Shown here in pieces: positions 1 to 64,000 of a stretch of DNA of 64,000 bases (position 1 is the first letter of the stretch; every line of letters begins with the position of its first letter). The notes beneath the pieces are model-generated. The model saw only the letters and a program-made list of their open reading frames with translations, had not been told where the DNA came from and made no database searches. This DNA is from Selaginella tamariscina. Its lineage: Eukaryota > Streptophyta > Lycopodiopsida > Selaginellales > Selaginellaceae. The position numbers were made by a program, and so were the translations under genes. The DNA is taken from NCBI GenBank assembly GCA_003024785.1, contig PUQB01000045.1, positions 671,028 through 735,027 of the forward strand. Direction: 5' to 3'.

Positions 1-314
1 ACAATATCAAATAATATAAAGAATATTCTAAGTAACAATTAATTATAGTCATAAAGTATTATTTATATGAAATCAGATAATACACTGGCACACAGATTCT
101 AAATCTATAACATAATAATTTTAATGCACTTTTTTAATATTTGACAATTTCAATATAAATTCTGTTAATAATTTTTATGTTAAATTGTAATCATGTCATA
201 AGGCCGTAAGACGAAACAAACTTCCATTAATTGATTTATTTACATGTCTTATTTACGGGGCATGATGACATGTTGACGAGAATAACACTTATAATAGTAA
301 TAGTTCAATTCTGT

Positions 315-831
315 TCATGGACAGAATGTGACGGTAAAATCACCACCAACGTCGCAAGTGAACGTACTAGTAGCATCATCCTTGGACCAGCTATAGGCAT
401 CGGGCATATCCCCTTGACAGTGCTGGAGTAATCAGTCTGAGCATCTTTGTTAGGATTTCGGCATCGGTCTCCCTCTCTGTAGTTTGCAGGACACTGGTCG
501 ATAGAAATCCTGCATACTACATTGCTACCTCCAGCTTGACCATTCCGTATGCAGTTACCACCAGTGTACGAGATTCCCAAACCGACGTTAAATCCGTCCA
601 CCAGACTTATATCCATGGTGTTCTTGTTGTTTTGACCAACGATAGTGAACTCTGCCAGTGTGGATGGCTGTGGGTTTAGCGAGACTCTGCCGGACCATCC
701 ATCGGGTACACTGATGGGGCCAGAAGATTGTCCTGGCCCTAAGTTCATTCCGTTGGCACTCGTGGCTGTGAACTCCAGAGGCCCGCCGGTTCCACAGTTG
801 TTCACAGCCGTTATGCTTGTAGCCAAGGCTC
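315..831 (-). CDS. Thaumatin-like protein (PR-5 family), main exon with one frame break
   Basis: Thaumatin-like proteins are secreted, disulfide-rich pathogenesis-related proteins. The reading frame shows the family core: VNNC near the N-terminus, the SLVDGFNVGL block, GGNC, then CP-NY and KGIC. The frame is lost just after KGICP, and the canonical C-terminus (CPDAYSWSKDDATSTFTC and a terminal TFCP followed by TGA) continues in the next frame to position 315. One missing C near 396 would explain this. The exon starts after a good acceptor (TGCAG) at 832, so the signal peptide lies in an upstream exon. An ATG at about 1049 opening MAIAQSFVAVI is a candidate, but its phase does not join cleanly. 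The encoded length of about 170 residues suits a small thaumatin-like protein. Identity is secure; whether the break is biological is not. Confidence 0.85.
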
Positions 832-1444
832 CTGCACATCAAATATTACCCAGTGAACAAGTGAACAGTAACAAATATTATAGTCACTGGTTACATGAGT
901 AAATGCATCGTATTGCGAAGACATAATAATATAGAAATCATACTTATATTATCCTCAAGTGCACTGAACTAAAGATTTAGCCACACATGTGAGAAATCAT
1001 GTAAAATATACTAAATTATAACCGCCACGAAGGATTGAGCAATAGCCATTTTTCACCGGGTGGAGCTCAAGAGCAATACTGAAAAACTAGCTTTGTCTTC
1101 TAAAACATGTAGAGTTTAACTACATTATATACTGAAATTCTACCGTATTCCTCACGTAATACTCTCTTTTTTTCTCTTGCAAAAAAGTCTAGAGTCTAAC
1201 CACGTGGCTGTCTAGTCTAACTACGTGCTTGTAGCGGCAATCAGTCCAATAATTCTTTTGCTTAATTGCTTATGACATATTAATTACAATATGACTTGGT
1301 GTTAACAACAACAATTTCTTATATTTAATAGTAAATATTTAGTAAATAAAAACACTTCGATGAGAGACAAGTCACACGCTTGTCCTCTCAAATAAGTACT
1401 GCAATTTAAATATTAAGTTAGTTAAAGCTTAACACTATATATAA

Positions 1445-1720
1445 TTTATATTCTTAGTTATCTTATTATTTACTCTCCGAAACACACGCACTCACACGCA
1501 CCTTAAGCTGATTGCTCTGGGTGTTAAGCTGACTGGATTCGTTACTGCTGCAATTACAGCCCTTGAGACACCACAAGCGCTTGCTTTGATGGCACGAACT
1601 CATATGGCACATTCTGCATCAACTCTGTGTGCATGCTTATCTTTAGCATTAATATGTTTTAGTAAATTCATGTTTATATTTAAAGGTTTTAATTTCTTTT
1701 ACTGTATAAGCATATAAAAT
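1445..1720 (+). other. Open, fairly hydrophobic frame without a clear start; unidentified
   Basis: A stop-free stretch of about 91 codons with more balanced base composition than its surroundings encodes a hydrophobic, alanine-rich peptide (TGFVTAAITALETPQALALM). I do not recognise a family. It could be an internal exon or chance. The rest of 832-1840 is AT-rich intergenic sequence with nothing else recognisable. Confidence 0.15.
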
Positions 1721-1839
1721 GTTGTTCTTGCGTGTGTGTGTGTGTGTGTATATATATCCCTGTATAATAAAATTATTGTGTGCCCATGTCATAAACGGCC
1801 CATCCAATGGTTGATATCCTATCCACCTAGGATAACAAT

Positions 1840-2170
1840 TAGATTAAGGGTTCAGCTCAGGATAAAACTCATCAGATTAAAGAATTTAGGAATAAAGTCA
1901 TTAATTTAAAAGATCATTAAATAATTAAATTCAGAGGTTAAAACAATAACTAGGTTAAGAATCCAATTTAGAAATAAATTTACACTAATTAAAATAGTTA
2001 AGGATCATTAAATAATTAAGCCCATAAGATTAAGAATAAACTCATAAGGTTAAGAATCCAAACTCACTGGATTAAGGATCTAATTTAGAAATAAATTCAT
2101 TAAGTTAAGTTAAGGATAATAATTAAATTAAAATCCATTAAATAGTTAATTATTATTAAATAGTTAAACC
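1840..2170. repeat. Degenerate AT-rich minisatellite, locus 1
   Basis: Imperfect units of roughly 35-45 bp built from phrases such as GGTTAAGAATCCAATTTAG, AAATAAATTCATTA and GGATAATAATTAAATTA. The same phrases recur at 50155-50560. Between 2170 and 2857 I see only AT-rich sequence with short CA/TA runs. Confidence 0.6.
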
Positions 2171-2857
2171 CACATGTGTATTAGTATTTGGTATATATAT
2201 ACATTGTGTGTGACACATATTGAGTTTAATGTATATATTCATGTATATAGTCTTCAAGTATACATAATATAAATTAAATAAGTATTAAATAAGCAAATTA
2301 ATTATTTAAAGTTAATTAAAAAATTAAATCAACAGATATTCATAAACAATAAGTGCAAGAGGATCTCCGTGTCAGCCGCCATCACAATAAACTCGGCAAT
2401 CCCATGGTTGAGTGTCATAGTTGCTACAAATAAAGAAATAAATTAGTAAACATATATAGTATACGGAAGCATTATAACTTGTTTTAAATTAATCTTATAA
2501 ATAAATGTTACCTAGAATACTATATACTATACATTCCGTTCGTTCTTCATTTTATATACTTTTCAGCCCGTCATATTCAGCTATAACACTCTTGTAAACG
2601 GACTATGCAACTCGAGAAGGTAATGTTAATAATTACAATACGCATACACACATGCATGTGTATAGTTGTCCCTGTGTGCGCGTGTGTAACATAAGTACAT
2701 TTAAGAATACACGAGATAGCAGATACATACATATTATGTTGTCCATACTTGTATACGTTACATACATACGCATACAAATACATAATCATGTATATATATG
2801 GTTTAAAATGTATATGTAATAAACCATTATCTTAAACTTAGTTTATTTAATTATCAG

Positions 2858-2992
2858 GTTTTATGATGCTGACAAGTACTTACAAATGGGTTTTGCAAAG
2901 CTGATAAGGCAATTGAGATTCTACAGAACATGCTAGAGAGAGGATGAAATCCATCCACGTATTTTACACTTATGAAGACTGTCGGTTTCCAG
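2858..2992 (+). pseudogene. PPR-motif exon remnant
   Basis: An exon-like 135-bp stretch is bounded by TTATCAG on the left and CAG|GTAAGT on the right. It encodes NGFCKADKAIEILQNMLERG, followed by a TGA where PPR motifs usually have Cys, then NPSTYFTLM. This is the P-class PPR signature. Only one motif is present and no neighbouring exons were found, so it looks like a dispersed fragment. From 2993 to 4530 the sequence is AT-rich with nothing coding that I recognise. Confidence 0.55.
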
Positions 2993-4534
2993 GTAAGTAT
3001 ATAATAATTTGCTCATAAAACATATATCTTAATATATATATATACAGGGCAAGGGCAAATTTCTGTTATCAAAGTTTTATTTAAATTATTTTTCCTGATA
3101 TAAAATTTATATTTAATATTAATATATTCCGGTAATCCCTTTATACTTGGCCGGTTGTTAAAAAGTTTAGATTGTAAATTATATTCTCTTGTATCATATT
3201 ATTGATTAATCTGTATACTATAGCTATTACTTGACCATACACATCCACACTATATTACCATGTCCAGAAGAACATTGATGTAAAGTATATTCTTATTAAT
3301 TTACTAAAGGTTTTTTTAAGATTTTATTTTAAAGATAAATTGTCATTAAAAATAAACCTTATATATATATATATATATCTTTATTATTGACTATAATATA
3401 TAGAAAGATCTTTCTGTGATGTGTGTATGTCGTATCTTAATAGTATATTCAAATTAATCGCACTAGATTTTAAATAAATCAAATGATGATTTATATAAAT
3501 ATCTCATTTAAATATAAATAATGTTTTAAGAATAATGTTGTATAGTAAGTTTGGATTCAATTGTAGAAATAATTAAAATTTAAAGTATACACATACAGGC
3601 AACAAAATCAATGTTTAAATATAAGTTCATAGAATTTTAATAATTCAATTATGATATAAACATTGCAAACCCCACTAAATACAAATTTTATCTAATTTAT
3701 TTATTATTTAATCATTTTATGGATTGAATAATTGAACGTCTTATGTCACTTGAACAAGAGAGTCGCATGTGTAGAGATACTTTGTTCGACTCCGTATGGG
3801 ACACTTGCACAATGGGGCCCCTTGTTAAGACATGTATAAAAAAGTGAGGCAAAATTAATATTTTCTTAATTTTAAAAAGTTTTTTGGTTTAATTTTTTTT
3901 ATTTTTTAATTAATATGCACTAAAACCCATTCATATATGCATTTAAATAAAATAATATTAATTCAAAAATGCATTAACCCTAAAAAAATTTTATGTTTAA
4001 TTTTTATTTTCTTTCCTGTGTCATAACAGTAATACATATAAAATGCCTCTCAAAAATATTGAATTAAAGGGGCCCATTGTGCATCTTAAAAAATATTGAA
4101 ATTAAATGAGGCCCGTTGTGCAAACTAGCCCACTTGAGTAATAATCAAACATCTGGTGGCCAACACAAATAAATCATTAGATTTTGAGATCTGATGGCTT
4201 AGCATAGAAATTGTTAACCAAGAAATGTCATGTCCAAACTTTAATCAAAGTATTAATCACGAGAACAAGATGAGAATTCAAATCTAAGTAACAGAAATAC
4301 AATATCGGAGTACGAGTTCGACCATAATCTCAGACATCACCAAGGCACGTGGCAGGAATGGAACTGTGGACTTCTTAAATAGGTTATAACATAAGTACGT
4401 TAGGCTGTACTATCAATATGGAAAAAGGAGGGATTATTATACCAGAATATGGATAACTACACGAGCAATTTATAACAATGGCAAGAAGATTATAACAATA
4501 GTACAGACATAGAGTAGTTACCATAGAAAACCAC

Positions 4535-4650
4535 GCTCCCAGCTTTGCAAAACCCATTTGTTAGTATTGTGTCCGTTAACTTGTCAGCATCATCTCATAA
4601 AACCTGATAATTAAATAAACTAAGTTTAAGATAATGGTTTATTTACAATG
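4535..4650 (-). pseudogene. Inverted copy of the PPR exon remnant
   Basis: On the minus strand this repeats the intron end and exon start of 2816-2910. About 41 bp of intron (ending TTATCAG) is identical, followed by a related exon start containing TNGFCKAG. It differs from the plus copy by several small indels. It is a second scrap of the same PPR gene family in opposite orientation. Confidence 0.5.
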
Positions 4651-5029
4651 AGTAGTATAAATAATGGAAATGAGATTGAGGACAATATCCAAAGGGTATC
4701 CAAGTTCATTTGAGAGCATGTAGCCCATCCAAAGTGAGAGCACCTATTATTTTAAGTAGATTACTTCATAGTGTATATGGGAGGTAGGAATCCTGTATTT
4801 ATATGTACTTCTATTTATAATGCACGCATATTAGCAATGTAGATTAAGAAGTTCATTTGGTCCTTAGTTATATTTCTCTATTTAATTCTAATTCATATTA
4901 TCAGATTTTTTACATGGTGCCATGAGCACAGCTTGCTAGATGTCAACCATGAAACCCTCACTGCAAAACCTTATGAATCTAATAAGATAACCTGTGTTAG
5001 AAACTTAATTATTAGGAACTCACACTTAT

Positions 5030-5760
5030 AGTTGACTAAGTGCAAGAACAATGTTATAAGTTACGATATGTGAATTAGCTAAGTTACCAATGTTGTTCCT
5101 ATGTTCGGCAGCCAAAATAAAGCTCTAATTATTAAACTTGTAGAACATGAACTTAAACAATGCTTCTCAGGCTTGAGTAGGTTATCGGATAAAATGAGTT
5201 GATTAACTCTTTAAATGCAATGTACCCGATCACATGGGCGTGAATTTGCCAACGCTAAGGGTTAGCCAACCCTTATGTACTAAAAGTTGGGGCATAATAG
5301 GGTAATAATACAAGCTTAAGCTTGCACTAATAGGAAGAATAATGGGTTTTCTTTTTAACACCCACATATAATTTACTTAAGTTATGTGACGAAATCGAGT
5401 GGGTTGACACTTAATGTTAGGCCTTTAAATTAAAGAGTTAAACTTTGGAACCACTCTTACCCCTAAACCCTAGGGCAACCTTAGAGTTAGATCAACCTTA
5501 AGGGTGTTTCTAACCTCTCCAACATGTTAAATTCCTTGAAGTTTACCAGGAATATAATCGGGATGTAAATGAGGGAAAGTTTTTTAAAATATAAGTTCTA
5601 TCTTTACTTAGCGACGACTATCCATCCATAATACCCAAATGCATTAAGTAGGGTTGTTCTCGATTACATATAAGACTGTTCAACATAATTTGATAAATAA
5701 CAATAATTAGTAAAATTGTAGTAAAAACTATGACACATATTCATGAAATATTTTTCCTTA
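5030..5760 (+). repeat. Old dispersed repeat, decayed copy A
   Basis: Alignable by eye with 20955-21780 over several blocks: GTGAATTTGCCAACGCTAAGG / GTAGATTTGCCAACAATAAAGG; CCCTAAACCCTA; GGTGTTTCTAACC; ATACCCAAATGCA / ATACCCAAGTGCA; AAAAACTATGACA at the end. Copy A is AT-richer, and many differences are C-to-T or G-to-A, as expected for an old methylated repeat. The class is not identified; an LTR or a non-coding portion of a retroelement is possible. Confidence 0.55.
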
Positions 5761-7352
5761 TTCATGATTAGTCTTAATCTTGGTTGTATTTCTCTTTTCT
5801 ATTTCAATTTATATATATGAATTGTTTTAACTTTGGTTTTGTTTCTTTTTATTTATTCCAACTTCATGAACTGTCTTAACCTTAGTTCTGTTTTTTTTTT
5901 TTTAATTCCAACTTATATTCATAGACCATTCACGAACTATTTTAATCTCAATTTTATTTCTCTCTACCATATATTATCGTTTTATATTGAATGACTATTA
6001 TTCTTCCTCTTATTGTTCTTACCATTGCACCAAGATTCGCAATCATACTGTCTTGTGAATACTAGATTAGATTTGTTTAGAACTTGCATTCTCGTGACCA
6101 AGCCATCCTTAGATTCATGTACATACTATTATGATGATACCTTATAACTGGATGTATAATTTTTTTAGTTTAACATATGGCAACCATGGAGGAATAGTAG
6201 TCCAAGAGTGCACATGGTGTAGAAGAAAATGATGAGAAAGACCAAAAGAATCACAAGTTCAACTACAATGGAAATGGTAAGCATACAAGGGAGAATGGCC
6301 AGCTCAATTACGAGAGTACACACACAAAGGACAAGTGATTTGGGCACATCACTAAAGACACAATTGCACAACACTAAGGATGTGATGAATTTCACCATCA
6401 AAGGTGGAGTACCATCAAAGACTAGATTACCAACCTAAACTGCATTATCAGCTAGAACATGAATACAAACCAAGACTAGAGTATGAATCAAATGGAGTGG
6501 GAGAATGGACCAGAGTATGGATAAGACTGGAGTATGAAATAGTCGGAGTACGAGATATAGCTAAAGTATGGAGTATGAAATTTGAAGGGAGTATGCAATA
6601 TAATAGATGTCAGAACACAAATAATGATATAATCAAAAGAGTTGGAGAGTTTCAATTGGATGAGGTATAATAAATGATATTTAAAGCTATGAAGGGTAAG
6701 AAAAATCAAGATGAAGATGTTTGATTAATTTGAGTGACGAAAGATATGAGAAGAAGATTTGAGTCATGAGTAAAGAGTTGAATAATGAAGTTACGAATGA
6801 AAGTTAGAGAATGAGAAAGAAGATTGGAGTTACGAATGCGAGATTATATAGATGGATCTAAAAGGCTTGAAGAGTAGGGGACGCCTTGGATATATGAGTA
6901 GAGTAGTGAAGATCGTCATATCAAAAGATGGAGAACTACTATCAAAGGCCGAAGCCAAGAATAGAGTAAAAACAGTGAAGAAAATAAAAAGAAAAAGATG
7001 TACTAATTAATTAGTGCTACAAAAGTTATCCAACAACTGGTGTTGAATTGGAATATTGAAAACCTAACCCTAGCCTCCTTTATATATGAGAGCTTGGCGT
7101 CCATGGACCACTGGTGTAGATCTGAATTTAAACCTCCGGTTTTGAACTTGGATCTAGACCACCGATTACAAATCTGAATATGGACTACTGGTTCTGGATC
7201 TGAATCTGGACCATCAGCTCCTGATCTTGGAATATCCTAAGGAATATTCTAATGCTGGCATATACTAATACTAGCATCAGCATCAACTCGGTATCGGCAT
7301 ATTCCAATATTGACATTAGCATCATCTTGGTATATTCTGGTGGTTCATGACA
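5761..7352 (-). other. AT-rich sequence, then probable LTR of the old chromovirus
   Basis: From about 7352 leftwards the minus strand begins TGTCATGAACC directly after a polypurine tract (CGAAGAGGGGGATGG, 7353-7367). This is the expected start of a 3' LTR for the element at 7353-8323. Its other end is not resolved. The stretch holds degenerate short repeats (GACTAGAGTATGAA-like) near 6400-6600. The small open frames here show no recognisable protein family. Confidence 0.4.
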
Positions 7353-8323
7353 CCATCCCCCTCTTCGACGGCGAGTTCCACGAGCTACAACAAGCTTGAC
7401 ATGGTTCGGCAGGGTATTGGCAGTGAAAATGACAATTGCCTCTTGAGCATGAGCAAGATTCTCCTTTGGCTCCCAAGTACGGTCGCTTGGAGAATAACCA
7501 ATCCAATCAACAAGGTAGTAGAGCTTACAATGAAGAAATTTAGAATCCAAGTAGTGGCAACCTTGTACTCTAGTGTACCATCAAGCTCGATTGGTGGTGG
7601 TGGTACCGGGCGGTTGACAAAAGTATTCATAGTATATGGTTCGAGGACAGAGACATGAAAGACCAGATGAACCTTCATGGCTGGGAAGTTGAAGACGAAA
7701 GGCAATATCGTTGATCTTACCAACTAAGAAATGGTCCAAGGTGTTGGTAATCAAGCTTGTCACATGGCCTGGTGTTCTTAAGATTGTGTTGAAAGAGCCA
7801 AACTCGGTCGCCAACTTGAAAAATAGGAGCAGGATGGCAGTGTTGATCAGCAACCGCTTTGTGGGAAGCTTGGGCATGGTGCAAGTGATGAGGCAACTCC
7901 TCGTGAATCCAATGAAGACGATCAAGATGGGCTTTAGTTGATGGGTTCACAGGGACATTAATGTGGGAATGCAAAGACCATCGGGGATGTTGCCCAGTGA
8001 CTGCAAAGAATGGCGACTGACCTGTTGAGGTATGCACTGAGTTGTTGTATGTGAACTCTGTAATGGGCAAAAAGGTCAACCCAATTGTCATGCTGGTAGT
8101 TGCTAAAGCACCGAAGGTACTACTCCATGGTTTGGATGGTACTCTATCTGACCGTCAGTTTGAGGATAGTAACTTGAGGAGAGTCTGCACTAAATATGGA
8201 GGAGCTCGAGCCACTGCTTCCAAAACATGGCAGCAAACTAAGGGCCATGATCATTGACAATGTCCTCTGGCAAGCCATGTAACTGAAAAACCTCTTGTAC
8301 CACTAGATCAACCATCTCTTCAC
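7353..8323 (-). mobile_element. Old chromovirus remnant: integrase C-terminal half and chromodomain
   Basis: On the minus strand, from 8323 down, the frames give the integrase core around the second Asp (LHGLPEDIVNDHGP), then EFTYNNSVHTSTGQSPF, then the GPF-type C-terminal block (GDRVWLFQHNLKNTRPCDKL). A chromodomain follows (YYLVDWIGYSPSDRTWEP). The domain order matches the large nested elements to the right, but the sequence is clearly diverged and frame-broken. The remnant stops exactly where the outer element's LTR begins at 8324, so the outer element or a later rearrangement cut it. Its upstream half is not seen on the other side at 20832. Confidence 0.8.
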
Positions 8324-8636
8324 TGTCACGACCCAATACAGAATACAGGATTCCGGATACAGGATATGGGTTGCAGGACTTTCTTACAGAATATTCCTAC
8401 CAGAAATTCCAGACACAGGATACGGTTGCAGGATATTCCTATAGGATATGCCACAGGATATGCCTAGAGGATAAGGGACATGTGGACTCATCTTAACCTC
8501 TGCATGCATGCAGTCACTTTTGCATGCATGCAACCACTTTTAGCACTCATGCCTAGATTAGCTCTAGGAGTTGTGAGCATAAAAGCTCCGACCTAATTGT
8601 TGTACAATCAGTTACTATCAACACCAGTCTTACTAC
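8324..8636 (+). repeat. Outer 5' LTR, first part (U3 and start of R)
   Basis: Begins TGTCACGACCC. It contains GGATATGGGTTGCAGGACTT-type repeats, tandem GCATGCATGCA runs, a TATA-like GCATAAAAGC near 8577-8586, and the 13-mer CAGTTACTATCAA at 8609-8621, where transcription is predicted to start. It ends at the ACTAC target site (8632-8636). Confidence 0.85.
8609..8621 (+). promoter_or_regulatory. Predicted transcript start and self-complementary R 5' end
   Basis: CAGTTACTATCAA lies about 31 nt downstream of the ATAAAA box, with a CA initiator. It is the exact reverse complement of the candidate primer-binding site at 15088-15100. The same 13-mer is at 20509-20521 in the 3' LTR and, inverted, at 14561-14573 in the inner 5' LTR. 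The inner 3' LTR has 12 of 13 at about 8939-8950. Confidence 0.6.
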
Positions 8637-9224
8637 TGTCAAGCACGATCCAGGAAACAGGAAATGAACAGAATTCCAAGAGTAGGAAGGCTTGACTCAG
8701 GAGCAGGATAGGAAACAAGACAGGAACTAGGAACTTAGGAGCAAGACAAGACGCAGGACAGGATCCAGGAGCTAACAGGAACAGGATAGGATCCGGGAGC
8801 AAGACAGGAAGGCGCAGACCGGATCCAGGAACAAGACAGGAGCAAACAGGATCCTAGAGCAAGACAGAATTGGAAGCAAAGAGTAAGACAAGAACAAGAC
8901 AAGAAAAGGAACAAGAATAATCGTAGAATGACTGGTGTTGATAGTAACTATTGTACAACAATTAGGTCGGAGCTTTTATGCTCACAACTCCAAGAGCTAA
9001 TCTAGGCATGAGTGCTAAAAAGTGATTGCATGCATGCAGAGGCTAAGATGAGTCCACATGTCCCTTATCCTCTAGGCATATCCTGTGGCATATCCTAGAA
9101 TATCCTGTAGGAATATCCTGCAACCGAATCCTGTGTCCGGAATCCTGGTAGGAATATCCTGTAGGAAAGTCCTGCAACCCATATCCTGTATCCGGAAACC
9201 TGTATTCTGTATCGGGTCGTGACA
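8637..9224 (-). repeat. Inner element 3' LTR
   Basis: On the minus strand it starts TGTCACGACCC at 9224 and ends CTTGACA at 8637. A polypurine tract (TTTAGGGAGGAGGTGC) lies just upstream on the minus strand, at about 9225-9240. The U5 half is rich in GGATCCTGT/CTTGCTCCTG phrases. Confidence 0.88.
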
Positions 9225-9235
9225 GCACCTCCTCC

Positions 9236-12200
9236 CTAAAGACGAGTTCCACGAGTCTTGGGACCTGGTTTAGCAGGATAATGCCGATGGAAGGCAGCAA
9301 CCTTGGAAGAAGCATGGAGTAAGTTGGATGCAGGTTCCCAAGTGCGATCAGTAGGCAGGTACCCTTTCCAATCCACCAAGTATTGGAGTTGGTGACGATG
9401 AAGACGAGAGTCAAGGATGGCTGCAACTTCGTACTCAGGTTCAGTGTCAATGACCACAGGAGGGGGAGGAGAAGAAACGCGACCGGAAGAGAAGAAGGAT
9501 GATACGGCTCCAACAAAGAGGTGTGAAACACGGATGAAGTTTCACCGTGGATGGTAACTCGAGTCGGAAAGCTACAGGATTTACCTCCGCCACGATCCTA
9601 TAAGGGCCCAATCGTTGAAAATCCAACTTAGAAGAAGGCCTGTTGGTGCGAATGTGTCGACGAAGAAGCCACACGAGATCACCAATCTTGTATGCAGGTG
9701 CCGGCTGACGGTGAGCATCAGCATGATGCTTGTATCGTTCCTGTGCCTGTTGAAGATGAACCTGGAGATCATCCTGTACCTGCCGAAGATGCTGAAGACG
9801 ATCCTGTACTGCAGGAGCGGAAGAAGGAGAAGCGGGAGGAGCAAAGTCAAAACGTGGATGGTGGCCTGTAAGAGCAAAGAAAGGTGTCTGTCCTGTAGAT
9901 GCGTGGATGGAGTTGTTGTAGGCAAACTCCGCCATTGGAAGGAGGTCCAACCAGTTGTCCTGCTGGTAACTGATGAAGCAACGAAGATACTGTTCTAAGG
10001 TCTGAATTGTGCGTTCGGACTGCCCATCGGTTTGTGGGTGATATCCTGAAGAAAGATCCGCTTTGACCTGTAGACTCCGAAGAAGCTCTCGCCAAAACTT
10101 GGACATGAATTGTGGACCTCGATCGGAAACAATGCTCTCAGGAAGACCATGATGTCGGAACACCTCGCGGATCACCAACTCGGCAGTTGTCTGACCTGTA
10201 GCTGTCTTGTTGCAGGGTAGGAAATGAGCCTGCTTGGTGAAACGGTCAACCACCACAAGAACTGCATCAAACCCACGAGAAGGAGGAAGAATCCATGAGG
10301 AAATCCATAGAAATGGATCTCCAAGGAGCAGAAGGAACAGGAAGAGGACGAAGAAGACCAGAGGGTGCATGATGAGGCATCTTCGACCTGTACAAGTGTC
10401 ACAACTCCGTACAAACCTCTCCACAAAACCTCGCAACCCAGGCCACCAATAGTTGCGAGTCACCAACTCCACTGTCTTGGCCACACCAAAATGTCCTGTA
10501 GCCGGGGTATCATGACAATCCTGTACCACACGAGTCCTGGAAATACCAACAGGAACGTACAGGAGACCTTCCCGGTACAGGAGTCCATCCTGTATGGTGA
10601 ACAGGTTGTAGTCTGGACGGGAACTGGAGGAAGAGGAACTTGCAACGTCAGGATGAATGTGTGAGAACACATTCTTTGCCAAGTCGTCTGTAGCCAACTG
10701 CGAACGGACGTCCTGTAGGAGTGTTGAATTTGCTGGAGCCTGATGAACCTGCAGTGCCGCAAGCCGGAATCGATCAGGACCCAACAACACTTGCCTTTGA
10801 CAGTCAAATGCAGGATCGCCCGGGCTTGGTGCAAGGTAAGAGCGCCTAGACAATGCGTCCGCCTTGCCATTCCGAAAACCGGGCCTGTAGACGATGACGA
10901 AGTCAAAACGTGATAGGAACTCTGCCCACCTAGCCTGTCGCCGACTGAGAACTCGAGCCGTTTGAAAGTACTCCAGGTTCTTGTGATCCGTAAGAACTTG
11001 TACAGGATGTGCAGCACCTTCCAGGAAATGCCGCCACTCCTCAAACGAATCCACAATGGCCTTGAGTTCCTTGTCATGAATCTCGTAATTGATCTCCGCC
11101 GACAGGAACTTACGAGAGTGAAAAGCTACAGGATGAAGCAACTTGTCCTCTCCAACTTGCGATAGGACGGATCCTACTGCAAAATCCGAGGCATCTGCTT
11201 CAAAGAAAGGATGAGAAGGGTCAGGATGTGCTAAAATCGGAGCTGTCGTGAAGGTCCTTGAGTGTTGTGAATGTGTTCCGCCTTGTCGGACCAAGAGAAA
11301 ACCTGTGCGCTTGGTGAGTTCCGTGAGTGGAAGTACACGCTTGGAGAAGTCCTGTATGAACCGCCTGTAGAAGTTTGCAAAGCCAAGGAAACATTGTACA
11401 TCTCGTACAGACTTGGGCCTCTCCCACTCCACGATGGTCTTCACCTTGTGCATGTCCATGGAAACGCCAGCAGGAGAGACGATGTAGCCCAAGAACTCCA
11501 CCGAATCCCTATCGAAAAAACACTTCTCCAACTTCGCGTATAGGCCATGCTCGCGAAGCCGCTCTAGAAACTAGCGTACATGCTTGTCATGTGCCGCCTG
11601 GTCCTTGGAGAAAATCAAATGTCGTCGAGGTAGATCACCACAAACTGGTCCAAGAAGTCACGAAAATGTCGTTCACCATGTGTTGGAACACGGCTGGGGC
11701 ATTGGTAAGGCCGAAAGGCATTACCGTGTACTCAAATGTCCATACCTTGTACGAAAGGCAGTCTTCCACTCATCGCCGGGACGAATCCGTACAAGGTTGT
11801 AGGCCCTCGTAAGTCGATCTTCGTGAACACCTTTGCTCCTCGCAGCCGATCGAGAAGTTCCGGGATCAATGGCAACGGGTACCGATTCCGAATGGTGACT
11901 TGATTCAAACCCCTGTAGTCCACAACCAAACGTAAACTCCCATCCTTCTTCTTGACAAAGAAGATAGGCGCTCCTGCAGGGGACTTTGAGTGACGAATGA
12001 AGCCGGATGCCAAGTTGTCCTCGATGTACTGACGAAGAACCTCCAACTCTGTGGGTGACAATGCATAAATCGGTCCGAATGGTGGAGTCTTTCCTTCTGC
12101 AAGATCAATAGGACAGTCGTAGGACCTGTGAACAGGAAGAACTGCAGCCTTGTGCTTGTCAAAAACGTCCTTAAAGTCGTGGTACTTGGATGGTAGGGAA

Positions 12201-14180
12201 GAAGGAGGAGAAGGAGAAGGAGAAGGAGAAAACAGGAGAGTCGGATACAGGAAAGGTAGAAGAGGACGTAGGAGTTACTTGAAAGGCAAAAAGGTGGAAA
12301 GGAGCAGGATCAGTGGCGAGTTCATGCATGGTAGTGGTAAGAACTCGGAGAGGAGAAGGAGGGAGCTGTGACTGAAAAAGAGGAAGGATCTTGGGGGTGG
12401 AACAGAAGAGGTAACAGAAAGAGAGGATTGGAAAAACCTGTGTGGATGTTGATGAGTGTACAGGATTGGAAGAATCCTGTACAGAGTCCGTGGTTGCGCA
12501 GAGTGGAAGAAGCCTGCGAATGTGCTGACGAATCAACAGGAGGTGGATCCTGTTGAGGAGGAACCTTCGACACTGATACAGGATTGGAAGAACCCTGTAC
12601 AGGACACCGCAAACTTACAGGAGTGGAGAGAGCCTGCGGATGTGCTGAGGAACTGACATGAGGTGAATCCTGTCGAGGAGGAGTCTTCAACACTGGTACA
12701 GGAACAGGCACGGTCAATCCTGTAGCTTGTACTGCCTCAGATACTAAGGATGTATCCTGCACACAGGAAGGTACAGGATTGATCCTAGCTGTGGAGAGGA
12801 AAACGTGAGCGTCCTAGACCTCCAGTCGATCTGCGGATTTGCAACAACGAACCATGGCATGCCCAAAATGATGGGAGTCGACCGAGTCTTGATCAAGTTG
12901 AAGGAAATTGAACAGTTGAATGTGCCATACTGCAGAGAGAGGTTCGGTAGCATGGGTAACTGCGCCAGAAGCAATTAGACGCCCATCGGCCACCTCTACA
13001 GGAACTGCACGCTTCAACTTCACCACCGAAATGCCATGTTGAGTTGCAAACGTGTCATCCATGAAGCATGCATTTGCACCAGTGTCTAACAAGGCAAACT
13101 CCATGAGCTCTCGATTATTAAGATGAATGTGTACAGGAAACTTAAGTGATGGATGGTATGAGCAGCACCAATGGAGCCTGCACCTACGTCCAACTTCGCG
13201 GCTCCTAGACGAAGTGGACATTGGAGTTTTCCGACTGAACTTCAGCTTCAACTTCACGCGTCTTGAAGTTCCTGGCTTTAATAGGACAATCTGCCACCTT
13301 GTGTCCTGCTCCACCACAATACAAGCACAGGTTCTCACTGCGACGACGTTGCTTCTCAGCAGCGGAAAGAGGCCACGCTTGGATTTCTCAACCTCCATAG
13401 GAACTACTCCAGAAGGTGGTGCAGGAACATGTACCACAGCTGCAGGATTGGTTTGCAGGAACTGCTGACGGGATCTTTCCTGACGACGCTCGAACAAACG
13501 GTTGTCGCAACGAACAGCTTGTTGCATGATCTCCGCTAATGTTTGGGCATCCGGTAACGTAAGGGAGAAGGTCCTTCACGTCATCCCTCAACCCAAAACG
13601 GAAGTGTTCGATCAATGCAGTCTCGTCCCATGGAATGTTCGTGCAAAGTTGCTGAAATTCGGATGCATAGACGGAAGCTGGTCGGGATCCTTGAGTGAGC
13701 TTCCGTAACTTCGTGCATGCAGAACGGTACTTATCAGGATCTCCAAAACAGGCTTCAAAGGCAGCCACGAAACCTTCAAAGTCTTCCATCAATGGGTCGT
13801 CACGCTCCAGCAAGGGGCAACCCAAGCCCGTGGAGATCCACTTAGTAAGGATGCCAAAAGACCCACCTTTTGAGCATCAGTCGAGTAGCGCCGTGGTTGC
13901 ATACGGATCAAGAGCCGGATCTGATTCAGGAAACCTTGGAAATCGGCACGATTGCCACTGAACTTCTCTGGCATGCTAACCTTCGGCTCCGAAGAAAATT
14001 TGATGAAGAGGGAACCACCGATGCCTGGGAGAGAGCCTGCGCAGCAGCCTTGGAGGATGCATCAGCAGCTGCATGTGCCGCAGTGGTGGAACCTTGCAGG
14101 TCGGTGACCACTTGGCGCAAAGTGGCCAGCTCATGAAGTAACATTTGGTGCTCGCGTTGAAAGCGCTCAAAATCAGCCAT
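9236..14180 (-). CDS. Inner element Gag-Pol with chromodomain, frame-broken
   Basis: Order on the minus strand: Gag starting [11 protein letters not shown] at 14180; a capsid-like region ([19 protein letters not shown]); a CX2CX4HX4C zinc knuckle near 13270-13310 ([10 protein letters not shown], then a break); an aspartic protease ([10 protein letters not shown], about 13090); a Ser/Pro-rich linker (12300-12760); reverse transcriptase; RNase H ([19 protein letters not shown]); integrase with zinc-finger, D, D(35)E; and a terminal chromodomain ([17 protein letters not shown]). The longest open stretch is 9447-11531. Several single-base breaks interrupt the rest, including the segment carrying the catalytic YLDD region at 11530-11740. 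RNase H and integrase read like Tf1/sushi-type chromoviruses. Family certain; coding competence doubtful. Confidence 0.88.
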
Positions 14181-14255
14181 GATCTAGGAAAGAAAAAGAG
14201 GAAAATGAAGGAAAAGAATCAAGAAAAAGGTAGCTGGAAAACGGAGACTATGAAG

Positions 14256-14268
14256 CAGTTACTATCAA
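14256..14268 (-). other. Candidate self-priming primer-binding site, inner element
   Basis: On the minus strand TTGATAGTAACTG begins 2 nt after the 5' LTR end (14271). It is not TGG-initiated, so it does not look like a tRNA 3'-end complement. It is the reverse complement of the R start of the same LTR (plus-strand positions 14561-14573). Confidence 0.6.
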
Positions 14269-14270
14269 AC

Positions 14271-14834
14271 TGTCAAGCCACGATCCAGGAACCAGGAAAG
14301 AACAGGATTCCAAGACAGGAAGGCTTGACTCAGGAGCAGGATAGGACAGACAGGAACTAGGAACTCAGGAGCAAGACAAGACAGGACAGGATCCAGGAGC
14401 AGACAGGAACAGGATAGGATCCGGGACAAGACAGGAAGGCAGGACGGATCCAGGAACAAGACAGGAGCAGACAGGATCCGGAGCAAGACAGGAAGGAAGC
14501 AAAGAGGAAGACAAGAACAAGACAAGAACAAGAACAAGAAAATCGTGTAGAAGACTGGTGTTGATAGTAACTGATTGTACAACAATTAGGTCGGAGCTTT
14601 TATGCTCACAACTCCAAGAGCTAATCTAGGCATGAGTGCTAAAAGTGATTGCATGCATGCAGAGGCTAAGATGAGTCCACATGTCCCTTATCCTCTAGGC
14701 ATATCCTGTGGCATATCCTGTAGGAATATCCTGCAACCGAATCCTGTTCGGAATCCTGGTAGGAATATCCTGTAGGAAAGTCCTGCAACCCATATCTGTA
14801 TCCGGAAACCTGTATTCTGTATCGGGTCGTGACA
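14271..14834 (-). repeat. Inner element 5' LTR
   Basis: A 564-bp LTR running from TGTCACGACCC at 14834 to CTTGACA at 14271 on the minus strand. It carries the TATA-like CATAAAAGC and the R-start 13-mer. It abuts the second half of the outer LTR at the ACTAC duplication. Confidence 0.9.
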
Positions 14835-14839
14835 ACTAC

Positions 14840-15085
14840 GATCAATCTCGTCATGTCTTGTTCTTGTCTTGTTTCCTGTCCTGCTCCTGTCTCGCTCCTA
14901 TTTCCTGTCCGGTTCCTGGGTCCTGTCCTGCTCCTGTCTTGCTCCCGGATCTATCCTGATCCTGTCTTGCTCCTAGATCCGTCCTGTTCCTGTTCCTAGT
15001 TCCTGTCTGCTCTCGGTTACTTTTGAGTCAGGCCTTCTGTTCCTGAATCCTGCTCTCTTCCTGTTTCCTGGATCGTGGCTTGACA
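14840..15085 (+). repeat. Outer 5' LTR, second part (rest of R and U5)
   Basis: Resumes with GATCAATCTCGTC exactly where 8636 left off, as judged against the 3' LTR. It is rich in TCCTG/CTTGTCTTG phrases and ends GTGGCTTGACA. Confidence 0.88.
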
Positions 15086-15087
15086 GT

Positions 15088-15100
15088 TTGATAGTAACTG
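15088..15100 (+). other. Candidate self-priming primer-binding site, outer element
   Basis: TTGATAGTAACTG lies 2 nt after the LTR end and is exactly complementary to CAGTTACTATCAA at 8609-8621 and 20509-20521. No TGG-type tRNA primer site is seen at the LTR edge. Confidence 0.62.
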
Positions 15101-15176
15101 CTTCATAGTTCTCCGTTTTCCAGCTACTTTTTCTTGATTCTTTTCCTTCATTTTCCTCCTTTTTCTTTCCTAGATC

Positions 15177-18100
15177 ATGGCTGATTTTGAGTGCTTTCAA
15201 CGCGAGCACAAATGTTACTTCATGAGCTGGCCACTTTGCGCCAAGTGGTCACCGACCTGCAAGGTTCCACCAATGCGGCACATGCAGCTGCTGATGCATC
15301 CTCAAGGCTGCTGCGCAGGCTCTCTCGCAGGCATCGGTGGTTCCTCTTCATCGAACTTTTCTTCGGAGCCGAAGGTTAGTATGCCAGAGAAGTTCAATGG
15401 CAATCGTCGATTTCAAGGTTTCCTGAATCAGATCCGACTCTTGATCCGTATGCAACCACGGCGCTACTCGACTGATGCTCAAAAGGTGGGTCTTTTGGCA
15501 TCCTTACTAAGTGGATCTCCACGGGCTTGGGTTGCCCCCTTGCTGGAGCGTGACGACCATTGATGGAAGACTTTGAAGGTTTTGTGGCTGCCTTTGAAGC
15601 CTGTTTTGGAGATCCTGATAAGTACCGTTCTGCATGCACGAAGTTACGGAAGCTCACTCAAGGATCCCGACCAGCTTCCGTTTATGCATCCGAATTTAGC
15701 AACTTTGCACGAACATTCATGGGACGAGACTGCATTGATCGAACACTTCCGTTTTGGGTTGAGGGATGACGTGAAGGACCTTCTCCTTACGTTACCGGAT
15801 GCCCAAACATTAGCAGAGATCATGCAACAAGCTGTTCGTTGCGACAACCGTTTGTTTGAGCGTCTCAGGAAAGATCCCATCACAGTTCCTGCAAACCAAT
15901 CCTGCAGCTGTGGTACATGTTCCTGCACCACCTTCTGGAGTAGTTCCTATGGAGGTTGAGAAATCCAAGCGTGGCTCTCTTCCGCCTGAGAAGCAACGTC
16001 GTCGCAGTGAGAACCTGTGCTTGTATTGTGGTGGAGCAGGACACAAGGTGGCAATTGTCCTATTAAAGCCAGGAACTTCAAGACGTGTGAAGTTGAAGCT
16101 GAAGTTCAGTCGGAAAACTCCAATGTCCACTTCGTCTAGGAGCCGCGAAGTTGGACGTAGGTGCAGGCTCCATTGGTGCTGCTCATACCATCCATCACTT
16201 AAGTTTCCTATACACATTCATCTTAATAATCGAGAGCTCATGGAGTTTGCCTTGTTAACACTGGTGCAAATGCATGCTTCATGGATGACACGTTTGCAAC
16301 TCAACATGGCATTTCGTGGTGAAGTTGAAGCGTGCAGTTCCTGTAGAGGTGGCCGATGGGCGTCTGATTGTTTCTGGCGCAGTTACCCATGCTACCGAAC
16401 CCTCTCCTGCAGTTATGGCACATTCAACTGTTCAATTTCCTTCAACTTGATCAAGACTCGGTCGACTCCCATCATTTTGGGCATGCCATGGTTCGTTGTT
16501 GCAAATCCGCAGATCGACTGGAGGTCTAGACGCTCACGTTTTCCTCTCCGACAGCTAGGATCAATCCTGTACCTTCCTGTGCAGGATACATCCTTAGTAT
16601 CTGAGGCAGTACAAGCTACAGGATTGACCGTGCCTGTTCCTGTACAGTGTTGAAGACTCCTCGACAGGATTCACCTCATGTCAGTTCCTCAACACATCCG
16701 CAGGCTCTCTCCACTCCTGTAAGTTTACGGTGTCCTGTACAGGTTCTTCCAATCCTGTATCAGTGTCGAAGGTTCCTCCTCAACAGGATCCACCTCCTGT
16801 TGATTCGTCAGCACATTGCAGGCTTTTCCCACTCCTGCGCAACCACGGACTCCTGTACAGGATTCTTCCAATCTGTACACTCATCAACACCACACAGTTT
16901 TTTCCAATCTGCCTCTTTCTGTTACCCTGCTTCTGTTCCACCCCCCAAGATCCTTCCTCTTTTTCAGTCACAGCTCCCTCCTTCTCCTCTCCGAGTTCTT
17001 ACCACTACCATGCATGAACTCGCCACTGATCCTGCTCCTTTCCACCTTTTGCCTTTCAAGTAACTCCTACGTCCTCTTTACCTTTCCTGTATCCGACTCT
17101 CCTATTTTTCAATCTCCTTCTCCTTCTCCTTCTCCTTCTCTCTTCTTCCCTACCATCCAAGTATCACGCCTTTAAGGACGTTTTTGACAACACAAGGCTG
17201 CAGTTCTTCCTATTCACAGGTCCTACGACTGTCCTATTGATCTTGGAAGGAAAGACTCCACCATTCGGACCGATTTATGCATTGTCACCCACAGAGTTGG
17301 AGGTTCTTCGTCAGTACATCGAGGACAACTTGGCATCCGGCTTCATTCGTCACTCAAAGTCCCCTGCAGGAGCCTATCTTCTTTGTCAAGAAGAAGGATG
17401 GGAGTTTACGTTTGGTTGTGGACTACAGGGGTTTGAATCAAGTCACCATTCGGAATCGGTACCCGTTGCCATTGATCCCGGAACTTCTCGATCGGCTACG
17501 AGGAGCAAAGGTGTTCACGAAGATCGACTTACGAGGGGCCTACAACCTTGTACGGATTCGTCCCGCGATGAGTGGAAGACTGCCTTTCGTACAAGGTATG
17601 GACATTTTGAGTACACGGTAATGCCTTTCGGCCTTACCAATGCCCCAGCCTGTTCCAACACATGGTGAACGACATCTTTCGTGACTTCTTGGACCAGTTT
17701 GTGGTGATCTACCTCGACGACATCTTGATTTTCTCCAAGGACCAGGCGGCACATGACAAGCATGTACGACTAGTTCTAGAGCGGCTTCGCGAGCATGGCT
17801 TGTACGCGAAGTTGGAGAAGTGTTTTTTCGATAGGGATTCGGTGGAGTTCTTGGGCTACATCGTCTCTCCTGCTGGCGTTTCCATGGACATGCACAAGGT
17901 GAAGACCATCGTGGAGTGGGAGAGGCCCAAGTCGGTACGAGATGTACAATGTTTCCTTGGCTTTGCAAACTTCTACAGGCGGTTCATACAGGACTTCTCC
18001 AAGCGTGTACTTCCACTCACAGAACTCACCAAGCGCACAAGGTTTTCTCTTGGTCCGACAAGGCGGAACACATTCACAACACTCAAGGACGTCTTCACGA

Positions 18101-20107
18101 CAGCTCCGATTTTAGCACATCCTGACCCTTCTCATCCTTTCTTTATTGAAGCAGATGCCTCGGATTTTGCAGTAGGATCCGTCCTATCGCAAGTTGGAGA
18201 GGACAAGTTGCTTCATCCTGTAGCTTTTCACTCTCGTAAGTTCCTGTCGGCGGAGATCAATTACGAGATTCATGACAAGGAACTCAAGGCCATTGTGGAT
18301 TCGTTTGAGGAGTGGCGGCATTTCCTGGAAGGTGCTGCACATCCTGTACAAGTTCTTACGGATCACAAGAACCTGGAGTACTTTCAAACGGCTCGAGTTC
18401 TCAGTCGGCGACAGGCTAGGTGGGCGGAGTTCCTATCACGTTTTGACTTCGTCATCGTCTACAGGCCCGGTTTTCGGAATGGCAAGGCGGACGCATTTTA
18501 GGCGCTCTTACCTTGCACCAAGCCCGGGCGATCCTGCATTTGACTGTCAAAGGCAAGTGTTGTTGGGTCCTGATCGATTCCGGCTTGCGGCACTGCAGGT
18601 TCATCAGGCTCCAGCAAATTCAACACTCCTACAGGACGTCCGTTCGCAGTTGGCTACAGACGACTTGGCAAAGAATGTGTTCTCACACATTCATCCTGAC
18701 GTTGCAAGTTCCTCTTCCTCCAGTTCCCGTCCAGACTACAACCTGTTCACCATACAGGATGGACTCCTGTACCGGGAAGGTCTCCTATACGTTCCTGTTG
18801 GTATTTCCAGGACTCGTGTGGTACAGGATTGTCAATACCCCGGCTACAGGACATTTTGGTGTGGCCAAGACAGTGGAGTTGGTGACTCGCAACTATTGGT
18901 GGCTGGGTTGCGAGGTTTTGTGGAGAGGTTTGTACGGAGTTGTGACACTTGTAGCAGGTCGAAGATGCCTCATCATGCACCCTCTGGTCTTCTTCGTCCT
19001 CTTCCTGTTCCTTCTGCTCCTTGGAGATCCATTTCTATGGATTTCCTCACAGATCTTCCTCCTTCTCGTGGATTCGATGCAGTTCTTGTGGTGGTTGACC
19101 GTTTCACCAAGCAGGCTCATTTCCTACCCTGCAACAAGACAGCTACAGGTCAGACAACTGCTGAGTTGGTGATCCGTGAGGTGTTCCGACATCATGGTCT
19201 TCCTGAGAGCATTGTTTCCGATCGAGGTCCACAATTCATGTCCAAGTTTTGGCGAGAGCTTCTTCGGAGTCTACAGGTTAAAGCGGATCTTTCTTCAGGA
19301 TATCACCCACAAACCGATGGGCAGTCCGAACGCACAATTCAGACCTTGGAACAGTATCTTCGTTGCTTCATCAGTTACCAGCAGGACAACTGGTTGGACC
19401 TTCTTCCAATGGCGGAGTTTGCCTACAACAACTCCGTTCACGCATCTACAGGACAGACACCTTTCTTTGCTCTTACAGGCCACCATCCACGTTTTGACTT
19501 TGCTCCTCCCGCTTCTCCTTCTTCCGCTCCTGCAGTACAGGATCGTCTTCAGCATCTTCGGCAGGTACAGGATGATCTCCAGGTTCATCTTCAGCAGGCA
19601 CAGGAACGATACAAGCATCATGCTGATGCTCACCGTCAGCCGGCACCTGCATACAAGATTGGTGATCTCGTGTGGCTTCTTCGTCGACACATTCGCACCA
19701 ACAGGCCTTCTTCTAAGTTGGATTTTCAACGATTGGGCCCTTACAGGATCGTGGCGGAGGTAAATCCTGTAGCTTTCCGACTCGAGTTACCATCCACGGT
19801 GAAACTTCATCCTGTGTTTCACACCTCCTTGTTGGACCGTATCATCCTTCTTCTCTTCCGGTCGTGTTTCTTCTCCTCCCCCTCCTGTGGTCATTGACAC
19901 TGAACCTGAGTACGAAGTTGCAGCCATCCTTGATTCTCGTCTTCATCGCCACCAACTCCAATACTTGGTGGATTGGAAAGGGTATTTGCCTACTGATCGC
20001 ACTTGGGAACCTGCATCCAACTTACTCCATGCTTCTTCAAGGTTGCTGCCTTCCATCGGCATTATCCTGCTAAACCAGGTCCCAAGACTCGTGGAACTCG
20101 TCTTTAG
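15177..20107 (+). CDS. Outer element Gag-Pol with chromodomain, frame-broken
   Basis: Same domain order as the inner copy, on the plus strand: Gag from ATG 15177 ([11 protein letters not shown]); capsid-like block about 15380-15850; zinc knuckle [10 protein letters not shown] at about 16020; protease about 16240 (the DTG is broken by an indel here); Ser/Pro linker 16560-17160; reverse transcriptase about 17280-17960, with [13 protein letters not shown] near 17705; RNase H 18140-18500 ([20 protein letters not shown]); integrase 18800-19820, with [23 protein letters not shown] and [14 protein letters not shown]; and a chromodomain at 19940-20040 ([17 protein letters not shown]). It ends GTRL-stop at 20107. 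Isolated indels split it into several frames, mostly at positions different from the inner copy. Confidence 0.88.
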
Positions 20108-20118
20108 GGAGGAGGTGC

Positions 20119-20831
20119 TGTCACGATCCGATACAGAATACAGGATTCCGGATACAGGATATGGGTTGCAGGACTTTCCTACAGGATTTCGGATACAGGA
20201 TATGGGTTGCATGACTTTCCTACAGGATATTCCTACCAGGATTCCGGACATAGGATATGGTTGCAGGATATTTTACAAGATATGCCACAGGATATGCCTA
20301 GAGGATAAGGGACATGTGGACTCATCTTAGCCTCTGCATGGGTTGTAGGACTTTCCTACAGGATTCCGGATACAGGATATGGGTTGCAGGACTTTCCTAC
20401 AGGATATTCCTAGTCACTTTTGCATGCATGCAACCACTTCTAGCACTCATGCCTAGATTAGCTCTTGGAGTTGTGAGCATAAAAGCTCTGACCTAATTGT
20501 TGTACAATCAGTTACTATCAACACTAGTCTTACTATGATCAATCTCGTCTTGTCTTGTTCTTGTCTTGTTTCCTGTCCTGCTCTTGTCTCGCTCTTGTTT
20601 CATGTCCTGCTCCTGGATCCTGTCCTGCTCCTGTCTTTTCCGGATCCTGTCTTGTTTTTGTCTTATTCCTGGATCCTGTCTTGCTCCTGGATCCTATCCT
20701 GATCCTGTCTTGCTCCTGGATCTGTCCTGTTCCTGTTCCTAGTTCCGTCCTGCTCTCGTCCTATTCCTGAGTCAAGCCTTCCTATTCTTGGAATCCTGCT
20801 CTCTTCCTGGTTCCTGGATCGTGGCTTGACA
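20119..20831 (+). repeat. Outer element 3' LTR with expanded U3 minisatellite
   Basis: A 713-bp LTR, about 150 bp longer than the outer 5' LTR (559 bp in two parts). The excess is extra copies of a roughly 40-bp U3 unit (GGATACAGGATATGGGTTGC plus AGGACTTTCCTACAGGAT), inserted near 20160-20220 and again at 20340-20410. A polypurine tract, GGGAGGAGGTGC, precedes it at 20107-20118. A TATA-like element is at 20478-20485. Confidence 0.88.
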
Positions 20832-21780
20832 TCCATAGCCCCCTTAGAGACAAGAGTCAGACCCGGTGCCACGATCGTGGCTCGCCAGATGCCAACCCTC
20901 AGAGCCCACACTCGATACCCTTTGGGAACCTGTCTGCCTTAGAGCTCACCCCCACAGTTAGCTAAGTGCATGGACAATGCTCACATTGTGAGTCAGGATG
21001 CGTGATTGGCTGAGCTATGAGCGCTGCCCTCATCTTGATTGGACAAGGAGGCCGAAGAAAAGCCTCAACGACTGCCAAGATGTGCGAGCAGGTTACTAGA
21101 CGAAAGAAGTTGGCTAACTCCCTGGATGCGGCATACCTAAGCACAATAGTGTAGATTTGCCAACAATAAAGGTAGGCTACCCCTAAAGTGTGACGTACCC
21201 AGCAGGCGAGTGGGACACGACAGCATAGCGAGTATGCCTTGATGACATGAGACAAGCACATGTCGGCGGGGAGGAAGGAACTAGAGACCTCTTAGTCTCT
21301 AGCCTGCTTGCCCCACACCTACTCTACCTTATTTATGTGACGGAGCCACCCCCCCCTTAAAATGTTGTTCTAATAAGTGGGCTAGCACAAAAACCTATCC
21401 CCAATGCAAAAGAGACGGTGAGTTTACCTGATTGACCCCATCAACCCCTAAACCCTACCCCAAGGGGTTTAGGGCATGGGGTTGGATCAACCCTAGGGGT
21501 GTTTCTAACCATATCTGACACGCCGAACTCACCGGGGCTAACCAAAAATTCAACTGGGACACGAATCGCCAAGAGGGGGCTTTCTAAAAGGTAAGTTCTA
21601 GCTTCGCCTAGAGTTTCCTGCAAATACCTAGTGACACCCACCGGACCATGACTAGATACCCAAGTGCACTAAGCGGCTTGTTTCTTACTACATCTAGGGT
21701 CTGTCAACAGACTCGGTAGGTAACAACATCAACTTCTAAAGTAAAAGCAAAGAGTCAAAGTAAAAACTATGACATTGAAG
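20832..21780 (+). repeat. Old dispersed repeat, better-preserved copy B
   Basis: The homologue of 5030-5760, GC-richer and less decayed. It contains CCCTAAACCCTACCCCAAGG, a C-run near 21350, and ends AAAAACTATGACATTGAAG. The first about 120 bp (20832-20950) have no counterpart recognised in copy A. No protein is recognised. Confidence 0.5.
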
Positions 21781-21949
21781 TTGTGCAAGTGCAAGTTTGG
21801 TCAAACTTTTGTGAAATATTTGAGTGTCGTTATTTCTCATGATAGTGTTCACCCAAACTCAACAAAGATCCTAGTAAAGGAGTTTCTGGTGATAAAGACA
21901 TATCACGAGCTTCAATGATTCTTAAGCTAAGTCATATACTTGGCACAGT

Positions 21950-23905
21950 TTGTTCCTCATTTATTTGATGAGATAGCTCCACTATATGCTCTGCTGAAGT
22001 CCCTGTTTTTCTCTTGGTCTTTTAAGTGTTTGAGTTTCTTATTCATCTCCTAACTTCTGCCCCTCTTCTTTATTACCCTGATTTCTCTCATCCTTTTATC
22101 CTTTGTACTAATGCTTTAAATATTGGTCTGGGTGCTAATCTTATGCAAAAAAATTCAAATTCCAGTCAGCAATATCCCATTGCATATATTAATCGAAGTC
22201 TCAGCGGTCTAGAACTCAATTATTCCAATACAGATAAGGAGTGTTTGGCAGTGGTTTGGGCATTCCACAAGTTTCATGCTTATCTTTATGGTTCTTCCAC
22301 ATTGGTTGAGTGTGATCATGTGGCAGTGCAGTTATGATTGGTATTGCAGGATTCGTCCAGGTTCTTCAATGACTAATGTTGATGCTTTGTCACGTGCTCC
22401 AATAGTGGCTAGTCCTCTTTGGAACCAACACCCTTACCTACTCTCTACAAAATTAGATTAGCACAGCACTTGGAATCATGGAGTCAAAGAATAATTAATG
22501 CTCTTAAGGCTTATGAGTTAGTTACGGATGTGGATGTTCATTTTCAACAACATGTTATTAAGTTCATGTTAGTGAAGGATCTTATTTATTTTGTGGGTCC
22601 GATTGCAACACACAATCCACCTCGTCACCCAAGATGACTATAAAGGGGATCATCATGGAAAGCGTGAGGAAACTAAGGCACATAGCACAAAGGAATCACT
22701 ATCTAGACAAGTTGGGTGCCTGATTCTATTGGCTTCATCTCCAGTACGATCTTCATCAATATTTATAAAACATGTCACCTTTGCCAAGTTCGAAATTCTT
22801 GTTCCACTCCTCCTTGTGGTGTTTTACAATCTATTCAGATCCACTATCCTTTTGAGTTGGTTACATATGATCTCATTGGGCCATTTCCTACGACAACCAT
22901 AGAAAATACATATGATATTATTTTGTTCAATTATTTGACACGTTATGTGGAGGTTCGTGTTCTTCCTAATGTTAAGGTGACTCATATAGCTAATTTTTTG
23001 TTTTCATATAATATTGCGGCATGGTTGTCTAGAACGCATCCTTTCAAATCAAGAGCCTCATTTTACAGCTGAAGTTTTAAGTATGCTGACTACTCGATTA
23101 GGAATCAAGCAATCATTTATAACACCTTATCATCTGAAAACAAATGGTTTAGTGGAGTGCCTCAATCGCACTTTTAAGTGTATACTTTCAAAATATGTGA
23201 ATTAGCGACAGACCAATTGGGATTAGTACTTATCCCTCCTTCAATTTACTTATGTCTCTTCTATCCATTAGTCCACTAGTGTCTCCCCTTTTCATGCCCT
23301 TTATGGTTGTCCTCATGTCTTTCCCTTTGATGTTGGTTTCCCTTTTTTTAGTCATGTTTCAGCAAATGCCCAAATGTGGAACTGGTACCTTGATCAAACT
23401 CTTTCAATGCTTCATCAAGAAATGTCAACATGGTTGTTTTATGCTCAAGAGGTACAACAAACAACACTACAATGCTTGGCATTCATTTGTTCATGATTAT
23501 GTTGTAAGTGATGAAGTTTTGGTTTTATATCCAAAGCTGCATTTCAAAGGTTTGTCTTTTGGATTGATTTCCAAGCGACTTGGTTCATATTCTATTGTGT
23601 GATGGTTGGGTCCTCAAGTGTACACGGTTTGTAGTTCAGATGAAGTTGATCAAAATATATATGTCCAACAACTGTCTCCATATCATCAGCATCCACAACA
23701 AAAGGTAGTAATGTAAGGATTGTACAAAATATATTTAGGTATATTCTATGGTATATAGTATATACCACCACATAGGATGCTGCCATGGACGCTGTTAACT
23801 AGGATGCCATGTGGGACGCCATATTGATGTTAATATGGGCACTACTTCTGAGTATATAAGCAAGGTTTCTGACCCTGTATGTATTTCTATCAAGTGATTT
23901 AAGAT
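21950..23905 (+). mobile_element. Decayed non-chromodomain Ty3/gypsy element: RNase H, integrase, 3' LTR
   Basis: RNase H is seen at about 22030-22340 (LYYPDFSHPFILCTNALNIG, YSNTDKECLAVVWAFH) and the start of the RNase H/integrase connection at 22350-22400 (VDALSRAP). Integrase core pieces lie at 22860-23200 (YDLIGPFP, NYLTRYVEVRVLP, YHLKTNGLVECLNRTF). They resemble the younger element at 30822-35756 and are broken by many stops. After about 23714 the sequence starts TGTAAGGATTGTACAAAATA and contains GAGTATATAAGCAAGGTTTC, a diverged version of that element's LTR. No 5' half is recognised. Confidence 0.75.
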
Positions 23906-24054
23906 AAGTCAAGGGCCGGTGGAAATGGCCCCTAACACTTAACCATACCCTACAAATTTAGGCTTTGTTTAGCTAAATAATATAAAGGAATAAAAAAAAT
24001 TTAAAATGATTAGACCGAAATTGAAAAAAAAATAAAAAATTATGGATCGAAATT

Positions 24055-24200
24055 GAAGCACTTCCAAAATATCACCACAAAGGGACCCACACACACAAAG
24101 AAAATAGCCTAATAAATACAAGGAATTATGGACCACTACGAAAACATCACCACAAAAGGACACACACACACACAAAGAAAATGGCCTAATAAATACGGCA
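24055..24200. repeat. Short tandem duplication, two units of about 75 bp
   Basis: Two adjacent copies share ATATCACCACAAAGGGAC / ACATCACCACAAAAGGAC, CA-runs, AAAGAAAATAGCCTAATAAA and a trailing AAATAC. They differ by a few substitutions. The rest of 23906-26833 is AT-rich with (CT)n(CA)n and (GT)n runs near 25725, 25822 and 26095 and nothing coding that I recognise. Confidence 0.6.
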
Positions 24201-25723
24201 CGAGAATTGACGAATGTGTACATGACTTTTTTAAGCCCTAGATTCCGGGTCAACCAAATATACTATAAGTATATTCTATGTATATAAGTATATCCTGTGT
24301 ATCATATTAAGATGCCCACATTTACTCATCTTTATTCAAATTATTGGTAAAAAAGAGAAGAACCATCCAAAACTTTTGAATGCCGATAAATTATAAGCTA
24401 TGAATAACAGAATTTATCCTTTGCATTACAATTCATATTCTTTTATAAACTTATTATGTAAAATGTAATCATGTCATAAGGCTGTAACTTAACGTTTACG
24501 TAAATATACATTTGGAAATAGTATAATAAATTGTCGCTGTTTAATTTTGTACCTTAACGTATGTCTTTTAGTTTCAATTAATATAATTTAAATGAAACTT
24601 CAACCATACGCATGTGTACGTGTTTGTACATACACACACACTTTTTTTTACATAGTTCCAAGAAAGTCTGCATGCATGAACAACGTTTATTAAAGTAGTT
24701 TAAATGCAGGTTTGAAGTCCATTTAACTTAAAATATTTATGCCAGCACAATGTGTTTTTATTTATATTTTATCTTAATATAATATATGAATGATTGCCAG
24801 CATCAGATACATGAAAACATAATATAATATTTGATGTGGATTATATCATTTTATATAGTCAGATAAGGATATTAATAGTGGAAACAATGTTGGCATAATT
24901 TAATATTAAAGTTCTTATACAAGTCAAAAAGTGAGGAGTTTCAAAAAATTAGAATAACTTATTCTATAAAATTAAGGGAAAAAAAATCGCCAAATAACCT
25001 TTGTATATATTGGCCCTATATTTAAAATTAAAAAAATCCATAATTAACCCTTGGGTCAAACTTAGTGTGACATAAAAATTAATTTAAATTATCAAATGGA
25101 TATAGAAATGTTTTAAATCAAATTAATGATTGAAATAATATCCCATAAATCAAACAAATTTCATTAAATAAATAATTTATTTTTTATTATTTAAAATAAT
25201 AAATGGATAATTGGAAATTAATCTGATTCATTACTTTAAATTAAATTTAAGTATAAATAGAATTGTTGTTTAAGTAATGTTTTTAAAATAATAAATCACA
25301 ATAAGTTTAACCAAGGGTAAATTGTGGAATTAAAGGTCATTTGTGAAAATAAGTCAAATTTGAAGGTTATTCTCTTTAGTTAAAAAAAGTTTATAAATTT
25401 GATATACATAGCCTATTATATAGTTAACTAAAATTTATATAGAAAATTTAAAAGAAAAGCATTAACATGCCACGTGTAATACATAAACGGCTGCAGCATA
25501 CGTGGGCAATCCAATGTATATCTAAATAACAAATAAATGAGCTGCTGCCCTTAATTGAAAATTAATTATAAATAATGTAAATACACAATAAGCAATCGTT
25601 ATATTTTTATATGTATAAATGATTTTTTTTTTCTTTTTGAATAATTTCGAAACTCTGTTATATTTCCTAACATGTTTATACATTGAATGTTTGAAAACTA
25701 ATAATCTGTATGATATTTAAAGA

Positions 25724-25754
<31 letters not shown>

Positions 25755-26091
25755 TTGTAGAATTTAAGAGAATATGTGCTAGAATATTCAGTCTATTTAC
25801 TCCAAATATTAATATGTGAAGATGTGTGTGTGTGTGTGTGTGTGTTTATGTTATTATATGATTAAATAATGAGTCTATTTAGATCTCATTATATATGCTT
25901 AACTTAATTTTAAGGTTTTTTATGTTTTATTTAACTAGATGTACAGATATTTCCTTTCAGCAAAGTTTTATTGCCAAATAGAGTTATTGTTTTCCTTTTT
26001 TAATCAAATGTTTCCGTCAATTTTGCTTTTAATAGTTTTAATTAAAACTTTCATTAATTATAAGTGATATGTATATTTTTACTAATGTGTA

Positions 26092-26122
<31 letters not shown>

Positions 26123-27086
26123 GCACGCACGCACGCACGGAGTGGAGGGCCGCCTGGCAAAGATGACGACGGCAAGAATATTGTTTTTAATTAGATTAAT
26201 ATTATATATATAATGATTACTTATATGATAAGTTAATATCTTTGAACTAAAAGCAGTTTTTTATTAGTTAATTATTTGACATTTTGTTTAAATATAAAAG
26301 AGTTGCAAGTCTGATTTGTATGAAAAAACTTTAAAAAAGTTAAGACTTTGAAAAGAAAATTCCGCGTTAAAGTTGAATGCAACATGACTTTTTTATATAT
26401 AAAGTTAATATTGTGAAAAATAAAAAAGTATAGTAAAAAAATCAAAATATAAAACCATGTATATATACGTATCTATACACACATATGATGTATGCGTGTG
26501 TAGCTTTCAATTACAATAAAATAAAATATGTTAAAATTATATATTAATATTAATTTAAATATACTTAACCACCAGATCAAAACATATATTTCATATAATT
26601 AAATATAAAAAGTATATTCTTATGATATGCAATATGAACATTATATATTAGCACGACAGAGAATGACGTTTATACATATATATAACATATAGATGTCACA
26701 CACACATGTATATATTCTCTCTTTTATTATATAGAGAGGTGTTTCATCATACAATTAATTTTAGCTCTGCTTTATTATGCATGTGTGTGTATATGTTGTA
26801 CTTTATCTTATCTTATTTCTTTATTTATTATTTACTTGTGTGTGTATTGTATGTATGTACAGGTATATATGGAAGTGAACTCTAAACTTTTAATATTTGT
26901 TTTTGATTCAGAGTCCAAGTTAGGACTTCAGCTGCAGCAACAACAACTTGCAGTGCTATGAGAGTACGTATTATTCAATTGTGAATACATGTGTGTAGAT
27001 GGGGGGGGGGTGTGTGTGTTAACTTAAGAATCCGTAGAGCTTAAACTTTCATGTACATGTTAAAGCCAAGTCCATGTATAGTGGGT

Positions 27087-27137
<51 letters not shown>

Positions 27138-27320
27138 ATGCTTAAGCTATTTTACAGGCGCACAGTACCAAACAATTCAGCATCAATCTGAGACGGTTTC
27201 CAAGACAGCTCCAATGCAATGTAAGTCTTTAATCAACTTAAATATCTTAACTATTTCTTTGTTCTAAAGAATTTGTAGTCTCTACTAAAAATTCAATTAA
27301 TCATTTGTTTAATCGTTAAA

Positions 27321-27379
<59 letters not shown>

Positions 27380-27841
27380 CACACCACACACACGTAAGAT
27401 GACGGGGGAGGCAGCGGCTGAGGTGCTGGATGGCACTAGAGAAACCGTGAATATTGGTTTTAACTAGATTAATATATATATATAATATAGATTACTTAAT
27501 ATCTTTTGAACTAAAGCAGAAGTTCTTAAATAAATTTCTGCGTTAAAGGACTTTTTATATCTAAAGGTTAAATTAAAATATTATTAATATAATATCAATT
27601 TTCTTAATTTGCGCTTCTACAATTACGTGCATTTTTTACAACTGTGTGTACGTATATATTTTATGTTTGGCATGTTATAAGCAGTATTATATATACATAT
27701 ATATTCTGAATAAAATGTATATGGAAAAATAAAATCCTGAATCGTTCTTACTATGAATTCCCATGATACAGTTGAAAATATATTAATATGCATAGACACC
27801 ACAAACATGTCAACGTATATATTATATATATATATATTATA

Positions 27842-27894
27842 ATATTTTATTGTGGCAATTGTGGTAATTTATAACAATTGCCACAATAAAATAT
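27842..27894. repeat. Perfect 21-bp inverted repeat with 11-nt loop
   Basis: Arms 27842-27862 and 27874-27894 (ATATTTTATTGTGGCAATTG and one more base, and its complement) flank an 11-nt loop. An identical structure is at 44991-45043 in the paralogous segment. It may be a short foldback or MITE remnant; the stem is too short for a typical plant microRNA precursor. Confidence 0.7.
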
Positions 27895-28689
27895 AATTTA
27901 AATAAGCCACAAAATACTTAAGATTGCAACAAAATTAATTTACCAAATTTTGATTATAATTTAACTACACCATTGTTTATATGGAAAATGCAGTCTCAAT
28001 AAAGCCTAAGCATTTAAAATAAAGATTATATAGTATGATTAGTATAGGTAATTTTATTCTTAATCTTATGTTATTAATATAATTATTGTATTTACGTTTA
28101 ATGTTTCAAATATGATTAACTTCAGTTTACTATTAGTATTAAAACAATAAACGTATACATATAAAATAAGATGTTATCGTTTGCAGACACATACAAGTCT
28201 GGAGTGTGTGTGTGTGTGAAATCTGTAACTACATTACTAATACGTACATTAAGTACGTATAACATCAAGATATTATAGATTATTCAATCTATATACTTTA
28301 GAGTATTCCAAATATTATACACACACACACAATATATATGCATCTAAAAATACTTCATGCATGGTGTGGCATGTTATGTGTCACCATTCTAATAAAGTAA
28401 CTAAAGTATTTAATTTCATTATATATGTTGCTTGAATCTTATTTGAATTTTGAATAAGATAATTAAATTTTTTATCAAATATTCCATACTGTTGTTTGTG
28501 TATGTTCGTATATAGTTACGAGCACACATACACGCACACACACATGGTTAAAAGTTGTACATTTGAAGTTTTATATATCAGCTAAAACATATTAGCTATA
28601 TACACATTATTATTATAAATAATATAATTGGTTATTCACATCATTTTAAACTATGTTCAAGACTTCTCAATTTCACATCCTTCGACACA

Positions 28690-28827
28690 TCCAAGCCTTT
28701 TAATATTAATACTCCGCTGTCTTAGTCTTGTAATAACAAACATAATAATCATTTATATAATTGCACCAACTAACCCAAGAGCATTAGGAATCTGCATATA
28801 AAAAACACGTAAGAATCAGTGCATAAT

Positions 28828-28877
<50 letters not shown>

Positions 28878-29357
28878 GTGTGTGTGTGTGTTTGCGATGT
28901 GTATATATATATAATTCATACTTACGATGGGTAGATATCCAACAGTACAAAACCATAGAAGATGGCGGTAACTAGACACATCAGAGTGAGTAAGAAGGGC
29001 ATGAACTCGGTACTCTTAGTTCTGCACACTAGAAACTGCAGTCTCAAATTGTTAAATAAACAGTTTTCTATATATATATTAATTAAAAATGTATGTGTTA
29101 TATATATTAAAAGGAATGTTCTCTTATTATAACTTTTTAAATAATAATATAATTAATATATAGTTATAATGACCAAAAGTGGTGCATAATACATTCCAAT
29201 ATTAAAATAACGGCTACAACCCCCAATATCTGAATTCTTTGTTCTTATCATGAATTCTCATGATAACCCCTAAACCCAAAGTTACTGTTGCAAGTATATC
29301 CAATGAAAGAGTCCCAGTACTTGCATCTAAATAAACACTGTAAGTGTGTGTGTGTGT

Positions 29358-29388
<31 letters not shown>

Positions 29389-29816
29389 AACCTTATAAAT
29401 ATATATTATATTCACATATACACATGTATATTACCCTTTTTTTTTCTGATGGACGCATAGGTCAAGAAAATGAAGACGTAAGTGCCTTGGATGATTACAC
29501 CGGCACCTTTAATTGTTATGACTAACAAGTTTCCCTTGTTAACTGGGAGCCCATAAAGCACCCACTGGTAACATATGGATCCCAGAAAACTCTTGAGTTT
29601 TTTCTTCTTAATAATGGATAAAAATGTCTTTCTGTAATAAACAAGAAATATATATATTTATATATGATCTAAATTAAAAACATATAATATATTATGTATG
29701 TACTCACACACACACACGTGTGTTTGTGTGTGTGTGTTTAACAATGGGACGAGGAACAAGATGAGTGCTGCGATATTGCCCATAATGCCCAAGGCTGTTG
29801 CAGCTGCCTTATCCAT
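28690..29816 (-). CDS. SWEET-family sugar transporter, copy 1, probably degenerate
   Basis: SWEETs are seven-helix sugar uniporters with two MtN3 repeats. Exon 1, 29816-29743: MDKAAATALGIMGNIAALIL. Exon 2, 29631-29435, joins in frame (VPL-KTFLSIIKKKKLKSF) and continues WVLYGLPVNKGNLLVITIKG, as in helices 2-3. Exon 3, from about 29337: DILATVTLGLGVIM. Exon 4, about 29040-28925: RTKSTEFMPFLLTL, the hallmark of the second repeat. Exon 5, about 28790: IPNALGLVGAII, then TAA where Gln is expected, then MIIMF. The loop before WVLYGLP is about 7 residues shorter than usual. The exon 2-3 junction is off by one base, next to an A-run. It is minus-strand with introns full of GT/GA repeats. Family clear; function doubtful. 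Confidence 0.75.
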
Positions 29817-30821
29817 GGTTGCCTAGTGAAATGTATGTTAGCTTTATATACTATGTGTTTTATCTATCTATCTATCTATCTATCACAAACAGAACTATAC
29901 ACTTCCGTTGTTAAACCAGAAATGTCTCAATTAACGTTGAGATTCTTTGACTATGTATACATTTGGTACGTGGGGTGAAAGCATTTGGGATTTCCGTAGA
30001 GATTAAATAGAGATGGCATTGACATCTCTCTTGAGAGAGTATGTGTGTGGACACATCCCCTTAGGGCACCACAAGACGTAAAACAATACATGCATACATA
30101 CGTACATACATATTATGGAGATTAATGTAACGGTGAAGATTACACCATTTAACTTTGAATGGATGAGATCAATTCATATTAAGATTTATAATCTTACGAT
30201 TGATCAAAACAAGTGGTTGTTAACATAGATTTTAGATGATTAACTTATTAAAGTAATTTATTATATAAATTATGAATCTAAACATTAAAGTTTCAAAGAA
30301 CATTACAAGATGTAGACTTTATTATTGTATAGATTAAATTAAAAATTTATAAATAAAAACACTTATATACAATCATTTATTATATACACGATCAATGGTA
30401 CTCAAAAGTACTAGTATTCCTTAAAAGTTAAAAAGTACATTTTCATGTCACTGAGTATGATGAAAGTCGCTAAGTCAGTAGGTAAAGATCCCAAGTAAGG
30501 TGATGAATTTTCACAATCTCAAACATACGGACACACAAAGGTGTGGTGTGTGTGTGTGCGCGCGCACACAGAAGTCCGGCAAGAACTTTCTAATTTAAAA
30601 CATCTTCCATATATAAAACAAACTAGAGTATACATTGTGTATGAAAATGAGCATGATGAACCGGCTACATTGATTTCTTATCATACTTAACAATCTCATG
30701 TGGTTATATAATTATACATAAGTATCTATAATAATATAACTTATGACAAGCTACTTAATAACAAGCACTAATATATATTTATATATACTCAAATTCAAAT
30801 TTTTTTATCATTTAAATATGT

Positions 30822-31024
30822 TGTAAGATACTGTATATTAGGTAAGTACCGTATATACGCATGTGTATATACGCACATGCGTAGTGACACATGGGTGGTG
30901 ATCTGGCCCCCATGTGTCAGCGCCACGTGTCGCATGTGTGCCACGTGGCAGGAGACCTCCTGTATATAAGCAGGGTTTTTGTAAACTAAATATCAGATTT
31001 TCATTTAATATATCTGCTCTTTCA
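30822..31024 (+). repeat. 5' LTR of the young element
   Basis: Starts TGTAAGATACTG and ends CTCTTTCA. It contains an imperfect palindrome (GCATGTGTATATACGCACATGC), CACGTG-type boxes (GCCACGTGTCGC, GCCACGTGGC) and a TATA box (TGTATATAAGC near 30960). CACGTG is the core of plant G-boxes, so bZIP/bHLH control is possible. Confidence 0.93.
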
Positions 31025-31077
31025 TTGGTGGAGAAGTTGGGTATTCCTTTCTTCCGCATTTTCTTTTTCTTGTTTCC

Positions 31078-32160
31078 ATGACAATGAACATGGAGACGGC
31101 TTTTAGCATTATTGCTACTGCTATTGATGCACAAACTAAGTTGTTGGAGCGCTTCGTTGAGGGTCCGTCCTCCTCTTCCCCGTCTGAGCCTCATGCCGGG
31201 GGATCTGCTTCTAGTACTCCTTCATCTTCTTCACAGGCCACAAATCCGAGGGTTCGACCCCGATCTTTTTGTGGTGATCCGGGAGATGATGTATACCACT
31301 GGTTTGATCATTTCCAAGTCATTGTTCGTTACCATGGTTGGGATGAGGCCCGTGCTCTCAGAGAATTCCCTACATGTTTGGAAGGCCCTGCGCTCAAGTG
31401 GTATAATGGATTGGCTGCGGAGATTCAAGCCAATAGTAATCGGTTAACGGAATGTCTCAAACGTACGTTTGGCAAAGTTGAGGATTCAGATGATGCTTTC
31501 CAACAACTGCATGCGATACGACAACATCCTGGTGAGTCTGTTATGCGGTTTAGTATTAGGTTCGGGGATTTAGTTCGGCGTGCGTATCCTAACATGCCTG
31601 AGCCTATTAAGCTCGGTATGTTATGGCCAACTATGCGACCCGAACTTGTTCGATTCGTTCGGGCTCTTCGTCCTACCACATTGGAGGAAGCTTTTGCACT
31701 AGCTCAACGTTTTGAGTTGGTGCCTGGTGAGGGCCGTGTTCCCCTTGGGTTACCTGCTCCTCTTGTTCAGCGTGCTGATCCAATGGAGGTTGATGCTGCT
31801 GCATATGTGCCCGCACGACAAGCCTTTCGTGGTCGACCTCGGGGCCCACCCCGTAGACCACCTCCACGAAATCGTCCTGCACCTGCTCCAGTTCCTGCCC
31901 GTGGTGGTCAAAATCCACGGATTCGTGACAGGAGGAATCGGAACAATGCAGGTCAACCCAATCAAGTTCACTGCTGGGCCTGTTGGGCACCTGGACATAC
32001 TTGGCGGGCATGCGATGTGTATCCTGATTGGCGTCCACCACATCCAGGCTGGCGACCATATGTTCCGGATGGTGTACCTGTGGCGGCCATTATGTCTGAT
32101 GATGAGCTTCCAGATGATGACGCTTCTCTTGCGGGTGGATCTGTTGCGGAAAACCAGTAA
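31078..32160 (+). CDS. Gag polyprotein of the young element
   Basis: An intact 360-codon frame from ATG 31078. A retrotransposon Gag-type capsid region at about residues 60-190 contains DDVYHWFDHF, LKWYNGL and the block around HPGESVMRFSIRF. A basic, Pro/Arg-rich stretch follows, then a single CX2CX4HX4C zinc knuckle (CWACWAPGHTWRAC, about residue 300) and an acidic tail. Gag assembles the virus-like particle and binds element RNA. The protease frame begins about 30 nt downstream in another frame. Confidence 0.9.
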   Translation: MTMNMETAFSIIATAIDAQTKLLERFVEGPSSSSPSEPHAGGSASSTPSSSSQATNPRVRPRSFCGDPGDDVYHWFDHFQVIVRYHGWDEARALREFPTCLEGPALKWYNGLAAEIQANSNRLTECLKRTFGKVEDSDDAFQQLHAIRQHPGESVMRFSIRFGDLVRRAYPNMPEPIKLGMLWPTMRPELVRFVRALRPTTLEEAFALAQRFELVPGEGRVPLGLPAPLVQRADPMEVDAAAYVPARQAFRGRPRGPPRRPPPRNRPAPAPVPARGGQNPRIRDRRNRNNAGQPNQVHCWACWAPGHTWRACDVYPDWRPPHPGWRPYVPDGVPVAAIMSDDELPDDDASLAGGSVAENQ

Positions 32161-32189
32161 TCGTACGGGCGACGGAGGGATCCCGTGCG

Positions 32190-35100
32190 ATGGAAACTCC
32201 ACCTCCATGTTTTTTTCGCTATGCATATCAAGGGTTGCAAGTTCCACCAAATCATCCAGTTTTCACATTTTCTGCACGAGTGAATGATGTTTCAGTCACA
32301 GTACTTGTGGATACAGGATCTAGCATGTCTTCCATAACTACTTCTCTGGCGCATCGGTGCTCATTACCCTTGAGACGAGCAGATAAGGTCTTGCACATTT
32401 TATATGGTAATGGGCAGTCTCGTGCAGTATCACAGTACACCACTTCGACTACACTAGTTATGGGTGCCAACTGTAAGTTTCCCTCTGGGTCTCTTAGGGT
32501 TGTCCCTTCCCAGGTCTTTGACATCATTCTGGGATGTGATTGGTTAAAGCAGTCGAAAGGTACATGTGATTTTTCACTCTCTCCTCCTGTATTACGCTTG
32601 GAGTCTGTGTCTTTGCAGTCTGTTCCTTTACGTCCAGAGAAGTTTGTTGCTGTTTGTATCACGCATACAGCTCCTTTGATTCCGGTCTTGGGTGGTGTTC
32701 ATCTCAACAGGTTCAAATGCCGGATCCGTCACCTGAGTGTCGAGCACACTGCATCGAACAACTTAAGAAACAGTATGCAAGTTTGTTCAAATTTGATCTG
32801 TCCCAAGGTGCACGTGTGAAGACTCGACACTGTATACCCACCGGCAATGCAAAGCCTTTCAAAGTCCCGGTTCGACGCAGGTCACCAAAGGAGTTATCAG
32901 CCATGCGAACAGCTGTTACTGATATGATTGGTAAACGAGTGTGTCGTCCGTCACGGAGTCCATGGGCATGTGAACCTCATTTGGTTCCCAAGCCTGATGG
33001 ATCTCTCCGATTTTGTGTGGATTACCGACCTCTTAACGATGTTACCATCAAAGATGTCTATCCACTTCCGAACTCTGCCGATCTATTAGATCGTTTGGGT
33101 CAGAGTCGATGGTTTACTAAGTTGGATTTGGCATCAGGATATTGGCAGGTTCCTATGCTGAGGAGGATATTCCAAAAACGGCCTTCCGGACACCATTTGG
33201 TCTTTACGAGTTTTTGGTCATGCCTTTTGGATTGACTTCAGCTCCTGCCACCTTTCAACGCATGATGGATGAGCTTCTTTCCGATATGCCTGATATCACT
33301 GCCGATTTTATCGACGATGTGCTCATTCATGGGTCTGGTTCTTGGGAGGATCACATTCGTGATGTACGGCGCGTTCTTGATCGATTTCGAGAAGTTGGCC
33401 TGAAGTTGAAACTTGAAAAGTGTGTGTTTGGTTCGACCGACACCACTTACTTGGGTTACCGTATATCTCGAGAGGGTTTACAGGTGGATCCAATGAAGTT
33501 GCGAGCTGTTCGAGAGTTCCTCGTCCCGTACAGTACAGGAAGTCCACGTTTCTTGGGCACGGTGCAGTACTTGGGTCGATTATCGATCATCTCACTGATC
33601 GAACTGCCCCTCTTCGGGAGTTAGTTCGTCACAGGTATCTTTCAGGTGGACTCGCAGGTGTCAGCAGGCATTTGACCAGTTAAAAGAGTTCCTGACAACT
33701 CCACCATTGCTTCAATACCCAGATTTTACTCGTCCGTTCATTTTACGAGTAGATGCCTCAGATGTTGGTATTGGTGGTGTATTGATGCAAACTGATGCTG
33801 TGGATTCTTCAATTCGACACCCGGTGGCTTACATTAGTCGAGTACTCACGCCGGCTGAGCGGAATTATTCCACTACTGAAAAAGAATGCCTTGCTGCTGT
33901 TTGGGGTTTTGAACGACTTCATGCCTACTTACATGGGAGTGAAACACTTTTGGAGTGTGATCATGCTGCTGTCACTTCCTTATTAAAACGGAAGAATTTA
34001 GTGGGTCGCGTAGCCAGATGGGCATTACGTCTCCAGGTATATAACTTTAAGGTGGTGCACAGGCCTGGGCGAACAATGGTGGATGCGGATGCACTTTCTC
34101 GAGCACCCCTCTCCGATTCCACTTTGCCTGCTCATGCAGTAGCTGCAGCATTCGGTTTGATACAAGCCCCTCAGGTATTCGATGCCGACTTACCATCCTT
34201 GGAACAGTGGCAGGATGCTCAAAAACATGAACCATGGACGAGGCAATTACGCGATGCGTTTGCAATTCCGTCTTCCGAACCTCGGTTTCGACAATATCAT
34301 GCTCAGTTTCGACTTCAGGATGGTTTATTGTATTTTATTGGGACAAATCCAGAGGACAGATGGCGTTTGGCTGTACCCTCTACATATGTTCCACACCTTC
34401 TTCGAGCATATCATGATTCACCTATTGTTGGAGGTCATCTTGGTCATCAACGAGTGTTGGAGAAGCTGCGCCGATCATTTTATTGGCCAAGCATGCGTGG
34501 TGATGTGATCAGGTATATTCAAAGTTGTCCCACTTGTCAAACTCGGAATTCCTCTACGACTCGGGCCATGGGAGTGTTGGAATCCATCAATGTCTCTCGC
34601 CCTTTTGAGTTAATTGCAGTGGATTTAATGGGACCTTTTCCACGTTCTTCTCAAGGTAACCAGTACATCATTGTTGTATCCGATTATTTAACTCGATGGG
34701 TAGAGGTTGGTGCTCTTCCGGATGCAACTGCCATGTCAACAGCTTTGTTTCTGTTCGATAATGTGGTTTTGCAGCATTCTTGTCCAGAGCGGATGTTATC
34801 AGACAATGGCCCCGCTTTCATTGCAGAGGTATTCCGAGTGTTGTGTGAGAGGTTAGGGGTAAAACATTCATTTGCCTCTCCGTATCATCCACAAACTGAT
34901 GGTTTGGTGGAGCGATTGAATCGGACCTTCAAGGGTATGATCTCGAAGTATGTGAACTTCAATCACACGGACTGGGATTGGTATTTGCGATGTTTGAGAT
35001 TTGCTTATGTAACAGGCATTCAGAGTTCGATTGGTATCTCTCCATTCAAGGCATTGTATGGATATGATCCTAAGTTGCCTAGTGAATTGGGGTTATCATC

Positions 35101-35554
35101 GAATCTGCCACGTGCCGAGGATGCAAAGATGTGGGCTCGACATTTGGATGCTGTTTTGCCTCTTCTGCGTGCAGAGTCTGCTGAACATCTTGGTCGAGCT
35201 CAAATGCGGCAGCAATCTTCTTACAATGCACGACATCAAATTCCACCAGATTTTGCTGACGGTGACTTAGTCCTGGTACGTTTTCCCAAGCTGACTGCAC
35301 CTGGGCTTGCAACTGGTTTATTACACAAGTGGCTTGGTCCCTACCGAGTACTCCGAAAGGTTGGTCCTCAGGTATATCAAGTAAAGTTGGTGGGATCTCA
35401 TGAGGTTGAGATAGTTCACGTGGTTCGAATGAAACGGTTTGTCGTTCGAGACTCGTTGAGTACATTTGGTCATACCTTAGATGGCCCAGCTCACACGGAT
35501 CCAGGACCATCAGATCCATCACCATCTACACAGCCGCAGGGGAGGATAGTGTAA
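32190..35554 (+). CDS. Pol of the young element: protease, RT, RNase H, integrase (frame-broken)
   Basis: Frames follow one another with small overlaps: 32190-32819 aspartic protease (VLVDTGSSMSS, ILGCDWL); 32654-33235 first half of reverse transcriptase (SPWACEPHLVPKPDGSLRF, FTKLDLASGYWQVPM); 33142-33624 second half (FLVMPFGLTSAPATFQRMMD, with FIDD at the catalytic site rather than the usual YLDD/YVDD); 33707-35554 RNase H (VDASDVGIGGVL), HHCC zinc finger (ending CPTCQ), integrase core (VVSDYLTRWVEVG, LSDNGPAF, YHPQTDGLVERLNRTF) and a GPY-type C-terminus (HKWLGPYRVLRKVG). No chromodomain. The last codons run 5 bp into the 3' LTR. At least three frame changes occur in a copy with near-identical LTRs. 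Confidence 0.9.
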
Positions 35555-35756
35555 GATACTGTATATTAGGTAACGTACCGTATATACGCATGTGTATATA
35601 CGCACATGCGTAGTGACACATGGGTGGTGATCTGGCCCCCATGTGTCAGCGCCACGTGTCGCATGTGTGCCACGTGGCAGGAGACCTCCTGTATATAAGC
35701 AGGGTTTTTTTGTAAACTAAGATATCAGATTTTCATTTAATATATCTGCTCTTTCA
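35550..35756 (+). repeat. 3' LTR of the young element
   Basis: 207 bp, identical to the 5' LTR except for an extra C (GTAACGTACC), two extra T in the poly-T after GCAGGG, and an extra G (CTAAGATATC). There are no substitutions by eye. Confidence 0.93.
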
Positions 35757-37299
35757 ATGTGTCAATTTTAAAATATTAAAAAACTTTTCTTTCTCTCTTA
35801 ACTTTAAGAATGCATTAAAAATTTATATAATATAACTAGCTGAGCGTTTAAAGCTACGGCAAATAATAATTAATACATAACATATTTCAGATTATATTTC
35901 TTAATTTGAACTAATGATATATTCTGATGCATAAACCTCTCGTTGAAAACTATATGTTATAAGATTAAGAAATAATTTCTTAATCTATGGTTAAAACTTA
36001 ATTGTTTATCTATGCTATATCCTTAAATATATACAGTGTATCAAAAACTTAAGATGTTAACAAAATTTCCTAAGATAAATCATCCAATTGAGATAAACCA
36101 TAAGTACATTATAATCAATGGTATTTCATATAAAAGTAGTTGCCACATTTATTCTTAGATAAAATTTAAAATTAAAACACGCTCGTTGAAAATAATATGT
36201 TTCACATATTGTTACCTAAACTCTGTATTCATAAATTAATAAATATTTTCATATGTATACATGGAGTATATGGATACAATATATGTACCTATATATGAAT
36301 ATAAAGTATAGCTTTGACAATTGTTACATACTAAATAGTTATCAATGTTTTAAAAATAAAACTCAAAAGAAAATTTAGTTAAAATATATCTCTAGAATAC
36401 ATTTTGTTTTGGAAATCTTGTTCTTGCTTAATTAATCGGAGAGAGAGAGAGAGAGAGTGTGTTAAAATATACTAAAGATAAAAAGATTACTGTTATAAAT
36501 CTTATCCCACTCGGTTAAAATTTAGAATAAAAAATATAATCTAAAGCATTATATTAAAATATATTTTTAAGATACACTATATATTCAATATGTGAACCAT
36601 AAGTTGTGTGGAAAAAGAATAATTACACTTTATATACATTGTAACAAATATAATTAAGACTTCTACTTATATTAATCATAGTTATTTAAGCAAATCATGT
36701 ATAAAAGATTTTTTGAATTTCAAATGCACATTAGATAATGCTGGTGTGCACTACAACTACATGCTTGATTATCTTTTTAATTTAATATACTATAAAATAA
36801 TAAATTTTAATTTAAAAAAGTAATAAAATTAATAAATAATAAATTAATAATTAATATATACACATTAAATATAGTTTGTTCTTACTATATAGTATACTAT
36901 GTATGGGTATATCGTTATATATAAATTAAGAGGCCTGATAGGCCCTTTGGCCCCTCTTTGTTTTAATTTAATTAATTTTAATTAATTGATTAATAAACAC
37001 TAAACACAAAAAAACATGGGTTAGTTTGTTAGAATACGTCTCTTATTATTTAGGAAGGATTTAAAATGCTTAAATGCTATGACATGGAGGAAAATCCTAA
37101 TGAAATAAGTTAAAAAAAAAAATATGTATTTATAAAACATTAATTTTTATTTATAATACAAAATGGGACACTTGCAGCACTAGGGTTTGCAAATCAGATC
37201 TTAAAAGACTCTCAATGTAGTACAAAACCAAAAAATCAAAAAAATAATTACACACACACAAACATGTATGTATATTCTTATGTATGTATTTAACACATA

Positions 37300-38094
37300 C
37301 TTTGTCCAGGAAATCGATTCATCTTTGACTCCAAAGTGTTCTTTTAACTTTTTCTTTGCGTCCGTGATAACGACTCTCTTTGTCCTTGCGCCACGAATAA
37401 TGATTCTTGATTAAAGCCTTGGTCGAAGAATTCAGGGAAAATTCTTTTACTTTAAGTTAAATAATAACCTTTTGAGCTTAATCACTTCATTATGTACTCT
37501 TTTAAGATCTCGCTCAAATTCTTTGCTGAGTGCTGCTATTTTGCTCTCAAAGTCTTATACGGTAAAGATTGTTAATGTACGCAAATCGAGTTTTATGTGT
37601 CAATTATTACTTAGGACTTATCATACACTTAAATATTAATTTATATAATAATTATTAATAAACTTCTTTTCTTTATTTATAATATGGAATACATTATATA
37701 TACTTAATTCTTCTGGTTGTTAAATTATTCTTTTAATTGAGTATTTTCAGTTATCAACTTCTCATTTTCCTTTTTAATCTCAAAGCATTTCTTGCGGTGT
37801 CTCTGATCTTGTCCACAAAACCTTGTGAGAACATCTGATTATCAATGTTGAATACACAAAGAGATCCCCATTGCGTTTTCATCCATTGCTCTACAATTTT
37901 ATTATCCTTCGGGTGGCGAAAGGCAGTCGCACACAAGGTAATTTATAAAATAAAATATGTTTTGATGGTTCCTTTTGAACTCTGTGAATATAAACTGCAA
38001 TACGCGATCTAGCTAGCAAATGGACTTCAAATTCTATCTCGTGCTCGACATAGTTCAAGACGATTTTGCAACTGCGACTCCCCCTCTCCGCCAT
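37300..38094 (-). CDS. Unknown coiled-coil protein family, copy 1
   Basis: Not recognised. ATG at 38094 opens MAERGSRSCKIVLNYVEHEI, followed by EFEVHLLARS. The KIVLNY-EIEFEV pattern is reminiscent of a PB1/ubiquitin-like beta strand pair, but this is weak. A later exon gives NIDNQMFSQGFVDKIRDTA with a heptad-rich Lys/Glu continuation. Further exons near 37500-37560 (SKIAALSKEFERDL) and 37310-37440 (AKKKLKEHFGVKDESISW) follow. The frame breaks after about 65 codons. A close inverted copy lies at 63354-64000, including the 5' untranslated region. The upstream part (38095-38500) has degenerate repeats of AACCGTTGAGGTTGAGCCGG-like phrases. Confidence 0.5.
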
Positions 38095-39449
38095 TATAAG
38101 GAAATAAAAAACAGGAAATCTCACACACGCGACACAGACACTACATTGGGACGAGAGATTCCGTCGTGGATAGAACACAAAGAATCAAAAACAGAGACTG
38201 CCGATGTTATGATCTGCAACATCTCTTGAGCCGCAAACCATTGAATCGGATTGAGCCCTCAAATAGCAGCCGCAATGATAGATTCTCAAACTGACCCTGA
38301 CGATCGACGTTTTGAGCTGCAAACCGTTGAGGTTGAGCCGGATTGAGGGCCGCAATGACGAGTCCGACTCGCAATAATCCGGATTGAGTCGAGCAATGCC
38401 CTGACAGGGTCAAACACAGAGACGCGAAGAACCCTAAACGCCAGGATATTTTTCTATTAAAGTGTGTTCGTAAAACATTGAAACATTTCATTATACTATT
38501 CTTATTCTATAAATTTTGAGTTTACACTATTGTACCGGTAGTTTATTAAAACTATCGTCCATTAGAAAATCTTATTTTAATTATATACATTAATATATAT
38601 AAATAATGTAATAAAAATGTAGCATAATATATTAATTATTTTTTCTATTAAAAAACAAATCTGATATAAAAATTAGCAAAAGAAGAGGTACATTGCTTTG
38701 CTTTTGGATTTTAATTTTAATTTTGTTCTTTAATTTATATATATGTACAAGTTTGAAAATATTTATGCAAATTTAAAAGGTAAACGATGCGTGGTTAAGT
38801 AAACATGTTTTACACGTCTCACTATATATATATATATATATATAAAAGGAGAGAGTATGGGAAATTTCATATATGCCACATATCTTTGTATAGAGCTTCT
38901 TCCATAATGCAAAAAGTCAAAGTACGAAGCGTAATCATTACCATTATTTGCATCCCTTATATACTCTTTATTCCCCATAGGCATACATTTTGTTCTAGAC
39001 ACATTCATTCATGAGATAAGCCTTTTGCCCTTAAGTATACTTTAAATTAAATCATTTTTTATTCTTAAGTACTTGTAATTTTTATAAAAAATCTTATATT
39101 TATATGCAAACTCTACTTGATAAGGTATATATATTAGTATTTTGAAAGACCTTTGAATGCCCGTAAGTTGAAAATTGTTTTATATTAAGTGAAGCCCTGT
39201 ACTCCCATATGGTGCTTCTTCCCTCTTATGCTCCTTTCCATGTCGACATTCAAGTATATTACTTTTAATATATTCTTTAAATAAAAATATTTTTTAAATT
39301 AAAATATTCTAAAACCTACCACGCACCAATGTATCTTATTATAGATATACATTGCAAACACACACACGTGTTTTTTGTGTGCAGATTCGCTATAGTATTT
39401 ATACTATAAATTAATTATTATTTATTAAAATTAACATTTAACATAAATG

Positions 39450-40110
39450 AATGCATGATAGATTCCTAATACTCTTGGATTAGTCGATTCGATTATATAA
39501 ATGATTTTTTATGCTTGTTATTACAAGCTTAAGAAAACAATTGACAGTGAAATATTAACATCCAAAGGCTCGGGTGTCCCAAGGATATTGAGCGGGAATT
39601 CTTGAGCATAGTCTGACATATATATTATACTACATTCTTGTCATTTACTTAATGACTAATTAAATTAATGGTTTTTATTTAAATTAAGCTTACATGTATA
39701 TACATACACATACACATTTTAGAAATTTAATATAATAAAGATTAAGTAAAAGTATTAATTAGAACCTTATCACTTTCTTATCAAAATTCAACTTAATTCA
39801 AGCAACATATATAATTAAATTTAAACGTTCTAGATTGGTGACACGTAGCATATGGCATCATGCATGAAGTATTTTTACATGTGAATATTCTAATGCATAT
39901 TAATTTAAATACTCTAAAGTATGGTGTCTGCATTTGTGTATACGTTTATTATTTCAATACTAATAGTAAACAACAGCAGTAAGTAATATTTGAAACATTA
40001 AACGTAAATAAAATAATTATATTAATAATAAGATTACCTATATGATAGTCAGGTAATAAATTAATTTTATTGCAATCACAGTACTTAAACCTATGTAATG
40101 TAAAACCATA
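39450..40110 (+). pseudogene. SWEET copy 3: last exon and 3' flank, inverted
   Basis: On the plus strand, IPNTLGLVDSII, then TAA, then MIFYACYYKLKKTIDSEI matches the last SWEET exon. The following 500 bp match the reverse complement of about 27900-28450 (for example CATCATGCATGAAGTATTTT, GAAACATTAAACGTAAATA). Upstream exons are not recognised. It carries the same in-frame TAA as the other copies. Confidence 0.7.
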
Positions 40111-41180
40111 TATATACCATGTGAGTGTACAGAAAGAGACTTTTTCTTAATAGATTTTCATGCACATAAATATACTTTTCATACATATATTACTTTAAAC
40201 AGAGGTGCCCTAAATTAAATCCTATTTAAACGATTCCGTAACTTAGTATTTAATATTGCAATCCTACGTTGATTTTAAACCATATGTTATATAATTTAAT
40301 TTTAAATATATTATATTATATTAAAATTGCATTGCCATTTTAAAGCTAAATTTACAGTTTATAATTTTGATTTTGATGAAATTGTCAAGATTTTCATTTT
40401 CAAACTAAAATCCACTAAGATAATAATAATTTATAAACATTAAAACAAAAGGGTATGGAACAAATTTAAATTCAAAATGTAAAATAAATTCATTGTTATT
40501 GCTTTCTATTTAGCTTTTACTTTTGCTAACAATCTTTTATTTCTTATGTTGTTTCTTTATTTTTTTTTTCATTCCTAATTTGTAAATGATATTAAATTTT
40601 ATAAATGACCAATGCATATTTCTATTTATAACTCCCCAAGTTGTAGAATAATAATATTGTTAATGCCAATCATTATTGCTTTTTATTAACTTTCTCATGT
40701 GTAAATATTATATTTATAAATCACCAAGACATTTTTAAGTTTTAAATATAAAATTATAAAGCCTATGACAGACTTAAAAATCATTTATGCAAAGTACACG
40801 GACAAATAATTTATAAATCAAACATATATTTTGTTTCTAATATAGCCTTACTTCTCAAATGAATGTACAAAAAGACCATGTTCTCTCTAGTACATGAATA
40901 AGATACACATTTAGTAATTACATGTATTTCGTTTTGTATTTTTTGGCTTCTATATGCTCATACAATACATGTATTTTATATACGCTATATTCTGGATGTG
41001 TATTTGTTTTTGTCAAGTTTGTATTCAGAACTTATTTTGGGTTGCATTTGCGAAACGTATTTTCTTTAAATTTTTTTTTTTGTAAGGTATTGTTGACGTG
41101 AAGACGTGTAAATATACTTATTTATACTTAACAATTATTCTCTCGGATATGTTATTTTAAACAACGAATACTATGTAAAT
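40111..41180. other. AT-rich intergenic sequence
   Basis: Nothing recognisable beyond A/T-rich stretches and short poly-T runs. Confidence 0.6.
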
Positions 41181-41332
41181 TTTACAGAGAACTGTTCTGG
41201 TCGTGAAGTGGAACCCAAGCAAGGGCTCCTATACTTACAATTTGTACACGATATTTAGAACATTAGCAGTGGCAGGCCCGTTTGGCAGGTGGCACATCAC
41301 CAGTCGAGGACCGCTTTCGGGGGAGAAGATTC

Positions 41333-43405
41333 TTACCCAGGCCTGGGACGGAAAGCTGAGTGCCGGAGGCTGGCATGGTGCTTTGCAAGATCTACTTGGT
41401 TGTTCAGAATGGTGTCAAATATAGTAGCGCTGGGGTATTCACTCCCCTGGCAGCCATCCAGCACTAGCAAGTAGCGAACGACGGCACACTCCTCCAAAGA
41501 TTTGGGCACAACATAGCAGTTATTGTTTCCCAACGACTCCTGCCACTCGCCAGACGCTTCAACAATGGCAGCCGCACGCTCCTCCAAAGATTTGGGCACA
41601 ACATAGCAGTTATTGTTTCCGAACGACTCCTGCCACTCGCCAAACACTTCAACAATGGCAACGCATGAAAGGGCTTCCTTGAAGAGCCCAATCCCAGCTG
41701 CACAACCTGCATAACGAGCAGAGTGTGCCAAGTAAGGAGAACAGTAGATCCCTTCTCCACTAGCTGCACCAGCTGACATGTGCTGCGATCCAATCCCATT
41801 CCGGAGGATGGAATACCAGTTTCCACAGTGGCTACCGTGAAATGCAAAGAAGGACCTACCTGCGAGCTTAACTTCCCTCTCTGGTGCGTCACGGTTGCTG
41901 AAGAGGCAAACTGGATGAGTTTATAACTCAACCGGGGAACCACTCCTTGTGCATTCTCTTCCTCTCTTTGTGTGGTCACATGGGACTTTTTGGTCATGAG
42001 AGCTTCCAATCATCCTCACTACTGCAGTTTGCCATGTCTTCAATGCTTGGAAGAGTGCCAAGAACATTATCAACCACCTCAACCATTTTGTCCCCTGGAT
42101 CACACGCCGAACCCGAGTCCCCGTTCCCACGTCTGCAATACAAATGCATTATAAGCTTACACGTCTTTCAGCACAAATGTGAAGGTCCACGGACAGATTT
42201 GCCCAAGTACGTGGAGTATATATATTTAAAAGAGCTTACCTTATCTCCCTGCTCTCCAATAAGAAGCTTGGAAAGGGCTGCACGACATCCCGCTTGTGTG
42301 CTGCAGCAGCCATGAAAGCAAGCTCCAGCTGCACAAGTTGAGTTGAAGTTTTGAGTTCTCTTAAAACACAAGCACCCACGCCTCGCTCCTGGCAAGCGAA
42401 GAGACAAATATCCTTGCTACACACTTGTAGCTTCGTAGGCTCCATAGGAAGAGCGTCCAAGCACATAGGGCACCACCCTGGCAACCTGTCTAACTGACGT
42501 CCAAGGAAGCTCACAAGACCAACTATGAGGTTATCCATCCTTGCCGTGCGTATAAGATCGTCATACATGGCCGCATTGTTTTCCAGGATGGAGTCCAAAG
42601 TGAGATCTGGAAATTGAGAAGTCTTCACAGTTGGTGGGTTACTGCTCACAAAGCTGGTAAGTATGCCCACAAGTGCAGGAACTAGAGTGCTTTGACCATA
42701 GCCGAGAACCTCGGTAGCTGGATAGACTTGGTCACCAAGTTGTCTAGTGCACGCAACCACAGGCATGAAATCCCGCTTTGAAATAGAGGAAGCTCTCCAC
42801 ACTCCAATTCCATACTCCAGATTCAACACCAGCCGGTTCTCTTTGCAAAATCCCAACCCATATGCCACGGAGTCATTGTGGAGTAGTTTGCCAAGGTCGA
42901 TCCCGATGCACACATCATTGGCTTCGATTGTTATTGCGAAAGACTGGAGAATAGCATCTTGGCTTCGACAGCAATGAGATGCAGCTTGTTCCACCATCCA
43001 TTGCAGGGAACCTGGAGATGTTGCGTGATAAGAAAATATGGGAAGTGAATATCGCTCTTGGTCCTCATTGTCGCCGCAGTGGCAATCTTCCTTGGCCTTG
43101 TCATATGCTTCCAACATATTCAGAATGTGATCGAGCATGGCCATCAAACTTGGTTTCTCACCATCGGCAAGTGTTTGAATTTTCTCGTTGAGAACCATGA
43201 TCCTCCCGTCCAATGGATTTAACTCCACAGATGTTATCACACGGTCTGGCATGTCCAAAAAGAAACGAAAATCATCTATGTCCACTCGGATTTTGTACTC
43301 CTCGTAATTCACAACGTCCTCCAGTGTGAATCCTACAGATATTCTATCTATCCTATTCTCATTAGCAATCAACCACAAAGGAAGAGCACAATCTGGAACA
43401 CACAT
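41333..43405 (-). CDS. PARP-family (PARP6/8/16-like) protein with internal duplication
   Basis: Exon 1, 43405-42240, encodes about 390 residues starting MCVPDCALPLWLIANENRID and includes CPMCLDALPMEPTKLQVCS and LELAFMAAAAHKRDVVQPF. It ends with a good donor. Exon 2, about 42133-41863, contains MVEVVDNVLGTLPSIEDMA, with one frame change before LIQFASSATVTHQR. The catalytic exon shows HGSHCGNWYSILRNGI in one frame and GEGIYCSPYLAHSARYAGCA then SLEECAVVRYLLVL in the next; this is the PARP H-x-S...Y signature in the arrangement typical of PARP6/8-type enzymes. PARPs transfer ADP-ribose from NAD+ to proteins. A 90-bp tandem duplication (41491-41670) repeats GEWQESxGNNNCYVVPKSLE. A missing T near 41850, relative to the paralogue at 59449, breaks the frame. 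Upstream, 43406-43600 is GC-richer and probably the promoter/5' UTR. Confidence 0.72.
41491..41670 (-). repeat. 90-bp tandem duplication in the PARP catalytic exon
   Basis: Two adjacent 90-bp units start at about 41491 and 41581 and share CCTCCAAAGATTTGGGCACA, ACATAGCAGTTATTGTTTCC and ACGACTCCTGCCACTCGCCA. The length is a multiple of three, so it inserts 30 residues without shifting frame. It is also present in the fragment at 59418-59785. Confidence 0.9.
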
Positions 43406-43886
43406 AATATCTATCTATTACACGGGAGCAGACAACGATAGAACGATAAAGAACCCTATTTCCGTGTTCCGTCGTCTGTATTTAACGCTACAGCGCGTAG
43501 CTGTCGGATCCAAACCGTGCACAAACCACGCCGTCGGACTGACACTCGTCCTCCCGCGCAGCTGAAAAGGAAACAACGCGGTAACTTACAAATTTTGAAA
43601 GTTTTTATCTATAAATGGGTATATAGATTTAGCGTTAATAATGCAAAAAGAAAATTTTAACTGAAATGAGGTGAAAAGAAATGAATGTGATTGAATAAGC
43701 TTGTTGAAAATCCCATGCGTATAATTTAGATTCCATACATATACTGTATAGCAGTGCGTGTGGTACCAACTGAGAGACACACAACCTTTAACTATTAAAC
43801 ATTTTAAGTTTATAAATCGGAAGAGTTTAGATTAGCAACACTATGTTATAAACAATGTTTTCACTAGAATGGAAAATTAAAATATC

Positions 43887-44156
43887 TACTTGTGTGTGTA
43901 TTGTATGTATGTACAGGTATATATGGAAGTGAACTCTAAACTTTTAATATTTGTTTTTGATTCAGAGTCCAAGTTAGGACTTCAGCTGCAGCAACAACTT
44001 GCAGTGCTATGAGAGTAAGTATTATTCAATTGTGAATACATGTGTGTAGATAAGTGTGTGTGTGTGTGTGTTTAACTTAAGAATCCGTAGAGCTTAAACT
44101 TTCATGTACATGTTAAAGGCAAGTCCATGTATAGGTGTGTGTGTGTGTGTGTGTGT

Positions 44157-44194
<38 letters not shown>

Positions 44195-44391
44195 ATGCTT
44201 AAGCTATTTTACAGGCGCACAGTACCAAACAATTCAGCATCAATCTGAGACGGTTTCCAAGACAGCTCCAATGCAATGTAAGTCTTTAATCAACTTAAAT
44301 ATCTTAACTATTTCTTTGTTCTAAAGAATTTGTAAGGAAGTCTCTACTAAAAAATTCAATTAATCATTTGTTTAATCGTTAAATTATTTCT

Positions 44392-44443
<52 letters not shown>

Positions 44444-46126
44444 AAGATGATGGGGGAGGCAGCGGCTGGGTGCTGGATGGCAACTAGAGAAACCGTGAAT
44501 ATTGGTTTTAACTAGATTAATAATATATATATTATATATATATATATATATTATATATATATATATAATATATAATATATATATATATATATATATAAAA
44601 TATAGATTACTTAATATCTTTGAACTAAAGCAGAAGTTCTTAATCTGGCTTTCAAATAAATTTCTGCGTTAAAGGACTTTTTTATATCTAAAGGTTAAAT
44701 TAAAATATTATTTAATATAATATCAATTTTGTTAATTGCGTTTCTACCAATACGTGCATTTTTTACAACTGTGTGTACGTATATATTTTATGTTTGGCAT
44801 GTTATAAGCAGTATTATATATACATATATATTCTGAATAAAATATATATGGATAAGATAAAATCCTGAATCGTTCTTACTATGAATTCCCATGATACAGT
44901 TGAAAATATATTAATATGCATAGACACCACAAACATGTCAACGTATATATATATACTTGTGTCTGTGGAGTATGTGTGTGCATATATATAATATTTTATT
45001 GTGGCAATTGTGGTAATTTATAACAATTGCCACAATAAAATATAATTTAAATAAGCCACAAAATACTTAAGATTGCAACAAAATTAATTTACCAAATTTT
45101 GATTATAATTTAACTACACCATTGTTTATATGGAAAATGCAGTCTCAATAAAGCCTAAGCATTTATATTATAGTATGATTAGTACAGGTAATTTTATCTT
45201 AATCTTATGTTATTAATATAATTATTGTATTTACGTTTAATGTTTCAAATATGATTAACTTCAGTTTACTATTAGTATTGAAAACAATAAACGTATACAT
45301 ATAAAATAAGATGTTATCGTTTGCAGACACATACAAGTCTGGAGTGTGTGTGTGTGTGTGAAATCTGTAACTACATTACTAATACGTGCATTAAGTACGT
45401 ATAACATCAAGATATTCTAGATTATTCAATCTATACTTTAGAGTATTCCAAATATTACACCACACACACATAATGCATCTAAAAATACTTCATTCATGGT
45501 GTGGCATGCTATGTGTCACCATTCTAATAAAGCAACTAATCATTATATATCATTTTAAATTATGTTTAAGACTTCTCAATTTCACATATTTCTACACATC
45601 CGAATCCTTGATGCTGGTATTTCGCTGTTGATAGTCTTTTTAATCTTGTGATAATAAACATAAACAATTATTATATAATTGCACTAACTAACCCAAGAGC
45701 GTTAGGAACTTATGATATGTAGATATCCAACAGTACAAAACCATAAATTGTCCAGAAGATGGCGGCATCAGAGTAAGTAAGAAGGGCATGAACTCGGTAC
45801 TCTTAGTCCTGCACACCAGAAACTGCAGTTTCAAATTGTTAAATAAACAGTTTTCTATATAATATTAATTAAAAATGTATGTGTATATATATTAAAAGGA
45901 ATGTTCTCTTATTATAACTTTTTAAATAATAATATAATTAATATATAGTTATAATGACCGAAAGTGATACATAATACATTCCAATGTTAAAAATAACGGC
46001 TACAACCCCCAATATCTGAATTCTTGTGTTCTTATCATGAATTCCCATGATAACCCCTAAATCCAAAGCTACTGTTGCAAGTATATCCAGTGAAAAGAGT
46101 CCCAGTACTTGCATCTAAATAAACAT

Positions 46127-46169
<43 letters not shown>

Positions 46170-49082
46170 CCTTATAAATATATATTATATTCACATATAC
46201 ACATGTATATTACCCTTTTCTTTCTAGTGGACGCATAGGTCAAGAAAATGAAGACGTAAGTGCCTTGGATGATTACACCGGCACCTTTAATTGTTATGAC
46301 TAACAAGTTCCCTTGTTAACTGGGAGCCCATAAAGCACCCACTGGTAACATATGGGATCCAGAAAACTCTTGATTGTTTCTTCTTAATAATGTCTTTCTG
46401 TAATAAACAAGAAAAATATATATTTATACATTGATCTAAATTAAAAACATATAATATATGTATGTACTCACACACACAGTGTGTTTGTGTGTGTGTGTGC
46501 TTAACAATGGGACGAGGAACAAGATGAGTGCTGCGATATTGCCCATAATGCCCAGGCTGTTGCAGCTGCCTTATCCATGGTTGCCTAGTGAAATGTATGT
46601 TAGCTTTTATATACTATGTGTTTATCTATCTATCTATCTATATCATCACAAACAGAACTATACACTTCCGTTGTTAAGTGCAGGTGAAACCAGAAATGTC
46701 TCAATTATACGTTGAGATTCTTTGACTATGTATACATTTGGTACGTGGGGTGAAAGCATTTGGGATTTCCGTAGAGATTAAATAGAGATGGCATTGACAT
46801 CTCTCTTGAGAGAGTATGTGTGTGGACACATCCCCTTAGGGCACCACAAGACGTAAAACAATACATGCATACATACGTACGTACATATTATGGAGATTAA
46901 TGTAACGGTGAAGATTACACCATTTAACTTTGAATGGATGAGATCAATTCATATTAAGATTTAATAATCTTACGATTGATCAAAACAAGTGGTTGTTAAC
47001 ATAGATTTTAGATGATTAACTTATCAAAGTAATTTATTATTAAATATAAATTATGAATCTAAACATTAAAGTTTCAAAGAACATTACAAGATGTAGTCTT
47101 TATTATTGTATAGATTAAAATTAAAAATTTGTAAATAAAACACTTATATACAATCATTTATTATATACACGATCAATGGTACTCAAAAGCACTAGTATTC
47201 CTTCTTAAAAGTTAAAAAGTACATTTTCATGTCATTGAGTATGATGAAAGTCGCTAAGTCAGTAGGTAAAGATCCCAAGTAAGGTGATGAATTTTCACAA
47301 TCTCAAACATACGGACACACAAAGGTGTGTGTGTGTGTGGGCAGAAGTCCGGCAAGAACTTTCTAATTTAAAAGATCTTCCATATATAAAAACAAACTAG
47401 AGTATACATTGTGTATGAAAATGAGCATGATGAACCGGCTACATTGATTTCTTATCATACTTAACAACCTTCAGGTTATAATATACATAAGTATCTATAA
47501 TAATATAACTTATGACAAGATACATATACGTATATATGACATAAACATAGGAATAACTATGCATGCATATACAGAGATATGTGTACACACACATAATAAC
47601 AAGCACGAATATATATTTATATATACTCAAATTCAAAATTTTTTTATCATTTAAATATGTGTCAATTTTAAAATATTAAAAACTTTTCTTTCTCTCTTAA
47701 CTTTAAGAATGCATTAAAAATTGATATAATATAACTAGCTAAGAGTTAAAGCTACGGCAATAATAATTAATACATAACATATTTCAGATTATATTTCTTA
47801 ATTTGAACTAATGATATTTCTGATGCATAAACCTCTCGTTTGAAAACTATATGTTTAATAAGATTAAGAAAATAATTTCTTAATCTATGGTTAAAACTTA
47901 ATTGTTTATCTATGCTATATCCTTAAGATATATACAGTGTATCAAAAACTTAAGATGTTAACAAAATTTCCTAAGATAAATCATCCAATTGAGATAAACC
48001 CATAAGTACATTATAATCAATGGTATTTCATATAAAAGTAGTTGCCACATATCCATAGATTATTAATAACTAAACTTTTATTTAATTATCAGTTAAAATA
48101 GATAAATTCCTTAGATAAAATTTAAAATTAAAACACGCTCGTTGAAAATAATATGTTTCACATATTGTTACCTAAACTCTGTATTCATAAATTAATAAAT
48201 ATTTTTATGTACCTATATATAAATGATATATAAGTATAACTTTGACAATTGTTACATACTAAATAGTTATCAATAATTTTAAGATGAAATCTCAAAAGAT
48301 AATTTAGTTAAAATATATCTCTAGAATACATTTTGTTTTAAAAATCTATGTTCTTGCTTAATTAATAGAGAGAGAGAGTGTTAAAATATACTAAAGGTAA
48401 AAAGATTACTGTTACAAATCTTATCCCACTCGGTTAAAATTTAAAATTAAAAATATAATCTAAAGTATTATATTAAGATATATTTTTAAGATACACTATA
48501 TCTTCAATATGTGAACCATAAGTTGTGTGGAAAAAGAATAATTACAATATATATACATTGTAACAAATATAATTAAGACTTCTACTATATATTAATCATA
48601 GTTATTTAAGCAAATCATGTATAAAAGATCTTTTTGAAGTATTCAAATGCACATTAAGATAATGCTGGTGTGCACTACAACTACATGCTGATTTATTTTT
48701 TAATTTAATATATTATAAATTAATAAATTTTAATTAAAAAGCAACAAAATTAATAAATAATAAATTAATAATTAATATATACATTAAATTATAATTTGTA
48801 TTTTACTATATAGGTATACTATGTATAGGTATAATCGTAGTATATATAAATTAAGAGGCCTTTGGGCCCTAATTTAATTAATTTTAATTAATTAATTAAT
48901 AAATACTAAAAATAAAAGAAAACATGGGTTAGTTTATAGAATACGCCCTTCCTAATTTCAATACTATTTAGGAGGGATTTAGAATACTTAAATATTATGA
49001 CATGAAAGGAAAATTCTAATGAAATAAGTTAAAAAAAATAAATATATATTTATAAAACATTAATTTTATTTTAATACAAAAT
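43887..49082. repeat. Segmental duplication copy 2 (SWEET-bearing), uninterrupted
   Basis: Collinear with 26834-30821 plus 35757-37163, without the LTR element. The empty insertion site is at 47651-47670. It includes the 21-bp inverted repeat (44991-45043), a long TA-rich tract at 44520-44600 absent from copy 1, and the plus-strand exon-like pieces at about 43965-44010 and 44213-44278. Confidence 0.92.
45650..46580 (-). pseudogene. SWEET copy 2, frame-broken
   Basis: Parallel to 28690-29816. Exon 1 starts with the same ATGGATAAGGCAGCTGCAAC (about 46580) but lacks one T in CCTTGGGC, shifting the frame. Exon 2 (46230-46400) has single-base losses around GTTCCCTTGTTAAC and GATCC. The exon 4-5 region (45690-45800) is joined without the intron-like spacer of copy 1, and the TAA after the IPN-type motif is shared. 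Confidence 0.7.
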
Positions 49083-49799
49083 AATTAATTTATATGTGTA
49101 AATAAATAAAATTTAATTAGCAAGAAACCCTTGAGAATTAGGGTAAATTATAATTTTCCCTCAAATTTGTTATACACATCCTAAGGGGAGGGCTGTGTTC
49201 TAAAAGTGTCCCATTTAAATCTTTAAAATGCATATAAAATTAAAAAAGGGGGTTCTCTACCTAAATTAATTATATATGAATTTGTATACATAATGAGATG
49301 CATTACAATCTTTGTTATGATATTATTATCCTAATATTAATTAATATGGTTTATTTATGTATGTTTGTATATATATTTATAAAGCTGGATTGTATAATTT
49401 ATCAGTAAATTATTAATTAATATAATGTTATTTTGATGTGTTTAATATTGGATACTCATTTTATATTATATATCAAGTATTTTACCTTTATTAATAATAT
49501 ATATTAATTACCAATTTTTAAATACAATTTATTGCTATTCTGTATGAAATTGAGAGAGAATGGAAAATGAAGTCTCAATGAAGTATACGAATTAAATTTT
49601 TCATGTCCCCTCTCTTAATCATGATTAATTAATTTAATTTTTAACTCATTTTATACGAGTGTCCAAGATATAAATGAAAAAGGACTTTCAGGGTTAATAC
49701 AATTCATTATATATGTAATTGGTATATAATATTTTAAATACATGTTTTTCCTTGGGTTTTAGTATTTGCCACACGATTAATAAGAAGGTATAATGAAAG

Positions 49800-50847
49800 T
49801 GTCCCTTAATAAACGTATACATATAAAATAAGATGTTATCATTTCGCATACACACGTACAAGTGTGTGTGTGTGTGTGATTAATAAAGTCTCTAACTTAG
49901 ATTATTCAGTGTGTATACTTTAAGAGTGAAGAATATTAATTTAATATTTGAAATATTCATGATGTGGCTCACCATTCTAATAAAACAACTAGAAGTTGCT
50001 TGAACTTATTTAAAATCTTATATAATAAATTTACTGTGTTGTGGTGAACGTTCCATGTGATGGCCATCTTAAATCTTAAACCCACATGGGACTACCAGGG
50101 CTGTTGGATCAGGCATGGGTTATGTAAGGTCGTTCATGATATATATGACATGGATTATTATTAAATTAAGAATAATAATTAAATTAAGAATCTAATTTAA
50201 AAATAAATTTATTAAATTAAAAATAATAATTAAGTTAAGGGTTAACTTAGGGATAAATTCACTAACTTAAGAATTAACTTAAAAATAAATTCATCAAATT
50301 CAAAATATAACTAGATTAAGAATTAACTTAAGAATAAATTTATTAGGTTAAGAATTAATTTAAAAATAAACTTATTAAGTTAAAGATAATAACTGGGTTA
50401 AAGATAAAAATAAACTCACCAAGTTAAAAGATAATAATTAAATTAAAGGTTATTAAATAATTAAGTTTTAACATGAGCAAATTTAGGAGGTTAAGGGTCT
50501 AATTTAATAATAAATTCATAAATTAAAAAATAATAACTAGGTTAAGAGTTTAACTTAGGAATTATAAGGATCTACAAAATATACTTTAAGTATATTCTAA
50601 GACATATACTATAACTAAATATGGTCTATTAAATAATAAAGTATTATTAAATAGTTAAACCCACCAACCGCCAACCGTGGGCATGTGTACTAGTTTAATA
50701 ACATAATTAAAACTTTTATCATATATTTAATGTCAAATATGTAATTAACCATATAGACCTTGTTTGAAATTAACACTTATTAAATCTCGTGATTAAATTT
50801 TCCTTATTATATTAAATATTTAAAATTATCATATGTGTGTATAATGG

Positions 50848-50893
<46 letters not shown>

Positions 50894-51330
50894 GTCATAT
50901 ATGTGCTGTACACATGAACTCGGTACTCTTGTCCTGTACACCAGAAACTGCAGTTTCGAATTGTGATATAAACAGTGATTGATTTCTAAAATGTATGTTC
51001 TCTATAGATATGTATTAATTAAAATGTATTTTTATACATATTTAAAAGTATATTACTACTTTTTTAAATATAGTATTAACATATTCACATATTATATAAT
51101 TGTTGTGACTGACAAAGGTGTATGCTAATTATATTTTAAAAAAGAACATTCTAATAATTTATCTTTAAACATATTAATGTTTATTATATTAAATTATTTA
51201 TATACTTTACGATGACTGAAAGTGGTGCATAATATATTTCATGTTGAAAATAACTGCTAGAACCCCCAATATCTGAATTCTTTGTTTTTATTATTTATTT
51301 ATAAGACACCTACTGGTCAACAATATTTCT
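49800..51330 (-). pseudogene. SWEET copy 4, two scraps around a repeat block
   Basis: 49800-50035 matches the 3' flank at 28140-28450 (AAACGTATACATATAAAATA, CACCATTCTAATAAAACAAC). 50915-51330 matches 28995-29255 (CATGAACTCGGTACTCTT, ACCAGAAACTGCAGT, ACCCCCAATATCTGAATTCT), covering SWEET exon 4. About 870 bp between them is occupied by the degenerate minisatellite and a (TA)n run (50848-50892). The region 49083-49800 is AT-rich and featureless. Confidence 0.6.
50155..50560. repeat. Degenerate AT-rich minisatellite, locus 2
   Basis: The same unit phrases as 1840-2170 (TAATAATTAAATTAAGAATC, AGGTTAAGAATTAA, AAAATAAATTCATC), with units about 35-45 bp. It lies inside the interrupted SWEET scrap. 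Confidence 0.6.
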
Positions 51331-51733
51331 TGCTTTTTATTAGTTTATAACTTTTTTTTTAATTTCTGACATAATAATAAATATTTTAATATAAATATAC
51401 AACACTAAAACAACAATAATATTTAATATATTTAGGAAAATTATCAAATGACCCTCTAGTTTTATATAATTTTCAAATTATCCCAGTAGTTTTGTTAATA
51501 ATACACACAGACCTATACATACATGCAATATATTGTTTAAAACTAAAATATATAACCAAATGATAAACATATTGTTTAATGCTAAAATATATAACATTGC
51601 ATGTGTGTGTGGGTGATTATTAAGTTGAGTAATGACTCAAAGCTAATTTGATAATTTTTCAAAACTAAGGGTCAGTTTGATAAATTTCCCTATAAAATAT
51701 ACAACACTGAAACAACAATAATATATTGTATAT

Positions 51734-56176
<4,443 letters not shown>

Positions 56177-56739
56177 AGATTAAATTAACGCTAATAACCG
56201 TTCCTGTCACATCAAAAACATAGATATTTAAATATACACGTGTATGTGCCTTCTATATATATATGTATATCATGTCTGTATACACATACATACTCAATTA
56301 ATCAATAATAATCTAGCATTAACCGGTAAACACCTTCCTGTCACATCAACACGAGTGATATATGTGCATGTATCTAAGTGCAATATGTACATGTGTATTT
56401 GTGATCTTATATGCCACATACATACATACATACATCCATAATACACACCCATATATATATACATGTATACTTCCCTGTGAGATCATACTCTCACACGTAT
56501 GTATGTATATATGTCCGTATTGTTTTACATACATAAAATACACATATACGTACACATACATTAGGCTATGTATACGTAGCTGTTTTACACCATCCAGATC
56601 ACATGCATACATATATATACACACATCTCTCTCTCTCTCAAACCAGTAATGAGAAAATTAATTAGTAAGACTCTTAACTATACAAAAACTGAGATTTACG
56701 AGTGCTAATCACCTAACCTCCACTAAGTTAGTCTGGATT

Positions 56740-57676
56740 AGTCTTAAACCCACCAAGACCTTTCCTGTAACAAGACAGACAAACTTCAGATACTCTGCAA
56801 CAAAGGTTGTATGTGTTTATATATGTATGTGTGTGCACACGTTTATGTGTGTATGAATATACACATAAGTACGCAGAAATTTATAAGAAATTTTCAAGAC
56901 TAACCTCAGCTTGTAAGAGAAATGTTTAAAATTTCCGGTTTTCTTATTGCGACATTGATTCTGATACTTCCTGTAACAAGAAAACATTCATGTGAATTAT
57001 ATACACATCATACACACCTATAAGTGTGGATATAAGTATCTACACATATACTGTGTAGATAATGTATGATAGATATTATAAACAGATGTATATATACATG
57101 TTTGATCGATATATATATATACACATCTGTTTATAATTTATATTGTCATATAAGCATCATGAACATGTATGTTTTCGACTTATATATATACATATATGCA
57201 CGTCTATAAACAACATAGAGATGTACCAATACTGTAAGCTGTCTGATTTACGTAAACACACACACAGAGTTAAAAGCATACCTGAGCTAACTGTTCTTGA
57301 CGAGCAGTATTAATGAAGTCGCAAAGCCTCTGATAAGCCGGCTCACGTTTATCTAAAACCTCGTTATTAACAATATTAACCAGCTGCAAACCCTCGTCTC
57401 TCTCCAGAATCCCATAAACCATGTATCAAACTGGCATAACTTGAAATCTATACATATACGTTACAACATTTTAGTTACGACCCACTGTGTGTGTGTGTGT
57501 GTGTGGTGTGTGTTGTGTGAGAAAGAGAGAGAGAGAGATTCTACGTAATATTGATATCAACACTTTCCAGAATTACATATTTACTATTTATATATAATCA
57601 ACTACTAAAATGCGTGGATACAAGCTATATATTATGTCAAGTGTAGTACAACTTTATGTTAAATATATTGAAACTG

Positions 57677-57708
<32 letters not shown>

Positions 57709-59215
57709 TTATACCCATCTATATGTGTCTAATATGTATATGGTGTGCAGTTATATATAATAATGTTGTTATACACCGACTGTGGTAGAGTTCCAGATTT
57801 CTTTCATCTGTGAAGCATATTCCGAGCATCCTGGTACATCCTTTCTTTACAGAGACCGTTGATTAACACGTCGTAGGTGGAGAGCGGGAATAGATCCAAC
57901 GGCTGTCATAATTTCTATTAAGTTCATTGCCTCGTGCATCTTCTTTGCATAACAGAGTCGTCCATTAAACTGTTGAACGTAAAGAGGTTTTGAGCACTAA
58001 ACATTTCTTCCAACACCTGTAAAAGGAATTTAGTATTATATATATTGTACTTTCTACTAAAATATATAGATATATACACGATGCCATATAAATATCCATA
58101 TTCACACATGCATACATATAGATCCATCCGACGATATATACATATATATGGAGAAAGGGAGACGGAAACTTATTACAGTAGTATATTAAAACGATATATA
58201 GATATACACAGATACTCATCCATACATACAAACACATATATACACGGGAGAGAGGACGGGTATACAGACCGACATATCACTACACACATGTACATCTTAT
58301 ATATGTAAACGTGTGTGTGTGTGTGTGTGTTTGAGGAGAGAGAGGAGAGAGAGAGAGAGTGCCAGCCTGGTAAGCTTCTTCAAATCTCTCGCATTTAAGC
58401 AAGGCCACCACTCTTGAACAATAAGTAATACCATCTGGAACGCATCTCTTTTCCACCATTAAGTCTGAATCTGTATAACATAAAAACAAAATATACATGT
58501 ATATAAGCATGTTAAACGTCTATTATAAAGTAATAGGTGAACACGTAAAATTACCATGAGATGCATGTAATTACATGAATTTCGCACACGTAAATAACAT
58601 GCATACATATACACACTTACATATAAGCGTCTATGAGTATGTACTATTTATACACACATACAGACAGTAACACACACACACACACACGCACACACGCACA
58701 CCTGTAGGGCTTGTTCAAATTGGACGTTTTTTGCAAAATATACCAATGAGGCTATTGTAGGTCACTATATCGGGGACTATTCCTGTACCCTCCATCTCCC
58801 CAGAAGCTCACAGGCTTCGTCAGCTTCTCCCAGCATCACACAGGCCTCCGATAAGTACATTATACGTCACAATTTGTGTACACCCTGTATGTGCAAAGAG
58901 AATGTATATATAGCGATTTCATAGACACACACACACACTCTATCTATCTATCTATCTATCTATATATAGTTTACCTTTGGATTTCATCGAAGAGAAGAAC
59001 TGCATAGCTTTGTCAATCTTCTGTTTCTGCAATAATCCGCTTATGATACTGTTGTATGTGATTATTCCGGCTGCTGTCCGGACTGTACCATACGGTCTAT
59101 TAGTGATTGGCCAGCCCCGTACAGCCCGTCTTGCAGTAACCGTATACCAGTGTGTTGTATGTGACTAGGTTTGGGCGACACCCTTGTTCTATCATTCCCC
59201 CAAAATCTAAACACA
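56740..59215 (-). CDS. P-class PPR protein, multi-exon, frame-broken
   Basis: Minus-strand 35-residue P-type motifs are spread over short exons. From 59215: GMIEQGCRPNLVTYNTLVYG, then after frame changes SIISGLLQKQKIDKAMQFFS (donor at about 58972). Around 58870-58700: TQIVTYNVLIGGLCDAG and GIVPDIVTYNSLIG. Around 58500-58370: KRCVPDGITYCSRVVALLKC. Around 58020-57780: VLEEMFSAQNLFTFNSLMD, KKMHEAMNLIEIM and YDVLINGLCKERMYQDARNM. Around 57440-57290: YASLIHGL and ILERDEGLQLVNIVN. Smaller exon-like pieces lie near 56960-56890 and 56765-56710. Such proteins bind organellar transcripts and act in processing or stability. The 5' end is not found; upstream sequence is replaced by a GT/GA tract and the PARP fragment. 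It may be a pseudogene, or carry consensus errors. Confidence 0.65.
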
Positions 59216-59235
59216 ATCAACAGGAATTTGCATAC

Positions 59236-59237
<2 letters not shown>

Positions 59238-59321
<84 letters not shown>
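59238..59321. repeat. (GT)n(GA)n compound microsatellite
   Basis: About 46 bp of GT followed by about 38 bp of GA. It lies at the junction between the truncated PPR gene and the PARP fragment. Confidence 0.95.
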
Positions 59322-59324
<3 letters not shown>

Positions 59325-59417
59325 GTTTTCTCTGGTGCGTCACGGACCACTACAGAATCGGGTACGACCAGTAGCAAGACCCCCACCAAAAGGCACTGCA
59401 ACCACAGTGAACTACGT

Positions 59418-59785
59418 GGGAAGTTAAGCTCGCAGGTAGGTCCTTCTTTGCATTTTCACGGTAGCCACTGTGGAAACTGGTATTCCATCCTCCGGAATGG
59501 GATTGGATCGCAGCACATGTCAGCTGGTGCAGCTAGTGGAGAAGGGATCTACTGTTCTCCTTACTTGGCACACTCTGCTCGTTATGCAGGTTGTGCAGCT
59601 GGGATTGGGCTCTTCAAGGAAGCCCTTTCATGCGTTGCCATTGTTGAAGTGTTTGGCGAGTGGCAGGAGTCGTTCGGAAAATAACTGCTATGTTGTGCCC
59701 AAATCTTTGGAGGAGCGTGCGGCTGCCATTGTTGAAGCGTCTGGCGAGTGGCAGGAGTCGTTCGGAAACAATAACTGCTATGTTG
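59418..59785 (+). pseudogene. Duplicated PARP catalytic-exon fragment
   Basis: Closely matches the reverse complement of about 41509-41879: GGAAGTTAAGCTCGCAGGTA, HGSHCGNWYSILRNGI and GEGIYCSPYLAHSARYAGCA all in one frame, including one full and one partial copy of the 90-bp unit. It stops in the middle of the second unit (GCTATGTTG) and continues into unrelated sequence. One A-run indel breaks the frame at 59682. It is in the opposite orientation to the parent and about 17.5 kb away. Confidence 0.85.
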
Positions 59786-59989
59786 GAGGTTTTGCCACGT
59801 GTTAGCCATGGCGCCAACGAAGTAGAGGTAAAATGTGGTGATGCGTTTACCTTTTGGGTTACTCATCTACTATGGTGACAATGCAACAGGTACGATATCC
59901 TTAAATTATCAGTTTTTATAGAAGCTGAGAGTGACAATAGCAGCTTGGGAAGCATTGAAGATCAGTAGATGTAGAATTTCGGTTTGAAA

Positions 59990-60600
59990 ATGGGTCATAC
60001 TCGGCCCAATCTTTCCTTCTTTGGCTTCTTCGATGCATCTGTCTTTCAACGCCTGGAAATGCTTGACCCCTGTAGCGTTGTTGTCACAGATGCTTTAGAT
60101 TATCCTATAATCTATGTCAACATCTTCGAGTACATTACAGGCTACAAAGGCTGAGGAAGCTCTTGGCACGCTTTATACAAATATACTTAGTAGATTTTTC
60201 TTCATATGTAAAAGTAGGAAGAATTTAAACCAATATGACAGTACCATATAAAGTATATATTCTCTACTAGAATGAGCTTCCCTTACTGTGAAGATCACGT
60301 GCCTTTATTTCTCCAGTTGGTTGGCTCTGTGTGTGTGTGTGTGTGTGGAGAGAGAGAGAGATGATTGATATTCTCTGTCTGTCTCTCTGTCTCTTTGTAG
60401 AAAGCTAAACTAGTGCTTGTACTAAACTTCCTTTACCCGTCGAGTTCTGGGGTGAGCTTCTGAATTTCCGAAAGGACGTCCGCTGATGAACAAGCTCTGT
60501 TGAAACGACACATGTCATTGGCATTCAGTCTTTCTTTCTCAGAAGTTAAGCTCGACCTGGGACCTTTACCATTACCACTATGGAGGTGTAACATTGATTA
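59990..60600 (+). pseudogene. ZEITLUPE/FKF1-type LOV-domain fragments, flavin-Cys part missing
   Basis: LOV domains bind FMN and sense blue light; in ZTL/FKF1 proteins the LOV domain controls an F-box protein acting on the circadian clock and flowering. At about 60060-60150 the plus strand reads SVVVTDALDYPIIYVN, then FEYITGY, then AEEALG in the next frame (one extra A). At 60440-60545: VEFWGELLNFRKD, then PLMNK, then THVIGIQSF and a DLGP end, each matching the order of the ZTL-type LOV core. The segment that should hold the GxNCRFLQ motif, with the flavin-linking Cys, is absent between them. That gap (60170-60420) holds a GT/GA repeat. No F-box or Kelch repeats follow before 60830; 60600-60872 shows nothing I recognise. 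Confidence 0.68.
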
Positions 60601-60872
60601 ATGCGGAGACACGTTTCCTGTTGGTCTTCAAAGGAGCGCTGTGGTATAGATGAGGTCCTTGTGTATTTAAAATTCTTATGTAGATATGCAAGCAAGAACA
60701 CACCGGGACAAGCCGCACACGTTCTTGATGCTGCAAATGCTAGCTTGGTCTCACACACAATTCAATTCAATATATTATACATAACTTATTTTGAAAATAA
60801 AGCTCCAAACTAAACTAAAGTAAAACCGTGACTGTTACAGAACCATATATATATATATATATAGACAATAAC

Positions 60873-61223
60873 TTAAGCTTGAGATTTAGCCTTGTGAGGG
60901 CAAAGGATAGGAATCAACTCTTTCTGCACAAAGCGCTCAGTCCCAATCAAGCGGCCCATTTCCAAAATCTTATTGGTGAGCTCCTCATCCATAGCTCTAG
61001 CATGGAAAGTCTTTCTATCCTCTACTTCACGACTCTTTGACAAGAACACCCTTGAGAGTCGCAAATATTCCTCGGGTGTACGTGCCTGTTTAATTTGCTC
61101 ATGGATTTCCAATACCTGAACCACATATTAGACCAAAGTCTAAAATAAAAGCATACAACGCACCTCTTTGTGAGCCGCAAGCAATTCCTCCTCTTCCGCC
61201 ATAAACGCTTTCACAGCAGCCAT
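60873..61223 (-). CDS. Small two-exon gene, 100-residue charged helical protein
   Basis: Exon 1, 61223-61164 (MAAVKAFMAEEEELLAAHKE), ends with AAAGAG|GTGCG. A 48-bp intron ends TGGTTCAG. Exon 2, 61115-60873, joins in frame (VLEIHEQIKQARTPEEYLRL, then FLSKSREVEDRKTF) and ends KAKSQA-stop. The open frame is intact, unlike most neighbours, and both splice sites are canonical. The sequence is helix-prone with a possible coiled coil. EEEELLAAHK followed by FLSKSREV weakly recalls the C-terminal tail of kinesin-13 proteins; I would not name it on that. The upstream sequence contains ATCTAGGGTTGTCT just before the ATG. Confidence 0.6.
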
Positions 61224-63146
61224 AGACAACCCTAGATCTGAGAAATCCTAATAATAAATAGGCCTAACGTGGCGACCTTTTTCAAAGTATCGGCCCCCAG
61301 TTCGAAGCTCGGGAACCTCATTTATATCTAATTAAAAACTATTGTTTATATATAATTTGCATATACATAACGTAAGGACCCAAGACAATATATAGTAAAT
61401 ACATAAAATATAGGAAATTTGGGATACCTTATGTATTCCAGGTTAAGATTTATATACATAAAAAAAATGTATTCTACACCATGCCACACCATATTTAAAC
61501 ACATCATAAATATCTCTAATAACTTCTAGAGAATATTATATTAACCTTAGTATATACTCCGTATAAACCTTACAATAACAATTTGAGAAATTAAATTTAA
61601 AACGATATTGAACATCTGTGTAAAACAAGTGTTTTAAATTTAAAAATTAGTTTACATGTAAAATCTCAATTATAATACTAGCAAGTTACCCATTTAGGTG
61701 AGTGATAAATTTGTTATAGAAAATTGACCTAACCTTACCCTTTTAATCATTGTGTTAACTTATAATTATAAGATGGTTAAAATTAAACTTACTATTTTTA
61801 TGTTAGAGTCATTTTAGAGTTTAATTGAATTGTATGTTTGTAAAAACCACGATGACCTAAGATTCCATAGGCGGAATCTTAATCATTAAGGTCATCGAAA
61901 TCTTAGGTGGGATATGAACAATTCCTTTTAAAGTTGGGTTATCTAAGATAACCCTAAACACAAAAAGGAATGACATGACTTCAAAACTTGGGGCTATTTG
62001 ATGGGATGAATACTTCATAAATAAATAAACATATGGTCAATGTAACTTAAATGTATTCATTATTATTTTGATGTATCTTGAAGTAAAACTGAAAAACTTA
62101 ACTCTCATTTAAATATTTTTATCATTTTAAACACATATATATTAACTTCAACAAATGGTAGATTTGATGTAAGAAATTAAATTCACAATAAAAGTTATTG
62201 GGCCATTGTACTAACCATAATTATAAAAATGTTAAAGTTAAATTTTTTAAATGCCACATAAAAAATAGATTAAAAATTAAAATTTTTTTAAATAACCCTA
62301 ACATAAAAGGAATGAGCTCTCGCTGTGGCAAGATTTGAGTTAAATCTCGTCATATATAAAAAAGTTAAAGTTAAATCTCACTTATAAAAGGTTTATTTTA
62401 AGTTATCTTAACACAAAGAGAATGGTTTAGATCGCACCATTTAAAAAATCAGGGCCCATGCTTCTTCACAAATAAATAAACATACATATAACTCAATTTT
62501 ATATATATGGATGGATGGGTTGATATACATATGAAATATATGTATATACATATATATGTAATTTTAAAATAATTATAATTTGCTGTTATATGTTTATAAT
62601 ATAAATTGAAGAAAACATTCGTAAACACTCTTCTTGTAATTAAGGGTTTTTAATAATAAAATATTAAAGTATTAAGTATTAATACACATATATACATAAC
62701 ATGACACATGATGAATTAATGTATTAGTTTGTACATATATAAAGATACACACACACGTAATTGAATAAATATAATATAGCTCATTCAGTATTCAGATGAG
62801 TTACGAGTAAAACCTTGTGAAGTCGGCAAAACATTCATATAATTAATATGCTTAGTGAAAGTGCATTTATTTATAATATAATATATATGTAATACATATC
62901 TATTTTTATATGATAACATATGTTGGCCTAAAATATTATAAGTTCCTTAATTTTATTTTTAAGTACTTAAGAGTTAACTAAAGCCACAGAATTGAATATT
63001 AAACAATTCGATTAAGATATCAAAGTCATTATATATAGTAATCATCTTTTAGGTTGCCAGTATTTTCTAATAAATTAAATTTCATAAATATACCACATAA
63101 AATTATAATAATACTATATCTCTATATTATGTTACACTTACTTCGG
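61224..63146. other. AT-rich intergenic sequence
   Basis: No coding region, RNA gene or clear repeat is recognised. Short TA runs occur, and a GGTCATCGAAATCTTAGG-type phrase appears in imperfect direct and inverted forms near 61850-61910. Confidence 0.6.
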
Positions 63147-64000
63147 AGAATCTATCATTGCGGCTGCTGTTTGAGGGCTCAATCCGATTCAATCGGTTTG
63201 AGGCTCAAGAGTGTTGCGGATCATAACATCGGGTAGTCTGTTTTTGATTCTTTGTGTTCTATCTACGACGGAATCTCTCGTCCCAATGTAGGTCTGTGTC
63301 GCGTGTGTGAGATTTCCTGTTTTTTATTTCCTTATATTTTTTTTCAATAGAGAATGGCGGAGAGGAGTTGCAGTTGCAAAATCATCGTGAACTATGTCGA
63401 GCGCGAGATAGAATTTGAAGTCCATTTGCCAGCTAGATCACCTATTAAGAACCATCTGTAGTTTATAGTCACAGAGTTCAAAAGGAAGCATGGAAGCATG
63501 TTTCATTTTACTGATCACTTCGTGTACGACTGCATTTCCGCCATTACAAGGACAATAAAACTGTACAGCAATGGATGAAACGCAGGGAAGCTTTTTGTAT
63601 ATGCTAACATTGATAACCAGCATGGTTCTCACAAAGGTTTGCTGGACAAGATCAAAGACACCGCAAGAGATGCTTTGAGATTAAAAGAGGAAAATGAGAA
63701 GTTTACAATTGAAAATACTCAATTAAAAGAAAACTTAACAATTAGAAGAATCAAGTACGTTTTTATATAATGCATTCATATTATAAATAATTAATAATAA
63801 TTATTTTAAATTAATATTTAAGTGTATGATAAGTCTTAAGTGTAATTGACACGTAAAATTCAATTTGTGGGCACTAACAATTTTTATCTTATAGGACTTT
63901 AAAAGCAAAATAGCAGCACTCAGAAAAGAATTTGAACGAGATCTCAAAGAGTACATAACGAAGTGATTAAGCTCAAGAACGAAAGATCTAAGTTGCTATC
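63147..64000 (+). CDS. Unknown coiled-coil protein family, copy 2 (runs off the window)
   Basis: Inverted paralogue of 37300-38300. About 200 bp of leader are near-identical (TTGAGGGCTCAATCCGATTC, GTTTTTGATTCTTTGTGTTC). ATG at 63354 gives MAERSCSCKIIVNYVEREIE and FEVHLPARSPI, then a frame break. Later frames give NIDNQHGSHKGLLDKIKDTA and an alternating Glu/Lys coiled coil (ENEKFTIENTQLKENL) ending near a donor at about 63755. A further exon begins after TTATAG at about 63894 (DFKSKIAAL...). Function unknown; the PB1-like start plus coiled coil hints at a protein-interaction role, which is inference only. Confidence 0.5.

Follow-up and report, generated by a model that had tools for sequence, protein, structure and literature searches.

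How reverse transcription is primed in a chromovirus whose primer site carries no TGG is the question raised by two nested copies in the window (the whole stretch of DNA analysed, 64,000 nucleotides). The answer strongly supported by the sequence, with a probability of about 90%, is that this high-copy element of a probable fern would use the 5' end of its own RNA. According to the proposed scheme, transcription would start at the A of a CA dinucleotide about 31 nt after ATAAAA, and the first 12 nt of the transcript (AGTTACTATCAA) would fold back over a few hundred nucleotides to pair with the site TTGATAGTAACT, to which they are complementary and which lies 2 nt past the 5' LTR. By analogy with Tf1, RNase H would then cut past the 12th base, freeing a 3' end to be extended through the 2-nt gap into U5. 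The primer strand would later be copied into a new primer site, which would keep primer and site in step.

Nested copies and their primer region

The nesting of one copy inside the 5' LTR of another was found as the preliminary description had reported it, and its positions for the primer site and the LTR complements, including the single lost base, were all correct when re-checked (Table 1). The inner copy is flanked by a 5-bp duplication, ACTAC (8634-8638 and 14835-14839). Comparison of the flanks of the outer copy, TTCAC and TCCAT, revealed no matching target-site duplication, so that its ends (8324 and 20831) may derive from more than one insertion. The assignment of the window element to chromoviruses is borne out by Pfam matches to reverse transcriptase (RT), RNase H, integrase, SH3_Tf2-1 and Chromo. 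Read by eye from the sequence, the cage positions of the chromodomain are Y, W and Y, i.e. type I with an aromatic cage; this type is not specific to the Tcn1 clade, since Chlamyvir and Galadriel have it too.

Table 1. Positions of the features of the two nested chromovirus copies in the window
Feature	Position	Strand	Basis or remark
Outer chromovirus copy	8324..20831	+	sequence; interrupted by inner copy
Inner chromovirus copy, inside outer 5' LTR	8639..14834	-	self-alignment
Outer 5' LTR, part one	8324..8638	+	sequence, self-alignment
Outer 5' LTR, part two, terminal CA	14835..15085	+	sequence, self-alignment
Outer 3' LTR	20119..20831	+	sequence
Inner 5' LTR	14271..14834	-	sequence, self-alignment
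Inner 3' LTR	8639..9224	-	sequence, self-alignment
TATA-like ATAAAA, outer 5' LTR	8579..8584	+	30 nt before C of CA initiator
TATA-like ATAAAA, outer 3' LTR	20479..20484	+	sequence
Self-primer sequence, outer 5' LTR	8609..8621	+	predicted transcript start at A, 8610
Self-primer sequence, outer 3' LTR	20509..20521	+	sequence
Self-primer sequence, inner 5' LTR	14561..14573	-	exact
Self-primer sequence, inner 3' LTR	8938..8950	-	last base lost
Primer-binding site, outer copy	15088..15100	+	2 nt past LTR
Primer-binding site, inner copy	14256..14268	-	sequence
Reverse transcriptase (end) and RNase H	17662..18501	+	Pfam RVT_1, RT_RNaseH
Integrase with Tf2-1-like SH3 domain	18272..19897	+	Pfam rve, SH3_Tf2-1 3.4e-17
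Chromodomain	19911..20042	+	Pfam Chromo, E 6.7e-13
Polypurine tract AGGGAGGAGGTGC, precedes outer 3' LTR	20106..20118	+	by eye

Elsewhere in the window, a thaumatin-like gene (308..826, minus strand) shares 85% identity with Adiantum capillus-veneris and 83% with a second Adiantum species, across 82% of the query. Judged by this one gene, the host is probably a fern; a second protein, compared for the same purpose, had no homologue. A second, diverged chromovirus fragment occupies 7185-8323 (minus strand); its chromodomain lies at 7188-7550, and 7982-8183 shares 71% identity with the window element's integrase region. Another Ty3/gypsy-like element with gag, RNase H and integrase (30822-35759, plus strand) lies between direct repeats of 206 and 210 bp (97.6% identity), and the domain search gave no chromodomain match in it. 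A PPR-repeat gene fragment (53208-53618, minus strand) fits a land-plant host.

In both nested copies, the primer-site 13-mer TTGATAGTAACTG begins 2 nt (GT) past the terminal CA of the 5' LTR. The distance from the first base of ATAAAA to the C of CA is 30 nt in the three LTRs measured. The expected count of a 13-nt match is 8.5e-6 in the 712-nt 3' LTR, based on base composition, which agrees with the earlier estimate of about 1 in 100,000. Under the rule of Neumann et al. 2019 (PMC6317226), an element counts as self-priming when a stretch of 10 bp or more, beginning 0-5 bp downstream of the 5' LTR, is complementary to that LTR. Here, 13 bp are complementary and start 2 nt after the LTR.

Mature tRNAs end in CCA, and tRNA priming needs TGG at the site. 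TGG was sought 0-5 nt after the LTR, where the letters are GTTTGATAGTAACTG, and was absent; nor does it occur anywhere in the first 20 nt downstream of the LTR. Without TGG at the site, no mature tRNA 3' end fits. The preliminary description had pointed to the tRNAs of the species as possible better partners of the site, and none fits better in the set compared, which comprised 73 tRNAs in 62 loci, 59 of them distinct (63 of 15,756 candidates scored), and was incomplete, with Met, Asp, Trp and others missing. At the 3' end, none of the 59 distinct tRNAs exceeded a match of 9 of 13 bases to the primer. The best internal match was also 9 of 13, and in 591 of 1000 trials a shuffled primer reached at least 9 within one tRNA or another. 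One could still argue that reverse transcription is primed by a tRNA or half-tRNA, the match in the LTR being incidental, given that the tRNA set is incomplete, that tRNA priming is the commonest mode in plant elements and that half-tRNAs serve some copia lineages (both according to PMC6317226). We consider this extremely improbable in view of the missing TGG, of the best match of 9 of 13 with its internal counterpart at shuffle level, and of the recurrence of the LTR complement with different letters in related families (see below).

The exact 13-mer is present 4,950 times (2468 + 2482) in the 300.7-Mb assembly, as opposed to 8 times (1 + 7) for the reversed control. Exact 13-mer matches served to retrieve 20 loci of the family that cover candidate copies; because own-genome loci were picked in this way, conservation within the family is not a free test. 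When the inner copy of the window was added to the 20 loci, a complete LTR pair was found in 12 of 21 cases. Seven of these 12 copies had identical 5-bp duplications, and their LTR distances ranged from 0.002 to 0.196. The family thus appears to be both old and recently active. In all but one of the 16 start sites of the fetched loci, TATA and CA were spaced 30 nt apart.

Covariation of primer and primer site between families

Searches with the RT gave 7139 matches. The best 120 of these 7139 were mostly without an organism name; those named among them were Rhizopus (two rows), Parasitella and the fish Cirrhinus, with an RT identity to these chromoviruses of 55-59% in the matches listed. An RT-alignment scan of prokaryote genomes yielded 30 chromovirus-like loci (L111-L140), which we read as eukaryotic contaminants in bacterial bins. 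Ten contigs with such elements were assigned to one bin named Trichormus; as Trichormus is the genus of the Azolla cyanobiont, these contigs are probably derived from Azolla. No relatives were found in two scans of viral contigs. In an RT tree of 40 rows, which included the named fungal and fish rows and contained no named seed-plant chromovirus, the window element was placed in a set of ten rows (support 100/98) together with L111, L112 and L113. The six other Trichormus-bin loci of the tree and P0012 formed a second clade (100/97). The two groups joined at weak support (82/64), and the named fungal and fish rows fell outside them.

In 25 of the loci, the sequence extended far enough to include a primer site. 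Five of these (L111, L113, L116, L118 and L119) showed 11 or more complementary bases at a gap of exactly 2 nt, and each had a TATA box; when the same stretches were shuffled 200 times, the mean was 0.395 loci, or 0.005 with a TATA box, the conditions on gap and TATA box having been fixed after an earlier look at related loci. The other 20 loci, some of which may lack a complete 5' LTR, contained no such match. L140, which stands outside the 25-locus count, had the same geometry. In L115, the primer site was without an exact partner in its own 5' LTR, and the start region was altered. The more distant contigs L127 and L129 contained 14 and 11 complementary bases at gaps of 3 and 1 nt, respectively. 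The ends of these two contigs overlap exactly (55 and 101 nt), and they are possible one-LTR circles or assembly artefacts.

The letters of the primer vary among related families (TTGTCGAGACTG, TTGATCAAGAGT, TTGTTCACCTT, TTGTTCGCCTT). In the covariation table of five families, all selected for having 11 or more complementary bases, 58 of 60 cells are paired, and nine of 12 columns have changed on both sides, with more than one pair type. When the primer of one family was set against the site of another, only 5-8 of 12 bases matched, except for 10-11 in the near-identical L116 and L118, which are one compensated pair apart. Covariation of the two 13-mers, which the preliminary description had proposed to test in family members genome-wide, is thus seen here between related families, in which the two sides change together to other letters.

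Complementarity within the genome, leader folding and the predicted transcript start

Among 5' pairs of own-genome loci, 25 of 33 were complementary over all 12 bases, in a scan that tolerated few substitutions, so that worse pairs would be missed. The span between primer and site varied from 134 to 391 nt. One or two uncompensated mismatches were present in the remaining eight pairs. Drift of the two 13-mers without compensation, named at the outset as evidence against self-priming, hence does occur, yet seven of the nine substitutions involved are C-to-T or G-to-A, as in decay after insertion, and the mismatched pairs look like the decay of dead copies. The 13th base of the site was lost or changed in L034, a young copy with an LTR distance of 0.009, and in L038, both with the inner 12 bases kept; it also differs in L095 and L101, each with an inner mismatch. 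A varying 13th base beside a stable inner 12 points to a primer of 12 nt which starts at the A of CA.

Of 18 leaders folded with RNAfold, 17 contained the helix between primer and site in their best structure, and 16 formed all 12 pairs. In 19 of 25 leaders, an inverted repeat (GTCAAGCC / GGCTTGAC) connects the end of the LTR with U5. A second flanking duplex, after the primer site, was not clearly above shuffles in the eight leaders tested.

Seven sites, three of them with identical primer letters, were compared for the end of the complementarity: in five it coincided with the A of CA, and in the other two it lay one base beyond. A TATA motif was located 32-33 nt before the predicted-start A in seven of eight sites; the same spacing in L118 was read from letters only, at a site near the contig end. 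These boundaries bear on another explanation, namely that the inverted pair serves RNA packaging or dimerisation, or is a promoter element, and that the true primer is something else. Complementarity by itself does not prove priming, and additional hairpins occur at this place in some relatives. Nevertheless, we regard this explanation as very unlikely, as the pair is located exactly where primer and site must be, at the predicted start and 2 nt past the LTR, and ends at that start or one base beyond.

The extra hairpins are formed by a primer-site-like sequence at the end of U3, which pairs with the first transcript bases in L111, L116, L118, L119, L140 and an LTR-like stretch on the 3' side of L115. 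They comprise 12-13 bp across the predicted transcript start, with energies of -14.5 to -22.5 kcal/mol that were matched by none of 500 U3 shuffles in each case, and they covary with primer and site, being of the A-type in L116 and of the G-type in L118. The hairpin is absent from the window family and from L113. We infer that it may hide the 3' copy of the primer: in RNA, U3 precedes the 3' copy alone, so that the 5' end would be left as the only partner of the site. It is tempting to speculate, although the odds are rather against so full a picture, that ferns harbour at least two old lineages of self-priming chromoviruses, one of which, together with a soil-derived relative, would carry a further copy of the primer-site sequence in U3, forming a start-spanning hairpin of 12-13 bp that acts as a three-way pairing switch.

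Comparison with known and predicted self-priming elements

Priming by the 5' end of its own RNA would bring the window family close to Tf1 of fission yeast, which is likewise a chromovirus and whose transcript 5' end pairs just after the 5' LTR, as it would here according to the predicted start. Self-priming of Tf1, reportedly described by Levin in 1995, is said to involve a primer pairing of about 11-12 nt. Tf1 RNA is described as a pretzel with two flanking duplexes besides the primer duplex (PMC10085805); only one of these, before the primer site, has a counterpart in the window family, and the host of Tf1 belongs to a different kingdom. For Tj1, self-priming has been proposed (PMC4600332). 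The mucoralean and fish (sushi type) chromoviruses differ in standing outside the group of the window element and the Trichormus-bin loci, which itself has weak support (82/64).

As for plants, the preliminary description knew of no self-priming element, which is incorrect. According to Neumann et al. 2019 (PMC6317226), self-priming is predicted in 12% of the LTR elements of plants, represented by Tcn1 chromoviruses of mosses and club-mosses and by TAR copia elements. TAR elements resemble the window family as plant LTR elements predicted to self-prime (PMC6317226), but belong to the Ty1/copia superfamily, with a different kind of pol. The Tcn1 clade shares with it the occurrence in non-seed plants, a caged chromodomain and predicted self-priming (PMC6317226). 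According to Novikova et al. 2010 (PMC2864245), plant Tcn1 elements are known only from mosses and Selaginella, no primer site was found in SM-Tcn1, and PCR for Tcn1 in 26 ferns and horsetails detected none. The fern clades other than Tcn1 given there include Mordred and lineage 'b' (both with Adiantum pedatum) and Galahad, known as RT fragments (PMC2864245), and the window element could belong to one of these.

Among the titles and abstracts listed in searches of open-licence papers, none dealt with a self-priming element in a fern. Self-priming chromoviruses probably extend to ferns, where the PCR survey had argued that Tcn1-like elements are lacking. Through the covariation, the predicted transcript start can be placed to within one or two bases, and the family, with its thousands of exact site copies, lends itself well to tests of self-priming in a natural plant setting. 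Compared with the elements above, the window family represents a well-supported new case of an already known mechanism, to which the probable fern host, the covariation between families and, in some relatives, the hairpin across the predicted transcript start are new additions.
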